From assembly GCF_030730865.1 (NCBI RefSeq), contig NZ_JAVALZ010000002.1:372001-436000 (forward strand): 64,000 nucleotides of DNA, written 5' to 3'. A program made the position numbers and the translations under genes. The first letter of the stretch is position 1, and each line of letters begins with the position of its first letter. Shown here piece after piece: positions 1 through 64,000 of this stretch. Under the pieces are notes generated by a model. The model did not search any database and was not told the origin of the DNA. It worked only from the letters and a program-made list of their open reading frames with translations. Origin of the DNA: Uliginosibacterium sp. 31-16. GTDB lineage: Bacteria > Pseudomonadota > Gammaproteobacteria > Burkholderiales > Rhodocyclaceae.

Positions 1-262
1 GCCCGCGCGGCTGGCCGAAAAGCTGGGCTACCTCAAGGGTCACCTCGATAATGAAACCCTGGCGCGCTGGCAGGACTGGGCGCGCGCCCGGGCCCTGCCC
101 GCACTGTATGCCGAGCTGATCGAGCGGCATTACGATCCGCTCTACGCCCGCTCGCAGAACCGCAACTTCACCCGCTTTGGCAGTGCCGCACGTTTCACGA
201 CAGACGATCTGTCGGAAGCCGGCGTTGATAGCCTGGCCGGGGCCATTCTCACCACTTCCTGA
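1..262 (+). CDS. mnmH: tRNA 2-selenouridine synthase (MnmH), C-terminal fragment
   Basis: Only the last ~86 codons are in the window; the reading frame is open from base 2 and ends in TGA at 260-262. MnmH (SelU/YbbB) replaces sulfur with selenium at the wobble uridine of tRNAs for Lys, Glu and Gln, and also geranylates 2-thiouridine. The visible part is the helical tail of the family, including the stretch LGYLKGHL and the motif HYDPLY followed by RSQNR, which matches the conserved YDPxY region near the end of YbbB-type proteins. The rhodanese and P-loop parts lie upstream, outside the window. Recognition rests on this tail alone, so the call is probable rather than certain. Confidence 0.7.
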   Translation, partial: PARLAEKLGYLKGHLDNETLARWQDWARARALPALYAELIERHYDPLYARSQNRNFTRFGSAARFTTDDLSEAGVDSLAGAILTTS

Positions 263-278
263 ACCACTGCCGATACCC

Positions 279-767
279 ATGAGCAAACCGAGCAAACGCC
301 CCTCCCGCCAGAAGCTGGCTTCACGTCCGCAGAGTCTTGCGGATTATCAGCACAAGCAGCCGGCAAACGCCCTGCTGAGCCTGATCGGCATTCCCCTGCT
401 GGTCTGCGCACTTTCCGCCTGGAACCACGCGGATTATCGCGGCAGCCTGATATCCCTCTGCGTGCTGATGATCATCGGGGCCTACCTGTTTGCCTCGCTG
501 AGCATCTCGGTCACGGCGGACACCCTGCACTGGCGCTTCGGCCCCGGCCTGATCCGCAAGCAACTGCCCCTGAACGAAATCGCCAGCGCCGAAATGACCC
601 GCTCCACCTGGCTGGAGGGCTGGGGCATCCACTACACCCGGCGCGGCTGGCTCTACAACGTATCCGGGCGCGACGCGATACTGATTACCCAGAAAAGTGG
701 CAAAAGCTTCCTGCTCGGCACGGATGACGTAGTGGGTTTGTGGGAAGCCCTGCAGCACCGGATCTGA
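279..767 (+). CDS. Hypothetical two-TM membrane protein with PH-like soluble domain
   Basis: A 162-residue protein of unknown function. The ATG at 279 was chosen over an upstream in-frame start at 177 because 177 lies inside mnmH; the gene then begins 16 bp after mnmH stops. The N-terminus is basic (SKPSKRPSRQK). Two hydrophobic helices follow at about residues 30-50 and 55-75. After them comes a beta-rich soluble part (about 80-162) with the pattern seen in bacterial PH-like membrane proteins (strand, WRFGPGLIRKQLPLNEI, then alternating strands ending in a helix). The close spacing suggests co-transcription with mnmH. No catalytic motif is visible. Confidence 0.6.
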   Translation: MSKPSKRPSRQKLASRPQSLADYQHKQPANALLSLIGIPLLVCALSAWNHADYRGSLISLCVLMIIGAYLFASLSISVTADTLHWRFGPGLIRKQLPLNEIASAEMTRSTWLEGWGIHYTRRGWLYNVSGRDAILITQKSGKSFLLGTDDVVGLWEALQHRI

Positions 768-982
768 GCACCCGACAAGCCCATCCTGAAGAGCCGCATG
801 CAGCAAGGATCTGCACGCCCCCTGCCTGAAGAACAAGGTCGATTGCGACTCCCAGACCATGCCTCGCGCAAAGCCATGCCAGAAGAGGCTCTTCGGGAAG
901 GTCGTGGGTGTTGACCTGAAACGGCCGGCCCCGGTCCGGCGGTGCTAGACTTCACGCCTTCCGAAAACCCTGATCCGACACC
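768..982. other. Intergenic gap with dispersed-repeat copy
   Basis: This 215-bp gap holds one of the best copies of the short dispersed repeat of this window (785-812) and a second short inverted segment with AGAGGCTCTTC near 885. No small gene with a convincing start was seen. Confidence 0.5.
785..812 (-). repeat. Dispersed 28-bp repeat, copy A
   Basis: Read on the minus strand this copy contains CCTTGCTGCATGCGGCTCTT. It matches copies at 14659-14686, 50839-50866 and (first 23 bp) 11012-11034 with about 3 mismatches each. The core CCTTGCTGCATGCGG is identical in three of the four copies. Confidence 0.65.
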
Positions 983-2146
983 ATGAAGCGTTCCCGTTTC
1001 AGCCGCCGCAGCGGCCTTCCCCACGATGCCGACGATATCCTGTGGCTGGTCAATGGCCTGGCCGAATCGGGCAGTCGCGCCGAGGATGCGTTCTGGGAAC
1101 TGCGTCTGGCCAGCGCGGTGGATGAGTTGCTGCACTCGGAAAACGAAGACACGCTGATCACTCTGCTGGATCAGCTGCAGGCCTCCAATCAGCGCGCCTA
1201 CGATGTACTCGCCGACACCATCGAGACGCGCGCCGAGCAAAGCGCCAACGAACATGGCGAGATCCTGCTGATCGCCGCACCGGTGCTGGCTTGGTCGCGT
1301 TTCACGATTCCCGCCGGTACGATCCCGGCCAAGACCCTGAACAATCTGCGCGTGCATCTGCAGGCGCATGTGCTGGCCAGGGATGTGAAACTGGGTATCG
1401 CGAATGTGCTGTTCAGCCCGGACCAGTTGCCGCAGGGCTACTGCGACACGGCGCGCTTCACCGCCCAGATGACCGAGGCGACACTCGCCGAAGGTACCGT
1501 CATGTTTGATGCGGAAACCCTGCCGGAGACCTCGCGCTTTCTCTCTGATCTGCGCTACGTGCTGGCCGCCGTGCACGTCCAGCCCGGCGCACCGATTTTC
1601 CGCTGGCAGGAAAACGGCTGCTCACGCGAACAGGCGCTGGAGCAATGGCGCGCCCAGGGCGGCGCCTGCCTGCAGCCCATGCTGGCCGGTTGTGCCATGG
1701 AGCTGGAATTGCCGGACGCCTATTTCGCCGCTTGCCGTCAGGCCGACCGTGCCTCGCGCCCGTATTCAATCCGCGCCTCCACCGCCTTCCTGAGCACAAC
1801 GCTGGACATCGCGCCGAGCGACCTGCGCGCCATCGTCGCTCCCTTCTACGAGCGCCAGATCGAGGAATACCGGATCGGCTTCACCACGGCGGACAGCTCT
1901 GCCGTCGTACACGGCGTGGTCTGGCCGATGCTCGGACCAGAAGATGATGCCGGCGACGTCCCCGCCCAGATCGACGCCACGCTCAAAGACAGCGGCATCA
2001 CCCGCATCGAGCATCTCGACAACCGCTTTCCGCTGGAATTCTGTGACGACTGCGGCGCGCCGATGTACCCCTCGCCGGAAGGCGAAGCGGTGCATGCTGA
2101 ACTGCCCGAAGACAAGGCCGAGCAGGTCCCGAAGCACCTGCACTGA
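983..2146 (+). CDS. DUF2863 family protein
   Basis: A 387-residue cytoplasmic protein recognised as the DUF2863 family, which is widespread in Betaproteobacteria and has no assigned function. It begins MKRSRFSRRSGLPHDAD, and the helical N-terminal ~90 residues lead into a mixed alpha/beta body. A late CDDCGAP motif (about residues 353-359) could bind a metal but has only two cysteines plus neighbouring acids. No signal peptide or membrane segment is present. A strong rho-independent terminator follows 14 bp after the stop, so it is probably monocistronic. The family call is from overall sequence recognition; the function is unknown. Confidence 0.75.
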   Translation: MKRSRFSRRSGLPHDADDILWLVNGLAESGSRAEDAFWELRLASAVDELLHSENEDTLITLLDQLQASNQRAYDVLADTIETRAEQSANEHGEILLIAAPVLAWSRFTIPAGTIPAKTLNNLRVHLQAHVLARDVKLGIANVLFSPDQLPQGYCDTARFTAQMTEATLAEGTVMFDAETLPETSRFLSDLRYVLAAVHVQPGAPIFRWQENGCSREQALEQWRAQGGACLQPMLAGCAMELELPDAYFAACRQADRASRPYSIRASTAFLSTTLDIAPSDLRAIVAPFYERQIEEYRIGFTTADSSAVVHGVVWPMLGPEDDAGDVPAQIDATLKDSGITRIEHLDNRFPLEFCDDCGAPMYPSPEGEAVHAELPEDKAEQVPKHLH

Positions 2147-2160
2147 TCCGGTCGCACAGC

Positions 2161-2190
2161 AAAAAGCCCGTCAGGCGACGGGCTTTTTTA
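2161..2190. terminator. Bidirectional rho-independent terminator
   Basis: AAAAAGCCCGTC, a 4-base loop, then GACGGGCTTTTTT form a 12-bp perfect stem with A-tract and T-tract on either side. It sits between the convergent DUF2863 gene (+) and the secreted basic protein gene (-), so it can serve both. Confidence 0.9.
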
Positions 2191-2211
2191 TGTCCGCAGG
2201 AACGCCTGCAC

Positions 2212-2787
2212 TCAGTGCAGCTGATCCGCCAGATTGCGTCCGTTGATCCGCACCAGCGCACTCGAAACACCGGCATCATCGGTACTCTGCGGGTCGATCG
2301 ACAGACTCCCACTCTCCAGCGCCTTCTGCAGCCGCTGCGTGGCCATGTCACTGTTATCAGCCCCCTCCAGGCCTGCCACGCGGTATTTGCGCCCCTGGAA
2401 GAAGAAGGTTTCACCATCGACCGCATAGGCGCGATCAGGCGCCGAGCGTGCCTTGATCTCCGGGCTTCTGTCGGCAGGAGCCGGCTTGTTCAGGGCATTG
2501 CCCTGGATCGGGCTGGTCAGCAAGGGATCCGCAGCGGCACCCTTGCAGACCCGGCGGGTCTTGCCGCCCTTGAGTTTCTGCACCCGACACTGCTGACCCG
2601 TGCTGGCCGTGGATTTGCGGGAAGCGGCTGCCTTGCGGGCCGGCGCCTTGGTGGCCTTCTTGGCAGGTTTGGTGGTGGCTTCGGTGCTCTTGACGGCTTT
2701 CTTCTTGGTAGCGCCCTGTGCGGGCACCGCCATCAGGACGGCAACCCCCAGCCCAAGAGCCCCCAGACAACGCATCAGTTTTTTCAT
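2212..2787 (-). CDS. Secreted basic protein with SNase-like C-terminal segment
   Basis: A 191-residue protein; the ATG at 2787 is chosen because it starts a clear Sec signal peptide (MKKLMRCLGALGLG, hydrophobic core, cleavage near AQGA at about residue 27). A Lys/Ala/Thr-rich linker (about 27-60) resembling histone H1-like tails follows, then a short Cys pair segment (QQCRVQKLKGGKTRRVCK). The C-terminal ~60 residues (FFFQGRKYRVAGLEGAD ... INGRNLADQL) resemble the ends of staphylococcal-nuclease-like domains (recall RVxGIDAPE and LVxxGxA), but the usual catalytic Arg/Glu set is not apparent. It may be a degenerate SNase fold that binds nucleic acid or envelope polymer; this is inference. Confidence 0.55.
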   Translation of the reverse strand: MKKLMRCLGALGLGVAVLMAVPAQGATKKKAVKSTEATTKPAKKATKAPARKAAASRKSTASTGQQCRVQKLKGGKTRRVCKGAAADPLLTSPIQGNALNKPAPADRSPEIKARSAPDRAYAVDGETFFFQGRKYRVAGLEGADNSDMATQRLQKALESGSLSIDPQSTDDAGVSSALVRINGRNLADQLH

Positions 2788-2924
2788 CGGCGAATCGTTT
2801 CGTTTTGCAAAGACCGGATCGGGATCATTTTCGCACTCTTCGGCCCCCACGGGCACGCAATCAGGTGCACGATGCAGTTGGTAATGAGAAAATCCCGGTC
2901 TCAGAAAGTTCCAGAGCCCACATA

Positions 2925-3281
2925 ATGATCAAGATATTCGGCATCAAGCAGTGCAGCACCATGGCCAAGGCATTCGCCTGGCTCGATGCACAGCACCTTC
3001 CCTACGAATTTCACGACTACAAGAAACTCGGCATCGACGCCGGAACACTTGCCGTCTGGTGCGCAGACCTGGGCTGGGAGGCACTGGTCAACACGCGCGG
3101 CACCACCTGGCGCAAGTTGCCGGAAGCGGATCGCAGCAATCTCGATCAGGCCAGGGCCATCCGCCTGATGGTCGCCAACCCGAGCCTGATCAAACGCCCG
3201 CTGATTCTTGGCGGCAACGAACCCCTGCTGGGTTTCGACGCCGCTCGCTATGCCCAGGTGCTTGGAGCCCGCAATGTCTGA
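2925..3281 (+). CDS. ArsC/Spx-family reductase-like protein (YffB type)
   Basis: A 118-residue thioredoxin-fold protein of the ArsC/Spx/YffB family. ATG 2925 gives the canonical start MIKIFGIKQC. The family's N-terminal Cys is present (Cys10), but the next residues are CST rather than the CDT of YffB, and no second cysteine forms a CXXC. The later TTWRKLPE and RPLI segments match the YffB pattern (threonine-tryptophan-arginine, then a substrate-loop RPLI). Family members reduce arsenate or glutathione-linked disulfides; the substrate here is unknown. Its last 8 bp overlap the start of hslO, which implies translational coupling to the Hsp33 homologue. It is divergent from the gene at 2212. Confidence 0.75.
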   Translation: MIKIFGIKQCSTMAKAFAWLDAQHLPYEFHDYKKLGIDAGTLAVWCADLGWEALVNTRGTTWRKLPEADRSNLDQARAIRLMVANPSLIKRPLILGGNEPLLGFDAARYAQVLGARNV

Positions 3282-4131
3282 TCAGGTCACCCGTTTCCTG
3301 CTTGAAAATCTCGACATCCGCGGCGCCATTGTTCAGCTTGATACGGTATGGCAGGCCGTGTGCGCCGGTCGCAGCTACCCGCCGGCAGTACAGTCCGTGC
3401 TCGGTCAGATGTGTGCAGTCACCACCATCATTGCCACCAACCTGAAGCAGCCGGCACGCCTGACCTTCCAGCTCAGTGGCAAGGGAGCACTCTCGCTGCT
3501 GGTCATTGATTGCCCGGAGAACCTGAATCTGCGTGGCTACGCCCGGCACACCCTTGAAGGGCAAGACCCGGTGCCGCTCGCCAGCCTGCTGGGCGACGGA
3601 CAATTGCTCATGTCGCTGGACATGGCCGATGCGCGCCAGCCCTATCAGAGCTACGTGCCGGTAGAAGGCGAATCGATTGCCGCCGTTTTTGAACACTATC
3701 TGGCGCAATCCGAACAGCAACCCGCAGTACTGCATCTGTTCGCCAACGGTAAGCAGGCAGCGGGGCTGTTCCTCCAGAAGCTGCCCGGCGCCGAACTGAA
3801 GGATTCTGACGGCTGGAACCGCGCCGCACATCTGGCTTCAACCGTGAAACCGGAGGAACTGTTCGGGCTGGATGCTCATGCAGTACTGGGGCGTCTGTTC
3901 GCCGAAGAAACCGTGCGGGTTTTCGAGCCGCGCAAGGTCAATCACGATTTTCCACCCGACCGCGACAAGATCGCCACCATGTTGCGCGGTCTCGGCACCA
4001 CGGAGATCGAACACATCCTTGCCGAACACGGTGAAGTGCTGATCCGCGACGACCTGTCCAATCACGAATACCACTTCAGCGCCGAGGAGGCGCGAGCGCT
4101 GTTTGGCCCGGACGGGCCTACGGTGCATTGA
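3274..4131 (+). CDS. hslO: Hsp33 family chaperone lacking the zinc/redox cysteines
   Basis: A 285-residue Hsp33 (HslO) homologue. ATG 3274 overlaps the upstream ArsC-like gene by 8 bp. Hsp33 is normally a cytoplasmic holdase turned on when four C-terminal zinc-binding cysteines (CxC and CxxC) oxidise. The N-terminal substrate-binding domain (about 1-180) is intact, including GYARHTLEG and QSYVPVEGE. The C-terminal region aligns without gaps (VNHDFPPDRDKI ... GEVLIRDDLSNHEYHF), but the four cysteine positions are Phe226, Pro228, Asp259 and Ser262. The only cysteines are at 30, 47 and 80. The frame is open throughout, so this is substitution and not frameshift. If functional, it cannot use the classical zinc switch. 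A small hairpin (GCGGAGC/GCTCCGC) follows the stop. Confidence 0.88.
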   Translation: MSDQVTRFLLENLDIRGAIVQLDTVWQAVCAGRSYPPAVQSVLGQMCAVTTIIATNLKQPARLTFQLSGKGALSLLVIDCPENLNLRGYARHTLEGQDPVPLASLLGDGQLLMSLDMADARQPYQSYVPVEGESIAAVFEHYLAQSEQQPAVLHLFANGKQAAGLFLQKLPGAELKDSDGWNRAAHLASTVKPEELFGLDAHAVLGRLFAEETVRVFEPRKVNHDFPPDRDKIATMLRGLGTTEIEHILAEHGEVLIRDDLSNHEYHFSAEEARALFGPDGPTVH

Positions 4132-4178
4132 GAATGTGAGAGCAAAGGCGGAGCGACCAGCGCTGTGCCGGCTCCGCG

Positions 4179-4631
4179 TTACTTGATCTCGCGCAGCTCC
4201 ACCGGCGTATCGTCATGATCACCGTGTGGGTGCTGCTCGTAGGCTTTCACGTAGACCTGATTGGATTGCTTGATCAGGCGCTGCGGCGATGCGGCATTGC
4301 GCGTCTGGGTGTCTTCGCAGAAATGCGCCAGCGAACGACGGATGCGCGAGACCCAGGAATTGTCGAGCGTGAAGCCCTGCTCTTCCAGATACGCTTCCAG
4401 CTCACGCAGACTGTGGTGAGACAGATCGTAGCGAACACTCAGGGTATCAGCCTGACGGCTGTGCTCGACACGCAACCAGGCCAGTTGCTGCAACACGGTC
4501 AGCGCACGCCCGGCCTGGTCGGCGGGCTCGGCGGCAAAGCGCATTTCATGGTGGCAATGGGCTTCATCCAGCGCATTACCATGCTGGTGCTTGCGGCCGG
4601 CCAGTTTGTAGGCAGTTTCACGACGCATCAT
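4179..4631 (-). CDS. His-rich small protein with HMA-like (ferredoxin-fold) core
   Basis: A 150-residue cytoplasmic protein not confidently assigned. A good ribosome site (AGGGGG) precedes paired ATGs at 4631/4628. The ends are rich in histidine (KHQHGN, HCHHEM, EQHPHGDHDD), suggesting metal binding. The middle (about 44-92, VLQQLAWLRVEHSRQADTLS then RYDLSHHSLRELEAYLEEQG) has the beta-alpha-beta-beta-alpha spacing of heavy-metal-associated domains but lacks their CXXC. It lies 68 bp downstream of the S41 protease on the same strand, with a GCCCCC/GGGGGC hairpin between them (4660-4674). Function unknown; the HMA resemblance is weak. Confidence 0.55.
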   Translation of the reverse strand: MMRRETAYKLAGRKHQHGNALDEAHCHHEMRFAAEPADQAGRALTVLQQLAWLRVEHSRQADTLSVRYDLSHHSLRELEAYLEEQGFTLDNSWVSRIRRSLAHFCEDTQTRNAASPQRLIKQSNQVYVKAYEQHPHGDHDDTPVELREIK

Positions 4632-4699
4632 GTGACCCCCTCTTGCGCTGCAGCGTGCCGCCCCCGGTGGGGGCCAGCACGCTCTTGATTGATTCTAGA

Positions 4700-6130
4700 T
4701 CACGGCGCCGAAGCAGCAGCACCTGGCGCACTCTGCTCAACCTGTTTGCGTACAGCAACCGGCAAACCTTTGAGCAGATTGATAGCCTGCTCGTATTGCA
4801 GATCGCCCTTGCCTGCCAGCTCGAAACGCGGCAACTCGCTGCCTTCATCATCCGTGGCACGCGGCTTCACGGGTTTGGGCGCGGGAGCTGAAACGGCAGC
4901 GGCGGGGGCCGATTGCTCATTCGGATTGGCCAGATGGCGATTCAGGTCGGCTTCGCGCATGAAGGGTTCGGAAGAGCCATTCGCCGTTTCATCCACCACG
5001 TAATCCGGATCGATACCCTTGGCCTGGATCGAGCGCCCGTTAGGCGTGAAATACTTGGCCACCGTAATCTTAACGCCCGATTTGCCGGGCACGATGGGGA
5101 TTACCGACTGCACGGAACCCTTGCCGAAGCTGCGGATGCCCAGCAGCTTGGCGCGCTTGTAATCCTGCAGGGCCCCCGCAACGATTTCAGACGCCGAGGC
5201 AGAGCCGCCGTTGAGAATGACCACCATCGGGATGGTCTTGATGTTCTTCGGCAGATTCTTGAGCTGATCGCCGGCATCACGCGAGTAATCATCCGGAATG
5301 GCCAGATATTTGCGCTTGGTGTCCGGCGTACGCCCTTCGGAATAGACGACCAGGCTCTTCTGCGGCAGGAAAGCCGCCGAAACGCCAACCGCCGAATCAA
5401 TCAGGCCGCCGGGATTGTTGCGCAGATCAAGCACCAGCCCCTTGAGCGGGCTTTCCTTGTTGAGCTGTTCAAGATGACGTGCCAGATCGGCGGTGGTCTG
5501 CTCCTGGAACTGAGTGATCCGCACATAGCCCAGACCCGGCTCGATCATCTTGGACTTGACACTGCGCACCTTGATGATTTCGCGCGTGAGCTTGACCACG
5601 ACAGGCCTGCTCTCACCCTTGCGGAAGATATTGAGGGTCACAGCGGTCTTGGGGGCACCACGCATCAGTTTGACGGCTTCGGAAATGGACAGGCCCTTGA
5701 CCGAAGTATCGTCAATCTTGAAGATCAGATCACCAGACTTCACTCCGGCACGGAACGCAGGAGTGTCCTCAATCGGGCTGACGACCTTGACGAGGCCGTC
5801 CTCCATCGTCACTTCGATGCCCAGACCGCCAAATTCACCCTTGATTGAAACCTGCAGGTCCTTGAACGCTTCTTCATCAAGGTAGGTGGAATGAGGGTCC
5901 AGCCCTGCCACCATGCCACTGATGGCATCGTTGATGAGCTTCTTGTCGTCAACCGGTTCAACGTAGTACTGCTTGACCGCATTGAATACGTCGGCCAGGT
6001 TGCGTACTTCCTCGACCGGCAATTGTCCGGCCGTACTGTCCCGATTGGCGTTAGCCGCATAATGCAGACTGACCAGAATGCCCAGACACACTCCGCTCAG
6101 AACCAATCCAACCTGCTTCAGTCTGCTCAT
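4700..6130 (-). CDS. ctpA: S41 family carboxy-terminal processing protease
   Basis: A 476-residue periplasmic serine protease of the Ctp/Prc (S41) family. ATG 6130 begins an uncleaved-anchor or signal sequence (MSRLKQVGLVLSGVCLGILV). Next are a helical part (about 30-80), a PDZ domain (about 85-165, GGLGIEV ... GVKSGDLIFKID) and the protease domain, with the catalytic serine in NGGSASASEIVAGAL and the lysine in GIRSFGKGSVQ. The C-terminus is Ala/Pro-rich. These enzymes trim the C-termini of envelope proteins, including peptidoglycan hydrolases. It is 19 bp downstream of envC, in the conserved gpmA-envC-ctpA order, which suggests a role in cell-wall remodelling. Confidence 0.92.
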   Translation of the reverse strand: MSRLKQVGLVLSGVCLGILVSLHYAANANRDSTAGQLPVEEVRNLADVFNAVKQYYVEPVDDKKLINDAISGMVAGLDPHSTYLDEEAFKDLQVSIKGEFGGLGIEVTMEDGLVKVVSPIEDTPAFRAGVKSGDLIFKIDDTSVKGLSISEAVKLMRGAPKTAVTLNIFRKGESRPVVVKLTREIIKVRSVKSKMIEPGLGYVRITQFQEQTTADLARHLEQLNKESPLKGLVLDLRNNPGGLIDSAVGVSAAFLPQKSLVVYSEGRTPDTKRKYLAIPDDYSRDAGDQLKNLPKNIKTIPMVVILNGGSASASEIVAGALQDYKRAKLLGIRSFGKGSVQSVIPIVPGKSGVKITVAKYFTPNGRSIQAKGIDPDYVVDETANGSSEPFMREADLNRHLANPNEQSAPAAAVSAPAPKPVKPRATDDEGSELPRFELAGKGDLQYEQAINLLKGLPVAVRKQVEQSAPGAAASAP

Positions 6131-6149
6131 TACTTCTCCAGAGATTCCA

Positions 6150-7400
6150 CTATTTTGCGGCGACCCAGCGGACCGGGTCCTGCACCTGGCCGCGATGACG
6201 TATTTCAAAGTATAAACCTGATTCATCCAGCCCACCGCTGACGCCCACGCTGGCAATCACCTCGCCTGTCTTCGCGTCATCGCCGGGGTTTTTGAAGATG
6301 GCTTCGTTGTTGCCATAGACAGTCATGTAGCTGTCGCCATGATCAATGATGACGACGTTGCCAAAACCACGCAACCAATCTGCGAAAACCACCTTGCCAC
6401 CAGCCACGGCGCGCACCTCGGCGCCGTTACCGGCGCGAATGAAAACCCCGCGCCAGGCGCTTGCACCCTCTGCTCTTTGAGTGCCAAAGCGCCCTGTCAG
6501 TTCACCTTTCACCGGCCAGCGCAGACGCCCCTTGCGCTCACCGAAAGCAAGCTCCACCGATTCGGCTCCGGCCACATTGTCAGCCCGGCCAATGCCAGGC
6601 TCAGTCCTGCCAGGCGAAACCGGCGCCGAAGAAAGCGCTGGTAGACTTACGTTCCGGGAAGGCTTGGGGGGCAGACTGCGCGTAATCCGCTCCAGTCCCT
6701 TGATGATCTTTTCCATGCGTGCTTCGTCACGCTGCAGGTTGGCCATCTGCCTGCGCTGGCTGCGCAACTGGCTGGATATCTGGGCCAGCACTTCGCGTTG
6801 TTTCTTGCGCTCGCCAAGCAGATTCTCCTGCTCCCGGCGACGCTGCTTCTCCAGATCGACAAGCTCGGCACGCCGCTGCTCGGCAGCGCGCAGTACGTCC
6901 TGCAAGGCCTGCATCGCCACGCGTGCCTGCTCAATGGAAGCGATGCGCTGACGCGCGATCTGCTCCAGATAATAGGCGTCGCGCGACAGCTGGTTCGGAT
7001 TGTCCCCACTCAGGAAACGTCGGGTTCCCGCCTGTCCACCTTCTACATAAGTGCGGAATACGGCATCACCCAGCTGCTTGCGCAAGATGGCGATTTCGTT
7101 TTCCAGCGCCAAGCGCTGCTCGGTCAGGCGCTCGACGTCAGCCTCTGCTTCATCACGCAAGCGACTGATTTCACGCAAACGGCGCTGAGCACCGGAGATG
7201 CTCTTGTCTGACGCCGCGAGTTCATCAGCCGCCTCGACATGATTTTCTTCACTGCGCGCTACCTCGTCCTGCAGACTGCGGATTTTTTCACGCAGAGCAG
7301 ACAATTCGCCGCGCTTGCTGTCGGCTGGTGCCGCATGCGCACCAATGGAGAGCAGGCAGGCTCCTGCAAGAAACAGTGCAAGAGCCGCCCGTTTCACCAT
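6150..7400 (-). CDS. envC: EnvC-like murein hydrolase activator (M23/LytM)
   Basis: A 416-residue periplasmic protein. A signal peptide ([23 protein letters not shown]) is followed by a long coiled coil (about 30-255, rich in E/R/Q heptads) and a C-terminal LytM/M23 domain (about 300-416: RLRWPVKGELTGRFG ... VVIIDHGDSYMTVYGN ... LYFEIRHRG). EnvC proteins bring FtsEX signals to the amidases AmiA/B at the septum. Their LytM domain is degenerate, and here the first zinc His region reads GRFGTQRAEG without the HxxxD motif, consistent with an activator rather than an active peptidase. Its start codon overlaps the gpmA stop (ATGA), so the two genes are translationally coupled. Confidence 0.92.
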   Translation of the reverse strand: MVKRAALALFLAGACLLSIGAHAAPADSKRGELSALREKIRSLQDEVARSEENHVEAADELAASDKSISGAQRRLREISRLRDEAEADVERLTEQRLALENEIAILRKQLGDAVFRTYVEGGQAGTRRFLSGDNPNQLSRDAYYLEQIARQRIASIEQARVAMQALQDVLRAAEQRRAELVDLEKQRRREQENLLGERKKQREVLAQISSQLRSQRRQMANLQRDEARMEKIIKGLERITRSLPPKPSRNVSLPALSSAPVSPGRTEPGIGRADNVAGAESVELAFGERKGRLRWPVKGELTGRFGTQRAEGASAWRGVFIRAGNGAEVRAVAGGKVVFADWLRGFGNVVIIDHGDSYMTVYGNNEAIFKNPGDDAKTGEVIASVGVSGGLDESGLYFEIRHRGQVQDPVRWVAAK

Positions 7401-8149
7401 CAGGCCTTGGCCTTACCCTGATTGGCCACCGCATTCATGGCGGCGGCGATGACTTCCGGATCAGCCAGGTAGTAGCTCTTGATCGGCTTCAGATCAGCAT
7501 CCAGTTCATACACCAGCGGCTGGGCCGTCGGAATGTTGAGCTTGAGGATGTTTTCCTCGCTCATGTTGTCAAGATACTTGACCAGCGCACGCAGGCTGTT
7601 GCCGTGAGCAGCGATGACCACGCGCTTGCCACTCTTCACGACCGGAGCGATGGTTTCCAGCCAGTAGGGCACGAAGCGATCCACTGTGTCCTTGAGGCAC
7701 TCGGTGCGCGGGAACTCGCCCGGCTTCATCTCTGCGTAGCGCGGCGCCTTGTCTTCCATGCGCGGATCATCCAGATCCAGTGCGGGCGGCGGCACATCGT
7801 AGGAACGACGCCATACCAGAACCTGATCTTCACCGAACTTGGCGGCGGTTTCGGACTTGTTCAGCCCCTGGAGCGCACCATAGTGACGCTCGTTCAAACG
7901 CCAGCTGTGCTCAACCGGAATCCACAGCTGATCCAGCTCTTCGAGCACTACATTCAGGGTCTTGTTGGCGCGCTTGAGCATCGACGTGTAGGCCAGATCG
8001 AATTCAAAGCCTTTTTCTTTCAGCAGCTTGCCGGCAGTGACCGCTTCTTCGACACCGCGCGGAGTCAGATCCACATCGGTCCAGCCGGTAAAGCGGTTTT
8101 CAAGGTTCCAGGTGGATTCACCATGGCGCATCAACACAATCTTGTACAT
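7400..8149 (-). CDS. gpmA: 2,3-bisphosphoglycerate-dependent phosphoglycerate mutase
   Basis: A 249-residue cytoplasmic glycolytic enzyme that interconverts 3- and 2-phosphoglycerate through a phosphohistidine. The N-terminal catalytic signature [18 protein letters not shown] is complete (His9 of the RHG motif), and the second histidine appears in [15 protein letters not shown]. The length matches the dPGM family. It is the first gene of gpmA-envC-ctpA and is divergent from the rhodanese gene across a 185-bp gap that must hold both promoters. Confidence 0.97.
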
Positions 8150-8334
8150 GACGTAAGCCTATCAAGAGGAGGAGAAAACGGATTCAGGGAAATTGCTTCG
8201 ACCGGCGCAAAGCGCGTGTCGCGGCAAAAGTGTTATTGTATCGGATCAGTTACGCTGCTCGTGCGCTCACTACGCCCTTTCGGCGGCCTTTTTGATACGG
8301 TTCATCCTCTAAACCGATTTGTTGAAGCGAAACC

Positions 8335-8754
8335 ATGGAATTTGTTGCACAGAATCTCTTTTTGATCACCATTGCTCTCATCAGTGGTGCTGCCTTGCTG
8401 CTGCCGGTGCTGCGCGATGCACGTGCCGCCAATGCGGTCACGCCTGGTCAGGCGGTCATGCTGATCAATCGTCAGAACGCACAAATCGTTGATGTACGCG
8501 ATGCCGCCGAGCTGGAGTCAGGCCGGATTGCCGAGGCCCGGCACATTCCGCTGGCCGAGCTGGCTGATCGCGCGACCGAACTGGGCAAGAACAAGTCCCG
8601 CCCGGTCGTGCTGGTCTGCGCCAGCGGCGCACGCTCCGGCAAAGGAGTGGAAGTCCTGCGCAAGGCCGGTTTCGAGCAGGTTTTCAATCTGGACGGCGGC
8701 ATCAAGGGCTGGAAAGACGCTGGACAACCTGTTGTAAGCGGCAAGAAAGCATGA
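8335..8754 (+). CDS. Membrane-anchored rhodanese-like sulfurtransferase
   Basis: A 139-residue single rhodanese domain behind one N-terminal transmembrane helix (about residues 7-27). The active-site loop CASGARSG carries the catalytic cysteine expected of a persulfide-forming rhodanese, and the flanking DVRDAAELESGRI and NLDGGIKGW motifs are typical. The domain probably faces the cytoplasm or periplasm at the membrane; the topology is not settled. Its end overlaps grxC by 4 bp (ATGA), giving a coupled thiol-chemistry pair ahead of secB, as is common in Beta- and Gammaproteobacteria. Confidence 0.9.
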   Translation: MEFVAQNLFLITIALISGAALLLPVLRDARAANAVTPGQAVMLINRQNAQIVDVRDAAELESGRIAEARHIPLAELADRATELGKNKSRPVVLVCASGARSGKGVEVLRKAGFEQVFNLDGGIKGWKDAGQPVVSGKKA

Positions 8755-9011
8755 ACAAGGTCGTGATGTATGCGACCGCAGTCTGCCCTTACTGCGTTCG
8801 CGCCGAAGCCTTGCTGCGCCGCAAGGGTGTTGCCGAGATCGAAAAGATCCGCATCGACCTTGACGCAGCCCAGCGCGATCACATGATGGAAATCACTGGT
8901 CGCCGCACCGTTCCCCAGATTTTCATTGGCAGCACCCATGTCGGGGGCTGCGACGACCTGTATGCGCTGGACCACGCAGGCAAGCTCGACGCCCTGCTGG
9001 CAGGCGAGTGA
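8751..9011 (+). CDS. grxC: Glutaredoxin 3
   Basis: An 86-residue dithiol glutaredoxin with the CPYC active site (YATAVCPYCVRAEALL), the cis-proline TVPQIFIG segment and the GGCDDLYALD glutathione-binding motif. It reduces protein and glutathione mixed disulfides in the cytoplasm. It overlaps the rhodanese gene at its start and runs into secB 32 bp downstream. Confidence 0.96.
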   Translation: MNKVVMYATAVCPYCVRAEALLRRKGVAEIEKIRIDLDAAQRDHMMEITGRRTVPQIFIGSTHVGGCDDLYALDHAGKLDALLAGE

Positions 9012-9043
9012 GTTCTTTTTCAATCCAACCGGATCAAAGCAAC

Positions 9044-9514
9044 ATGGACCAGAACCAGCAACCCGTTTTCAAGATCGAAAAACTCTACGTCAAGGACCTG
9101 TCGCTGGAGGTGCCCAACGCACCGGCGATCTTCCTTGAACCCGCTTCGCCGGCCGTCAATGTCGAACTCGCCACCCAAGCCGCCGCCGTGGGCGAAGGCT
9201 TCTTTGAAGTGACCATCACGGTGACCGTGACCGCCAAGCTGGAAGAAGGCGACAAGGTCGTGTTCCTGGTCGAAGCGGCACAAGGCGGCATCTTCCAGAT
9301 TCGCAACATTCCGGCTGAAGAACTGGAGCCGATCCTGATGATCGGTTGTGCCAACATCCTGTTCCCGTACGCCCGCGAGACCATTTCCGACGCCATCACC
9401 CGCGCCGGCTTCCAGCCTGTGCTGCTCGCCCCGGTGAACTTTGAAGGCATGTACGAGGCACGTCAGCAAGAGCTGGCCGCCCAGCAGCCGAAGATTGAAG
9501 TTCCCATCCAGTAA
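9044..9514 (+). CDS. secB: Protein-export chaperone SecB
   Basis: A 156-residue homotetrameric chaperone that holds preproteins unfolded and delivers them to SecA. ATG 9044 (MDQNQQPVFKIEKLYVKDLS) is preferred to an upstream GTG at 9008 that would overlap grxC. The core FEVTITVTVTAKLEEGDKV, the YARETISD segment and the LLAPVNFEGMYE end are diagnostic. The rhodanese-grxC-secB-gpsA order is conserved. Confidence 0.97.
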   Translation: MDQNQQPVFKIEKLYVKDLSLEVPNAPAIFLEPASPAVNVELATQAAAVGEGFFEVTITVTVTAKLEEGDKVVFLVEAAQGGIFQIRNIPAEELEPILMIGCANILFPYARETISDAITRAGFQPVLLAPVNFEGMYEARQQELAAQQPKIEVPIQ

Positions 9515-9535
9515 CTGACCACAGGCCGGAATGCG

Positions 9536-9985
9536 ATGATTCGCTGTTTTTTCCTGCGCGTTTCCGTACTGATCGCACTGGCAGCTCCAGGGCTTGCCAG
9601 TGCGCTCGATTACAAGTCGCTCGCCGACAACGCCATCGTCTATGACGCAGGCTCCACCAAGGCTCAACCGCAGTTCATCCTGCTCAAGGGCACGCCGGTA
9701 GAGATCATTGTCATTGTCGATCGATGGGCCAAGGTGCGCGAACAGTCCGGCGGGCTGGGCTGGGTGGAGCGCGGTGCGCTCAGCGACACCCGTCAGGTCA
9801 TCGTCACGGCAGCATCTGGTGCTGATGTACGCCAGCGTGCCGAAGAGGCCGCGCCTGTAGTGTTCTCCGCCAGCAAGGACGTGCTGCTCGAAGTGATCGA
9901 AAAGCCCGCTGGCGCCTGGCTAAAAGTCAAACATCGGGACGGCCAGACCGGCTACGTTCCGCTCAAATCCGTCTGGGGAATCTGA
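9536..9985 (+). CDS. Secreted bacterial SH3-domain protein
   Basis: A 149-residue exported protein: signal peptide at about 1-23 (cleavage near ASA), then two SH3b-like repeats. The first (about 26-85) contains YDAGSTKAQPQFILLKGTPV and GGLGWVERGAL; the second (about 90-149) ends in GQTGYVPLKSVWGI. SH3b domains usually bind peptidoglycan or peptides; no catalytic motif is present. It sits between secB (21 bp) and gpsA (1 bp). Confidence 0.82.
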   Translation: MIRCFFLRVSVLIALAAPGLASALDYKSLADNAIVYDAGSTKAQPQFILLKGTPVEIIVIVDRWAKVREQSGGLGWVERGALSDTRQVIVTAASGADVRQRAEEAAPVVFSASKDVLLEVIEKPAGAWLKVKHRDGQTGYVPLKSVWGI

Positions 9986-9986
9986 C

Positions 9987-10979
9987 GTGTCTCGTATCGC
10001 CGTGATCGGCGCCGGTGCCTGGGGTACCGCGCTGGCCAACACCTATGCCGCCAACGGGCACCAGATCGCCCTGTGGACCATCGAAACCGATCACGCCGAG
10101 GAAATGCGCGCTGAACGCAGCAACCGGCGCTATCTGCCGGACTTTCCGCTGGAAGCCGGCCTGGTAATCGCCCACGAATTCGCTGACGCCTGCCGTGACG
10201 CCGAGCTGGTTCTGATTGCCACTCCGGTCGCCGGCCTGCGCCCCACCTTGAAACGCGTTGCCGCCGAATTCCCGGCCCTGCCCGCGCTGTGGGTGTGCAA
10301 AGGCTTTGAAGCCGGTACCGGCAAGCTGCCGCATGAAGTAGCCGCCGAATTCCTGGCTCCCGCCGTGGGCCGTGGCGCCCTGACCGGCCCGAGCTTCGCC
10401 CAGGAAGTCGCAGCCGGTCTGCCTTGTGCGATCACCCTGGCTTCGGCCGATATCGAATTCGCCCGTTACTGGGCCGGCCAGCTGATGCATCCACGCCTGC
10501 GCCTCTACGCCAATGACGACATCGTCGGCGCCGAGATCGGGGGTGCCGTCAAGAACGTGCTGGCGATTGCTGCCGGCATTTCCGACGGACTGGGCTTCGG
10601 CTTCAACGCCCGCGCCGCCCTGCTCACCCGCGGGCTGGCAGAAATCGCCCGTCTCTCCGCTGCACTCGGCGGCCGCCGCGACACCCTGATGGGACTCGCT
10701 GGCATGGGTGACCTGATTCTTACCGCCACCGGTGACCTCTCGCGCAATCGCCGTGTCGGTCTGGCACTGGCCGAAGGCAAGCAGCTGCCGCAAATCCTCA
10801 AGGAACTCGGCCACGTTGCCGAAGGCGTGCTGACGACTGAAACCGTGGTCAAGCGCGCGACCGAACTCGGGGTCGACATGCCGATCACCTGGGCCGTACA
10901 GGAAGTGCTCTGTGGTCGCCTCAATCCGCGCGATGCCGTCGAGCAACTGATGACCCGCGAGGCCCGGCTGGAGAGCTAG
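9987..10979 (+). CDS. gpsA: NAD(P)-dependent glycerol-3-phosphate dehydrogenase
   Basis: A 330-residue cytoplasmic enzyme reducing dihydroxyacetone phosphate to sn-glycerol-3-phosphate for phospholipid synthesis. A GTG start at 9987 puts the Rossmann motif GAGAWGTALAN at residues 8-18. The ALTGPSFAQEVA, GGAVKNVLAIAAG (catalytic lysine) and GLAGMGDLILTATGDLSRNR motifs are all present. It starts one base after the SH3 gene stop, so it is the last gene of the rhodanese-grxC-secB unit. Confidence 0.97.
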   Translation: MSRIAVIGAGAWGTALANTYAANGHQIALWTIETDHAEEMRAERSNRRYLPDFPLEAGLVIAHEFADACRDAELVLIATPVAGLRPTLKRVAAEFPALPALWVCKGFEAGTGKLPHEVAAEFLAPAVGRGALTGPSFAQEVAAGLPCAITLASADIEFARYWAGQLMHPRLRLYANDDIVGAEIGGAVKNVLAIAAGISDGLGFGFNARAALLTRGLAEIARLSAALGGRRDTLMGLAGMGDLILTATGDLSRNRRVGLALAEGKQLPQILKELGHVAEGVLTTETVVKRATELGVDMPITWAVQEVLCGRLNPRDAVEQLMTREARLES

Positions 10980-11011
10980 ACCCACAGGGCTTCTTCAGCC
11001 ACCCTGCGTGT

Positions 11012-11034
11012 AGAACCTTGCTGCATGCGGGTGT
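11012..11034 (+). repeat. Dispersed repeat, copy B (partial)
   Basis: Contains the exact core CCTTGCTGCATGCGG shared with the copies at 785-812 and 50839-50866, then diverges. It lies between gpsA and the convergent GntR-type gene. Confidence 0.55.
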
Positions 11035-11047
11035 ACAGCATGCGTAC

Positions 11048-11719
11048 TCACGCGCCCTCGAACATCTCCGGATAACGCTGTGCCAGCTGCGGCAGCTGCT
11101 GCAGGATGTCGGCCATGTGCTCACGTACGGCGGCCTCGGCACGCTCCGCATCGTGCGCAGCAATGGCCTCCACGATGCTGCGATGCTGGCTGATCAGGCG
11201 GTCCGTCGGGCTCACATCCTGATAGCTCAGATAGCGCATCCGGTCCATCTGTGCCTTGACCTGATCCACCACCCGCCAGGCGGCCTCCCGCCCGGCGATC
11301 ACCGCGATCTCGCGATGCATGGCCTCATCGGCGGCGAGAAACTCCGCATTGTTCCGGGCAAGCCCCTGCGCTGCCACGGCAGACTGCAAACGTGCAATGC
11401 CTGCTGCGTCTGCCCGGCTCGCCGCCTCGCGTGCCACCGCCACCTCGATGGCCTCACGTACGAAACGGGCATCCAGCACCTCGGACACCACGATACGCCG
11501 TACAAAGGTGCCGCGCTGCGGACGGATTTCGACCAGATATTCCTGCGCCAGACGAATGAAAGCCTCGCGCACCGGTTGGCGGCTGATCTCGTAGCGTGCT
11601 GCAATTTCGGCCTCTGACAAGGCAGTACCGGGCTTCAGCTCGGTGCGCACGATCGCGTCACGCAGTTGCTGATGCACCTGCGCGCCGATGGACGCCGCTC
11701 TGAGAGGAATCGTTTCCAT
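11048..11719 (-). CDS. GntR family (FCD) transcriptional regulator
   Basis: A 223-residue repressor-type protein. ATG 11719 is preferred to a GTG at 11728 because AAGG lies 8 bases upstream of it. The N-terminal winged HTH (about 10-75, LKPGTALSEAEIAARYEISRQ then VREAFIRL) is followed by an all-helical FCD domain (about 85-215) with the D...H...H...H metal-binding pattern (ADEAMHREI, ISQHRSIVEAI, REHMADIL). FCD regulators bind small organic acids. Because it is divergent from an SDR and uxaC, the likely effector is a hexuronate intermediate (UxuR/ExuR-like role). That assignment is inferred from context. Confidence 0.88.
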   Translation of the reverse strand: METIPLRAASIGAQVHQQLRDAIVRTELKPGTALSEAEIAARYEISRQPVREAFIRLAQEYLVEIRPQRGTFVRRIVVSEVLDARFVREAIEVAVAREAASRADAAGIARLQSAVAAQGLARNNAEFLAADEAMHREIAVIAGREAAWRVVDQVKAQMDRMRYLSYQDVSPTDRLISQHRSIVEAIAAHDAERAEAAVREHMADILQQLPQLAQRYPEMFEGA

Positions 11720-12035
11720 GCTTGTCACCTTATCTTGCCTGGATTCATTTTGACAGAAACCTTTCTTCTATACTACCATACAAGTACCGATTGGATTTAG
11801 CGGCCAAGCTTAATCCCAGGCATTGCCCGGCCTCGCCTGCACAGATGGCGCGGCGCCACACAGGGCAATACCGCGAATACAGCCAGACCGCGGTCGCAGA
11901 ATCCTTCGGCGCAAACGCAGCAGAGCCTGTCCCGCTTACAAGGGGTATCCCTGTCGCATGCGCATTACAAAGGATCTTGAAACCCCGCTTTTTTCTTCCG
12001 CGTCCTTGCGGTAAAACTTTTCAGGAATGACCACC
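11720..12035. other. Divergent control region between GntR gene and SDR gene
   Basis: About 316 bp without a supported gene. A perfect -35 hexamer TTGACA (11750-11755) faces the SDR gene, with TACCAT 18 bp downstream as a possible -10 (11774-11779). An imperfect palindrome TACT-8-AGTA (11771-11786) overlaps it and could be an operator. The rest shows no clear signal. AGGA at 12023-12026 is the ribosome site for the SDR start at 12036. Confidence 0.4.
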
Positions 12036-12872
12036 ATGCTTCCCTTTTCGATTGATCTGAACAACAAGGTTGCCGTCGTCACGGGCGGTGCCGGCATCCT
12101 CGGTGCGGCCATGTGTCGCGCTCTGGCAGCTTGCGGCGCCAAGGTGGTGATCATCGGCCGCGATCTGGCCAAGGCCACAGCGCTGGCCAGCGAAATCGAA
12201 GCAACAGGCGGCATCGCCCAGGGCATGTCCTGCAACGTGCTGGACCGCACCGCGCTGGAAAACGCTGCCGCCCACATCGCCAGCACCTTCGGTCCCTGCG
12301 ACATTCTCATCAACGGTGCCGGTGGCAATCACCCAAAAGGCATCACTGATCAGGAATATCTGGATAGCGCGGACAGCGGCAGCAACTTCTTTGACCTGGA
12401 CATGGAAGGCTTCAAGTTCGTGTTCGACCTGAACCTGATGGGCACCCTGCTCCCCAGTCAGGTCTTTGCCAAACAGATGCTTGGCCGTCCAGGCTGCTCG
12501 ATCATCAACATCTCGTCGATGTCGGCGATGAAGCCCCTGACCAAAGTTGCCGCCTACAGCGGCGCCAAGGCTGCGGTCAGCAATTTCACCCAGTGGCTGG
12601 CCGTGCATCTGGGCCAGAGCGGTGTGCGTGTGAATGCGATTGCGCCGGGCTTCTTCATCACCGAGCAGAACCACAAGCTGATGCTGCAGGAGGACGGCAA
12701 CTACACGCCGCGCGCCCAAAAAGTGATCGCCCAGACCCCGATGCGCCGCTTTGGCGAAGCCGATGAGCTGATCGGCGCCCTGCTCTGGCTGGTCGAGCCG
12801 AAGGCATCCGGTTTTGTCACCGGTTCAATCATTGCGGTCGACGGCGGTTTTTCCGCATACGCCGGGGTTTGA
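12036..12872 (+). CDS. SDR-family D-mannonate oxidoreductase-like (fructuronate reductase role)
   Basis: A 278-residue classical short-chain dehydrogenase. ATG 12036 has AGGA 9 bases upstream; the earlier ATG at 12027 abuts that AGGA directly and is unlikely. The cofactor motif GGAGILG is at about 17-23, and the active site is Ser plus YSGAK (Tyr174, Lys178). The long insert after the NGAGGNHP strand and the C-terminal VTGSIIAVDGGF closely resemble the Bacillus YjmF/UxuB-type mannonate oxidoreductases, which interconvert D-fructuronate and D-mannonate. It is placed between a GntR regulator and uxaC, which makes the substrate in this pathway. The SDR assignment is secure; the exact substrate is inferred. 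Confidence 0.85.
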   Translation: MLPFSIDLNNKVAVVTGGAGILGAAMCRALAACGAKVVIIGRDLAKATALASEIEATGGIAQGMSCNVLDRTALENAAAHIASTFGPCDILINGAGGNHPKGITDQEYLDSADSGSNFFDLDMEGFKFVFDLNLMGTLLPSQVFAKQMLGRPGCSIINISSMSAMKPLTKVAAYSGAKAAVSNFTQWLAVHLGQSGVRVNAIAPGFFITEQNHKLMLQEDGNYTPRAQKVIAQTPMRRFGEADELIGALLWLVEPKASGFVTGSIIAVDGGFSAYAGV

Positions 12873-12995
12873 AACATATATGCCCAGAGAGCCGCTTGCG
12901 GATTGGCTCTCCGGACAGCCAGCCTGAAGGGGCACGCCAGAAGTGGATTGACAGGCCGTTTCTGCAAGGATGCCAGCCCAGTGTCAAGCCACTTC

Positions 12996-13046
12996 GTCTG
13001 ACAACTTAGGGTAAATCCCTGTTTATGGCATAATTGGTCTGACAAC
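12996..13046 (+). promoter_or_regulatory. uxaC promoter flanked by two identical operator-like sites
   Basis: GTCTGACAAC occurs twice, at 12996-13005 and 13037-13046, 41 bp apart (about four helical turns). Each lies in a partial palindrome of the FadR/GntR type (TTGGTC-T-GACAA at the second copy). Between them is CATAAT (13029-13034), a good -10, with TTAGGG as a weak -35 at 13006-13011. One site therefore abuts the -35 and the other covers the start point, the arrangement expected for repression by the nearby GntR regulator. Binding is inferred. Confidence 0.5.
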
Positions 13047-13116
13047 ATAATCAGCTTTTTGCTTGTGGCACTCAGACAATCCTGAGCCGCCCTTATGTAC
13101 TTCAGGAGATCACAGC

Positions 13117-14517
13117 ATGGCCAAGACCTTCATGGACGAGAACTTCCTGCTCGAGTCCGCCACCGCGCAAAAGCTGTACCACGAGTTCGCCGCGCCGCAA
13201 CCGATCATCGATTATCACTGTCACTTGCCACCCGAACAGATCTCCGGCAACAAGCAGTTCAAGAACATCACCGAAATCTGGCTCGGTGGCGACCACTACA
13301 AGTGGCGCTTCATGCGCTCCTCCGGCGTGACCGAGGATTTCATGACCGGCAATCAGCCGGATGAAGCCAAGTTCCGCAAATTCTGCGAAGTGCTGCCAAT
13401 GGGCGTGGGCAATCCGCTGTTCCACTGGAGCCATCTGGAGCTGCAACGCTATTTCGGCACCAAGACGCTGGTGTCCGGCGCAACGGCGGGCGAACTGTGG
13501 GAACACTGCAACAGCCTGATCGGCACGCCGGAACTGTCCGCCCGTGGCCTGATGGTGCGCTCCAACGTGCGCGCGGTCTGCACCACCGACGATCCGGTCG
13601 ATGATCTGGCGCATCACAAGGCGATCGCCGCCGACGGTTTCCAAGTCAAGGTGCTGCCCACCTTCCGTCCTGACAAGGCCTTCAACATCGACCGCGCAGG
13701 CTTCCAAGATTACATCCGCAAGCTTTCCGTCGTGTCGGGCGTGTCGATCAACACGTTCGGCGACGCGCTCAAGGCACTGGATCTGCGTCTGGACTATTTC
13801 GCAGCGCATGGCTGCAAGGTGTCGGACCATGCCATCGATGTAGCCTTCTTCACCGAAGCCTCGGACGCCACACTGTCAGGCATTCTCGCCAAGGCCATGA
13901 ACAACGAGCCGGTGAGCAAGGACGAGGCCGATGCCTACAAGACCGGCATCATGCTGCATCTGGGTCGTCAGTACGCGCAGCGTGGCTGGGCGATGCAGCT
14001 GCACATTGGCGCGCAGCGCAACAACAGCGCGCGCATGTTCCGCAATCTGGGCCCGGACACCGGCTTCGATTCGATCGGCGACGACCTGATCTCGGCCAAG
14101 ATCGCCCACTTCCTCGACACGCTGGATGGCGACGATCAGCTGCCCAAGACCATCCTGTACAACCTGAACCCGATCCACAACGAAGTGCTGGCCACCATGA
14201 TCGGCAACTTCCAGGACGGCAAGGTCGTCGGCAAGATGCAGTTCGGCTCGGGCTGGTGGTTCCTTGATCAGAAGGACGGCATGAAGCGTCAGCTCACCGC
14301 GCTGTCGCAACTGGGCAACCTCGGCGCCTTCATCGGCATGCTGACGGATTCGCGCAGCTTCCTGTCCTACACCCGTCACGAATATTTCCGCCGCATCCTG
14401 TGCAACATGATCGGCGGCTGGGTCGAAAACGGCGAATACCCGCAGGACTGGGCACAGCTGCAGAAGATCATCGAAGGCATCTGCTACAAGAACGCCGAAG
14501 CCTACTTCAAGTTCTGA
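13117..14517 (+). CDS. uxaC: Glucuronate/galacturonate isomerase
   Basis: A 466-residue amidohydrolase-fold enzyme, the first step of hexuronate catabolism (D-glucuronate to D-fructuronate, D-galacturonate to D-tagaturonate). ATG 13117 has AGGAGA 8 bases upstream. The metal-binding DYHCHLPP motif (about residue 33), MRSSGVTEDF, VCTTDDPVDDL, GWAMQLHIGAQRNN and FGSGWWFLDQKDGM are family hallmarks. It lies 244 bp downstream of the SDR gene with its own promoter and is closed by a terminator. Downstream pathway genes (kduI/uxuA/kdgK type) are not in the window. Confidence 0.96.
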   Translation: MAKTFMDENFLLESATAQKLYHEFAAPQPIIDYHCHLPPEQISGNKQFKNITEIWLGGDHYKWRFMRSSGVTEDFMTGNQPDEAKFRKFCEVLPMGVGNPLFHWSHLELQRYFGTKTLVSGATAGELWEHCNSLIGTPELSARGLMVRSNVRAVCTTDDPVDDLAHHKAIAADGFQVKVLPTFRPDKAFNIDRAGFQDYIRKLSVVSGVSINTFGDALKALDLRLDYFAAHGCKVSDHAIDVAFFTEASDATLSGILAKAMNNEPVSKDEADAYKTGIMLHLGRQYAQRGWAMQLHIGAQRNNSARMFRNLGPDTGFDSIGDDLISAKIAHFLDTLDGDDQLPKTILYNLNPIHNEVLATMIGNFQDGKVVGKMQFGSGWWFLDQKDGMKRQLTALSQLGNLGAFIGMLTDSRSFLSYTRHEYFRRILCNMIGGWVENGEYPQDWAQLQKIIEGICYKNAEAYFKF

Positions 14518-14540
14518 ATCCCTTCCCGGATTGCATGACC

Positions 14541-14567
14541 AAGCCCCGCCGCGTGCGGGGCTTTTTT
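14541..14567 (+). terminator. Rho-independent terminator of uxaC
   Basis: AAGCCCCGC, a 5-base loop, GCGGGGCTTTTTT: a 9-bp perfect stem with a T-run, 23 bp after the uxaC stop. Confidence 0.92.
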
Positions 14568-14658
14568 ATGGTTGCCCGCAGAGCCGCGTGGGCCTTGCTC
14601 TGCAGCATACCTGCCCGTAGACCAGCACGCAGCCTTGATTAGCGAGGCGAGCACCTGA

Positions 14659-14686
14659 AGATCCTCGCTACGTGCGGCTCTTCAGG
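14659..14686 (+). repeat. Dispersed 28-bp repeat, copy C
   Basis: Matches copy A (785-812, minus strand) at about 25 of 28 positions, with CTCGCTACGTGCGG in place of the core CTTGCTGCATGCGG. It lies between the uxaC terminator and the convergent parA-like gene. A second related fragment (GCCTTGCTCTGCAG) begins near 14592. Confidence 0.55.
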
Positions 14687-14699
14687 GTACAGGCAGTGG

Positions 14700-15353
14700 C
14701 TAATCCAGCGTCGGCGGCAAACGCAGGCCGAGCCAGTCTTCAATCGCGCTCCACTGCGCCAGATCCTTGCCAACGCGCGAGGGCGCCACGTCGAAGAGCG
14801 TCATGCCATGCGCCGCGAGCTGCACGTAGTTCTGTGTGTCACGCAGGCAGGTAATCAGCGGCAGGCCGATGGTTTCGATGAAACGCAGGAACTCTTCGGC
14901 CGAACGCGTGCGCTCATGCACCCGCATGCCGACCAGCACGACCGGCAGACCGCGTGCGGCCTTCATCTCGGCCAGTTCGGCAAAAAACGCCTGCGTCGCC
15001 AGGATGTCGAACATCGAAGGCTGCACCGGCACCAGCACCCGATGCGCCAGCTTCAGGCACTCCTTGAGTTTGTCGCCATGCATGGCGGCCGGCGTGTCCA
15101 GCACCACATGCGTAGTGCCACGTGGTGGCTTGGCCGGTTTGCCAGGATGCAGCTCCCAGGAGCCGATCCGCGGCAAAACGGCCGGGCGTCGATCCAGCCA
15201 CAAACGCGAAGACTGCTGGCGGTCTACGTCACCCAGCATCACCCGGATGTTGTCCCCACTCCGCCCGCGTTGCGCCAGCAGACCGGCAAGGTTGGTCGCC
15301 AGTGTGCTTTTGCCCACGCCCCCCTTGGGGTTGGCAATCAGAAAGACCTGCAT
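14700..15353 (-). CDS. ParA/MinD-family P-loop ATPase (orphan, VirC1-like)
   Basis: A 217-residue deviant-Walker ATPase with MQVFLIANPKGGVGKSTLATN at the N-terminus (signature Lys in KGGVGKST). A Walker-A' aspartate region (GDVDRQQSS) and a Walker B-type THVVLDTPA follow. Such proteins position DNA, chemoreceptors or other cargo on the nucleoid. There is no ParB-like or cargo gene beside it; neighbours are the uxaC terminator region and cysS 147 bp upstream. The compact form and the QRxSS after Walker A' resemble VirC1/PilZ-linked orphan ParAs. The cargo is unknown. Confidence 0.85.
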   Translation of the reverse strand: MQVFLIANPKGGVGKSTLATNLAGLLAQRGRSGDNIRVMLGDVDRQQSSRLWLDRRPAVLPRIGSWELHPGKPAKPPRGTTHVVLDTPAAMHGDKLKECLKLAHRVLVPVQPSMFDILATQAFFAELAEMKAARGLPVVLVGMRVHERTRSAEEFLRFIETIGLPLITCLRDTQNYVQLAAHGMTLFDVAPSRVGKDLAQWSAIEDWLGLRLPPTLD

Positions 15354-15500
15354 GACATGTCTCCAGACTTGAAACGCAGCCGATCCGCGCCTGGATGGAA
15401 ATCGTCACAAGCGGGGCAAGGCCGGAATGAAGCGCCGAAGCGTACAGAGGCGTACGCTGAGTACCTGAATTTCGAGATTACCCCACACAGCAGATTTACA

Positions 15501-16886
<1,386 letters not shown>

Positions 16887-17033
16887 GGTGTCAAACTTCG
16901 GGCAAGTAAGGTCTCGTGCTCATCCGTCGGTGTGCAGATGGGCAAGATTATTCAAGGCATTGGGATTACAGGCAGATGTACAGTAAAATCCGCAGGATTC
17001 TGCCGATCAACGCACTGGAACGACTCTACCATA

Positions 17034-18140
17034 ATGCGCCGCTCGAACTCCCCTTGCTTCCGCATCTGTGTCGCCGCGCTGCTGGCTCTGTCCACTTCGA
17101 TCCTCGCCACCACGGCACAGGCCCAGTCACCCAATCCACTGGCTGAAGCTCAGACCCTGCTGCAACAAGGTCAGCAGAGCCAGGCCCTGGACAAAGTCGA
17201 ACGCGCCTTGGCGGCCAATCCCAAAGATCGCCAGGCCCGCTTCCTCAAGGGCGTGATTCTCGCCGAAATGAACAAGCTCGACGATGCGGCCGCCGTATTC
17301 GTCAAACTCACCGAAGAAGCTCCGGAACTGCCCGAGCCCTACAACAACCTGGCCGTGATCTACGCCCAGCAGAAACAATTCGACAAGGCCAAGGCCGCGC
17401 TCGAAATGGCCATCCGCACTCACCCGTCCTATGCTGTCGCGCATGAGAATCTGGGCGACCTGTATGCCAAGATGGCGCGTCAGGCCTACGACCGGGCGCT
17501 GCAGATCGACTCGAAAAACACCAACGCCCAGGCGAAACTGAACCTGCTGCGTGACCTCACTACGGCAAGCACTCCCCCGGCAGCCAGCAAACCGGTCATC
17601 GTGGCCGCGGCAACGCCTGCCACGAAAGCGCCGGCCCCTGCACTGAATCCGCAACCGGCATCCCAGCCGCCGGCAGCAAACGCCCCGGTCGCCAAACCGC
17701 CTGTCACCGTGGTTGCAACAGCACCCGTCACGCCTGTCACGCCAGCCGCAGCACAGCCGGCCAGCAAACCCGCAACAACGACAGCAGCGCCTGCAGAAGA
17801 CGACAAGAAAGCGATCCGCACGGCCATCCAGGCCTGGGCCGCAGCCTGGTCAAACAAGAATGCCAAGGAATATCTGTCCTATTACGCCAAGGACTTTCAG
17901 GTTCCTGACAAGAAGGCCCGCAAGGCCTGGGAAGAGGAACGCACCCAGCGCGTCACCAAACCCGGGGAAATCAAGGTTTCCCTGTCAGACATCGACATAG
18001 CAGTGAAAGGCAGCGAAGCCACGGTGCGCTTCAAGCAGCATTACGACTCGTCCACCTTCAATTCGGCCAGCGGCAAGACCCTGGCGATGGTGCAACGCAA
18101 TGGTCGTTGGCAAATCCAGCAAGAGCGGATCGGCCGTTGA
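17034..18140 (+). CDS. Exported TPR protein with NTF2-like C-terminal domain
   Basis: A 368-residue protein. ATG 17034 starts a signal peptide (about 1-30, cleavage near AQA). TPR repeats run from about 32 to 165 (AEAQTLLQQGQQSQALDKVE ... PYNNLAVIYAQQKQFDKAK ... AHENLGDLYAKMARQAYDRA). A Pro/Ala/Thr-rich linker (about 180-250) leads to a C-terminal NTF2-like domain (about 255-368, AIQAWAAAWSNKNAKEYLSY through NGRWQIQQE). The same C-terminal module is found in the next gene, the L,D-transpeptidase, whose TTG start overlaps this stop codon. The protein probably acts in the envelope with that enzyme; its ligand is unknown. Confidence 0.8.
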   Translation: MRRSNSPCFRICVAALLALSTSILATTAQAQSPNPLAEAQTLLQQGQQSQALDKVERALAANPKDRQARFLKGVILAEMNKLDDAAAVFVKLTEEAPELPEPYNNLAVIYAQQKQFDKAKAALEMAIRTHPSYAVAHENLGDLYAKMARQAYDRALQIDSKNTNAQAKLNLLRDLTTASTPPAASKPVIVAAATPATKAPAPALNPQPASQPPAANAPVAKPPVTVVATAPVTPVTPAAAQPASKPATTTAAPAEDDKKAIRTAIQAWAAAWSNKNAKEYLSYYAKDFQVPDKKARKAWEEERTQRVTKPGEIKVSLSDIDIAVKGSEATVRFKQHYDSSTFNSASGKTLAMVQRNGRWQIQQERIGR

Positions 18141-19354
18141 AGAAGCTTCTGATACAACTGTTCAGCAGCAGGCTGCACCGCGTCATTGCTTGCGCAGCAC
18201 TTGCGGCATCCGCAAAAGCAGGCGCTCCTGTGGGAATCATGGCTGGTGTCTCCGACGCCGGCCCGGATGCAACCATCAGCCTGATCATGCGGGATATCGA
18301 TCAGAACAAGCTGGACGTTGCGCTGACCCGCACCGAAAACCTGCTGCGTCTGTATCCCAATTTCCGTCTGGCTCACCTGATCCGTGGCGACCTGCTGCTC
18401 GCCCGCACGCAAGCACTGACAACCTTCGGCAATGCATCCAATGCTCCGGCAGACCGCCTGGCTGATCTGCGCGATGAAGCTGTCATGCGCCTGCGTGGTT
18501 ACAAGAACCGGCCGGCGAAAGATGCGGTACCACGTTACCTGCTGCAGATGCGCGAAGATCAGAACCACGCGATCGTTGTCGACACCCAGCAGTCGCGTCT
18601 GTACCTGTACCGCAACGACAAGGGTCGCCCGATCTTCGTGGCAGACTGGTACATCAGCCAGGGCAAGGCGGGCGCGGAGAAACAGCGCGAAGGTGACAAC
18701 AAGACCCCGGTCGGGGTCTATCAGGTCACCGGCGTGATGCCACCGGAAAAAATCGGCGACTTTTATGGCAAACGCGCTTTCCCGCTGAACTATCCAAACG
18801 AGTGGGACAAGATGCAGGGTCGTAATGGTCACGGCATCTGGCTGCATGGTGTCCCCAAAGACACTTTCGCCCGCCCGCCCAAGGCTTCCGAGGGCTGTGT
18901 CGTGCTGGCCAATCAGGATCTGGACGCCCTGTCGAGCTATCTGCAGATCGGGGTGACGCCGGTCATCATCAGCAACGGTGTCGAATGGCTGTCGCTGGAC
19001 GACTGGCAGAACGAACGCACAGCCCTCAACAAGGAGATCGAGAGCTGGCGCGCCGACTGGGAAAGCCGTGACATCAACAAATATCTCGATCACTACTCGG
19101 ACCGTTTCCGCTCCGGCAACCAGAATCGGGAAGCCTGGGGCAAACAGAAGCGGGACGTTGCAACGGGCAAGAGCTGGATCAAGGTGGATGTGCGCAACCT
19201 CAGCGTGCTGCGCAACCCCGGCAAGGAAGATCTGGTCATGGTCAGCTTTGAACAGGATTACCGCAGCAGCAACCTGAGCAACGTCGCCAAGAAGCGCCAG
19301 TACTGGGCCAAGGAAGGCGGGCGCTGGAAAATCATTTACGAAGGAACCCTCTGA
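18137..19354 (+). CDS. L,D-transpeptidase (YkuD) with C-terminal NTF2-like domain
   Basis: A 405-residue exported protein. A TTG at 18137 overlaps the preceding TGA (TTGA) and gives KKLLIQLFSSRLHRVIACAA as an N-terminal signal or anchor; the upstream TTG at 18107 is less likely. The YkuD domain spans about 135-280, with the catalytic set IWLHGVP (His237) and SEGCVVLAN (Cys254). The usual SHGC(I/V)R(M/L) reads SEGCVVL, as in the YafK-like branch, which includes amidases that free Lpp. The C-terminal ~105 residues are an NTF2-like module (EIESWRADWESRDINKYLDH through GGRWKIIYEG) shared with the upstream TPR protein. It acts on peptidoglycan crosslinks or lipoprotein links; which reaction is not decided. 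Confidence 0.88.
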   Translation: MKKLLIQLFSSRLHRVIACAALAASAKAGAPVGIMAGVSDAGPDATISLIMRDIDQNKLDVALTRTENLLRLYPNFRLAHLIRGDLLLARTQALTTFGNASNAPADRLADLRDEAVMRLRGYKNRPAKDAVPRYLLQMREDQNHAIVVDTQQSRLYLYRNDKGRPIFVADWYISQGKAGAEKQREGDNKTPVGVYQVTGVMPPEKIGDFYGKRAFPLNYPNEWDKMQGRNGHGIWLHGVPKDTFARPPKASEGCVVLANQDLDALSSYLQIGVTPVIISNGVEWLSLDDWQNERTALNKEIESWRADWESRDINKYLDHYSDRFRSGNQNREAWGKQKRDVATGKSWIKVDVRNLSVLRNPGKEDLVMVSFEQDYRSSNLSNVAKKRQYWAKEGGRWKIIYEGTL

Positions 19355-19356
19355 AC

Positions 19357-19956
19357 ATGAAACTCTCGATGCAAAATCCGCTCCGCCGCCTCATGCAACT
19401 GGCTGGTGCAGCCCTGCTGCTGGTGACGCTGAATGCGGCAGCCCAGGCCGCACCGCAGGTCAAGATCGTCACCTCGATGGGCGACATCACACTGGAACTG
19501 AATGCCGACAAGGCCCCCCAGACAGTTGCCAACTTCCTCAAATACGTGGAAGACAAGCATTACGACGGCACGATCTTTCACCGCGTCATCAAGGACTTCA
19601 TGATCCAGGGCGGTGGTTTCACTCAGCAGATGGAGCAGAAACCTACCCAGCCTCCGGTGAAGAACGAAGCCAGCAATGGCCTGAAGAATGAGCGCGGCAG
19701 CATCGCCATGGCACGCACCGGCGACCCGCATTCGGCCACCGCCCAGTTCTTCATCAACACGGTCAACAACAGTTTTCTGGACTATCCCGGCCAGGATGGC
19801 TGGGGCTACTGCGTGTTCGGCAAAGTGATTGCCGGCATGGATGTGGTCGACAAGATCCGCGCCGTTGCCACTACCAACGCAGGGCCCTATCAGAACGTTC
19901 CGGCCCAGGCGATCATCATCAAGAGCGTGCAACTGTTGCCCGCCGCAAAGAAGTAA
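19357..19956 (+). CDS. ppiA: Periplasmic cyclophilin-type peptidyl-prolyl isomerase
   Basis: A 199-residue cyclophilin with a cleavable signal peptide (about 1-31, LNAAAQAA). The catalytic core is complete: [35 protein letters not shown] and GWGYCVFGKV. It follows the L,D-transpeptidase by 2 bp and precedes a cytoplasmic cyclophilin that is very similar over its whole length, so the pair looks like a tandem duplication with one copy exported. Confidence 0.93.
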   Translation: MKLSMQNPLRRLMQLAGAALLLVTLNAAAQAAPQVKIVTSMGDITLELNADKAPQTVANFLKYVEDKHYDGTIFHRVIKDFMIQGGGFTQQMEQKPTQPPVKNEASNGLKNERGSIAMARTGDPHSATAQFFINTVNNSFLDYPGQDGWGYCVFGKVIAGMDVVDKIRAVATTNAGPYQNVPAQAIIIKSVQLLPAAKK

Positions 19957-19979
19957 CCCCTCCCTTTTTTAGTTTTCAG

Positions 19980-20008
19980 CCGGGCCGCACGCTGTGGCCC
20001 GCATTTTA
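19980..20008 (+). terminator. Possible weak terminator between the two cyclophilin genes
   Basis: CGGGCC ... GGCCCG forms a 6-bp stem followed by CATTTTAC. The T-run is poor, so it may only attenuate. Confidence 0.3.
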
Positions 20009-20020
20009 CGGAGCCTATCC

Positions 20021-20512
20021 ATGGTCAAGCTGCACACCCGCTTCGGCGTCATCACCCTCGAACTGGATGCCGAAAAGGCCCCCGAATCGGTCAAGAATTT
20101 CCTCGCCTATGTCGAGGCCGGCCACTACAACGGCACCATCTTCCATCGCGTCATCAAGGACTTCATGATCCAGGGTGGCGGCATGCTGCCGGACATGAGC
20201 CAGAAGTCCTGCAACGCTCCGATCAAGAACGAAGCCAACAACGGCCTGAAGAACGACCGCGGCACCATCGCCATGGCCCGCACCTCGGACCCGCATTCGG
20301 CGACTGCCCAGTTCTTCATCAACACCGTGGATAACGACTTCCTGAACTTCCGCGCCGAAACCACCCAAGGCTGGGGCTACGCCGTGTTCGGCAAGGTTGT
20401 CGAAGGTCTGGACGTGGTGGATCAGATCCGCGCAGTCAAGACCAGCAAGAGCGGCTATCACTCCGACGTACCGGTCGAGGCCGTGGTCATCGACAAGGCT
20501 GAAATCGTCTGA
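20021..20512 (+). CDS. ppiB: Cytoplasmic peptidyl-prolyl cis-trans isomerase B
   Basis: A 163-residue cyclophilin without a signal peptide, start ATG 20021 ([20 protein letters not shown]). It shares [34 protein letters not shown] and WGYAVFGKV with the preceding periplasmic paralogue. It catalyses proline isomerisation during folding in the cytosol. lpxH follows 70 bp downstream. Confidence 0.95.
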
Positions 20513-20536
20513 TTGCCAGACTGACTGCCATCAATG

Positions 20537-20561
20537 ACGCCGGCCCCGCGCCGGCGTTCTT
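20537..20561 (+). terminator. Possible weak terminator after ppiB
   Basis: ACGCCGGC, 5-base loop, GCCGGCGT then TTCTT: an 8-bp perfect stem with an interrupted T-run, 24 bp after the ppiB stop. Confidence 0.4.
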
Positions 20562-20582
20562 AAATCCGCTGGACGCCCTGTC

Positions 20583-21299
20583 TTGATTCTCTTCATCTCG
20601 GACCTTCATCTTTGCGCCAGGCGGCCGGAAACCACCGCAGCCTTCCTGCGCTTCATTGATGGCCCGGCGCGTCAGGCGAAAACCCTGTGGATTCTTGGCG
20701 ATCTGTTCGAATTCTGGGTCGGCGACGATGATCTCGGCGATCCTTTCCACGCCCGTATAGCCCAAGCACTGGCGGCACTGAGCCACAGCGGCGTCGACAT
20801 CCGGATCATTGTCGGCAATCGCGACTTCCTGCTCGGCAGCATCTTTGCGGCTCGTTGTGGCGCGCACATCGTCACGGAGCCCGCCCTTATCGAGCTAAAC
20901 GGGCATCGCGTCGTGCTCATGCACGGCGACGCGCAATGCACCGATGACGTCGCCTATCAGCGTTTCCGTCGCCGCATCCGCTCGCCCTTGAGTCTCGCCC
21001 TGCTGCGCCGCCTGCCACTCAGATTCCGTCGTGTACTGGCCGAACGCATCCGGCGCAACAGCGAAAACTCGCGCGACTATCAGGCAGGGATTTTTTTCGA
21101 TCTGAACCCGCAGGTTGTCGAAACACTTTTCCGGACGACCCATGCCGACTGGATGATTCACGGCCACACCCACCGCCCGGCACTCCATACCCTCAATGTC
21201 GATGGTCGTGAACGCCAGCGCTGGGTCTTGGCCGACTGGCACGACCAGGCCACCTGGCTGCAAGCAGGGCCGGACGGCATCATTGCCTTGAGTGAATGA
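20583..21299 (+). CDS. lpxH: UDP-2,3-diacylglucosamine diphosphatase
   Basis: A 238-residue membrane-associated calcineurin-type phosphoesterase that hydrolyses UDP-2,3-diacylglucosamine to lipid X in lipid A synthesis. The TTG start at 20583 places the first metal motif at FISDLHL. GDLFEFWVGDD, GNRDFLLG, MHGDAQCTDD and HGHTHRPA complete the dinuclear metal site. A Gram-negative outer membrane with lipid A is therefore expected. It is the last plus-strand gene before a bidirectional terminator. Confidence 0.96.
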   Translation: MILFISDLHLCARRPETTAAFLRFIDGPARQAKTLWILGDLFEFWVGDDDLGDPFHARIAQALAALSHSGVDIRIIVGNRDFLLGSIFAARCGAHIVTEPALIELNGHRVVLMHGDAQCTDDVAYQRFRRRIRSPLSLALLRRLPLRFRRVLAERIRRNSENSRDYQAGIFFDLNPQVVETLFRTTHADWMIHGHTHRPALHTLNVDGRERQRWVLADWHDQATWLQAGPDGIIALSE

Positions 21300-21452
21300 A
21301 AGTGGCTGCAGCCTCTTTCTAACGCCTGTCTGAAGACCCGCTACTGACGGGCCTCTCCAGATCCCCCATCCGAAGATCCTCATGACGGCTGCCTGTCCCG
21401 GCAGAAAGCCCGAAGATCAAGGCGGGAAGCCGCTCTTCAAGCACCCTTGAAT

Positions 21453-21484
21453 AAAAAAAGCCTCCAGGCTATGGAGGCTTTTTT
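21453..21484. terminator. Bidirectional terminator between lpxH and purF
   Basis: AAAAAAAGCCTCCA, short loop, TGGAGGCTTTTTT, with strong A- and T-tracts on the two sides. It can end both lpxH (+) and the long purF-side operon (-). The 150 bp before it contain several degenerate dispersed-repeat fragments (GAAGATCCTC, GCCGCTCTTC). Confidence 0.88.
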
Positions 21485-21505
21485 CATGCCGAACCAGGCT
21501 TCAGC

Positions 21506-23026
21506 TCAGGAACCAGCCATCAGGTTCAGATCCAGTTGTTCGCCGTCTTCATCAGCCGCCTTGCTGGCCGCACCACGGCCACCTTCAACAGCGTCCAGAT
21601 ACTCCGGCGTCACATCGCCCGTCACATAGATACCGTCGAAACACGAGCACTCGAACTGCTCGACCGCCGGATTGAGATCGCCGACCGCTTTCTTCAGGTC
21701 TTCCAGATCCTGATAGATCATCGCATCAGCCCCAATCTCGGCCCCCACCTGATCGGCGTCACGGAAGGCCGCGATCAGCTCGGTGCGGCTGGGCATGTCG
21801 ATACCGTACACGTTGGCGTGGCGCACAGGCGGCGCGGCCGAGGCCATGAACACCTGGGTGGCGCCGGCTTCGCGGGCCATGTTGATGATCTCGCGACTGG
21901 TCGTGCCACGCACGATGGAATCATCCACCAGCAGCACGTTCTTGCCGGCAAATTCCTGGTGCATCGCATTGAGTTTCTGGCGCACCGACTTACGCCGCAC
22001 TGCCTGCCCCGGCATGATGAAGGTACGGCCGATATAGCGGTTCTTCACGAAGCCCTCGCGATAGGCCACGCCCAGATGGCTGGCCAACTCCATCGCTGCG
22101 GAACGGCTCGAATCCGGAATCGGGATCACCACGTCGATCTTCAGGTGTGAGTACTCGCGCTTGATCTTCTCGGCCAGATAGACACCCATCTTGACGCGGC
22201 TCTCATAAACGGAGATGCCGTCGATGATCGAATCCGGGCGCGCCAGATAGACGTACTCGAACATGCATGGCGCGTAGGGACGTGCAGCGGCACACTGACG
22301 CACCGCCAGATTGCCTTGCGTATCGATCAGCACGGCTTCGCCAGGAGCAATGTCACGCACCGGTTTGAAGCCAAGCACGTCGATCGCCACAGATTCGGAC
22401 GCCACCATGTACTCGGTGCCTTCCGGCGTTTCATGCTTGCCAAGGATCAACGGACGGATGCCATGCGGATCGCGGAAGGCCAGCAGGCCGTAGCCGGCAA
22501 TCATCACCACGGCAGCGTAGGCGCCCTTGGCACGTTTGTGGGTGCCCGCAACCGCCGCAAAGATGGTTTCCTCATCAAGACGGAAAGCCCCGTTTGAAGC
22601 CACCTGCAGTTCGTGCGCCAGCACGTTGAGCAACACTTCCGAATCGGAATTGGTGTTCATGTGGCGCAGGTCGCCCAGATACATCTCGCGCTTGAGTTCG
22701 TCCGAATTGGTCAGGTTGCCGTTGTGCGCCAGCATCAGGCCGAAGGGCGAATTCACGTAGAAAGGCTGTGCTTCGGCGGCATTGAAAGCCGAGCCTGCAG
22801 TCGGGTAGCGGCAGTGGCCGATGCCCCAGTTGCCGGCCAGATTGCGCATGTTGCGGGTGCGGAACACCTCGCTCGCCAGGCCGGAGCCCTTGTGCATGTG
22901 GAAGCGCCCACCTTCTGCCGTAGCAATCCCTGCCGCATCCTGACCACGGTGCTGCAGAACCTGCAGACCGTCATACAGCAGTTGATTGACAGGGGTTTTT
23001 GCCACTACACCGATAATTCCACACAT
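21506..23026 (-). CDS. purF: Amidophosphoribosyltransferase
   Basis: A 506-residue enzyme making phosphoribosylamine from PRPP and glutamine, the first committed step of purine synthesis. MCGIIGV gives the processed N-terminal Cys nucleophile of the Ntn amidotransferase domain (about 1-230), with GIGHCRYPT nearby. The C-terminal phosphoribosyltransferase domain carries the PRPP loop VLLVDDSIVRGTTSREI. Three late cysteines (EQFECSCFDG) may be vestigial. It is the last gene of the folC-SPOR-cvpA-purF group; cvpA ends 6 bp upstream. Confidence 0.98.
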   Translation of the reverse strand: MCGIIGVVAKTPVNQLLYDGLQVLQHRGQDAAGIATAEGGRFHMHKGSGLASEVFRTRNMRNLAGNWGIGHCRYPTAGSAFNAAEAQPFYVNSPFGLMLAHNGNLTNSDELKREMYLGDLRHMNTNSDSEVLLNVLAHELQVASNGAFRLDEETIFAAVAGTHKRAKGAYAAVVMIAGYGLLAFRDPHGIRPLILGKHETPEGTEYMVASESVAIDVLGFKPVRDIAPGEAVLIDTQGNLAVRQCAAARPYAPCMFEYVYLARPDSIIDGISVYESRVKMGVYLAEKIKREYSHLKIDVVIPIPDSSRSAAMELASHLGVAYREGFVKNRYIGRTFIMPGQAVRRKSVRQKLNAMHQEFAGKNVLLVDDSIVRGTTSREIINMAREAGATQVFMASAAPPVRHANVYGIDMPSRTELIAAFRDADQVGAEIGADAMIYQDLEDLKKAVGDLNPAVEQFECSCFDGIYVTGDVTPEYLDAVEGGRGAASKAADEDGEQLDLNLMAGS

Positions 23027-23032
23027 ACCTTC

Positions 23033-23530
23033 TCACCTGTCTCGATACTTGATACGTTGCCCCAGCTCCTTGGGAAGCCAGGGTTTGGCAGCGATTACTG
23101 CCGTTTCCAGCGGCGGCGCGAAAACCGCTTCGCGCCACCAGGATTCCTTGGGCAGGCTGCTCATGCCCGCCGCGGCAACAAGCAGCACGGCCACGACCAG
23201 AGCACGCACAGCTCCGAAACAGCCGCCAAGAAAACGATCCACCGGGCTCAGCCCCGAAGCCGCCAGCAAACTGCGCAAAATCCAGCGCAATACCGCCAGC
23301 ACGATCAGCAAGGCGATGAAAACCAGCAGAAACGCCAGCGGCCAGCGCAGCCACGGAGTCTGGATGATTCCGTCAAGAAACGGCGCCAGTGGCTTTGCCG
23401 CCTGCCAGGCCACGGCAATCGCCACAACCCAGCCCAGCAGAGCGAATATTTCACTGATCAGCCCCCGCCACAAACCAAGCAGTACGCTCAGCAGGAGGAA
23501 ACCCAGAAACACATAGTCAAACCCGCTCAC
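23033..23530 (-). CDS. cvpA: CvpA family inner-membrane protein
   Basis: A 165-residue protein with four predicted membrane helices (about 5-25, 28-45, 62-82, 100-122) and the FDYVFLGFLLLSVLLGLWRG and GFxDRxLGxxFG-type segment (VDRFLGGCFGAVRA). CvpA is needed for colicin V export and envelope-stress tolerance in enterics, but its activity is unknown. It overlaps the SPOR gene by 4 bp (ATGA) and precedes purF, the classic cvpA-purF arrangement. Confidence 0.94.
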   Translation of the reverse strand: MSGFDYVFLGFLLLSVLLGLWRGLISEIFALLGWVVAIAVAWQAAKPLAPFLDGIIQTPWLRWPLAFLLVFIALLIVLAVLRWILRSLLAASGLSPVDRFLGGCFGAVRALVVAVLLVAAAGMSSLPKESWWREAVFAPPLETAVIAAKPWLPKELGQRIKYRDR

Positions 23531-24222
23531 TTGCTCGTCACGATCCCGTTCAAACCGGCCTTCTTGAGCTTGGCCACCACGACATCCGCCGCCGCGCGAT
23601 CACTGAATGGCCCCGCACGCACACGTGTCTTGTCCTCAACTTTCTGGGTCCCGGCCTTCACTCCGCCTGCGCCTGCCCGATTGAGCACTTCGCGGGCATT
23701 CGCTTCGTCACGGAAGACGCCAAGCTGGACATAGAATTTCTGACCCGCAGGCTCGCGCGCAGCAGCCGGCTTGCCTTCGAGGATTTCACGCGCGCGCTGC
23801 GCTTCACTGACGGATTTGGGTGCAATGACAGGCTTTGATGCGGCAACTTCAGGTACAGCAGGAGCCGCACTTTGCGCCGTAGCGACCGGCTTCTCAGCCA
23901 ACCTCGGCGCTGACTGGACTCCAGCCGGGGCTGACGCCACCGGCAGCGGAGCGCTTTGTGCGGGGGCGCGCATAACAGGCGCCGATTGCACAGGCAGGAC
24001 AGGGCTGGCAGGAGGCGGCGCCGTTCCCGTGATCAGCCGGGACGCGTAATTGCTGCCCTCCTGACTGGGAATCCGGATCTGGAGTTCATTGCTGCCAGGC
24101 CTGGGCTCGCTATCCATGATCATCGGCAGGATGATGGCGGCCAGCAAAGCCAGGGCAATAGCCCCCACCAGACGGCGGCGGGCGCGTTTCTTGAGATCGA
24201 GCTGAACGTCGTTGTCGGCCAT
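23527..24222 (-). CDS. SPOR-domain membrane protein (DedD-like)
   Basis: A 231-residue protein: cytoplasmic basic N-terminus (DLKKRARRRL), one transmembrane helix (about 17-35), a long Pro/Ala/Ser-rich periplasmic linker (about 60-145) and a C-terminal SPOR domain (about 155-230, KFYVQLGVFRDEANAREVLN ... TRVRAGPFSDRAAADVVVAK). SPOR domains bind denuded septal glycan, so the protein likely localises to the division site as DedD does. It lies in the conserved folC-dedD-cvpA-purF order. Confidence 0.9.
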   Translation of the reverse strand: MADNDVQLDLKKRARRRLVGAIALALLAAIILPMIMDSEPRPGSNELQIRIPSQEGSNYASRLITGTAPPPASPVLPVQSAPVMRAPAQSAPLPVASAPAGVQSAPRLAEKPVATAQSAAPAVPEVAASKPVIAPKSVSEAQRAREILEGKPAAAREPAGQKFYVQLGVFRDEANAREVLNRAGAGGVKAGTQKVEDKTRVRAGPFSDRAAADVVVAKLKKAGLNGIVTSK

Positions 24223-24237
24223 GAGTGCTTACCGGGA

Positions 24238-25512
24238 TTACGTGGCTCTGGTGACGACCTGCATCACATCTGCCACGGTCAGGAAGGATCCGAAGGTCAC
24301 GATTCTATCACCCTCGCCAACCCGGCTTCGTGCCGATGCGAAGGCGCTGTGCGGATCGGCAAACAGCTCGATGTGCCCCTTGGCTCCCAATGTCTGCAGG
24401 GTCGCTTTCAATTCGGCGGCACGGGCGCCACGCGGCCCCGGCAGATCACACAGCAGCCAGTGATCGACACGTGGCAGCATGGCTTTGAGCGTGCCTTCGA
24501 TATCCTTGTCGGCCAGCATGCCGCACACCGCCCAGGTATCCGGAAAGAAGCCCATGTTGGCCAGATTGTCAGCCAGCACGGCAGCGGCCTGCGGGTTATG
24601 GGCTACATCCAGCACGACACTCGGGCGCCCTGGCAAGACCTGGAAACGCCCCGGCAGTTCAACCTGCATAAGTCCCTGACGCACGGCCTGCATCGGCACC
24701 GGCAAGCGTTCCTCGAGGGCTTCCAGCGCAGCCAGAACGCTCGAAGCATTCAGCAACTGATTAGCTCCACGCAAGGCTGGATACGCAAGACTGTTACGAC
24801 TGGTACGGCGGCCGACGAATTTCCATTGCTGCTTGTCGCCGGAGAAGCCGTAATCACGGCCCTGTACGAGCAGGTCGGCGCCAATCGCGCGTGCATGCTC
24901 GATCAGCGTAAGGGGAGGCTGCGGATCGCCGCAGATGGCGGGTTTCCCGGCACGATAAATGCCGGCTTTCTCGAAACCGATCTTCTCACGGGTATCGCCC
25001 AGGTAATCCATGTGATCCATGGCTACACCCGTGACAATCGCACAATCCGGCTCGATCACGTTGACCGCATCCAGACGCCCGCCCAGCCCCACTTCCAGAA
25101 TGATCACGTCCAGCGATTGCTGGCAGAACAGCCACCAGGCGGCCAGCGTTCCGAACTCGAAATAGGTCAGGGATGTTGCGCCCCGTGCCGCCTCTACTGC
25201 AGCAAAAGCGGCACAAAGCTGCGCATCGCTGGCCTCCGCCAGATTGATGCGCACCCGCTCGTTGTAGCGCAACAGATGCGGCGAGGTGTACAGGCCAACC
25301 GAATAGCCGGCGGCACGCACAATCGCTTCCAGCATGGCGCAGGTGGAACCCTTGCCATTGGTGCCGCCAACCGTAATGACTACCGCGCTGGTCTGTGCCG
25401 CCAGCGCGACAAGTACGTCCTGCACCCGGGTCAGCCCGAGATCGATCGGGCGTGAGTGCTGACCCTCTATATGGGTCAGCCAGGCCTCCAGCGAGGCAAA
25501 CTCGACGCGCAT
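24238..25512 (-). CDS. folC: Bifunctional folylpolyglutamate/dihydrofolate synthase
   Basis: A 424-residue Mur-ligase-fold enzyme adding glutamate to dihydropteroate and to reduced folates. The P-loop is GGTNGKGSTCAMLEAI (about 48-63), followed by TSPHLLRYNERVRIN, YFEFGTLAAWW and VGLGGRLDAVNV; DVAHNPQAA is in the C-terminal ligase part. Its start is 3 bp after the accD stop, the standard accD-folC pairing. Confidence 0.97.
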   Translation of the reverse strand: MRVEFASLEAWLTHIEGQHSRPIDLGLTRVQDVLVALAAQTSAVVITVGGTNGKGSTCAMLEAIVRAAGYSVGLYTSPHLLRYNERVRINLAEASDAQLCAAFAAVEAARGATSLTYFEFGTLAAWWLFCQQSLDVIILEVGLGGRLDAVNVIEPDCAIVTGVAMDHMDYLGDTREKIGFEKAGIYRAGKPAICGDPQPPLTLIEHARAIGADLLVQGRDYGFSGDKQQWKFVGRRTSRNSLAYPALRGANQLLNASSVLAALEALEERLPVPMQAVRQGLMQVELPGRFQVLPGRPSVVLDVAHNPQAAAVLADNLANMGFFPDTWAVCGMLADKDIEGTLKAMLPRVDHWLLCDLPGPRGARAAELKATLQTLGAKGHIELFADPHSAFASARSRVGEGDRIVTFGSFLTVADVMQVVTRAT

Positions 25513-25515
25513 GGG

Positions 25516-26385
25516 TCAGGCGTTGGCAACCGCCGGCTGGCGGGACAGCAGGGTAATGACTTGCGACAGACGATCACGCAATTCACGCCGATCAACGACC
25601 ATGTCGATGGCTCCCTTTTCCAGCAGGAACTCGGAGCGCTGGAAACCTTCCGGCAACTTCTCGCGCACGGTTTGCTCGATCACACGCGGCCCGGCGAACC
25701 CGATCAGGGCGCCAGGTTCGGCCATCACCACATCGCCCATGAAGGCGAAGCTGGCAGAAACGCCGCCCATGGTCGGATCCGTTAACACGGTAATGAAGGG
25801 CAGTTTCTTGCTCGACAGGCGCGTAATGGCCGCCGTAGTCTTGGCCATCTGCATCAGCGAGAACAGGCCTTCCTGCATGCGGGCACCGCCCGTAGCAGTG
25901 AAGCAGATGAAGGGAAGCCCCTGCTCCACGGCAGCATTTACGCCCCGCACAAAGCGCTCGCCCACCACCGAGCCCATTGAGCCGCCCTGGAATTCAAACT
26001 CGAACACAGCCACGACAGCAGGAACGGTCTTGATAGAGCCCTGCATGACTACCAGCGCATCGGACTCCCCGGTGTCTTCGTTGGCCGCTGCGAGACGATC
26101 GACATACTTCTTGCTGTCACGGAACTTGAGCGGATCCACCGGCAGCACTTCTGCACCGATTTCGAAACGCCCTTCCGGGTCCAGCAGCAAGTCCAGGCGC
26201 TGGCGCGAGCTGACGCGTTTATGATGCCCGCACTTGGGGCACACATGCTCACTGGCCTCGAGATCGGAACGGTACAGCACGGCCTCACAAGCATCACATT
26301 TGATCCACAGACCTTCGGGAATCGATTTGCGTGCAGGCTGGTCGCGTTTGATCTTGGGCGGCAGAAGTTTGGTGAGCCAACTCAT
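25516..26385 (-). CDS. accD: Acetyl-CoA carboxylase carboxyltransferase subunit beta
   Basis: A 289-residue subunit transferring carboxyl from carboxybiotin to acetyl-CoA. The N-terminal zinc ribbon is complete (CDAC ... CPKC at about 30-52), and the crotonase-like core has [22 protein letters not shown] and [17 protein letters not shown]. It is located between trpA and folC, the usual order in Beta- and Gammaproteobacteria. Confidence 0.98.
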
Positions 26386-26411
26386 GAGATAGTCCTCGTA
26401 TTCAGATTCGG

Positions 26412-27215
26412 TCAGGCGCGAGCCGTGTCCATGGCGGCGCGTACGCCGGAAAGGAAATTCGTCAGGCGCTCGGCCAGCCCCGTTTCGCCGTTTTCAACTT
26501 CCTGCACGATGCGCGAACCGATCACCACAGCGTCAGCCACAGCGGCAACGGCCCGGGCCGATTCGGCATCGCGAATGCCGAAGCCGACACCGATCGGCAG
26601 CTGGATATGCTGACGCAACTCGGTCAGCTTGGCCGCGACATTCGCCACATCCAGATTGGCTGCACCCGTGACCCCCTTGAGCGACACGTAATACACATAA
26701 CCATCCGCAAGTTTTGCCACGGCCTGAGCGCGCGAAGCCGGCGTCGTCGGCGCCAGCAGGAAAATCGGGGCAATGCCGAAACGCTTGAGCACGGCCACGC
26801 GCTCCGACGCTTCTTCGGGCGGCAAATCGACAGTCAGCAGACCATCAATGCCTGCAGCCTGTGCTGCAGCAGCAAACGCTTCGTAACCCATCGCCTCGAC
26901 CGGATTGGCATAGCCCATCAGGACCACTGGGGTTTCGACATTGGTCTGGCGGAATTCCGCCACCATTGCGATTACCTTGCGCAGACTGGTGCCATGCGCC
27001 AGTGCGCGCTCGGCAGCGCGCTGAATGACAGGGCCATCAGCCGACGGATCGGTAAACGGTACGCCAAGTTCGATGATGTCAGCGCCGCCTTGCACCAATG
27101 CGTGCATCAGGCCAACCGTAGCTGCCGGCGTCGGGTCGCCAGCAGTGATGTAGGGAATCAGGGCCTGACGGCCTTCGGCCTTGAGGCGGGAAAATGCGTT
27201 CTGGATGCGAGACAT
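26412..27215 (-). CDS. trpA: Tryptophan synthase alpha chain
   Basis: A 267-residue TIM-barrel subunit cleaving indole-3-glycerol phosphate. ATG 27215 begins [15 protein letters not shown]; an upstream in-frame start lies in the trpB gap. Catalytic Glu and Asp appear in [17 protein letters not shown], and [10 protein letters not shown] and VIGSRIV bind phosphate. It follows trpB by 31 bp and, with TrpB, forms the channelled complex. Confidence 0.98.
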
Positions 27216-27246
27216 GATTGCGACGGAATCCGGTCGGTAAATAAGG

Positions 27247-28450
<1,204 letters not shown>

Positions 28451-28458
<8 letters not shown>

Positions 28459-29074
28459 CTGCTTCACGTACTCCAGCAACAAAAGCTTCCATCAGGGTGC
28501 GGTCCTTGATTCCCTTGGCCGCTTCGACACCACTGCTTACATCCACCGCCCACGGCTTTACCGTACGCACGGCACCGGCCACATTTTCCGGAGTCAGCCC
28601 GCCCGCCAACACCAGCGGCACCGGAAAGTGCTCTGGCAGCAGGCTCCAGTCAAAGACTTCGCCCCCCCCACCATAGCCCTCAACCCAAGCATCCACCAGC
28701 AAACCGGCCGTTCCCGGAAAGCGGGCCGCGTAGTTTACCAGATCGAAGCCCGCCCGGACCCGCGCGGCCTTCATCCAGGGGCGCCCGAAGCTGGCGCAAT
28801 ACGCTGCATCTTCCTCGCCATGAAACTGCAACAGCCCCAAAGGTACGGCCGCAAGCACTTCACGCACCTGCTCGGCGGATTCGTTTACAAACAGCCCCAC
28901 GCTGGTAACGAAGGGCGGTAGCAGCGCACACAGCTCACGTGCCTGTGCAATGCTCACAGCGCGCGGGCTGGGCGGATAAAACACGAAACCGATGGCATCG
29001 GCGCCGGCCGCCACCGCGGCCAGTACATCCTGCGGCCGCGTCAGACCGCACATCTTGATTCGGGTACGTTTCAT
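28451..29074 (-). CDS. trpF: Phosphoribosylanthranilate isomerase
   Basis: A 207-residue TIM barrel isomerising phosphoribosylanthranilate. ATG 29074 gives [20 protein letters not shown], with the catalytic cysteine in KMCGLT and the general acid Asp in [18 protein letters not shown] and [10 protein letters not shown] are typical. It is preceded by a 252-bp gap after truA rather than being tightly coupled, so the trpFBA-accD-folC run may have its own promoter there. Confidence 0.97.
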
Positions 29075-29326
29075 GATCAAAACCTTTTCATGCAGAAGAA
29101 CGATGCAGACAGGCACGTCCGCATCTTCAGCAGGAAGGGTTACTCTCCCTGCCCTGCCCTGCCCTGCGCATCAGCCTAAGCGCCCTCTCCAATGCACGTC
29201 CGGAGACCCGCTCCCGGCCTTACTCTCCAGACCATCTGCCCGCAAATATCCACCGCGCGCGGATCTCCAGCACGGCATGCCGAAAACCCTTTTCAGGAGC
29301 GGCTCTACAAGCCATGGACACTCGCC
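29075..29326. other. Repeat-rich gap between truA and trpF
   Basis: The 252-bp gap has four consecutive CCCTG units (29147-29166) and several degenerate fragments of the dispersed repeats (GAAGAACGATGCAG, CTCTCCAG, AGGAGCGGCTC). A promoter for trpF is expected here, but no convincing -35/-10 pair stands out. Confidence 0.4.
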
Positions 29327-30127
29327 CTACATCCCCGCAGGCAGAAACAAGGGGGCTGCAATGCGCCCTCCATCCGGCAATCCCAAGCCGTCAGGATACT
29401 CGACACCGGCCAGATACAGCCCGTCAGGCATGAACGTCGGGGGTGACAGGCGCCTATTCCGCTGCTCCAGCAGCTCTCCCATCCATCCAGGCGGCTGCGC
29501 CCCCTTGCCAACATGGATCAGGGCTCCGACCAGATTGCGGATCATGTGGTGAAGAAAAGCATTCGCCTCGAAATCAAAAACAAACCACTCACCATGCTGC
29601 AGCACGGAAGCCACACGCAGATCACGCACCGGTGAGTTGGCCTGGCACTGTGCGGCGCGGAACGCCGAGAAATCATGCCTGCCAACCAGCAGGCGTGCAG
29701 CCTGCTGCATCACAGCGATATCCAGGGGAGCATGAAACCAGCCGACCCTGCCGTTCAGCAACGCGCTGCGTACAGGCCGATTCAGCAGCACATACCGATA
29801 GCGTCGCGACAGCGCCGAGAAGCGGGCATGAAAACGCTCATCAGTCTCACGCGCCCAGGTCACCGCTATTCCATCCGGCAAGTGTGCGTTGACACCGCGC
29901 ACCCAAGCCGTCACGGGGCGCTCAGCCCGGGTGTCAAAATGCGCCACCTGCACCGCGGCATGCACTCCGGTATCGGTACGTCCGGCACACACCACGCCAA
30001 CTTTCTCGTTCGCGATGCTGCCGATCGCTGTTTCCAGTACATCCTGCACCGTACGACCATGCGTCTGACTCTGCCACCCCTCAAAGCCGGCACCGCAATA
30101 CTCGACCCCCAAAGCGATTCTCACCAC
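29327..30127 (-). CDS. truA: tRNA pseudouridine(38-40) synthase
   Basis: A 266-residue pseudouridine synthase for the anticodon stem-loop. The catalytic aspartate is in CAGRTDTGVHA, and RRYRYVLLNRPVR and FLHHMIRNLVGAL are family motifs. The start is a GTG (30127, or the adjacent GTG at 30124) overlapping the stop of the upstream ecfT-like gene. The truA-near-fimV arrangement is conserved in this group. Confidence 0.96.
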   Translation of the reverse strand: MVRIALGVEYCGAGFEGWQSQTHGRTVQDVLETAIGSIANEKVGVVCAGRTDTGVHAAVQVAHFDTRAERPVTAWVRGVNAHLPDGIAVTWARETDERFHARFSALSRRYRYVLLNRPVRSALLNGRVGWFHAPLDIAVMQQAARLLVGRHDFSAFRAAQCQANSPVRDLRVASVLQHGEWFVFDFEANAFLHHMIRNLVGALIHVGKGAQPPGWMGELLEQRNRRLSPPTFMPDGLYLAGVEYPDGLGLPDGGRIAAPLFLPAGM

Positions 30128-30729
30128 AGCCAGTACCCGCCTGCAACCGCAATCAAGCCCAACAACGCCAGAACATCATGAATTTGCACAGCCCGTACCG
30201 GCCACGCCTCATCTTGCGGATCGGACCAATCCTGTTCCGCAACATCGAGGCAATGACGCCAGTTCAAATCGCGCTGTCCGGCGTAATCAAGAACCAGGCG
30301 CAAACGAACGGCAAACCGTTCCGGCCTGACCCCTGCCACCCGCAAGGGAGATACCAGCACATACAAGCTGCTCACCCAGTCGTCTGTCGACAGATATTTG
30401 AGCATCAGAGCCACCACTGAAACCACAGCCAGCAATCGCAAGGCGGGCTCGCGTACCGCGCTCAGGCCATCCCAGGTCGGACTGAAGACACCGATTAGCG
30501 GCAACATCAGGGTTCCGGGCGTCTGCCAAGCAAACAGGATCAGCAGCACCAGAAAGATATAGCGTAACCGCCGCACAATGCGCAGCCAGTCTCCGGTCGC
30601 CGCGCACAGAGCGCACGACACGGTCGCCACTGCCCCGGCGAGCAAGACATGGAATCCCGCTGTTTGCAGCAGGATTATCAAAAAAAAACCGGCCGTCACA
30701 TGGACGACCGGGTGGATCACTTTCAGCAT
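30121..30729 (-). CDS. EcfT/CbiQ-like membrane protein (orphan T component)
   Basis: A 202-residue membrane protein with about five hydrophobic helices and a C-terminal cytoplasmic region. The PLRVAGVRPERFAVRLRLVL segment resembles the coupling-helix Ala-Arg-Gly region of EcfT (CbiQ) transmembrane subunits of energy-coupling-factor transporters. No ATPase (EcfA) or substrate-binding S component lies next to it. It is placed between fimV (38 bp downstream of it) and truA (overlapping). It may serve a remote ECF system or a different function; the family call is moderate. Confidence 0.65.
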   Translation of the reverse strand: MLKVIHPVVHVTAGFFLIILLQTAGFHVLLAGAVATVSCALCAATGDWLRIVRRLRYIFLVLLILFAWQTPGTLMLPLIGVFSPTWDGLSAVREPALRLLAVVSVVALMLKYLSTDDWVSSLYVLVSPLRVAGVRPERFAVRLRLVLDYAGQRDLNWRHCLDVAEQDWSDPQDEAWPVRAVQIHDVLALLGLIAVAGGYWLW

Positions 30730-30767
30730 CTGCTTTCCTCAGGCAACGAAACGCTGCCGGAAGTTTT

Positions 30768-33668
30768 TCAGCCGATCCGGCCGAGCATGGTCTTGGCTTG
30801 TTCCTTCTGGAAGTCGGCACCATCCGAGATCACTTCTTCAAGCAACTCGCGTGCACCTTCCATGTCGCCCATTTCCTCATAGGCCTTGGCCAATTCGAGC
30901 TTGGTGCTGACTTCATCATTCACGTCGATATTGTCCTGGATGGGCTCAGCAGCTACCGGCGCACGCACGACGGCAGTAACAGGCTCGACAGATCCGACGG
31001 TGCGCAGATTCACATTGGACAGATCCAGCGCGGGCTTCTCTGCTTCATCACCCAGCTCAAAGTCAAAGTCCAGCAGGCTGCCTTCGAAGTTGGTCTTCTC
31101 CAGATCCACTTCCGACAAGGCATCATGGCCACCATCAGCCTCGATGCCGATATCAAAGTCGGACTCTGCGGAGTGCACGCGCTGAGGAGTATCCACACCT
31201 GCCGTGGTCACAGAGGCGACATCGTCATCAAGGCCGATATCAAACTCCAGCGGAGCTCCATCACCACCAGGCTGGGTTGCCACCGCTTCTTCCATCGACG
31301 CCAGCAGATCATCTTCTTCACGCGATTCGATCTGGGTCGGCTGATCCTCGATGGACGGAGTATCCAGATCCAGATTGAAATCCAGATTCAATGCTTCCGG
31401 CACCGGCGTAACAGGCGCCGGAGCAGATTCAACCAGAACGGGGACAGCACCTTCACCGGACGTAAATTGATTGATTTCACCCGGCACCGTCCAGGTAGAA
31501 CGAACCTGTGAGATGTTGTTGGTGCCAAAACTCACGGCAGGCGCTTCCTGTACCACCGGAATTTCCGGCACTGCAGCAGGAGCTTCAACAGGCACGGCGA
31601 TGACCGGAGCACTCTCTTCACCAGCACGGGCTGATTTGTAGAGCGGATTGTTCGGATCCAGCTTCATGCCCAGCGCAGCAGCCTTGCTCCAGTCGTCACC
31701 AACACCACCGGTCTGGGTATACAGATCAGTCGCAATATTTTCGAACTGTTTCAAGGCACGGCGCTGCGAATAGATCTCCAGCAACTTGACATATACGGCC
31801 GTGCGCGACGGATCGTTTTTCAGAGCATCCAGCAGAATTTCTTCTGCCTGGGCATCGCGGCCGTATGCCATGTAGACATCGGCTTCAGCTACCGGATCAA
31901 CCCCTTCGTCAGCATCGATCGCGGACATGCCGGACTGGCTGAAATCTGTGTGCAGCAAGCTGGTTCCGCCGGTGTCCACTGTCTGGCCACCGGCGTTACC
32001 AAAAACCGAGTTTGGGCTCACTGTCGAAGACTCAGTCATCTGTGTATTGCCTGTCCCGGCAGCCGCCTGCTTGCGACGCTGCTTGACTACGACATATCCA
32101 ACCCCGGCAGCCACAACTCCAAGCCCCAGCAGGGCCCAGATATTACTGAACAACCCCTCTTCTTCCACAGGCGGTGGAGGCGGAGCAACAACCGGTTTTG
32201 GCGGCTCGATCACCGCGCTCGCTTCAGCAACCGGAGCCGTTACAGGCGACTGCTCAGCCACAGGCGAGGCCTCCGTCACCGGAACCTGCGTTTCAACCGG
32301 CGAGCTGGCCGCAGCTGCTGCGGCCTCGGCAGCCTTTGCGGCTGCAGCGGCTTTTTCCTGCTCGAGACGCTCCTGCTCCAGGCGCTCTTTTTCAAGCCGG
32401 TCTTTTTCGAGCTGTTCCTTTTCAGCCTTGGCTTTTTCAGCCTTGCTCAGCGCAGCTCCCGCCTTATCTTTCTCGGCCTTGTCCGCACGGGACTCAGCAG
32501 CCTTTGCGGCAGCCTGGGCATCAGCAAGCCCCTTGTTCTTCAGATCAATAAGTTTCTGCAGTTCCTTGACGTTCTTTTCGAGATCAGAAACGCGGGAATT
32601 GGCTTCTTTCAGAGCCTTCTCACGCGACGCAATATCGTCCTGCAAAGCCTGCATGCGAGCCTTGCTCGCAGCATCAGTCGCCGCCGGAGCCCCGGACTTG
32701 CCCGTCTCGGCTGCAGTGACCTTCACCTTGTCGCGACTCTGCTGCGCAGGAGCAATCTTGTCTTCCACCTTCGGAGCAATCTTGCCCGAAGCGGTCTGCC
32801 CGGCACTGGCTTCCTTGGCGGGAGCCTCTGCTGCTGCAGAAGCGACGGTCTGACGGTATTGCTCGAAATTCGAGGCTTTCAAAATAATCCGGCGCGCTTC
32901 GGACTTCGGAATCTGAACCACTTCGCCAGCCTCTGGAACCTTAAGAATCCGGCCTGCACGCAAGCGATTGATATTCCCGCCGACAAAGGCATCTGAATTG
33001 GCACGATACAAAGCAGCAACCATCTGCTCCTGAGTCACCTCACCAGAATTCAGCTCAGAGGCAATCTTGGACAGGTTGTCCCCTCGCTGAACGGTGTAAT
33101 CACCCGCAGCAGCTTGCTGCGGCCTCTCCCGTTCAGCCGGAGCGGAAACAGGAGCAGACTCCGGTTTGCTCGCTGTCGCCGGAGCACTCGGGCTTACTGG
33201 TTTGGATTCGAGCCGGGACTCAATCGGACGGGACACCGGCTGCGTCGCGGCAGCAACAGGGCGGGGACCGGAAACTTCAGCCGGATCGAGCAGGAAGGTA
33301 TATTCACGCAGCAAACGGCCGCCAGCCCAGTTCAAATCGATCAGCAGATCAACAAAGGGCTCGCCAAACGGCTTGTCAGACACGATTTTGACCACCGCAC
33401 CGCCGCCACGCCGTTCAATCGACATCTTCACGCCACTCATGACGCCAAGATATTCGATATTGGCGCGCTTATAGGCCTCAGGCGAAGCCATGCGCGCCAC
33501 CATATTATCCAGTTCATCAGTTGCGGCGGTCAGTTCGACCTCGGCGCGCAATGGCTGGCCCAACGTGCTAAGCACATTGATGCGGCCAAGACCGGCGGCG
33601 CCGGCACTTCCGCAAAAAGCCAACATCATCGCTGCAACGAGGGTGGTACGAAGCATCGGAGTTTTCAT
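30768..33668 (-). CDS. fimV: FimV-type pilus/polarity hub protein
   Basis: A 966-residue inner-membrane protein. It has a signal peptide (about 1-24), the FimV N-terminal domain (about 25-125, LGRINVLSTLGQPLRAEVEL), a LysM domain (about 190-250, DYTVQRGDNLSKIA), a coiled coil (about 335-440) with an E/K/R/A-rich heptad block, one transmembrane helix (about 510-527, ALLGLGVVAAGVGYVVV), a long acidic cytoplasmic part and a C-terminal FimV/TPR helix pair (LELAKAYEEMGDMEGARELL). FimV homologues anchor polar type IV pilus and twitching machinery and bind peptidoglycan by LysM. It is found downstream of asd, as in Neisseria and Pseudomonas. Confidence 0.95.
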   Translation of the reverse strand: MKTPMLRTTLVAAMMLAFCGSAGAAGLGRINVLSTLGQPLRAEVELTAATDELDNMVARMASPEAYKRANIEYLGVMSGVKMSIERRGGGAVVKIVSDKPFGEPFVDLLIDLNWAGGRLLREYTFLLDPAEVSGPRPVAAATQPVSRPIESRLESKPVSPSAPATASKPESAPVSAPAERERPQQAAAGDYTVQRGDNLSKIASELNSGEVTQEQMVAALYRANSDAFVGGNINRLRAGRILKVPEAGEVVQIPKSEARRIILKASNFEQYRQTVASAAAEAPAKEASAGQTASGKIAPKVEDKIAPAQQSRDKVKVTAAETGKSGAPAATDAASKARMQALQDDIASREKALKEANSRVSDLEKNVKELQKLIDLKNKGLADAQAAAKAAESRADKAEKDKAGAALSKAEKAKAEKEQLEKDRLEKERLEQERLEQEKAAAAAKAAEAAAAAASSPVETQVPVTEASPVAEQSPVTAPVAEASAVIEPPKPVVAPPPPPVEEEGLFSNIWALLGLGVVAAGVGYVVVKQRRKQAAAGTGNTQMTESSTVSPNSVFGNAGGQTVDTGGTSLLHTDFSQSGMSAIDADEGVDPVAEADVYMAYGRDAQAEEILLDALKNDPSRTAVYVKLLEIYSQRRALKQFENIATDLYTQTGGVGDDWSKAAALGMKLDPNNPLYKSARAGEESAPVIAVPVEAPAAVPEIPVVQEAPAVSFGTNNISQVRSTWTVPGEINQFTSGEGAVPVLVESAPAPVTPVPEALNLDFNLDLDTPSIEDQPTQIESREEDDLLASMEEAVATQPGGDGAPLEFDIGLDDDVASVTTAGVDTPQRVHSAESDFDIGIEADGGHDALSEVDLEKTNFEGSLLDFDFELGDEAEKPALDLSNVNLRTVGSVEPVTAVVRAPVAAEPIQDNIDVNDEVSTKLELAKAYEEMGDMEGARELLEEVISDGADFQKEQAKTMLGRIG

Positions 33669-33972
33669 ATCGGTTACGCGCGGTGCATGAAGGAAGCCAC
33701 CGTCTCTTAGGGTTAGAGATGTAAGTTCAAAATAACATCAATGAGTTATCGCCGCAAGCTAACCTATTACCTGAGTATCAGCAATACAACACTGCGCAAA
33801 CCCGCGCCAAGCCGGACGGACGGGCATTTCACTACAAGCCCGCCAAGCATGCATCACAAATCCCGGATAAAACTTCGGCGGGTTGCTTCACGCAACACCG
33901 CCGACACCATTTCCCTTGCAGATCAATTTCTTAGCATGCAAGGACGTTTGTCACGCATGCATAAAATGCTTA
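33669..33972. other. Gap between asd and fimV
   Basis: About 304 bp without a gene. The half near asd holds its terminator (33866-33903, minus). The half near fimV is relatively AT-rich and must carry the fimV promoter; TTGATG (33739-33744, read on minus) is a candidate -35, but the call is weak. Confidence 0.4.
33866..33903 (-). terminator. Probable terminator of asd
   Basis: On the minus strand CGGCGG-TG-TTGC, a 5-base loop, then GCAA-C-CCGCCG form a stem with one small internal bulge, followed by AAGTTTTAT. It lies about 70 bp after the asd stop. The T-run is short, so efficiency is uncertain. Confidence 0.5.
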
Positions 33973-35097
33973 TCAAGCCTCAAGCAGGATACGCAGCATA
34001 CGCCGCAGCGGCTCGGCTGCGCCCCACAGCAACTGGTCGCCAACGGTAAAGGCGGCGAGGTATTCGCCGCCCATCGCCATCTTGTGCAGGCGACCAACGG
34101 GCACATGCAAATGGCCTGTCACGGCATTCGGCGCCAACTCGCGCTCGCTACGCTCACGCTCATTCGGGATTACCCGCACCCAGTCATTGGCGCCTGCAAG
34201 AATCTCGTAAATCTCATCGAGCGGCACATCCTGACGCAGCTTGATGGTCAGCGCCTGACTGTGGCAGCGCATCGCACCGATACGCACACACAGGCCATCG
34301 ATGGGCACCGAGCCCGCCGTACGGAAAGCCGGCTTGCCGAGAATCTTGTTGCACTCGGCGCCGCCCTTCCACTCTTCCTTGCTCTGGCCGTGCTCATACG
34401 GCACGTCGATCCAGGGAATCAGGCTGCCAGCCAGCGGCACGCCACGGAAGTTCTGCACAGGCATATCGCTCGAACGCATGGTTTCGGCGACCTTCCGATC
34501 GATTTCAAGAATCGCGGAAGCCGGATCAGCCAGCAGATCGGCCACGGACGCGTGAATCTTGCCCATCTGCGCGATCAGTTCGCGCATGTTCTGTGCCCCC
34601 GCACCGGACGCAGCCTGATAGGTCATCGAGGTCGCCCACTCGATCATGTCGTTCTGGAACAAACCACCCAAGCCCATCAGCATCAGGCTAACGGTACAGT
34701 TGCCACCGATGTAGTTCTTGACGCCCTTGGCGAGGCCGTCCTGGATCACGTTCTTGTTGACCGGATCGAGGATGATGATCGCGTCGCCCTTCATGCGCAG
34801 GCTTGAAGCCGCGTCAATCCAGTAACCATTCCAGCCGGCAGCGCGCAGTTGCGGGAAGACTTCGTTGGTATAGTCGCCGCCCTGACAGGTGATGATCACG
34901 TCCATCTTCGCCAGATCGGCGATGGACTTGGCATCCTTGAGCGGTGCACCACCACTCTCGGCGGGACCAGCACCACCCGCATTCGAGGTGGTGAAAAACA
35001 CCGGCTCGATCAGTGCGAAATCGTTTTCCTCGCGCATGCGTTGCATGAGCACCGAGCCGACCATGCCGCGCCAGCCGACAATACCAACTTTCTTCAT
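33973..35097 (-). CDS. asd: Aspartate-semialdehyde dehydrogenase
   Basis: A 374-residue NADP enzyme reducing aspartyl phosphate, at the branch to lysine/diaminopimelate, methionine and threonine. [18 protein letters not shown] carries the Rossmann motif, the catalytic cysteine is in [12 protein letters not shown], and [12 protein letters not shown] and the substrate Arg/His region ([16 protein letters not shown]) are present. AAAGG 8 bases upstream is the ribosome site. Its 5' leader contains a Thr-rich ORF and alternative hairpins (see 35121-35296). Confidence 0.98.
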
Positions 35098-35120
35098 CGT
35101 GATTACCTTTTGCCTGAACT

Positions 35121-35184
35121 GCCTCCGCTCACTTTAGCCTGTCTCCGCCACCGCGGAGACATCAAGCGGCGTGACAGGGCTAAA
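35121..35184 (-). promoter_or_regulatory. Mutually exclusive hairpins in the asd leader
   Basis: In RNA order on the minus strand: segment 1 GTCTCCGC (35160-35153) pairs perfectly with segment 2 GCGGAGAC (35148-35141, 4-base loop) or, with one G-U, with segment 3 GCGGAGGC (35128-35121). A second alternative pair is TTTAGCCCTGTC (35184-35173), which includes the leader-ORF stop codon, with GACAGGCTAAA (35144-35134). A ribosome at the leader stop would block that arm; a ribosome stalled on the threonine codons would not. No U-run follows, so the switch may act on translation or Rho rather than as an intrinsic terminator. Confidence 0.5.
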
Positions 35185-35296
35185 CCGTGGTGGTTTTTTT
35201 GGTCGTAGTGGTGGTCGTGACGGCAACGGACACGCGAGCGGAAGCCTCTGCAACGCAGAATGCTTCAAGCCCGAATGTATTTTGTGTCCGTTGCAT
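35180..35296 (-). CDS. Threonine-rich leader peptide of asd (candidate attenuator)
   Basis: A 38-codon ORF between leuB and asd, starting at ATG 35296, 13 bp after the leuB stop, with a GGAA-type ribosome site. It ends VTTTTTTKKTTTV: nine threonine codons (ACG, ACC, ACC, ACT, ACG, ACC, then ACC, ACC, ACG) and two lysine codons just before TAG. Threonine and lysine are end products of the pathway that asd feeds. The codons vary synonymously, so this is not a simple DNA repeat. Layout (leader ORF, stop inside a pairing arm, alternative hairpins, then asd) is that of ribosome-mediated attenuation like thrL. Its translation is not proven. Confidence 0.6.
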   Translation of the reverse strand: MQRTQNTFGLEAFCVAEASARVSVAVTTTTTTKKTTTV

Positions 35297-35309
35297 CACG
35301 TTTCCGTTC

Positions 35310-36371
35310 TTACAGGGCTGCGATCACCGCGTCGCCCATTTCGCGCGTACCGACGCGCTTGGTGCCTTCTTCCCAGATGTCGCCGGTGCGCAGGCCAGCG
35401 GCCAGCACCTTCTTCACAGCAGCTTCGATGCGGACAGCAGCCGCTTCGTTATTGCCACTGTAACGCAGCATCATGGCCGCGGACAAGATCGTTGCCAGCG
35501 GATTGGCCACGCCCTTGCCGGCGATGTCCGGTGCAGAACCGTGACACGGCTCGTACATACCCTTGTTGTTCTGATCCAGCGAGGCAGACGGCAGCATGCC
35601 GATCGAACCGGTCAGCATCGAGGCTTCGTCGGACAGAATGTCGCCAAAAATATTGCCGGTAACCACCACGTCGAACTGTTTCGGTGCGCGCACCAGCTGC
35701 ATGGCCGCATTGTCGACCAGCATGTGGGAGAGCTCCACATCCGGGTACTCGGACGAGATCTCGATCATCACATCGCGCCACAGCTGGGTGGTTTCCAGCA
35801 CGTTCATCTTGTCGACCGAGCACAGCTTCTTGTTGCGCTTCTGAGCAGATTTGAACGCGACATGGCCAATGCGGCGGATTTCGTCTTCGTTGTAGATCAT
35901 GGTGTTGCGGCCGACGCGCTTGCCATCTTCCACGCTAATACCACGCGGCTCGCCGAAGTAGATGTCACCGGTCAGTTCGCGCACGATCAGGATATCCAGG
36001 CCAGACACCACTTCAGGCTTCAGCGAGGAAGCGTTGGCCAGTTCGGGATACAGCACGGCCGGACGCAGGTTGGCGAACAGGTTCAGATCCTTGCGGATGC
36101 CCAGCAAGCCACGCTCGGGGCGCTGCGGACGCGGCAACACGTCCCACTTCGGGCCGCCCACGGCGCCGAGCAGCACGGCGTCAGCCGCGCGTGCCAGCTT
36201 CTGGGTGGCTTCCGGATAGGGCGAACCGGTGGAATCCACAGCGCAGCCGCCCAGCTCAGCGTATTCCATTTCCATCTTCAGGCCGTCGCTCTTTAGCGCA
36301 TCCAGCACGCGCACCGCTTCGGCAATGATTTCGACACCAATGCCGTCACCCGGCAGAACACAGATTTTCAT
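35310..36371 (-). CDS. leuB: 3-isopropylmalate dehydrogenase
   Basis: A 353-residue NAD-dependent decarboxylating dehydrogenase of leucine synthesis. [19 protein letters not shown], the arginine-rich substrate helix ([24 protein letters not shown]), [11 protein letters not shown], the catalytic Tyr/Lys/Asp sites and [14 protein letters not shown] are all present. It is third in leuC-leuD-leuB, separated from leuD by a REP-like palindrome, and followed by the candidate asd leader. Confidence 0.98.
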
Positions 36372-36397
36372 GATTGATCCAATTCTCTTTGTTTGGC

Positions 36398-36464
36398 GTC
36401 ATTCCGGCGAAGGCCGGAATCCAGAGCGTTGCGGCGGCTGGATCCCGGCCTTCGCCGGGATGAC
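36398..36464. repeat. REP-like inverted repeat inside the leu operon
   Basis: GTCATTCCGGCGAAGGCCGG (first arm 36398-36424) faces a 27-bp inverted copy at 36438-36464, with 2 mismatches across 27 bp and a 13-bp spacer. Each arm is itself palindromic (CCGGCGAAGGCCGG). This sequence type is a widespread intergenic REP/BIME-like element of proteobacteria. Lying between leuD and leuB, it would fold in the mRNA. Confidence 0.8.
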
Positions 36465-36475
36465 GGCTTGAAAAA

Positions 36476-37117
36476 TTAAGCGCCGAACAGCCAAGGTTGC
36501 GCGGCTTTGTGCTTCTCTTCAAAGGCCTTGATCTCGCCTGCGTGCTGCAGGGTCAGGCCGATGTCGTCGAGGCCATTGAGCAGGCAGTGCTTGCGGTGCT
36601 CGGTGATCTCGAACTTGAAGGAGAAGCCGCCCGGCGTGGTCACGGTCTGCGATTCCAGATCCACATCCAGCTTGTAGCCTTCAGTCGCTTCGCATTCCTT
36701 GAACAGGCGGTCGACGATTTCAGCGGAAGCCACGATCGGCAGGATCGCGTTCTTGTAGCTGTTGCTGAAGAAGATGTCGGCGAAAGACGGGGCGATCATC
36801 ACGCGGAAACCGTAATCCTCGATGGCCCAGGGCGCATGTTCGCGCGAGGAGCCGCAGCCGAAGTTGTCACGCGCCAGCAGCACTTGCGCGCCCTGATAGC
36901 GGGCCTGGTTCAGCGCGAATTCCGGACGCTTCGGGCGGTTCGTGCAGTCCATGCCCGGCTCGCCGAAATCGGCGTAGCGCCATTCGTCGAACAGGTAGGG
37001 GCCGAAGCCACTGCGCTTAATGGACTTCAGAAACTGCTTCGGGATGATCGCGTCGGTATCGACGTTAGCGCGATCGATCGGGCACACGAGGCCATTGAGA
37101 CGGGTAAAAGCTTTCAT
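36476..37117 (-). CDS. leuD: 3-isopropylmalate dehydratase small subunit
   Basis: A 213-residue swivel-domain subunit of isopropylmalate isomerase. [32 protein letters not shown] and [12 protein letters not shown]-type ([13 protein letters not shown]) motifs are conserved. It pairs with LeuC, whose stop lies 19 bp upstream; no small entericidin-type gene lies between them. Confidence 0.97.
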
Positions 37118-37135
37118 GGTTTATCTCCTCAGGCC

Positions 37136-38545
37136 TCAGTTGCGTGAATCTCGGATATCGACGAAGTGACCGGCGATCGCGGCAGCAGCGGCCATGGCCG
37201 GGCTCACCAGGTGGGTACGGCCACCGGGGCCTTGACGGCCTTCGAAGTTGCGGTTGGAGGTCGAAGCGCAACGCTCGCCCGGGCTCAGACGGTCAGCGTT
37301 CATCGCCAGACACATCGAGCAACCCGGCTCACGCCATTCGAAACCGGCTTCGATGAAGATCTTGTCCAGCCCTTCGGCTTCAGCCTGGCGCTTGACGATG
37401 CCGGAGCCCGGCACCACCAGCGCCAGCTTCACATTGCCCGCGACCTTCTTGCCCTTGGCCACGGCAGCGGCAGCGCGCATGTCTTCGATGCGGCTGTTGG
37501 TGCAGGAGCCGATGAACACCTTGTCGATCTGGATGTCGGTGATCGGCATGTCGGCTTGCAGGCCCATGTACTGCAGGGCGCGCTCGATGCCGGCACGCTT
37601 CACCGGATCGGCTTCGTTGGCCGGGTTCGGCACATTGCCGCCCACTGCCAGCACCTGCTCGGGCGAAGTGCCCCAGGTCACTTGCGGCTCGATGTCGGCA
37701 GCATTCATCTCGACCACGGCGTCGAACTTCGCACCGTCTTCGGTGTGCAGGGTCTTCCAGACTTCGACGGCCTTGTTCCACTGCTCACCCTTGGGCGCAT
37801 GCTCGCGGCCTTCGAGGTAATTGATGGTGGTGTCATCCACGCCAATGATGCCGGCGCGCGCACCGGCTTCGATGGCGAGGTTGCACACGGTCATGCGGCC
37901 TTCCATGGACAGGCCACGGATCGCCGAACCGGCGAACTCGATGCAGTAGCCCGTGCCGCCGGCGGTGCCGATCTTGCCGATGATGGCGAGCGCGATGTCC
38001 TTGGCGGTCACGCCAGCGCCAAGCGCGCCTTCGACCTTGACCAGCATGGACTTGCTCTTTTTCTGCACCAGGGTTTGCGTCGCCAGCACGTGCTCGACTT
38101 CCGAGGTGCCGATGCCGTGAGCCAGCGCGCCAAACGCGCCGTGGGTCGCGGTGTGGCTGTCGCCGCACACCACCGTCATGCCCGGCAGGGTCGCGCCGTT
38201 TTCCGGGGCGATCACGTGGATGATGCCTTGGTTCTTGTGCTTGAACGGGAAGTAGATCAGCGAACCGAATTCCTTGATGTTCGCGTCCAGCGTATCCACC
38301 TGGGTCTTGGAGATCGGGTCTTCGATGTCGCGATCCCAGTGATTGGTCGGCGTGTTGTGATCCGGCACTGCCACGATGGAGGTGTTACGCCAGGCCTTGC
38401 GGCCGGCCAGACGCAGGCCCTCGAAGGCTTGCGGGCTGGTCACTTCGTGCATCAGGTGACGGTCGATATAGAGAAGACAGGTACCGTCTTCTTCCTGACG
38501 GACAACGTGGGAATCCCACAGCTTGTCGTAGAGAGTCTTGGCCAT
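37136..38545 (-). CDS. leuC: 3-isopropylmalate dehydratase large subunit
   Basis: A 469-residue aconitase-family subunit holding a 4Fe-4S cluster. Cluster cysteines occur in [16 protein letters not shown] and [10 protein letters not shown], with [16 protein letters not shown] and the C-terminal [10 protein letters not shown] also present. It is the first gene of leuCDB. Its 163-bp upstream region, shared with a divergent HTH regulator, contains hairpins (CCGGGC/GCCCGG and GCGCTGA/TCAGCGC) but no leucine-codon leader. Confidence 0.98.
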
Positions 38546-38664
38546 TCAAATCACTCCTTGCCTGGGCGCTGAAAACTCAGCGCGGATCTGGGTTCCGGGC
38601 GCACAGCCCGGTTTGTGACGCGGATACTAGGCTGGGTTCTATACCCGCACAAGGCAAGCACTTA

Positions 38665-38672
38665 TACTAGTA
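38665..38672. promoter_or_regulatory. TACTAGTA palindrome between leuC and HTH regulator
   Basis: An 8-bp perfect palindrome, extended imperfectly (TTATACTAGTACCAA), 37 bp before the regulator start and about 120 bp before leuC. It could be an autoregulatory operator; it is short, so chance is not excluded. Confidence 0.3.
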
Positions 38673-38708
38673 CCAACACTAACAGGATCGATCACTCAGG
38701 ATAGGCCG

Positions 38709-39497
38709 ATGGACACCCGCCGCAAGGAACTAGGTGAATTCATGCAGGTGCTGCGCGCCCGCAGCCAGCCCGCCGACTTCGGCTTTGCCAGCGGCAGCCG
38801 GCGCCGCACCGCCGGCCTGCGCCGCGAAGAGATGGCCCAGCTTGTCGGCATCAGCCCCACCTGGTACACCTGGATCGAGCAAGGACGCGAGGTGAATGTC
38901 TCCGCCGAGGTGCTGGACCGCATGGCTCGCAGCCTCAAACTCACCCGCAGCGAGCGCGCCTACCTCTTCGAGATGGCCGACCGGCGCGACCCGCAGGCCA
39001 GCCTGCCTGAAGACGATGACGCAGCGCCGCTCTTCAGCACCCTGCTCGAAGACATCCGCGTGCCCGCCTACCTGATGGGCCGCTACTGGGACATTCTCGG
39101 CTGGAACGCCCCGGCCGCCGAGCTCTTCACCGGCTGGCTCGATCAGCCGCAGGACGCCAATGCCCCGCCGCCCAACATGCTGCGCTTCGTCTTCCTGCGC
39201 CCGGAAACCAAAAGCTTTCTCGTCGACTGGGAAGTACGCGCGCGCCGCATCAGCGCCGAATTCCGCGCCGACTGCCGCACCCGCCTCGACGAACCCGCCC
39301 TGCTCCGCCTCGTTGACGAACTCGAAACCGGCAGCGCCGACTTTGCCGCCTTCTGGAAGCAGCACGACGTACTGGAGCGCCAGGGCGGCGAGCGCGGCTT
39401 CCTCCACCCGCAGCGTGGCCCGCTCAACTACCGCCAGGTCACCCTGCGCCCGGTCGAGCAGGAGCACATCAAGCTCGTGATGCTGCAACCTGCCTGA
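38709..39497 (+). CDS. XRE-type HTH regulator with MmyB-like ligand domain
   Basis: A 262-residue regulator. The HTH (about 10-90) contains SRRRTAGLRREEMAQLVGIS and TWYTWIEQGREVNVSAEVLD, the hallmark of the MmyB/helix_turn_helix_31 group. The C-terminal part (about 105-260) is the PAS-like MmyB domain (WDILGWNAPAAELFTGW ... RLVDELETGSADFAAFWKQH ... HPQRGPLNYRQVTLRPVEQE), which in Streptomyces MmyB homologues binds fatty acids. It is divergent from leuC, but a link to leucine synthesis is not implied by the family. Confidence 0.88.
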   Translation: MDTRRKELGEFMQVLRARSQPADFGFASGSRRRTAGLRREEMAQLVGISPTWYTWIEQGREVNVSAEVLDRMARSLKLTRSERAYLFEMADRRDPQASLPEDDDAAPLFSTLLEDIRVPAYLMGRYWDILGWNAPAAELFTGWLDQPQDANAPPPNMLRFVFLRPETKSFLVDWEVRARRISAEFRADCRTRLDEPALLRLVDELETGSADFAAFWKQHDVLERQGGERGFLHPQRGPLNYRQVTLRPVEQEHIKLVMLQPA

Positions 39498-39911
39498 AGA
39501 GCCTCGTCCAGCCTTGTTCTTCGGGCAACCAATTTAGCTGCGGCGAAGCACCGAAACGTAGGGCGCAGCAGGAACAATGGAGCAAAGCGGAATTGCGCCG
39601 GATTTTGCGCCCATACATTCGGCGCAGTTCGCTGCGCTCAGTGCGCCCTACTTTATTGCGCCGTACGCGGTGCGTCCCTTGGTTGGAATGACAGTAGAAG
39701 TCGACGCGGAGCGTCTCAGACCGGGTTCCCGCGCGGGAGCATGAGAGCCATCCAAAGAGCCGGGCTCAACCTTGTTCTTCGGGCACCAGATGCCGCTCCT
39801 GCACACCACCTGCACACCACCTGCACCGCAAGATGGCGGCATACCGCACTCAACGGTATGGGCTTATCATGGGTGTGTGATTGTTGAATATCAGACAGAG
39901 CCTTTAACCTC
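39498..39911. other. Gene-free 414-bp stretch with small repeats
   Basis: Contains two copies of CTTGTTCTTCGGGCA (39520s and 39770s) each preceded by AAGAGCC-type dispersed-repeat fragments, a MITE-like element (39558-39651) and the direct repeat CTGCACACCACCTGCACACC around 39795-39830. No supported gene. It marks the boundary between GC-rich core DNA and the AT-rich gene at 39912. Confidence 0.5.
39558..39651. mobile_element. MITE-like element with 10-bp terminal inverted repeats
   Basis: A 94-bp element bounded by GTAGGGCGCA and its exact inverse TGCGCCCTAC. Inner sequence is also partly palindromic (ATTGCGCCGG ... TTCGGCGCAG). Elements with GTAGGGCGCA ends are common small non-coding repeats in proteobacterial genomes. 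No transposase or clear target duplication is visible. Confidence 0.55.
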
Positions 39912-40526
39912 ATGCAAAATTCAATAATTTTCAGAAATTCAATACCTCAAGGATTGTTTCTTTTAGGAGTTGGGGGTGTGCTCATAATTTCAATAGCCAA
40001 AGTTTTCTTTCTGGCCACACATGGAGGATCTTTCCTTTTTTTGGTTTGGATTTTTGGAACAGTGCTTGGACTAATTTGCATTCAAATTTCTGTTTCACGA
40101 ATTTTTGACAGATCCAACATGGTCGATATAAATCGAGACGGAATAATTGACTTCAGAGTGAGCACCGGAAGAATTCCTTGGAAGTTAATTAGCAACGCTA
40201 AATATCGCATCTCCAATTCACGCTACGCTAATATACGCGAGGTAGTGATCACACTTTATGATGCGGACGCTCTTCCAGCATCACTACAAAATACTTCCCA
40301 CATAAATGGCGTTCTGGTTAATCATTGGCTTGGCCGCAGTTTTATCGTAGACACGTATTGGCTTAATGTCAGCGGACACAGACTGGCCAAATTCATTGAA
40401 CAGTGTGTCGACAATCCTGACAAACTAGACGACTTATTCGGTAAGCAGGAGCCGGATTTGGCAATGGATGCGAGCAAGAAACTGCGTTTGCGTCTTTCTC
40501 AGATCCGTCGAAATAGACTTTTTTAA
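39912..40526 (+). CDS. AT-rich orphan gene: two-TM membrane protein
   Basis: A 204-residue protein of unknown function. Codon usage and base composition are visibly AT-rich (runs such as AAATTCAATAATTTTC), unlike all neighbours, which suggests horizontal transfer. Two hydrophobic helices lie at about 13-35 and 42-62. A beta-rich soluble domain (about 65-185, MVDINRDGIIDFRVSTGRIP ... NHWLGRSFIVDTYWLNVSGH) has the PH-like look of STM3941-type proteins, which occur in toxin-immunity and phage-defence contexts. No partner gene is adjacent. Real gene status is likely because of the long open frame in AT-rich DNA. Confidence 0.6.
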   Translation: MQNSIIFRNSIPQGLFLLGVGGVLIISIAKVFFLATHGGSFLFLVWIFGTVLGLICIQISVSRIFDRSNMVDINRDGIIDFRVSTGRIPWKLISNAKYRISNSRYANIREVVITLYDADALPASLQNTSHINGVLVNHWLGRSFIVDTYWLNVSGHRLAKFIEQCVDNPDKLDDLFGKQEPDLAMDASKKLRLRLSQIRRNRLF

Positions 40527-40644
40527 GCAAGCCACGGATATTGCACGCCGCGCTCAATCAGGCATATTGGTGTGCAATGCGCACCCTGCATTTTCACCAA
40601 TTCGCGGGATAATCCCCTCCCCGCCCGCCACACCGCTCGCCCCC

Positions 40645-41394
40645 ATGGAATTCATCACCAATCCGTATTTCTACCTCGCCGCCGTGCCGGCGGTGCTGCT
40701 CGCGGGCATCTCGAAGGGTGGCTTCGCCGGTGGGCTGGGCGTGCTGGCGGTGCCGCTGATGGCGCTGGCGATTCCGGCGCCTCAGGCGGCGAGCGTGATG
40801 CTGCCGATCCTGTGCCTGATGGATCTGGTGGGGAGCTGGTCGTATCACCCGCACTGGGATTACAAGCTGCTGCGCCGCCTGATGCCGGGCGCGTTGCTGG
40901 GCATTGGCGTGGGCTGGCTGCTGTTCCGCCATATCTCACCCACGGCGCTGAACCTGATCATCGGCAGCATTGCGATCCTCTTCGCGCTGCAGCGCTTGAC
41001 GGGCCTGCAGCTACGCGACACCTCGCGCCTGCCGGAATGGCTGCGCGCGGGCTGGTGGACCAGCCTCTCCGGTTTCACGAGCACGCTGGCACACGCGGGC
41101 GGGCCGCCGATGATGATCTACCTGCTGCCCAAGCAGCTGGACAAGACGGTGCTGGTGGCGAACCTGACGCTGTACTTCGCGATGGTGAATTACCTGAAGC
41201 TCATGCCCTTCGCCGAGCTGGGCCTGCTGGATGCACGCAACCTCGGCACGGCGCTGGTGCTGGCGCCGCTGGCGCCCATCGGCGTGTATCTGGGCATCTG
41301 GCTGCACAAGCGCATCGACGAGAAACTGTTCTACCGGCTGAGCTACATCTTCCTGCTGCTCACTGGCGCGAAGCTGATCTGGAGTGCGTTGTAA
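40645..41394 (+). CDS. TauE/SafE family sulfite/anion exporter-like permease
   Basis: A 249-residue membrane protein with about eight helices in two related halves. ATG 40645 gives MEFITNPYFYLAAVPAVLLA; upstream in-frame codons run into the preceding gene. The motifs GISKGGFAGGLGVLAVPLMA (first half) and GFTSTLAHAGGPPMMIYLLP (second half) are diagnostic of TauE/SafE (DUF81). Members export sulfite, sulfoacetate or other organic anions; the substrate is unknown. No sulfur-metabolism gene adjoins it. Confidence 0.9.
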   Translation: MEFITNPYFYLAAVPAVLLAGISKGGFAGGLGVLAVPLMALAIPAPQAASVMLPILCLMDLVGSWSYHPHWDYKLLRRLMPGALLGIGVGWLLFRHISPTALNLIIGSIAILFALQRLTGLQLRDTSRLPEWLRAGWWTSLSGFTSTLAHAGGPPMMIYLLPKQLDKTVLVANLTLYFAMVNYLKLMPFAELGLLDARNLGTALVLAPLAPIGVYLGIWLHKRIDEKLFYRLSYIFLLLTGAKLIWSAL

Positions 41395-41506
41395 GTTGAA
41401 TGCCTGAAAAGCCGCATCTGGCGGGCTTCTTCAGCCTGCATACCTGATTAGCCGCGCCGGCTGGACTTCTTCAGCAGGCTTGCCTGCACAGACCCGCCCC
41501 ATGAGG

Positions 41507-41986
41507 CTATCCGGGCAGGCGTGCCAGCAGGCGGTCGAGCTGATTGGCAAAAGCCTGCCGGTCTGCCTGGCTGAACGCGGCCGGGCCGCCAGTCTGCACG
41601 CCGCTGGAGCGCAGGCTTTCCATGAAATCACGCATCGACAAACTCTCGCGGATATTCGCGGCGGTGTACAACTCGCCACGCGGGTTGATGGCACTCGCGC
41701 CGCGCTCGATCACCTGTGCCGCCAGCGGGATGTCGGCGGTGACCACCAGATCGCCCTTCTGCACCTGGGCGGCGATGTAATTGTCGGCCACATCGAAACC
41801 GGACGGCACCTGCACCGCACGGATGAAGGGCGACGGCGGCACGCGCAGCATCTGGTTGGCGACCAGCACGGTCGCCATCTGCTTGCGCGTGGCAGCGCGA
41901 AAGATGATTTCCTTGATCACCACCGGGCAGGCATCTGCATCCACCCACAGGCGTGGTTTGGCGGTCGGCTGTGCGGCGTCCGTCAC
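41507..41986 (-). CDS. YaiI/YqxD family (DUF188) putative PIN-like protein
   Basis: A 159-residue protein of the UPF0178 family: [40 protein letters not shown] and [20 protein letters not shown] are its conserved blocks, with aspartates arranged as in PIN-type nucleases. The biochemical role is unknown. GTG start at 41986 overlaps the LysR gene stop by 4 bp (GTGA). Confidence 0.92.
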
Positions 41987-42870
41987 GGCAGATCCCAGAT
42001 GGTCTTGAGCGATTCACGCAAGGCCATCAGCAGGGGATCGCCCTCGCGCTCGGCAGGATAGATGAATTGCAGCGGCGCGCGGATCACCACCTCGCCGCCC
42101 CGCCACAGCACGAAAGCGCCGTCGGCAGCGAAGCGTTTGGCGGTTCGTTCGGCCAGCAGGGCCATGCCCAATCCGGCCTTGATCAGCTCTGCCAGCGTTG
42201 CTTCGTCATCGAATTCGCCCACGATGCGCGGCGCGATGTTATGGGTCCGCCACAATTCCTGCGTCATCGTCGCAATCGTCGAGCGCGGCGACACGCCCAG
42301 CCAGGGTGTGCCATTCATCTGCTGCCAGTCTGCATGATTCAGGGCATCAGCCAGTTCGGCCGGCACCGCCACGCAAAAGCCGATTTCAGTCAGGGTGATG
42401 GCCGTCACGTTGGCAAAGCTGTCGCGGCCGAGAAAGAAGCCGCAATCCAGATTGTTGCGACGGATCTCGGCGAGGATGTCTCTGGACAAGCCCAGCCGGG
42501 TCTGCGCTTCCAGCAAGGGGTGACGCCGCTGCACATCACGCAGCCACTGGCCCAGACGCAGCCGCGCCGGGACGACCAGGGTGCCGATGCGGATACGGCC
42601 CCGCAATTCACCTTGCAGGCTGCGGGCATGATCAATCAGGCCACGCGCGCTCCCCAGCACTTTTTCCGCATCCGGCACAAGGCGCTTGCCCGCATCGGTG
42701 AGCTGCACACCACTGGAAACGCGATCGAACAGACTGACGCCCAGCTCTTCTTCCAGCGCCTTGATCTGTGCGGTGACAGCCGGTTGGGACAAGTGCAGCT
42801 GTTCGGCCGCCTGGGTCAGATGACCCTGCTGGGCAACAGCCAGAAAGGTGCGCAGCTGATAGATTTCCAT
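41983..42870 (-). CDS. LysR-type transcriptional regulator
   Basis: A 295-residue regulator with an N-terminal winged HTH (about 1-60, [20 protein letters not shown] then [20 protein letters not shown]) and a periplasmic-binding-like effector domain (about 90-290). It is divergent from the DUF485-actP genes across 207 bp and may regulate them, as LysR proteins usually control the divergent unit. The effector is unknown. Confidence 0.9.
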
Positions 42871-43039
42871 GACGATTCACTAAGGGTAAACACCCACTCC
42901 GCGGCATTGCCCGAATGGCCGCAATCGCCCGCCGGGCCTTGATGTGCAAGGACTGAGCATACAGCATAACCAGGCCTGATGCCGGCCATCAGGAATTGTC
43001 ATTGGCTTCAAGCCAGCCAGTTCCAATACAGTCGCCGCA

Positions 43040-43058
43040 ACCCGACAACTAGTCGGGT
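43040..43058 (+). promoter_or_regulatory. Inverted repeat ahead of the DUF485-actP operon
   Basis: ACCCGAC-AACTA-GTCGGGT, a perfect 7-bp inverted repeat ending 19 bp before the DUF485 start and just upstream of its GGAGGAGA ribosome site. It may be an operator or an RNA hairpin in the leader. Confidence 0.45.
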
Positions 43059-43077
43059 CTTGCCCTGGAGGAGAGAT

Positions 43078-43389
43078 ATGACTTCACCCACCATTGAACG
43101 GATACAAAATAATCCGAAATTTGCTGCGCTGATCGAAACCAAGCGCGTGTTCTCATGGACGCTCTCGATCATCATGCTCGCCATCTATTGTGGCTTCATC
43201 CTGATCATCGGCTTCAAGAAGGAACTGTTCGGCACGCCGCTCGGGCCGGATACCGTCATCACCTGGGGGATTCCGGTCGGTGTCGGAGTCATCCTGTCAG
43301 CCTTCGTCCTCACGGGCATCTATGTGCGCCGGGCCAACACCGAGTTTGACCAACTGACCCGCGAAGTGGTCGAGGAGGCACAGCAATGA
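43078..43389 (+). CDS. yjcH: DUF485 family membrane protein (YjcH-like)
   Basis: A 103-residue protein with two transmembrane helices (about 24-44 and 60-82). It starts at ATG 43078 with GGAGGAGA 4-11 bases upstream. The [20 protein letters not shown] and [13 protein letters not shown] segments match YjcH, which is always found with the acetate permease ActP and may assist it. It overlaps actP by 4 bp (ATGA). Confidence 0.93.
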
Positions 43390-45041
43390 AGCGTCTTTCC
43401 CTCATCCTCACCGGCCTGCTGCTCAGCTTGCCGGCATGGGCGGCCGATGCCATTGGCGGTGAAGTCGCCAAGCGCAGTCTGAACATGCACGCCATCGTGA
43501 TGTTCTTCATCTTCGTCGCCGCGACGCTGTTCATCACCTACTGGGCCGCCAAGCGCACCCGCTCGGCCAAGGACTTTTACGCCGCAGGCGGTGGCATCAC
43601 CGGCTTCCAGAACGGGCTGGCCATTGCGGGCGACTACATGTCGGCCGCCTCCTTCCTCGGCATTTCCGCGCTGGTGTACGGCAGCGGCTACGACGGGCTG
43701 ATCTATTCCATCGGCTTTCTCGTCGGCTGGCCGCTGATCACCTTCCTCGTCGCAGAGCGCCTGCGCAACCTCGGCAAATACACCTTCGCCGATGTGGCGT
43801 CCTATCGCTTGCAGCAAGGCCCCGTACGCTCCTTCGCCGCAGTCGGCACGCTGGTCACCGTGGCGCTCTACCTGATCGCCCAGATGGTGGGTGCGGGCAA
43901 GCTGATCCAGCTGCTTTTCGGCATGGATTACAGCTCGGCGGTGGTGATGGTTGGCATCCTGATGGTGCTCTACGTGATGTTCGGCGGCATGCTGGCCACC
44001 ACCTGGGTACAGATCATCAAGGCGGTGCTGCTGCTCTCCGGCGCCACCTTCATGGCCTTCATGGTGTTGAAAATCTCCGGTTTCAGCCTGGAGAACATGT
44101 TCAGCAAAGCCATCGAACTGCACCCCAAGGGCGCTGCCATCATGTCGCCGGGGGGGCTGGTATCGAACCCGATCGATGCCATCTCGCTGGGCATCGGCCT
44201 GATGTTCGGCACGGCCGGCCTGCCGCACATCCTGATGCGCTTCTTTACCGTGTCTGACGCCAAGGAAGCCCGCAAATCGGTGTTCTTCGCCACCGGCTTC
44301 ATCGGCTACTTCTACATCCTGACCTTCATCATCGGCTTCGGCGCCATCATGCTGGTGCTCAACCAGCCGCAATACACCGACGCCAAGGGACTGATCGGCG
44401 GAGCCAACATGGCGGCCATCCATCTGGCCAATGCCGTGGGCGGTGACCTGTTCCTCGGCTTCATCTCGGCCGTTGCCTTCGCCACCATCCTCGCCGTAGT
44501 GTCCGGCCTGACGCTCTCGGGCGCCTCCGCCGTATCGCATGACCTGTATGCCAGCGTCTGGCGGCATGGTCGCACAACCGAAGCGGATGAAATCAGGGTC
44601 TCGAAGATAGCTACGGTATTCCTCGGCATCGTCGCCATCCTGCTGGGCATCGCCTTCGAGAAGCAGAACATCGCCTACATGGTCGGTCTGGCCTTCTCGA
44701 TTGCGGCTTCGGCCAACTTCCCGGTGCTGTTCCTGTCCATGTTCTGGAAAGGACTGACGACACGTGGCGCAGTACTCGGCGGGCTGATCGGCCTGATCAC
44801 GGCCGTCACCCTGATCGTGCTGGGCCCGACCGTGTGGGTGGATGTGCTCAAGAACAAGGAAGCGATCTTCGCTTACAAGAATCCGGCCCTGTTCTCGATG
44901 ACCGCAGCCTTCTTCTTCACCTGGCTGTTCTCGATCATGGACAACAGCGAATCGGCCAACAAGGAACGTGCGGCCTTCCTGCCCCAGTTCATCCGCTCGA
45001 TGACCGGCGTGGGAGCCGAAGGCGTCAACAGCAAACACTGA
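43386..45041 (+). CDS. actP: Cation/acetate symporter
   Basis: A 551-residue sodium:solute symporter (SSF) importing acetate and short-chain carboxylates. An N-terminal signal-like segment ([20 protein letters not shown]) is followed by about 13 helices. The SSF motifs [20 protein letters not shown] and [20 protein letters not shown] are present. Together with DUF485 and the downstream cNMP/CBS/DUF294 protein and DnaQ-like nuclease it forms the acetate-uptake module common in Proteobacteria. An acs gene is not in the window. Confidence 0.95.
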
Positions 45042-45060
45042 TTTTCCCCCGTAGCAATTG

Positions 45061-45086
45061 CCCCGGACCACGGTCCGGGGTTTTTT
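45061..45086 (+). terminator. Rho-independent terminator after actP
   Basis: CCCCGGACC-AC-GGTCCGGGG then TTTTTT: a 9-bp perfect stem, 19 bp after the actP stop and 16 bp before the next start. It probably reduces rather than abolishes readthrough to the DUF294 gene. Confidence 0.85.
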
Positions 45087-45102
45087 ACGCAAGGTCCCGC
45101 TT

Positions 45103-46908
45103 GTGACCCCGTTCGATTTCAGCCACGCTCCGTTTGATTGCCTTGATCCCGCCGAGCGCCAGCGTCTGGCCGAGCGTGTGGATGTAGCCTATTTCCCGAA
45201 AAACGCCTGCCTGCACGAGGCCAACAGCCCGGTCGACACGTTGTACGTGGTGATCAAGGGCATGGTGTCCGAGCATAACGAGGGCGAAACCCTCGCTTAC
45301 TACGGCCCGCAGGACAGTTTCGATTCGCGGGCCATGCTCGGTGGCCGCGCCCAGCACCGTCTGCTCGCCGTAGAGGACACGCTGGTGTTCTGCCTGCCGC
45401 GCGAACTGGTGCTGGATCTCACCCAGCGCAATCCGGTTTTCGGCGCCTTCTTCTATCAGGATGTCGCTGCCCGTTTCGCCGTACTCGCCAATCGCCCGCT
45501 GCAAGGCCAGTTGCAGGCCATGCTGATGAGCCGGGTGGAGTCCGCCTATCTGTCGCGTGCCCTGTGGCTGAATGCGGAAGATTCGGTACTGGATGCCGCC
45601 CGGCTGATGAAAAAGCATCATGCCACCTGCGTGCTGGTGCACACACAAAACGGCGATGGCATCTTCACGCGCAGCGAGCTGCGCGATTTCGTCATCAGCG
45701 AAGCCTCCGCCGCCAGCACGGCTGTCGGCCCGCTGGCACGCACGCCGCTGATCACGATCGCGGCGGACGCCTACCTCTACCACGCCCAGTTGCTGATGGC
45801 GCAGCACACCATCCAGCGAGTCGTCGTCACGCGCGATGCAGAAGTCATCGGCATTCTCGAACAGGTCGAACTGCTGTCCTTCCTGAGCAATCAGTCGCAT
45901 ATCGTGTTGGCCCAGATCGAGCGCGCCGAGAGCATCGTCGAGCTGATGGCGGCCAACCGCAGCATGGACGAACTGATCAAGCTGCTGCACGGCAATGGCG
46001 TCAAGGTCACGCTGATTGCCGATCTGCTCTGCGAACTGCGCCGTCACCTGCTGGGCCGAGCCTTCACGCTGCTGGCTCCGGCCGAAATGCTCGAGCATGT
46101 GTGTCTGCTGGTGCTGGGTTCGGAAGGTCGTGGCGAACAGATCCTCAAGACCGATCAGGACAATGCCCTGCTGATCGAGGATGGCTATATGCACCCAGAA
46201 TTGCAGGCCATCTGCGAACGCTTCAGTCAGACTCTGCTCAGCTTCGGCTACCCGCCCTGCCCCGGCGGCATCATGCTCAATCAGCCGGACTGGTGTTGCG
46301 AGCTCAGCGCCATGCGCAGCCGCCTGCTCGGCTGGGTTCGCAGCGCCAACGCCGAGAACGTGATGCGCCTGGCCATCTGGGCCGATGCACGCCCCGTCGC
46401 CGGCAAGGCGGCGCTGCTTGAATCGGTGCAGCTGCAAAGCCTGCCGGAGCTGGACGGTGCCTTCCTGTCGCGCTTCGCCTTGCCGGTGATGCAGTTCGAC
46501 GTGCCGCTCAGTCTGTTCTCGCGTCTGGTGCTCGATGCGGGCGCCCAGCGTGACCGGCTGGACATCAAGAAAGGCGGCATCTTTCCGCTGGTACACGGCA
46601 TCCGCAGCATGGCCGTGAAAGCCGGCATCCGCACCAGCAATACCTACCGGCGCGTTGACGAACTGCTCGCCCGGCAACTGCTGCCCGCCGAACTGGCGCA
46701 GGACCTGCGCGAAACCTTGGTCTTCCTGCACGGCCTGCGCCTGCAGCACGGTCTGAACACGCTGGCGCAGGGCCGCGTTCCCGACAACCTGATCGACCCA
46801 GCGGCGCTGTCCACACTGGAACGCGATCTGCTCAAGGATGCGCTCGGCGTGGTCAAGCGTTTCCGCCAGCTGATCGAGCATCACTTCCAGCTCGCGCGCA
46901 TCTCATGA
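45103..46908 (+). CDS. cNMP-binding/CBS/DUF294 nucleotidyltransferase-like signalling protein
   Basis: A 601-residue cytoplasmic protein. GTG 45103 is chosen because any earlier start would lie inside the terminator hairpin. A cyclic-nucleotide-binding-like domain (about 10-130) is followed by paired CBS domains (about 155-275), then the DUF294 nucleotidyltransferase domain (about 290-430, LVLGSEGRGEQILKTDQDNA, with the GS-G-R-E and DxD-type acidic pair) and DUF294_C (about 460-600). This architecture is found beside actP in many bacteria and in the YtfG/GlnD-like family; it may regulate acetate transport. It overlaps the exonuclease gene by 4 bp. Confidence 0.92.
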   Translation: MTPFDFSHAPFDCLDPAERQRLAERVDVAYFPKNACLHEANSPVDTLYVVIKGMVSEHNEGETLAYYGPQDSFDSRAMLGGRAQHRLLAVEDTLVFCLPRELVLDLTQRNPVFGAFFYQDVAARFAVLANRPLQGQLQAMLMSRVESAYLSRALWLNAEDSVLDAARLMKKHHATCVLVHTQNGDGIFTRSELRDFVISEASAASTAVGPLARTPLITIAADAYLYHAQLLMAQHTIQRVVVTRDAEVIGILEQVELLSFLSNQSHIVLAQIERAESIVELMAANRSMDELIKLLHGNGVKVTLIADLLCELRRHLLGRAFTLLAPAEMLEHVCLLVLGSEGRGEQILKTDQDNALLIEDGYMHPELQAICERFSQTLLSFGYPPCPGGIMLNQPDWCCELSAMRSRLLGWVRSANAENVMRLAIWADARPVAGKAALLESVQLQSLPELDGAFLSRFALPVMQFDVPLSLFSRLVLDAGAQRDRLDIKKGGIFPLVHGIRSMAVKAGIRTSNTYRRVDELLARQLLPAELAQDLRETLVFLHGLRLQHGLNTLAQGRVPDNLIDPAALSTLERDLLKDALGVVKRFRQLIEHHFQLARIS

Positions 46909-47528
46909 GCCTGTGGCAGAACCTCCGGCGCTGGCAGGCGCGTCGTGCACTGCAGGATGAACGCTTCGGTTTCCTGTTCGACCAGCCCCCCGCAGAAGAA
47001 TGGATCAGCATCGACTGCGAAACCAGCAGCCTCGATCCGCAATCCGCCGAAATCCTCAGTATTGCCGCCGTGCCGGTGCGCGGCGATCGCATCCTCACTT
47101 CGCAGGCCTTGCGCCTGATCCTCAAGCCCCGCCACGCGATTGCCGCACAAAGCATCCCGATCCACCAGTTGCGCCAGCAGGATGTGGCCAACGGCCTGGC
47201 GGTGGAAGACGCGCTGAGCCAGCTGCTCACGTTCATCGGCGCACGCCCCCTGATCGGTTACTACCTGGAATTCGATCTTGCCGTCATCAACCGTCAGCTC
47301 AAATCCTGGCTGGGCATCCATCTGCCCAACCCGGCCATCGAGGTTTCCGGGCTTTATTACGATCGCAAGGTCACTGCCTACCGGCCCGAAGTCGATCTGC
47401 GTCTGGACACCATCCTCACCGAACTCGCCCTGCCCCTGCTGCCACGCCACGACCCGGTCAATGACGCGCTGCTGGCCGCGATGATTTTCCTGAAGCTCAG
47501 GCATCAGCACGGCTCGCTTGATCAATAA
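46905..47528 (+). CDS. DnaQ-like 3'-5' exonuclease
   Basis: A 207-residue DEDDh exonuclease: Exo I is SIDCETSSLD (the DxE pair), Exo II YYLEFDLAVINR, and Exo III RHDPVNDALLAAM with the catalytic histidine and final aspartate. It overlaps the DUF294 gene (ATGA). Similar proteins accompany actP/DUF294 in Proteobacteria; the substrate (DNA, RNA or nucleotide) is unknown. Confidence 0.92.
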   Translation: MSLWQNLRRWQARRALQDERFGFLFDQPPAEEWISIDCETSSLDPQSAEILSIAAVPVRGDRILTSQALRLILKPRHAIAAQSIPIHQLRQQDVANGLAVEDALSQLLTFIGARPLIGYYLEFDLAVINRQLKSWLGIHLPNPAIEVSGLYYDRKVTAYRPEVDLRLDTILTELALPLLPRHDPVNDALLAAMIFLKLRHQHGSLDQ

Positions 47529-47823
47529 AACTGATCACATAAATCAACTTTAGCGATCCAGCAACTCTCATCTCTTTCAGTCAACCAGTAGACCAGCTTT
47601 CAGCACACCAAAGCCGTTTTGCGCTGTGCTACAGACCTCTGAAGAGCCGCCCCCAGCCTTGCTCTGCAGCCACCTGGCCGGGAAACGTCCGTTCTGCATG
47701 GCTGTGCAAGCAGGCATGCTGCAGAAGTCCACTGCACGCCCCTTTCCGGACCGGCTCCGCAGGCATCGACGCCCTGCCCAATCCCCGCTAAAGTGGCGCC
47801 CCCGGCCCGCCATCGCAGCACCC
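47529..47823. other. Gap with degenerate dispersed repeats
   Basis: About 295 bp with no gene. It contains GAAGAGCCGC (47641), GCCTTGCTCTGCAG (47656) and GCATGCTGCAGAAG (47716), all related to the dispersed-repeat family of this window. Confidence 0.45.
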
Positions 47824-48357
47824 ATGTTTTCCGACGCTTTCTCCCCCGCCCAGCTTTTCGGCTACGTCGCCTTCGTCCTCGGCGTGGGCTCCTTCCTGCA
47901 GAAGAACGATCGCCACTTCAAGCTTTACATGACTGGCGAGTGCATCGCCTACGTCCTCCACTTCTGGCTGCTCGGCAACCCGACGGCCATGGCCAGCTCG
48001 CTGGTCTCCACCACCCGCTCGGTGCTTTCGCTGTACACCCGCTCGGTATGGATTGCCATCGCCGTGGTGCTGGTCAATCTGGGGCTCGGCATCGGGCTGG
48101 TCGAGCACTGGTGGAACTGGTTCCCGCTGATCGCCTCGTGCATCGGCACACTTGCCCTGTTCCTGCTTCATGGCATCCGCATGCGCGTGGTGATGCTCTT
48201 CGGCACCCTGCTGTGGATCGCCAACAACCTGATCGCCGGCTCGATCGGTGGCAGCGCGCTGGAAATCGTCATCCTTGCCGTCAACGGCCACACCATCTGG
48301 CGCATGCACCGCGAAGCCAGGGCAAAAGCGGGGCAGCCCCTCGCCAGCGAAGGCTGA
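47824..48357 (+). CDS. YgjV-like inner-membrane protein
   Basis: A 177-residue membrane protein with about six helices, matching the YgjV family: FGYVAFVLGVGSFLQKNDRH, a conserved WLLGNPTAMASSLVSTTRS and LLWIANNLIAGSIGG. The family has no defined function. It ends 3 bp before the radical-SAM gene at 48361, so the two are probably co-transcribed. Confidence 0.82.
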   Translation: MFSDAFSPAQLFGYVAFVLGVGSFLQKNDRHFKLYMTGECIAYVLHFWLLGNPTAMASSLVSTTRSVLSLYTRSVWIAIAVVLVNLGLGIGLVEHWWNWFPLIASCIGTLALFLLHGIRMRVVMLFGTLLWIANNLIAGSIGGSALEIVILAVNGHTIWRMHREARAKAGQPLASEG

Positions 48358-48360
48358 GCC

Positions 48361-49416
48361 ATGCTGATTGAAGATCTCCGCCAGCGTCTGGCCGGTCACG
48401 GCGCCAAGCCCGCCCACATCCAGCGCGTGCTGCGTGCCTGGGTGCTGGCGCAGCCGCTGGAAAGCGGCCGGCGTCTTGCAGAAAACGTGCTGCCGCTGGC
48501 CGTGCGCAATGATCTGCCGGCGCTGAGTGCAGACCTGCAAACACTGGCCAGCCTGAGTGCGGCGCATCAGGGCGAAGACGGCTCGGAGCGCCTGCTCGTG
48601 CGCCTGGCCGATGGTCAGACCGTGGAGAGCGTGCTGCTGCCGCGCGACGGCCTGTGCGTATCAACCCAGGTCGGTTGCGCGGTCGGCTGCGTGTTCTGCA
48701 TGACCGGGCGCGACGGCCTCCTGCGCCAGCTCGGTAGCGCCGAAATCGTCGCCCAGGTGGTGCTCGGGCGCGCCCGCCGGCTGGTGAAAAAAGTCGTGTT
48801 CATGGGCATGGGCGAGCCGGCTCACAACATGGACAACGTGCTGGAAGCGATCCAGTTGCTGGGCACGGTCGGCAACATCGGTCACAAGAATCTGGTCTTC
48901 TCCAGCGTCGGTGATCACCGGGTCTTCGAGCGCCTGCCGCAAGGTCCGGTCAAACCGGCGCTGGCACTCTCGCTGCACACCACCGATGCGGACCTACGTG
49001 CCCGCCTGCTGCCCAGGGCGCCGCGCATGTCGCCGGACGAACTGGTGGAGCTCGGCGAACACTATGCCCGCGATACCGGCTATCCCATCCAGTATCAATG
49101 GACCCTGCTCGCCGGCATCAACGACAGCGAAGCCGAACTCGATGGCATCGTGCGCCTGCTCAAGGGCAAGTACGCGATCATGAACATGATTCCGTACAAC
49201 ACCAACGAAGGGCTGGACTTCCAGCGCCCCTCTTGGGAACACGCCACCCGCATTGCCCGCACGCTGCATCAGCGCGGCGTGCTCACCAAGCTGCGCAACT
49301 CTGCCGGGCAGGATATCGACGGCGGTTGCGGTCAGCTGCGTGCCCGGGCGCTGGCCGGTGAAGCCGAGGCACGTCCGGCGAATACCGCGGTGCTCAGACG
49401 GATTCTCAAGGGCTGA
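48361..49416 (+). CDS. RlmN/Cfr-like radical-SAM RNA methyltransferase
   Basis: A 351-residue radical-SAM enzyme. The cluster motif is CAVGCVFCMTG (CxxxCxxC), with LCVSTQVG before it, FMGMGEPAHNMDNV for SAM binding, and the C-terminal LRNSAGQDIDGGCGQLR carrying the methyl-accepting cysteine. Canonical RlmN methylates C2 of A2503 in 23S rRNA and A37 of some tRNAs. The N-terminal ~80 residues differ from housekeeping RlmN, and the gene is not in the ndk-rlmN-ispG setting, so it is probably a second, paralogous enzyme. The target is unknown. Confidence 0.85.
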   Translation: MLIEDLRQRLAGHGAKPAHIQRVLRAWVLAQPLESGRRLAENVLPLAVRNDLPALSADLQTLASLSAAHQGEDGSERLLVRLADGQTVESVLLPRDGLCVSTQVGCAVGCVFCMTGRDGLLRQLGSAEIVAQVVLGRARRLVKKVVFMGMGEPAHNMDNVLEAIQLLGTVGNIGHKNLVFSSVGDHRVFERLPQGPVKPALALSLHTTDADLRARLLPRAPRMSPDELVELGEHYARDTGYPIQYQWTLLAGINDSEAELDGIVRLLKGKYAIMNMIPYNTNEGLDFQRPSWEHATRIARTLHQRGVLTKLRNSAGQDIDGGCGQLRARALAGEAEARPANTAVLRRILKG

Positions 49417-49419
49417 GCA

Positions 49420-51729
49420 TCACTGCCCTGACCGCAACTTGGGAGTTTGCGGGTCGAATGCCTGCCCGTTCACCGACAGGGCGGCATCCGCCGGCTCGGG
49501 ACTCTGGCCTGCACGCACGAGCCGCCGACCAGCAACTACATCCGCCTGCAGACGCAGCGCGCCCTGCGTACGCTGAACCGCCGCATCAAGCACGGCCCCG
49601 TCCAGCGTCGCGACGCCTTTCACGGCACCCAGCTGCCGGCGCAGCCGGGCAAACGCGGCGTCATCGGCAATGCCCTCGGTCGCCACCGCCCACATGGCCA
49701 GCGAGGCGCGCTGATCGCTGTGCGTGGCTGCATGGGTGGCAGTCAGGCGCAGGGCGCCCTGCGCCAGACCGTCGTTGTACAGGCTGAATCCGGTTGGCGC
49801 GCCCTGCACATCCCATGCCCCCAGCAGGCGCAATGCGGCCACCGCGTCCCCCCGGCGCACGTAAAGCGTGGCGCCGGCCGGAACGTCAATTTTCTGCGCA
49901 ACGTAGGGACGAAAATCGAAGCCTCCCAGCAAGCGGGGCCCGGTTTCCGTGAGTTCTTCAAAGCGCAGATCCGCCACCCGTAATTCGGTGCGAAGCGTGC
50001 TGGTGGAATACAGCCAGGCCTTGCACCACACCGCGCCAGCGGGGGCTGTGAAACTGGACTCTCGCTCGGCAAACCCGCCCTGCCCGCCGGCTACCTTGCT
50101 GGCATGTTCGCTGCCGATCAGGCGGCGGGAGGCATCCAGATAATTCAGGTACAGAAAAACCTCGCCGCCCTGCAGGCTGGCCGCCAGCCGGTAGGTACTG
50201 CCGGCCTGCACCGGGAAGATGCGCGACACGCCAACGCCGAGCTTGTCATCACGATCCGTCAGCACCAGCTCGTCGCGGCCATTGCGCGCCGTGATGTCGA
50301 TGAAAGTGCTCTGGCCATTGGGTGCGAAATCCGCACTCCAGCGGCTGTGCGCGGTGAACAGCTCAAGCTTCGTTTCATCCAGCCAGTATTCGGCGTCGGC
50401 CGGCAGGGTCACAACAGATTCCAGCGCCGTGTATTCAGGCTTGTCTTCACGCACCGAGGCCAGAAACAGCACTTCATTGTCGCGCTGGACGCTGGCAAGG
50501 AAAGGCCGCAGATGCAGTGCCTTCATGTGCCCGGAGCCGGCCTCCAGGGTCTTGTTCTGACCGTAATGGTCGCGCCGGCCATCCATGAAGAAATTGATGA
50601 TCGGCACATCCTGCCCGGCGCCAAGATTGATCACCAGCGGCGAATTGTCATGCCCGGCGTAGTAGCCGGACTCTGCTGACGCAATGCTGAAATTGCGACC
50701 CATGTAATGCGTATGGCGTTTCTCGGGCGCTTCGCCCCAGCGCGCCGAGACCCATCTGGGAAACGGCCCCTGAAGCCATTCTCCAGCCTGCACTGGCGGA
50801 GACGCCCATGCGACGGCCTCGTAGGGACTCCTGTCTGCAGAGCCTTGCTGCATGCGGCTCTCCGGGACACCTGTCCAGCCGGCCCGCGCCACCCAGTGAT
50901 TGACGCCACCAACATTGAATAGGCGGTTGTAATCCCGGCTGTGCGTGCCGCCCAGACGCTCGGCCGGGGCATACCAGTTGAGTGCGATGTCGTGCCAGAA
51001 GATGTCCAGCGCTTCGCCTGCCATCTGACGCGCAGAGGGATCGCGACTCAGATTGCGGATCAGGGCCAGGCTTTCCAGATCCACGTCGTAGTAGCTCGGG
51101 CTGAGATATTCGTTGATCCCCGTGCGCCGTGTGTAGCTCAGCCAGTCGGCCAGCATCCGGCAGCCGGAAGCGGCCAGGGCCTCATCCTGCAGGCTCTCAC
51201 CCAGCGCAATCAGGTTCCAGGTTTTCATCAGCCAGATGTTGGTATAGCTGATCGCCACAGCATGCCGGCTGACGCCGGTTTTCGCCCGGGTCAGCAAGGT
51301 CAGCAGCGGCTCGCGCTGCGCCGGCGTCAGCCGATCGGCATACAGCAGCCAGATCAGCACTGCCTTGCGGGTCACGAATTCGATACCGTTGCGATCCACC
51401 AGCTTGGTGTCGCCCTGATACCAGTGGATATTGCTGAAGGTCTTGCTGGCCGGGTCGCCATCCAGCAGCGGCGGCAAGGCCGCCAGCATCTGCACGATGC
51501 GTGTAGCGTCGTAATCCGCCGCCACCGCATCCAGTGCCAGAGCAGCCGCATCGATGGAACTCATGCGCTCACGCAACTTCCCAGCGACGAACAAGCGCTG
51601 ATAGCGCGCATCGACCGCAGTGCGCAAACGCACCAGATCGTCCTCCGCCGGCTGCCAGCGCGGCACGCTTTCTTGCGCCAGAGCGCAAACCGAACACAGC
51701 AACAGGCCCAGTACACATAACAGACGCAT
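49420..51729 (-). CDS. Large secreted protein, possible polysaccharide lyase
   Basis: A 769-residue exported protein with a signal peptide (about 1-18, LLLCSVCALA). Residues about 25-320 are helical with Trp/Tyr-rich repeats (LADWLSYTRRTG, YYDVDLESLALIRNLS, HWVARAGWTG), suggesting an alpha/alpha toroid. A beta-rich part follows (about 340-520, RNFSIASAESGYYAGHDNSP, INFFMDGRRDHYGQNKT), as in heparinase- or alginate-lyase-type enzymes, then a carbohydrate-binding-like segment. The family was not recognised, so the activity is inference. A copy of the window's dispersed repeat (50839-50866) lies in frame at about residues 288-297, between the helical and beta parts. It stops 3 bp from the convergent RlmN-like gene. 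Confidence 0.55.
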   Translation of the reverse strand: MRLLCVLGLLLCSVCALAQESVPRWQPAEDDLVRLRTAVDARYQRLFVAGKLRERMSSIDAAALALDAVAADYDATRIVQMLAALPPLLDGDPASKTFSNIHWYQGDTKLVDRNGIEFVTRKAVLIWLLYADRLTPAQREPLLTLLTRAKTGVSRHAVAISYTNIWLMKTWNLIALGESLQDEALAASGCRMLADWLSYTRRTGINEYLSPSYYDVDLESLALIRNLSRDPSARQMAGEALDIFWHDIALNWYAPAERLGGTHSRDYNRLFNVGGVNHWVARAGWTGVPESRMQQGSADRSPYEAVAWASPPVQAGEWLQGPFPRWVSARWGEAPEKRHTHYMGRNFSIASAESGYYAGHDNSPLVINLGAGQDVPIINFFMDGRRDHYGQNKTLEAGSGHMKALHLRPFLASVQRDNEVLFLASVREDKPEYTALESVVTLPADAEYWLDETKLELFTAHSRWSADFAPNGQSTFIDITARNGRDELVLTDRDDKLGVGVSRIFPVQAGSTYRLAASLQGGEVFLYLNYLDASRRLIGSEHASKVAGGQGGFAERESSFTAPAGAVWCKAWLYSTSTLRTELRVADLRFEELTETGPRLLGGFDFRPYVAQKIDVPAGATLYVRRGDAVAALRLLGAWDVQGAPTGFSLYNDGLAQGALRLTATHAATHSDQRASLAMWAVATEGIADDAAFARLRRQLGAVKGVATLDGAVLDAAVQRTQGALRLQADVVAGRRLVRAGQSPEPADAALSVNGQAFDPQTPKLRSGQ
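50839..50866 (+). repeat. Dispersed 28-bp repeat, copy D, inside a coding sequence
   Basis: AGAGCCTTGCTGCATGCGGC and the next 8 bases match copy A (785-812) at 25 of 28 positions. It falls within the secreted-protein gene on the other strand and keeps its frame open. Confidence 0.65.
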
Positions 51730-52414
51730 GACACACTCCGGAGTCGTAATTTGGCCCACATGTACGGCACGTAAACAGTGTGCACTGTGTCACGCAGGCG
51801 GCATTCAATTGCAATCCGCGTGCAATTTTTGCGCAACACGGAATTCTGCTTTCAGCTCAATCACTTGAGCAGGTTTGCGGAGTTTCATCCACAGGCTTCT
51901 CCCCATTTTCTGTGGACAGCGCGCAAGGCTTCGCGCCAGCACCGAAAATTTTCTGCGTAAAACCGCTTTGTTTCCTTGACAGTTTTGCCCTGAAATGCCG
52001 AACGCCAGACAATCGCACGCCATCAGCATTTTGCTTCATTTCTGCGCAGCGATGGCTTTCGTCAACGCATCAGCCACTTAGCCCACTTTCCCCAAACTCA
52101 TCCACAGGCTTCTCCACGCATTCTGTGAATTGCGCTCACGACATCCCTCTGCAAGACCAAATAAACCTTGTTCTCCGTCTTGACAGAGAGCCCCGTGCAT
52201 GCCGCGAAGACCCGCGCCCATGGCCGATCTCCACGATGCTCACTTTTTGAACGGCAGCATCTTTTGCCCTGCGCTCAGGCACTTAGGCCGCTTATCCGGC
52301 ACTCATCCACAGACTTCTCCACGTTTTGTGTGGATAGGCTTCTTCCCACAGACTTGGCGAAGCGCTTGTCCACAGGTAGGCTCGCCAACAATCCAGTTTC
52401 CAGTGTTCCACGCC
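51730..52414. other. 685-bp gene-free region with three diverged tandem repeats
   Basis: No supported gene lies here; the short open frames in it translate the repeats. The region is bounded by the divergent starts of the secreted protein and the aminopropyltransferase-like gene. It carries three ~205-213-bp units and five 9-mers that differ from the DnaA box TTATCCACA at one base (51885-51893, 52098-52106, 52303-52311, 52329-52337 on minus, 52366-52374). Confidence 0.5.
51861..52376. repeat. Three diverged ~210-bp direct repeats with DnaA-box-like sites
   Basis: Each unit has a CACTTag-CC-cTTTCC-like lead-in and then TCATCCACAGGCTTCTCC (51885, 52098, 52303; the third has one change), followed by an inverted TGTGGA-type arm about 25 bp later in units 1 and 3. 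Units 1 and 2 also share CTTGACAG at about +85. Spacing is 213 and 205 bp, so this looks like old tandem duplication of a unit carrying paired DnaA-box-like sites. Confidence 0.55.
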
Positions 52415-53188
52415 ATGCACCACAGCTCCATCGACATCAGTGAAGAAGACGGCATCCGCTACCTGCATTTCGGATCGGAATGGGTGCAAGGTGCGATGCG
52501 CATCCGTCGCCCGGTTGACCTGCAACTCGAGTACACCCGCGAGATGATGACCGGGCTTCTCCTGCGTGACGGCTTCACCGATACGGCAAAGTGGCCCAAG
52601 CGCATCCTGCTGGTCGGCCTGGGGGCCGGTTCGCTGACCAAGTTCTGCTACTGGAAGCTGCCGCAGGCGCGCGTCACCACGGTGGAAATCGACGAATCAG
52701 TGTGGGCAGCAGCCAGCTTCCACTTCAAGCTGCCAGCCGAAGATCAGCGCCTGTCCATCGTGATTGACGATGGCGTGGACTACATGACCCGCCCCGGCCC
52801 CAAATTCGACTACATCCTCATCGACGGCTACGACGAAGACGCCAAGGTCGGGCTTCTCGACAGCCTGCCTTTCTATCAGGCCTGCTGGGCGCGACTGAAT
52901 GAAAATGGAATGCTCGCCACCAATCTCTTCGGTCGTTCACGCAGCTACGCCGCACCGCTCAAGCGCCTGTCCGAAGCCTTCGGGGGACGCACTTTCGCGC
53001 TGCCCCAATGTGCGAGCGGCAATGTCGTGGCGCTGGCCACGCGAGGCGAGGAAATCAGCCTGACGCTCGCCGGATTGCGCGAGCGCGCCGTGCAACTCAA
53101 GGCCAGCACCGGACTTGATCTGCGCCCGACCGTGAAGAGGATCGAACAGGCCGGAACATCCGGCCCGGCGGACCGGCTGCAATTCTGA
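52415..53188 (+). CDS. Spermidine synthase-like (aminopropyltransferase-fold) protein
   Basis: A 257-residue SAM-dependent-methyltransferase-fold protein of the spermidine synthase family. ATG 52415 (MHHSSIDISEEDGIRYLHFG) is preferred because the open frame upstream runs through repeat DNA. The nucleotide-binding loop is LLVGLGAGSLTKFCY, followed by VTTVEIDESVW and the catalytic-region DYILIDGYDEDAKVG. The short N-terminal strand domain is typical of stand-alone homologues of unknown substrate. No speD gene is adjacent, so true polyamine synthesis is not shown. Confidence 0.8.
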   Translation: MHHSSIDISEEDGIRYLHFGSEWVQGAMRIRRPVDLQLEYTREMMTGLLLRDGFTDTAKWPKRILLVGLGAGSLTKFCYWKLPQARVTTVEIDESVWAAASFHFKLPAEDQRLSIVIDDGVDYMTRPGPKFDYILIDGYDEDAKVGLLDSLPFYQACWARLNENGMLATNLFGRSRSYAAPLKRLSEAFGGRTFALPQCASGNVVALATRGEEISLTLAGLRERAVQLKASTGLDLRPTVKRIEQAGTSGPADRLQF

Positions 53189-53476
53189 GAAACCCTTTTT
53201 CCCAGACGGGTCGCAGGGTGAATGCGCAACCGGAAAACAAGTTGTGAACGAGACTGGAGAACCGGAGTGTTGCAGTACCACAACAGCTGGTTCGGGTTCC
53301 GGAACTCTCGACATTCCCCAGGCTATTCGTCCGCAGCGCTTGAATCAGGCACACACCGCAAACCTGACCGGGGATGTGCAGACGAAACCATTGTTACCGC
53401 AAACAGAGTTCTATCTAAGCCATGGCAATTGGTGGCACACTCTCGAAAAATTTTCCGAGATGCCTGTCGCCAGCCC

Positions 53477-54289
53477 ATGAAAGTCGACACCTACACGCGC
53501 AAACTCACTCGCCTGCGGCGGGTGGCTAGCCATGTCGACGCACATCTGGGCCAGCCCATAAGCCTCGATGAACTGGCAGACATTGCCCACCTCTCGCGTT
53601 TCCACTTCGAGCGGGTGTTCAACGAGTATTCCGGCGAGACACCGGTCGCCCGCGTGCGCCGGCTGCGACTGGAACTGGCGCGCCGGCGCATTGCCGCCGG
53701 GGAAGTTGCTTCGATCCTCGATCTGGCGCTTGAAAGTGGTTACAGCTCGGCGGAAGCCTTCTCGCGCGCCTTCCGCACGGCGCATGGCGTTTCGCCATCC
53801 GGTGTGCATGTGCAGGCAAGCGAATCCAGACCGATGCGCATCGAGTTGCTGCAGGGTCAGGCAATCCAGTACATCCCCTTCCGTGGCGAGCTCGGCAACG
53901 GCATCACCCCGTTTGACGAATTGCGCGCCCATGCCTTGCTGGCCGGCATCCCGCGCGAACGGCGCAAGGGCTGGTGTGTGCAACTGGCGGGCGACATGAG
54001 TGATGCAGACAGCGAAGTCGAATTGCAGGCGGCCCTGCAGTCTGACAGGCTTGGTCAGTGCATTCCCGGTCTGCAGCAAGGCGCCCTGCCCGACGGACAT
54101 TACGCCGTGTTGCGAGTGGCCGGCGGCTTTTCAATACCGGAGCAGGACACGCTCGCCCAACGCATCGCTGCGGAAACCGGCTGGCAGATGCGGCGCGACG
54201 CGCCGCTGCTGCGCTGCTTCCACAATTCCAGCTATCTGCCGGCGAGCTTCGAACGGCAATTTGATCTGTACGTTCCTGTCACCCGCTGA
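53477..54289 (+). CDS. AraC-family regulator with GyrI-like C-terminal domain
   Basis: A 270-residue regulator. The tandem HTH is N-terminal (about 8-112: ISLDELADIAHLSRFHFERV ... SILDLALESGYSSAEAFSRA). The C-terminal ~150 residues are a GyrI-like/SoxR-effector fold (SRPMRIELLQGQAIQYIPFR ... LRCFHNSSYLPASFERQFDL). This is the Rob/SbmC-type arrangement, which responds to small or drug-like ligands. The target genes are not evident; neighbours are the aminopropyltransferase-like gene and the CE12 lipoprotein gene. The start at ATG 53477 was chosen because upstream codons are not domain-like. Confidence 0.88.
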   Translation: MKVDTYTRKLTRLRRVASHVDAHLGQPISLDELADIAHLSRFHFERVFNEYSGETPVARVRRLRLELARRRIAAGEVASILDLALESGYSSAEAFSRAFRTAHGVSPSGVHVQASESRPMRIELLQGQAIQYIPFRGELGNGITPFDELRAHALLAGIPRERRKGWCVQLAGDMSDADSEVELQAALQSDRLGQCIPGLQQGALPDGHYAVLRVAGGFSIPEQDTLAQRIAAETGWQMRRDAPLLRCFHNSSYLPASFERQFDLYVPVTR

Positions 54290-54452
54290 ATGTACGCCAC
54301 CTGGGAATGAGCACCCGATTCCGCAATTCCGATCAAGACCCACGCTCACCTGACCGGGCAAAATCACCCGTTGGCCGTGTGCTGCACGCAGGTTCCGGCG
54401 CGCAATCACGACTCGCTTTTACCCACTCCCACCGCATCAATCAGGAGACAGC

Positions 54453-55967
54453 ATGAAAACCTTTGCCTTGCGCTTGTCCGTTCTTGCCGTAATTGGTGTC
54501 ACCGTTGCCGGCTGTGCCAGCAATGCGCCGAAGAGCTCCGCCCCCGCTGCTGCACCGGTCGCTGCGGCTTCCGCCGTCAAACCGCTGACAGGAGTCACGC
54601 TGAGTGGCATCGTTGCGGCCAACCTCAAGGCCAACGTGACGGTGTATGACGCCCAGGGCAACCGCAAGTCCGTCGCCACCGATGACAAAGGCGCCTACAC
54701 ACTCTCCGCCGATGGTCTGGTCGCCCCGTTGATGCTGGTCGCCGAAGCCGGGCGCATCCAGTTCGTCAGCCTCGTGGCCGCCCCCGCCGGCAAGGTCACC
54801 GCTCACATCAATGCCCTGACCGATTTCGTCGCCTCCGGCGTTGCCAAGGACGCCAAGTTCCAGGGCCCGGTCGGCATGGTCCAGTCCGGCAAGGCTCCAG
54901 CGGTCAGCGCCGACGCGCTCAAGGCCAAGGCAGCCGGCCTGCAACCCTTGCTGGGCAGCGCCCTGAAGGATGCCGGTATCGACGCCGCCAGCTTTGATCC
55001 AGCCAGCGGCAATGCCGGCGAGCTGGTCAAGTACATCCGCCACAATCGCGGCTACCTGTCTTCACAAGGCGTGCTCGGCACCACCAGCCTGTTCGACAGC
55101 AATTACCACGAAATCACCCAGCTTTCGCCGCTCTCGCTGGCCCACGCCCGCACTGAAGCTGCTGCAATCGCAGCGCCGGGGGTCACTCGTGTGTTCGTTG
55201 CCGGCGACTCCACCGCCAGCAACTATGACGTAGACGTTCTTCCGCGCATGGGCTGGGGCCAGATCTTTGACCGCCAGTTCAAGGATGCCAAGCAGGTACA
55301 GGTGGTTAACGTCGCCCAGTCTGGCCGCTCCTCGCGCAGCTTCATCACCGAGGGCTGGTTTGACATGATCCAGGCCGACATCCGCAAGGGTGATTACCTG
55401 CTGGTCCAGTTCGGCCACAACGACGAAAAGTGCGGCGAAGAGCCTGCCCGCCCGGCTCCGGCCCGCGACGTGATCGACATCGCCAATCTGTGCACCTATC
55501 CGGGTGCCGCAGCCGGCGTACCGGCAGACATGTCCTTCCAGAAGACCCTGGAAAAGTACATCGCGATTGCCAAGAGCGTCGGTGCCACACCGGTACTGGT
55601 CACTCCGCTGACCCGCCGCTCCTTCAAGGACGGCAAGATCGGCGCGACCACCCATACCTGGGGCAAGGGCAAGGTGCCGGGCGACTACTCGCAGACCATC
55701 CGCGACACAGCCAAGGCCAACAACGTGGCACTCGTCGATCTGGACGTGAAGAGCATGGAGTTCTTCAACAAGATGGGTGAACAGGCCTCGCTGGATTACT
55801 ACCTCGCGGTGGATCCGGCCAAGTACCCGTACTACGCCACCAACACCGGCAGCCGCACCAAGCCGGACAACACCCACCTGCAGGAAAAAGGCGCCGAAGC
55901 CATTGGCGGGCTGGTCGCAGCCGGCATCAGGGAAGCCAAGCTGCCCCTGGCTGCGCAGCTGAAGTAA
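54453..55967 (+). CDS. CE12-type GDSL esterase lipoprotein (rhamnogalacturonan acetylesterase-like)
   Basis: A 504-residue lipoprotein: AGGAGA precedes ATG, and the lipobox VAGC puts the lipidated cysteine at residue 21. After a Ser/Ala/Pro linker, residues about 45-200 look like a carboxypeptidase-regulatory-type beta domain (VTVYDAQGNRKSVATDDKGA). The SGNH hydrolase domain (about 245-504) has GDSTAS (Ser253), Gly in AQSGRSSRSF, GHNDEK (Asn323) and DNTHLQEKGA (Asp472, His475), the pattern of CE12 rhamnogalacturonan/pectin acetylesterases. It would deacetylate pectin at the cell surface, feeding the uronate genes at 11-14.5 kb. A terminator follows. Confidence 0.88.
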   Translation: MKTFALRLSVLAVIGVTVAGCASNAPKSSAPAAAPVAAASAVKPLTGVTLSGIVAANLKANVTVYDAQGNRKSVATDDKGAYTLSADGLVAPLMLVAEAGRIQFVSLVAAPAGKVTAHINALTDFVASGVAKDAKFQGPVGMVQSGKAPAVSADALKAKAAGLQPLLGSALKDAGIDAASFDPASGNAGELVKYIRHNRGYLSSQGVLGTTSLFDSNYHEITQLSPLSLAHARTEAAAIAAPGVTRVFVAGDSTASNYDVDVLPRMGWGQIFDRQFKDAKQVQVVNVAQSGRSSRSFITEGWFDMIQADIRKGDYLLVQFGHNDEKCGEEPARPAPARDVIDIANLCTYPGAAAGVPADMSFQKTLEKYIAIAKSVGATPVLVTPLTRRSFKDGKIGATTHTWGKGKVPGDYSQTIRDTAKANNVALVDLDVKSMEFFNKMGEQASLDYYLAVDPAKYPYYATNTGSRTKPDNTHLQEKGAEAIGGLVAAGIREAKLPLAAQLK

Positions 55968-55983
55968 GCACTCCTGGCACGGC

Positions 55984-56017
55984 AAAAAGCCCGGTCACGC
56001 AAGTGACCGGGCTTTTT
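55984..56017 (+). terminator. Rho-independent terminator of the CE12 gene
   Basis: AAAAAGCCCGGTCAC, GCAA loop, GTGACCGGGCTTTTT: a 15-bp perfect stem including the A/T arms, 16 bp after the stop. Confidence 0.93.
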
Positions 56018-56254
56018 CATGACCTGCCGGAGAACCGCTTGCATCGGGCTTCTTCAAGCAGACATGCTGCAGAATGTTTATTCATGCGATCTTTCAGGCA
56101 TGCATGCTGAAGACGCCGGCTGCAAGCGGCTCTCAGGAACATCGAGAAACCACTCCCGGAAAATTGAAATCACCGTGTTGTTGCGGCACGCCACACAGCA
56201 TGCCCGCTCTCGGCGACAATACGCCTTCGCATAAAGCCAGCCCCTCACAGCCCG
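56018..56254. other. Gap before mutS with degenerate dispersed repeats
   Basis: Holds GGGCTTCTTCAAGCAGACAT, GCATGCATGCTGAAGACGCC and GCAAGCGGCTCTCAGG, all relatives of the window's dispersed repeat. The mutS promoter must lie in its last ~100 bp; no clear signal was picked. Confidence 0.4.
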
Positions 56255-58825
56255 ATGTTCACTGCCGCCGAAATCGAAAAACACACACCCATGATGCAGC
56301 AGTACCTGCGCATCAAAGTCGAGCATCCGGACACCCTGCTGTTCTACCGCATGGGCGACTTCTACGAGCTGTTTTTCGACGACGCCGAGAAGGCCGCGCG
56401 AATTCTGGACATCACCCTCACCACGCGCGGCGCCTCGGGCGGTATGCCGATCAAGATGGCGGGCGTACCGCATCACGCGCTGGAGCCTTATCTGGCGAAG
56501 ATCGTGAAGCTGGGCGAATCCGCCGTGATCGCCGAGCAGGTAGGCGAACCCGGCGCGACCAAGGGGCCGATGGAGCGTGCCGTGAGCCGCATCGTCACCC
56601 CCGGCACGCTCACCGACGCGGCCCTGCTCGACGAGCGTGCCGAAGCGCCGCTGCTCGCGGTGCAGCTCAATCGCGGCGTGCTCGGCCTGGTGTGGCTGAA
56701 CCTCGCCAATGGCGACTTCCGCCTAGTCGAGACCGAACCCGAGAACCTGATCAGCCATCTGGAGCGCCTGCGCCCGGCCGAAGCGCTGATTCCCGAATCG
56801 CTCAAGCTGCCTGCGCTCGAAGCGCGCGTGCCGGCGATTCGCCGTCTGGCCGACTGGCAGTTCGATGCCAAGACCGCGCAGGAACTCCTGACTACCCATT
56901 TCGGCACCCGCGATCTCGCCGGCTTCGGCGCCGAGGGCCTGAATGTGGCGTTGGCCGCAGCCGGCGCGCTCTTCGATTACGCGCGCAGCACCCAGCGCCA
57001 GACCCTGGCCCACATCACCACGCTGAAAGTGGAGAGCGAGGGCGATTACCTGCGCATGGACGCGCAGACCCGGCGCAACCTCGAAATATCGGAGACCCTG
57101 CGTGGCGAACCCGCACCCACCCTGCTCTCCTTGCTGGACCTCACCGAGACCAGCATGGGCTCGCGCTGGCTGCGCCATGCCCTGCATCACCCGCTCGCTT
57201 CGCGCAATGCCTGCCGCGAGCGCCATGCCGTGGTCGGCGCCCTGCTCGGCGACGCCGGCGATGGCCCGCTGAATGCGGTGGCTGCGGCCCTGCGCCCGAT
57301 CGCCGACATCGAGCGCATTGCCACCCGCATTGCGCTGACCAGCGTGCGTCCGCGCGAGCTCGCCGCCCTGCGCGAGAGCCTTGGCGCGCTCGATTCGGTG
57401 CGCGCCCCACTGCCGCAGGCCGATTCCAGCCTGCTGCGCGATATCCACCTGGATCTGGAGACGCCGCTCGACACGCTGATGCTTCTGCGTACCGCGATTG
57501 CCGAAGAGCCCGCCACCCAGGTGCGCGATGGCGGTGTGATCGCGCGCGGCTATGACGCGGAGCTGGACGAGCTGCGCGACATCCAGAACAACTGCGGCGA
57601 ATTCCTGATTGCGCTGGAAGCCCGCGAGCGCGAGCGCACCGGCATCGCCACGCTGAAGGTCGAGTTCAACCGCGTGCATGGCTTCTACATCGAAGTCACC
57701 CACGCCAACACCGACAAGGTGCCGGAGGACTACCGCCGGCGCCAGACCATGAAGAACGCCGAGCGCTACATCACGCCCGAGCTGAAGGCTTTCGAGGACA
57801 AGGCCTTGTCGGCGCAGGACCGCTCGCTGGCGCGCGAGAAGATGCTCTACGAGGCGCTGGTGGCCCAGCTCGCGCCGCAGGTGCCGCGCCTGCAGCAGAT
57901 CGCCCACGCCGTCGCCCTGCTCGACGGGTTGAACGCCTTCGCCCAGGCCGCCGCGCGCTTCGACTACCGCGCGCCCGAGCTCTCGGACGAGCCCGGCATC
58001 GAGATCACGGCCGGCCGCCACCCGGTAGTCGAACGGCAGGTCGACGCCTTCATCAGCAATGACACGCGCCTGGCGCCGACGCGCCGCATGCTGCTCGTGA
58101 CCGGCCCGAACATGGGCGGTAAATCGACCTATATGCGGCAGGTCGCGCTGATCGTGCTGCTCGCCCACTGCGGTAGCTTCGTGCCCGCCAGCGCCTGTCG
58201 GATCGGCCCGGTCGATGCGATCTTCACCCGCATCGGCGCATCAGACGATCTGGCCTCCGGCCGCTCGACCTTCATGGTCGAGATGACCGAAGCGGCGGCG
58301 ATCCTGAATGGCGCCACCGACAAGAGCTTGGTGCTGATGGACGAAATCGGCCGCGGCACCTCGACCTTCGACGGCATGGCGCTGGCCTACTCGATCGCCA
58401 AACACCTGCTCGACAAGAACCAGAGCTACGCGCTCTTCTCGACCCACTACTTCGAACTCACGCGCCTGGGCCAGGACTACCCGGAGTGCGCCAACGTGCA
58501 TCTGGGCGCGGTGGAGCATGGCCACAGCATCGTCTTCCTGCATGCGGTGCAGGACGGCCCTGCCTCGCAGAGCTACGGTATCGAAGTCGCTGCGCTGGCG
58601 GGCATTCCGCCGGCCGTGGTGCGCGACGCCAAGCGCCGCTTGCGGGCGCTGGAAAACCGCGAAGTGGCGAGCGGCCCGCAGGATGATCTCTTCGCCTCCC
58701 TGCCCGAGCCGGAACCAGCGCAGGTCAGCCATCCGGCACTGTCGGCATTGGCCGAGCTGGACCCGGACAGCATGACCCCACGCGAAGCCATGGAAGCGCT
58801 TTACGCGCTGCGCAAAGCTCTGTGA
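56255..58825 (+). CDS. mutS: DNA mismatch repair protein MutS
   Basis: An 856-residue mismatch-recognition ATPase. The N-terminal mismatch-binding motif [12 protein letters not shown] includes the Phe-x-Glu (here within DFYEL) that inserts at mismatches. The connector, lever and clamp domains follow, and the ATPase domain (about 590-800) has [38 protein letters not shown] and STHYFELT. The C-terminal helix pair ([17 protein letters not shown]) is complete. It overlaps the MFS gene by 4 bp. Confidence 0.98.
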
Positions 58826-60006
58826 CAGTGACGCCCACAGAGCCCCCGCGCATGCCAGCGCGCCGGTTGCTGCACGCGCGTATCGCCACCAAGGCCCACT
58901 TCTTCATCTGTGGTCTGCTCTTTGCCACCTGGGGCGTGCATGTGCCCACCGTGAAGGCGCAGTTCGGCCTCAGTGAGGCCCAGCTGGCCTGGCTGATGCT
59001 GGCCGCCGGCATCGGCTCGCTGATCACGCTTACCCGCGTCGGAGGCTGGGTCGCGCGCCACGGTGCGCGTCCGGTGGTGCTGTGTGGCGCCTGCGTGGTC
59101 AGTGCCAGCCTCGCGGCCCTGCTCTTCGCGCCCGGCTATGTGGTGCTCATGCTCCTGCTGTTCGCCTTCGGGCTGGGCAGCGGCGCCTTCGATGTGGCCA
59201 TGAATGCCGAGGCTGTGGCCGTGGAGCGCGAGATGGGCAAGCCGATCATGTCGTCCTTCCACGGCTTCTTCAGCCTGGGCGGACTCGCCGGCGCCCTGAT
59301 CGGTAGCCTCGTGGCCGGGGCCGGAGCTCGCCCGGTGCTGCACGTAGTACTCACCTGCACTGCCGGCTTCGCCCTGGTGTGGTTTGCCGCGCGCGCCATG
59401 TTGCCCACCCACGCCACCCATTCGCCAGATGAACAGCATCAAGGCTTCCGCCTGCCGCATGGCGTGCTGCTGCTTCTGGGCCTGCTGGCCGCACTGGCAC
59501 TGGTCAGCGAAGGGGCGATGTACGACTGGAGCACGCTCTACATGAGCCAGGAGCTGGCCAGCCCGGCCAGCATTGCTGCGCTGGGCTACGCCGCCTTCTC
59601 CGGCGCGATGGCGGCCGGCCGCTTCGGTGGCGACTGGCTACGCGGCCGCCTCGGCGCCAGCCTCACCTTGCAATGTTCGGCCTGGATGGCCGGCGCGGCG
59701 ATGCTGCTGACCCTGCTGATCGGTGAGCGCTGGGCCGCCATTGGCGGCTTTGCATTGGTTGGGCTAGGGCTTTCGAACGTGATCCCGGTGCTGTTCTCGG
59801 CCGCCGCGCGCGTACCCGGCGTATCACCGGCCAGTGGCATCGCCGGCGTTTCCGGCATCGGCTATCTGGGCTTCATGTGCGGCCCGCCGCTGATCGGCGC
59901 TATCGCCGAGCACAGCAGCCTCACCAGCGGCTTGCTGGTCGTCGCCTTCTTCACCGTACTGGTGGCGCTACTCACCCCGCGTGCCATGCGCGGCATCCAG
60001 CGCTGA
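58822..60006 (+). CDS. Major facilitator superfamily transporter
   Basis: A 394-residue MFS protein with about 12 helices, related to the YbjJ/fucose-permease-like group ([58 protein letters not shown]). GTG 58822 overlaps the mutS stop; GTG 58828 or ATG 58852 are possible. The substrate is unknown; sugars or drug-like compounds are transported by relatives. Confidence 0.88.
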
Positions 60007-60025
60007 TACGAATCGGCAAGAACGC

Positions 60026-60436
60026 TCAGGCGGCTTCGCGGGCGGAGCGCGCGCCCAGGATCGTCGCCAGATTCTGCTCGATCCAGTCGGTCAGCGCCTC
60101 GACCCGCAGCGCCACTTCCTCACCGCTGGCGCTGAGGCGATATTCCACATGTGGCGGCACCACCGGATAGGCGATGCGCTCGACGAAGCCGTCCGATTCG
60201 AGCGTCTGCAGGGTTTGCGCCAGCATCTTCTCGCTGATGCCGCCCACCTTGCGGCGCAACTCGCTGAAGCGAAAAGTGCCGCCGCGCAGCCCCAGCAACA
60301 GCAACACGCCCCAGCGGCTGGTGACATGGTTGAGCACTTCGCGCGAAGGGCATTGCTCGGCGAACACATTGCCCTTGGGATAAGGGCTGCGCAGGAATTC
60401 GCCGAGTGAAGGCGGCGCGGTTTGATCAGGAGACAC
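60026..60436 (-). CDS. HxlR-family transcriptional regulator
   Basis: A 136-residue MarR-like winged-helix regulator. GTG 60436 with AAGG 8 bases upstream. The core CPSREVLNHVTSRWGVLLLL, FSELRRKVGGISEKMLAQTL and VERIAYPVVPPHVEYRLSAS are hallmark HxlR motifs. The single cysteine (Cys29, in EQCPS) is at the position used for redox or quinone sensing in YodB/QorR-type members. It is divergent from a QorB-like gene, the same layout as E. coli ytfH-ytfG, so it likely represses it. Confidence 0.92.
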   Translation of the reverse strand: MSPDQTAPPSLGEFLRSPYPKGNVFAEQCPSREVLNHVTSRWGVLLLLGLRGGTFRFSELRRKVGGISEKMLAQTLQTLESDGFVERIAYPVVPPHVEYRLSASGEEVALRVEALTDWIEQNLATILGARSAREAA

Positions 60437-60456
60437 GACACTTACCTTTTTGTATG

Positions 60457-60475
60457 TACTTACTTTTAGTAAGTA
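60457..60475. promoter_or_regulatory. Perfect HxlR-type operator palindrome
   Basis: TACTTAC-TTTTA-GTAAGTA, a perfect 7-bp inverted repeat in the 88-bp gap between hxlR-type and qorB-like genes, overlapping where both promoters must be. HxlR/QorR/YodB regulators bind such TACT-AGTA palindromes. Confidence 0.75.
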
Positions 60476-60524
60476 TAAATATTATCCTGCGTTTTCCTCA
60501 AATCCCCAAGCAAAGGAAAACATC

Positions 60525-61385
60525 ATGATCGTCATCACCGGCGCCTCCGGCCAGCTTGGCCGTCTGGTCATCGAAGCCTTGCTCAAGAAGATTCCCGCCA
60601 GCGAAATCGTCGCCACCGTGCGCAAGCCAGAGTCAGTGGCCGATTTCGCCGCACGCGGCGTGCAGGTGCGCATCGCCGACTACGATCGCCCCGAAACGCT
60701 GGCCAGCGCCTTTGCGGGTGCGGCCAAGCTGCTGCTGATCTCGGCCAGCGAAGTGGGCCGCCGCCTGCCCCAGCACCGCGCCGTGATCGAAGCCGCCAAA
60801 GCCGCCGGCGTGGGGCTGGTGGCCTACACCAGCATCCTGCATGCCGACACTTCGCCGCTGCCGCTGGCCGCCGAGCACAAGGCCACCGAGGCGCTGCTGG
60901 CCGAATCCGGCCTGCCCCACGTGCTGCTGCGCAACGGCTGGTACACCGAAAACTATCTCGCCAGCGTGCCGGTGGCCCTGCAGCATGGCGCAGTCTTCGG
61001 CAGCGCCGGCGAAGGCCGCATCTCCTCGGCCAGCCGTGCCGACTATGCGGAAGCGGCAGCAGCCGTATTGCTGACCTCGGATCAGGCCGGCAAGGTGTAT
61101 GAACTGGCGGGCGACGGCAGCTACACGCTGGCCGAGCTAGCCGCCGAAATCGGCCGTCAGGCGGGCAAATCGGTGGTTTACACCGATCTGCCAGAAGCCG
61201 ACTACACCGGCGCCTTGATCGCCGCAGGCCTGCCCGACTGGCTGGCAGGGCTGCTGGCCAGCTCGGACGTGGGCGCCTCGAAAGGCGGCCTGTTCGACAC
61301 CAGCCGCAGCTTGTCGCAACTGATCGGCCGCCCCACCACGCCGTTGGTCGAATCGCTCAGGCATGCCCTGGCGAGCGGAAGCTGA
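60525..61385 (+). CDS. qorB: NmrA-like NAD(P)H:quinone oxidoreductase
   Basis: A 286-residue atypical SDR of the NmrA/QorB (YtfG) type. ATG 60525 places MIVITGASGQLGRLVIEALL at the N-terminus with the GxxGxxG NADP motif. VRKPESVADFAARGVQVRIA, AHKATEALLAESGLPHVLLR and the NGWYTENYL segment are family features. E. coli QorB reduces quinones. It is paired with the HxlR regulator and a perfect operator, which suggests induction by quinones or electrophiles. Confidence 0.92.
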   Translation: MIVITGASGQLGRLVIEALLKKIPASEIVATVRKPESVADFAARGVQVRIADYDRPETLASAFAGAAKLLLISASEVGRRLPQHRAVIEAAKAAGVGLVAYTSILHADTSPLPLAAEHKATEALLAESGLPHVLLRNGWYTENYLASVPVALQHGAVFGSAGEGRISSASRADYAEAAAAVLLTSDQAGKVYELAGDGSYTLAELAAEIGRQAGKSVVYTDLPEADYTGALIAAGLPDWLAGLLASSDVGASKGGLFDTSRSLSQLIGRPTTPLVESLRHALASGS

Positions 61386-61565
61386 ACCGGCCGCGAGCGA
61401 CGGGCCGGCCTCCCCGGGCCCGCCCGCCTTTATGGGTGTGCAAGCATCTGTAAAAAGCGCTCAGAGCCTAACTGTCAGATGCCGTAGATAACCTCAGCGG
61501 CAGAACGGTCAGGCCGAACGCCAGATCGAAGCTCCGGCATGATTCAGGCAAAAAGGGGAACGCAG

Positions 61566-62888
61566 ATGTTTTTTGGCAAACGGCAATGCGAGCTTGAGCT
61601 CGCTTCCACGCGTGCAGAGTTGCAGCGTCTGCAAAGCGTTACGCAGGCGCTGGATCAGGCCGTGGCCGAAATCGAGTTCGATCTGGAAGGCTGCATCTTG
61701 CGCGCCAATCCGATCTTCTGCCGTACCATGGGCTATGCCGAACAGGAGGTCGTCGGCCAGCGCCACCGCATGTTCTGCGATCCGGCGTTCGCGAGCAGCG
61801 CGGAATATCAGGATTTCTGGCGCCGTCTGGGCCAGGGCGAAACATTCAGCGGCAAGTTCCGGCGCCGGCGCAAGAACGGTCAGCTTGCCTGGCTGGAGGC
61901 CACCTACTTTCCGGTGCGCGATGCCCAAGGCCGCATCAGCCATGTGATCAAGATTGCCAACGACATCACCAAGCGCATCGAGGAAGCAGATCGTAGCCGC
62001 GGCCTGATCGAGGCCATCAACCGTTCCACTGCGGTCATCGAGTTCGACATGGATGGCACGATCATCGAGGCGAATACGATATTCCTCGGCGCGACCGGCT
62101 ATCGCAGCGAAGAGCTGGTCGGACAGCACCACCGGATCCTGTGCCCTCCGGCTTTCGCCGCAAGCACCGGTTACACGGACCTCTGGCGCAAGCTCAATGA
62201 CGGTCAATTCGTGTCCGGACTGATTGAGCGGGTCACCAAGCAACATGCACCGCTCTGGCTCGAAGCAAGCTACAACCCGATTTTTGACGCACAGGGCAAA
62301 CCCTGCCGGGTGGTGAAGATGGCCAGTGACGTGACCGCTCGTGTGCTTCGTGCCCAGGCTGAGCGCAAGAGTGCCGAAACCGCCAGTGAAGTTTCACAGG
62401 CAGCAGAAGCTCTCTCTGCTCAGGGGGAGATCATCATCCGCGACACGATCAGCCAGATGGATCAACTGTCTTCTCAAATGGGAGCCTCTTCCCTGCAGGT
62501 TTCCGGGCTGGGGCAAAAGACCAGTCAGATCACCTCCATCGTCAACACCATCAAGGAAATCGCAGACCAGACGAATCTGCTGGCCCTGAATGCGGCTATC
62601 GAAGCCGCGCGTGCTGGAGAGTCCGGCCGTGGATTCGCCGTCGTGGCGGACGAAGTTCGCAAGCTGGCCGAACGGACAACCCTGTCGACAGCAGATATTT
62701 CGAGAATGATCGCGGAAATCCAGGACGAAACCATGCTCGTTATCGGCAACATGGATACGAGCCTCAAAGGAGTTGAAAGCGGAGTAAAGATGGTTTCCGA
62801 AGCGGGCGACACAATCAAGAAAATCCACGATGACGCAAGCAAGGTCGTCGCAGTGGTTCAGCAGATCAAAAAATCTACTCTGCAATGA
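61566..62888 (+). CDS. Cytoplasmic PAS-PAS methyl-accepting chemotaxis protein
   Basis: A 440-residue soluble receptor without transmembrane helices or HAMP. ATG 61566 has AAGGGGAA upstream. Two PAS domains (about 25-135 and 145-260) each contain the FD-x-x-G-x-I-x-x-AN pattern and end in DxT linkers. The signalling domain (about 275-440) has the hairpin [20 protein letters not shown] followed by [20 protein letters not shown]. Layout is that of BdlA/Aer-like receptors that sense redox, oxygen or metabolic state through PAS cofactors. The C-terminus has no CheR-tethering pentapeptide. It needs che genes not present in the window. Confidence 0.93.
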
Positions 62889-62945
62889 GACACAGGATCC
62901 TGCGCAAAATGCGCAGCGATCTCTGGCCCGGACAGTTTCACGCGC

Positions 62946-62979
62946 AAGCCACGCACCGGAGTCCGGGGCGTGGCTTTGT
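62946..62979. terminator. Probable bidirectional terminator between MCP and adhE
   Basis: AAGCCACGC ... GCGTGGCTT, a 9-bp perfect stem with an inner CCGGA/TCCGG helix, followed by TGTC. It lies between two convergent genes. The T-run is short. Confidence 0.55.
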
Positions 62980-63030
62980 CATTGGCCTGCCTGTCGCATC
63001 AATGCCCTGCGGATCTGGCCGTCATGCCAC

Positions 63031-64000
63031 TCAAAGCGCCTGATAAGCGCGACCGTAATAACTGTCGAGGAGGAGCTGGCGTAGTTCGGCAACCAGGGGG
63101 AAACGTGGATTGGCCCCGGTACACTGATCATCAAAGGCCTGCTCGGCCAGATGATCAACAGCAGCCAGGAAATCCGTTTCCGGAACGCCTGCGGCCTGAA
63201 TGGAGAGCGGAATATCCAGTGCCGCCTTGAACTCATCCAGCCAGGCAATCAAACGTGTCACCCGTTCATCATCGCTATGCCCCCCCAACTCCAGATGATT
63301 GGCAATGTGGGCGTAGCGACACTTGGCCTGCGGCCGGTCGTACTGACTGAAAGCGGTCTGCTTGGTCGGGATATCCACGGCGTTGTAGCGCACCACATTG
63401 CTGATCAGCAAAGCGTTGGCCAACCCATGGGCCAGATGAAACCGGGCTCCCAACTTGTGTGCCATCGAATGACAAACACCCAAAAAGGCATTGGCGAAGG
63501 CCATGCCGGCCAGCGTGGCAGCGTTATGCACCTGCTCGCGAGCCTTCTGGTTGCGCGCACCTTCACCGTAGGCAGCCGGCAGATACTCCTTGAGCAGATG
63601 TAAAGCCTGCAGGGCCTGGGCATCCGAGAACTCATTGGCCATCACCGACACATAGGCCTCCAGTGCATGCGTAACCGCATCGATGCCACCAAAGGCCGTC
63701 AGGCTCTTGGGCAGGTTCATGACCAGATTGGCATCAATGATGGCCATGTGCGGTGTCAGCTCATAATCCGCAATAGGGTATTTGATGCCGGTCTTCTCGT
63801 CGGTGACCACAGCAAACGGCGTTACCTCCGAACCTGTGCCCGAGGTAGTCGGCACCGCGACCAGCACAGCCTTGTCACCCATGCGCGGGAACTTGTAGAT
63901 CCGCTTGCGGATGTCCATGAAACGCAAGGCCAGATCCTCGAAATGCACGTCAGGGTGCTCATACATCACCCACATGATCTTGGCCGCATCCATGGGGGAG
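63031..64000 (-). CDS. adhE: Bifunctional aldehyde-alcohol dehydrogenase AdhE, C-terminal part
   Basis: The frame is open from the stop (63031) to the end of the window, so the N-terminal part lies beyond it. The visible ~323 residues are the iron-dependent alcohol dehydrogenase half of AdhE: SPMDAAKIMWVMYEHPDVHF (which distinguishes bifunctional AdhE from single-domain ADHs), VAVPTTSGTGSEVTPFAV, and the Fe ligands in FGGIDAVTHALEAYVS, CHSMAHKLGARFHLAHGLAN. AdhE converts acetyl-CoA to ethanol through acetaldehyde under anaerobic conditions, forming spirosomes. The presence of the N-terminal acylating domain is inferred, not seen. Confidence 0.9.
   Translation of the reverse strand, partial: SPMDAAKIMWVMYEHPDVHFEDLALRFMDIRKRIYKFPRMGDKAVLVAVPTTSGTGSEVTPFAVVTDEKTGIKYPIADYELTPHMAIIDANLVMNLPKSLTAFGGIDAVTHALEAYVSVMANEFSDAQALQALHLLKEYLPAAYGEGARNQKAREQVHNAATLAGMAFANAFLGVCHSMAHKLGARFHLAHGLANALLISNVVRYNAVDIPTKQTAFSQYDRPQAKCRYAHIANHLELGGHSDDERVTRLIAWLDEFKAALDIPLSIQAAGVPETDFLAAVDHLAEQAFDDQCTGANPRFPLVAELRQLLLDSYYGRAYQAL

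Follow-up and report, generated by a model that had tools for sequence, protein, structure and literature searches.

We suggest that asd, the gene for aspartate-semialdehyde dehydrogenase, is preceded in Uliginosibacterium sp. 31-16 by a ribosome-mediated leader-peptide attenuator, a reading to which we give a probability of about three in four. The DNA analysed (the window) is a stretch of 64,000 nucleotides, positions 372001-436000 of contig C2, from a genome of 3.9 Mb, on whose minus strand leuC, leuD, leuB, a 212-nt gap, asd and fimV follow one another. The gap holds a short ORF ending in threonine and lysine codons, and behind it lie RNA segments with alternative pairing partners. The features are listed here in the direction of transcription, in window positions.

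37136-38545, minus strand: leuC, before leuD
36476-37117, minus strand: leuD, before leuB
35310-36371, minus strand: leuB, neighbour upstream of asd; profile matches (Pfam, NCBIfam)
35180-35296, minus strand: leader ORF, 38 codons and a TAG stop; ATG at 35296 (alternative GTG at 35299), stop at 35182-35180; in-frame counterparts in 8/8 same-genus genomes
35186-35218, minus strand: putative regulatory codons ACG ACC ACC ACT ACG ACC AAA AAA ACC ACC ACG (9 Thr, 2 Lys)
35182-35196, minus strand: P1, a candidate helix at the leader end, AAACC (35196-35192) with GGUUU (35186-35182), longer in some other lineages
35173-35184, minus strand: S0, contains the leader stop and pairs with B' (35143-35133)
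35153-35161, minus strand: A, UGUCUCCGC, pairs with B or C
35133-35148, minus strand: B/B', GCGGAGACA (35148-35140, pairs with A) overlapping GACAGGCUAAA (35143-35133, pairs with S0)
35120-35128, minus strand: C, GCGGAGGCA, pairs with A, no U-run after it
35106-35110, minus strand: AAAGG, Shine-Dalgarno-like sequence of asd, picked by eye
33973-35097, minus strand: asd, the presumed target; TIGR01745 at 608.6 bits (cut-off 402.9), and Pfam

The leader ORF starts 10-13 nt past the end of leuB, would encode the peptide MQRTQNTFGLEAFCVAEASARVSVAVTTTTTTKKTTTV and stops 85 nt ahead of asd. Its C-terminal end, just before the stop, is VTTTTTTKKTTTV: nine Thr and two Lys codons fall within the last 12, a single Val codon separates the final Thr codon from the stop, and the Thr run mixes ACG, ACC and ACT. 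The original prediction had described this ORF and its varied synonymous codons, and its coordinates and counts are correct. When the 212-nt gap was shuffled with dinucleotides preserved, only 1 of 3000 shuffles gave an ORF with at least 9 Thr, Lys or Ile codons (T+K+I) in its last 16, against 11 observed, and zero antisense ORFs reached this threshold in 296 asd-upstream regions. A pattern of five ACN triplets has 36 overlapping matches in the 3.9 Mb and the reversed pattern 231; such runs are not rare genome-wide, so that conservation, and not the run alone, bears the weight. The RNA of 35090-35310 folds more stably than its own shuffles (z -5.25, 0/200). The Asd protein has its closest named relative in Uliginosibacterium aquaticum (97% identity, one scan of named records).

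Thr codons absent or out of frame in close relatives would have spoken against the prediction; they are present and in frame in all 8 Uliginosibacterium genomes examined, with the stop at the same distance, 84-87 nt ahead of the asd ATG. One genome of this set has asd split across two contigs, and there the upstream half (L033) was kept and L034 dropped. Over the last 13 leader codons the differences between the 8 genomes rise from the first to the third codon position (0.209, 0.341 and 0.495). In addition, the leader peptide of L036 (JAVHYF010000005.1, titled as a Moraxellaceae bacterium MAG) is identical to that of the genus member L032, so the title of this record looks wrong.

The leader extends to a sister genus, g13, represented by two MAGs (Rhodocyclales bacterium RYN_554 and RYN_555), in which it ends in TKTKTVTG and TKTTKTVTG. 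No leuB match was found at these g13 loci; upstream at one of them (L038) are a 102-aa protein and ORFs that, from their translations, we take to be aroC-like and M48-type peptidase-like. As the leader is kept before asd without leuB as a neighbour, the element travels with asd. A covariance model built from the 8 genus leader sequences, with g13 left out of the building, matched among 297 genomes of the family only the 8 genus genomes and both g13 genomes (E of 5.6e-6 and 1.3e-5), at a single place per genome and each time directly before asd. By this search, run with strict filters at which some weak matches are lost, the leader occurs in 2/68 genera of the window's own family. Those loci of the family without the leader ORF that were measured (among L008-L030) have leuB and asd 19-99 nt apart.

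For the wider distribution we considered ORFs ending 35-170 nt before asd and counted T+K+I in their final 16 codons at 296 of 305 asd-upstream loci, the 8 pattern loci and L034 being left out. The scores fall into two separate sets, 105 loci at 9-15 and 138 at 0-6, with none at 7-8 and 53 loci without a candidate ORF. The 105 leader loci comprise 93 distinct sequences and are a non-random sample from searches aimed at relatives; they cover a part of the order's families, with places taken from part of 394 matching genomes. Stop and asd start lie 78-94 nt apart in them. The named genera with a leader among the loci scored are Uliginosibacterium, Burkholderia, Paraburkholderia, Caballeronia, Trinickia and Parvibium, and further carriers are f31 genera including g158, g222, g225 and g237 as well as 3/3 f14 genomes; g158 is presumably Cupriavidus-like and g237 Pandoraea-like, both by guess. 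Genus g225 includes genomes of 1.1-1.2 Mb alongside larger ones, and at its locus L297 the upstream region is AT-rich, yet the leader is kept, ending LTRKTIKT. A Burkholderia-type covariance model (R1, 31 sequences chosen from 87) matched 5/399 genomes of the order under strict filters, once each and immediately before asd. It matched neither the window genome nor the sampled f14 genomes, and its failure to find the window genome marks it as narrow. The leader is not restricted to the leuCDB-asd-fimV block in which the prediction placed it: it is common in sampled Burkholderiaceae and stands at g13 loci without leuB.

The codon mix differs between lineages. The last 16 codons hold on average 8.9 Thr and 2.2 Lys, with Ile below 0.3, in Uliginosibacterium; 4.7 Thr, 2.8 Lys and 4.2 Ile in Burkholderia-type leaders; and 4.0-7.0 Thr, 2.0-3.2 Lys and 0.5-5.0 Ile in the remaining groups. 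Thr and Lys are thus present in every group mean, whereas Ile depends on lineage and nearly equals Thr in most relatives. All three amino acids are made from the product of Asd. The idea of a threonine attenuator of asd would therefore have to be widened: a Thr-rich leader is conserved with asd, but it is not purely Thr, and on our best reading the putative sensor would respond to the charging of tRNA-Thr together with that of Lys and, in most lineages, Ile.

Burkholderia-type loci have a leuB-asd gap of 294-478 nt. In 20/22 of those inspected, including L055, L063, L057, L281, L231 and L286, a promoter-like block (GTGTAGACT, GTGTATATT or GTGTACACT) stops 6-8 nt short of the leader ATG, so that the leader mRNA would be leaderless. 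Transcripts of this kind have been described for B. cenocepacia (PMC4603805) and C. metallidurans (PMC7563307), in papers whose main texts do not name asd. The block was not seen upstream of the inspected Uliginosibacterium leaders.

The elements lie in the order P1 at the leader end, S0 containing or following the stop, then A, B and C. In the window the pairing of A (35161-35153) with B (35148-35140) is perfect, and that with C (35128-35120) includes one G-U; both pairings of the prediction, A with either of two downstream partners and a second pair containing the leader stop, could be reproduced. P1 and the leaders of relatives had not been part of the prediction. The A:C helix is contiguous, 6-13 bp long, and ranks first or second among the long-range helices of 24 representatives; against dinucleotide shuffles it reaches p≤0.05 in 20/24 (Fisher 3e-8, 10 lineage representatives). 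For S0 and its partner downstream this level is reached in 13/24 only (Fisher 5e-5), and in 0/3 f14 loci. When own arms were set against foreign arms in 15 partly related representatives, A:C and S0:B each scored above all 5000 permutations, S0:C gave p=0.002 and A:B p=0.004. P1 gave p=0.0006 in 13 representatives, with the interval chosen truncating the g237 arm. Taken singly, P1 is better than shuffled intervals in 5/13 representatives and A:C in 11/13; in Uliginosibacterium P1 is not above shuffles. In L297 the A:C arms, UAUUCUAAG:CUUAGAAUA, are wholly different in sequence (shuffle p=0.040), and the helix scores 20.0 with its own arm against a maximum of 11.0 with foreign C arms.

Alignment-based covariation of the helices, which the prediction had proposed as a check, is weak. 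In an alignment of 31 Burkholderia-type rows 95.7% of cells are paired in A:C, 85.7% in S0:B and 94.2% in P1. The 3 two-sided cells of A:C there come from L297, one column off its true helix, and since 3-4 two-sided pairs also arise in slid controls we give these cells no weight. For S0:B there are 3 two-sided pairs against up to 4 in slid controls, and P1 covariation in these rows equals that of its own shuffles. In Uliginosibacterium the share of paired cells is 100% for A:C, where all changes are one-sided, 98.6% for A:B and 85.2% for S0:B, the last no better than shuffled columns.

We infer that the leader regulates asd, that it is translated, that it responds to amino acids, and in which direction it switches. 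When charged tRNAs are scarce, the leader ribosome would slow at the Thr (and Lys) codons and leave S0 free; S0 would pair with B (or C), A would be kept off C, and asd would be on. With charged tRNAs the ribosome would proceed to the stop and cover S0; A would then bind C (or B), which would lower asd expression. A ribosome footprint reaches about 12 nt past its codon (PMC4833913), so a ribosome on the stop would mask S0 and leave A for B or C. Classical attenuators switch by this logic; here the helices S0:B and A:C would cross each other.

Folding modelled at equilibrium shows no switch common to all loci, and the dependence of S0 pairing on ribosome position is its sole point of agreement with the attenuation model. 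With S0 free in five modelled Uliginosibacterium loci, S0:B forms in L003, and mainly S0:C beside A:B in L001, L005, L031 and L032; once a ribosome occupies the stop, the prevailing helix is A:B in four of the five and A:C in L032 (0.99; 0.67 with longer RNA). For L001 in the latter state the minimum-energy fold has A:C and the ensemble A:B, which indicates near-degenerate states. In the stalled state L055, L057 and L280 form S0:B on short RNA, A:C competing in longer RNA, and L297, L281, L063 and L265 barely switch at all in this modelling.

As to the output, no U-run follows the hairpins, as had been noted for the window and as holds in the 105 leader loci, where the final part of the gap has T-runs of 1-4 at the longest. 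The 40 nt past the leader stop are C-rich (mean 17.9 C against 11.0 G, 105 loci). From a stretch that is C-rich and free of U-runs our first guess, an inference, would be Rho-dependent termination in this region, and our second translational control. Reinitiation at asd after the leader is disfavoured, as a spacing of 78-94 nt is far above the reinitiation limit of about 12 nt (PMC4833913).

That second option, in which the leader ribosome would open or close RNA near the asd ribosome-binding site without terminating transcription directly, is a substantial possibility that falls short of an even chance. It agrees with the lack of a U-run after C, and has a proposed precedent in E. coli toiL-topAI, where the ribosome-binding site is opened by a uORF and repression results in termination by Rho (PMC12121999). 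RNAalifold joins a GCCC after S0 to GGGU of the asd Shine-Dalgarno sequence in the 31 Burkholderia-type rows, with U-A in 4 of them; this helix, however, is just 4 bp long and has a C-A mismatch in 7/31 rows. In Uliginosibacterium the Shine-Dalgarno region is 0.41-0.91 unpaired across the modelled states with no clear on/off contrast, and simple sequestration was rejected there. Considerably less probable is an intrinsic terminator with a poor U-tract, formed by A:C (or A:B) itself: the A:C stem is GC-rich in most representatives, but the short T-runs speak against it, and a scan of 33800-36500 found no promoter and two terminator-like sites, both on the strand opposite to asd. That the product of the ORF is a small protein rich in Thr and Lys with a function of its own, expressed together with asd, is improbable, in spite of its conserved position and frame, because conservation lies mainly at stop-proximal codons, neither of two leader peptides has an NCBIfam match, and the N-terminal part is without amino-acid selection (ratios of 0.70 in 359 pairs and 0.78 in pairs of equal length, against 0.83 and 0.75 in the other frames). 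Such a lack is expected if regulatory codons alone matter, and is not proof of translation. The notion that the gap merely holds structure from the end of leuB with an incidental ORF is the least credible, since the ORF does begin close behind leuB in the window genome but stays with asd at loci without leuB and, in the far longer gap of Burkholderia-type loci, follows a separate promoter-like block.

The attenuator we favour has its nearest counterpart in thrL, a short ORF before aspartate-family biosynthesis genes with Thr codons clustered near its stop and alternative downstream helices. It shares with thrL (RF00506, Thr_leader) the Thr-run ORF, candidate alternative helices and a presumed aspartate-family target, and differs in that the target is asd and not thrABC, that Lys and mostly also Ile codons are mixed in, that no U-run follows, and that it is betaproteobacterial and lies, in the window genome, inside the leuCDB-asd gene row. 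No Rfam 15 family matched the window, any of 13 loci, or 451 nt searched at E up to 10; this applies to RF00506 and to known RNA elements of the aspartate pathway such as the lysine riboswitch and the streptococcal asd motif. The asd leader also resembles toiL-topAI (PMC12121999), tna and, by suggestion, the mycobacterial cys leaders (PMC1262725), in that no intrinsic terminator is evident behind the leader ORF and Rho is proposed to act; those leaders sense antibiotics, tryptophan and cysteine (proposed), whereas this one would sense aspartate-family amino acids. The LEU element of actinobacterial leuA (PMC1262725) likewise combines a leader of regulatory codons with a possible pseudoknot and an open mode of action; codons, target and phylum differ. 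According to a comparative study, Rfam's amino-acid attenuator motifs of the time may be of gammaproteobacterial origin, with very few horizontal transfers (PMC3766115).

No asd leader was found in the literature searched, which was covered in part. Judged from sequence, the asd leader would be a variant of leader-peptide attenuation not previously described in the sources searched: sensor and placement fit, in that an upstream ORF rich in codons for the pathway's products near its stop is present, while the intrinsic terminator with a U-run before the structural gene, a general feature of attenuators, was not found in the scan or the 105 loci. It may be that this is a widespread class gating the branch-point enzyme Asd, in which one leader reads Thr, Lys and mostly Ile, the helices cross, possibly as a pseudoknot, and the output is non-intrinsic, the Burkholderia-type leader coming from a leaderless mRNA and the Uliginosibacterium leader acting within the operon to uncouple asd from leuCDB; this fuller picture is tentative, and the odds are against its holding in every part. 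If true, many Burkholderiaceae, and Uliginosibacterium, would have an attenuator ahead of a branch-point gene, one that joins the codons of several end products in a single sensor and lacks an intrinsic terminator.

Elsewhere in the window genome, no second Thr leader was found upstream of hom; six ACN triplets in a row also occur at positions 292-311 of contig C1, close to its start. In genus f31 g172 (6 loci) and in g98 (3 loci) the leader was not found. At L176, L182 and L205, which are without the leader, a small lipoprotein-like ORF (AGCNTV..GKD..), perhaps entericidin-like, ends 91-118 nt before asd.
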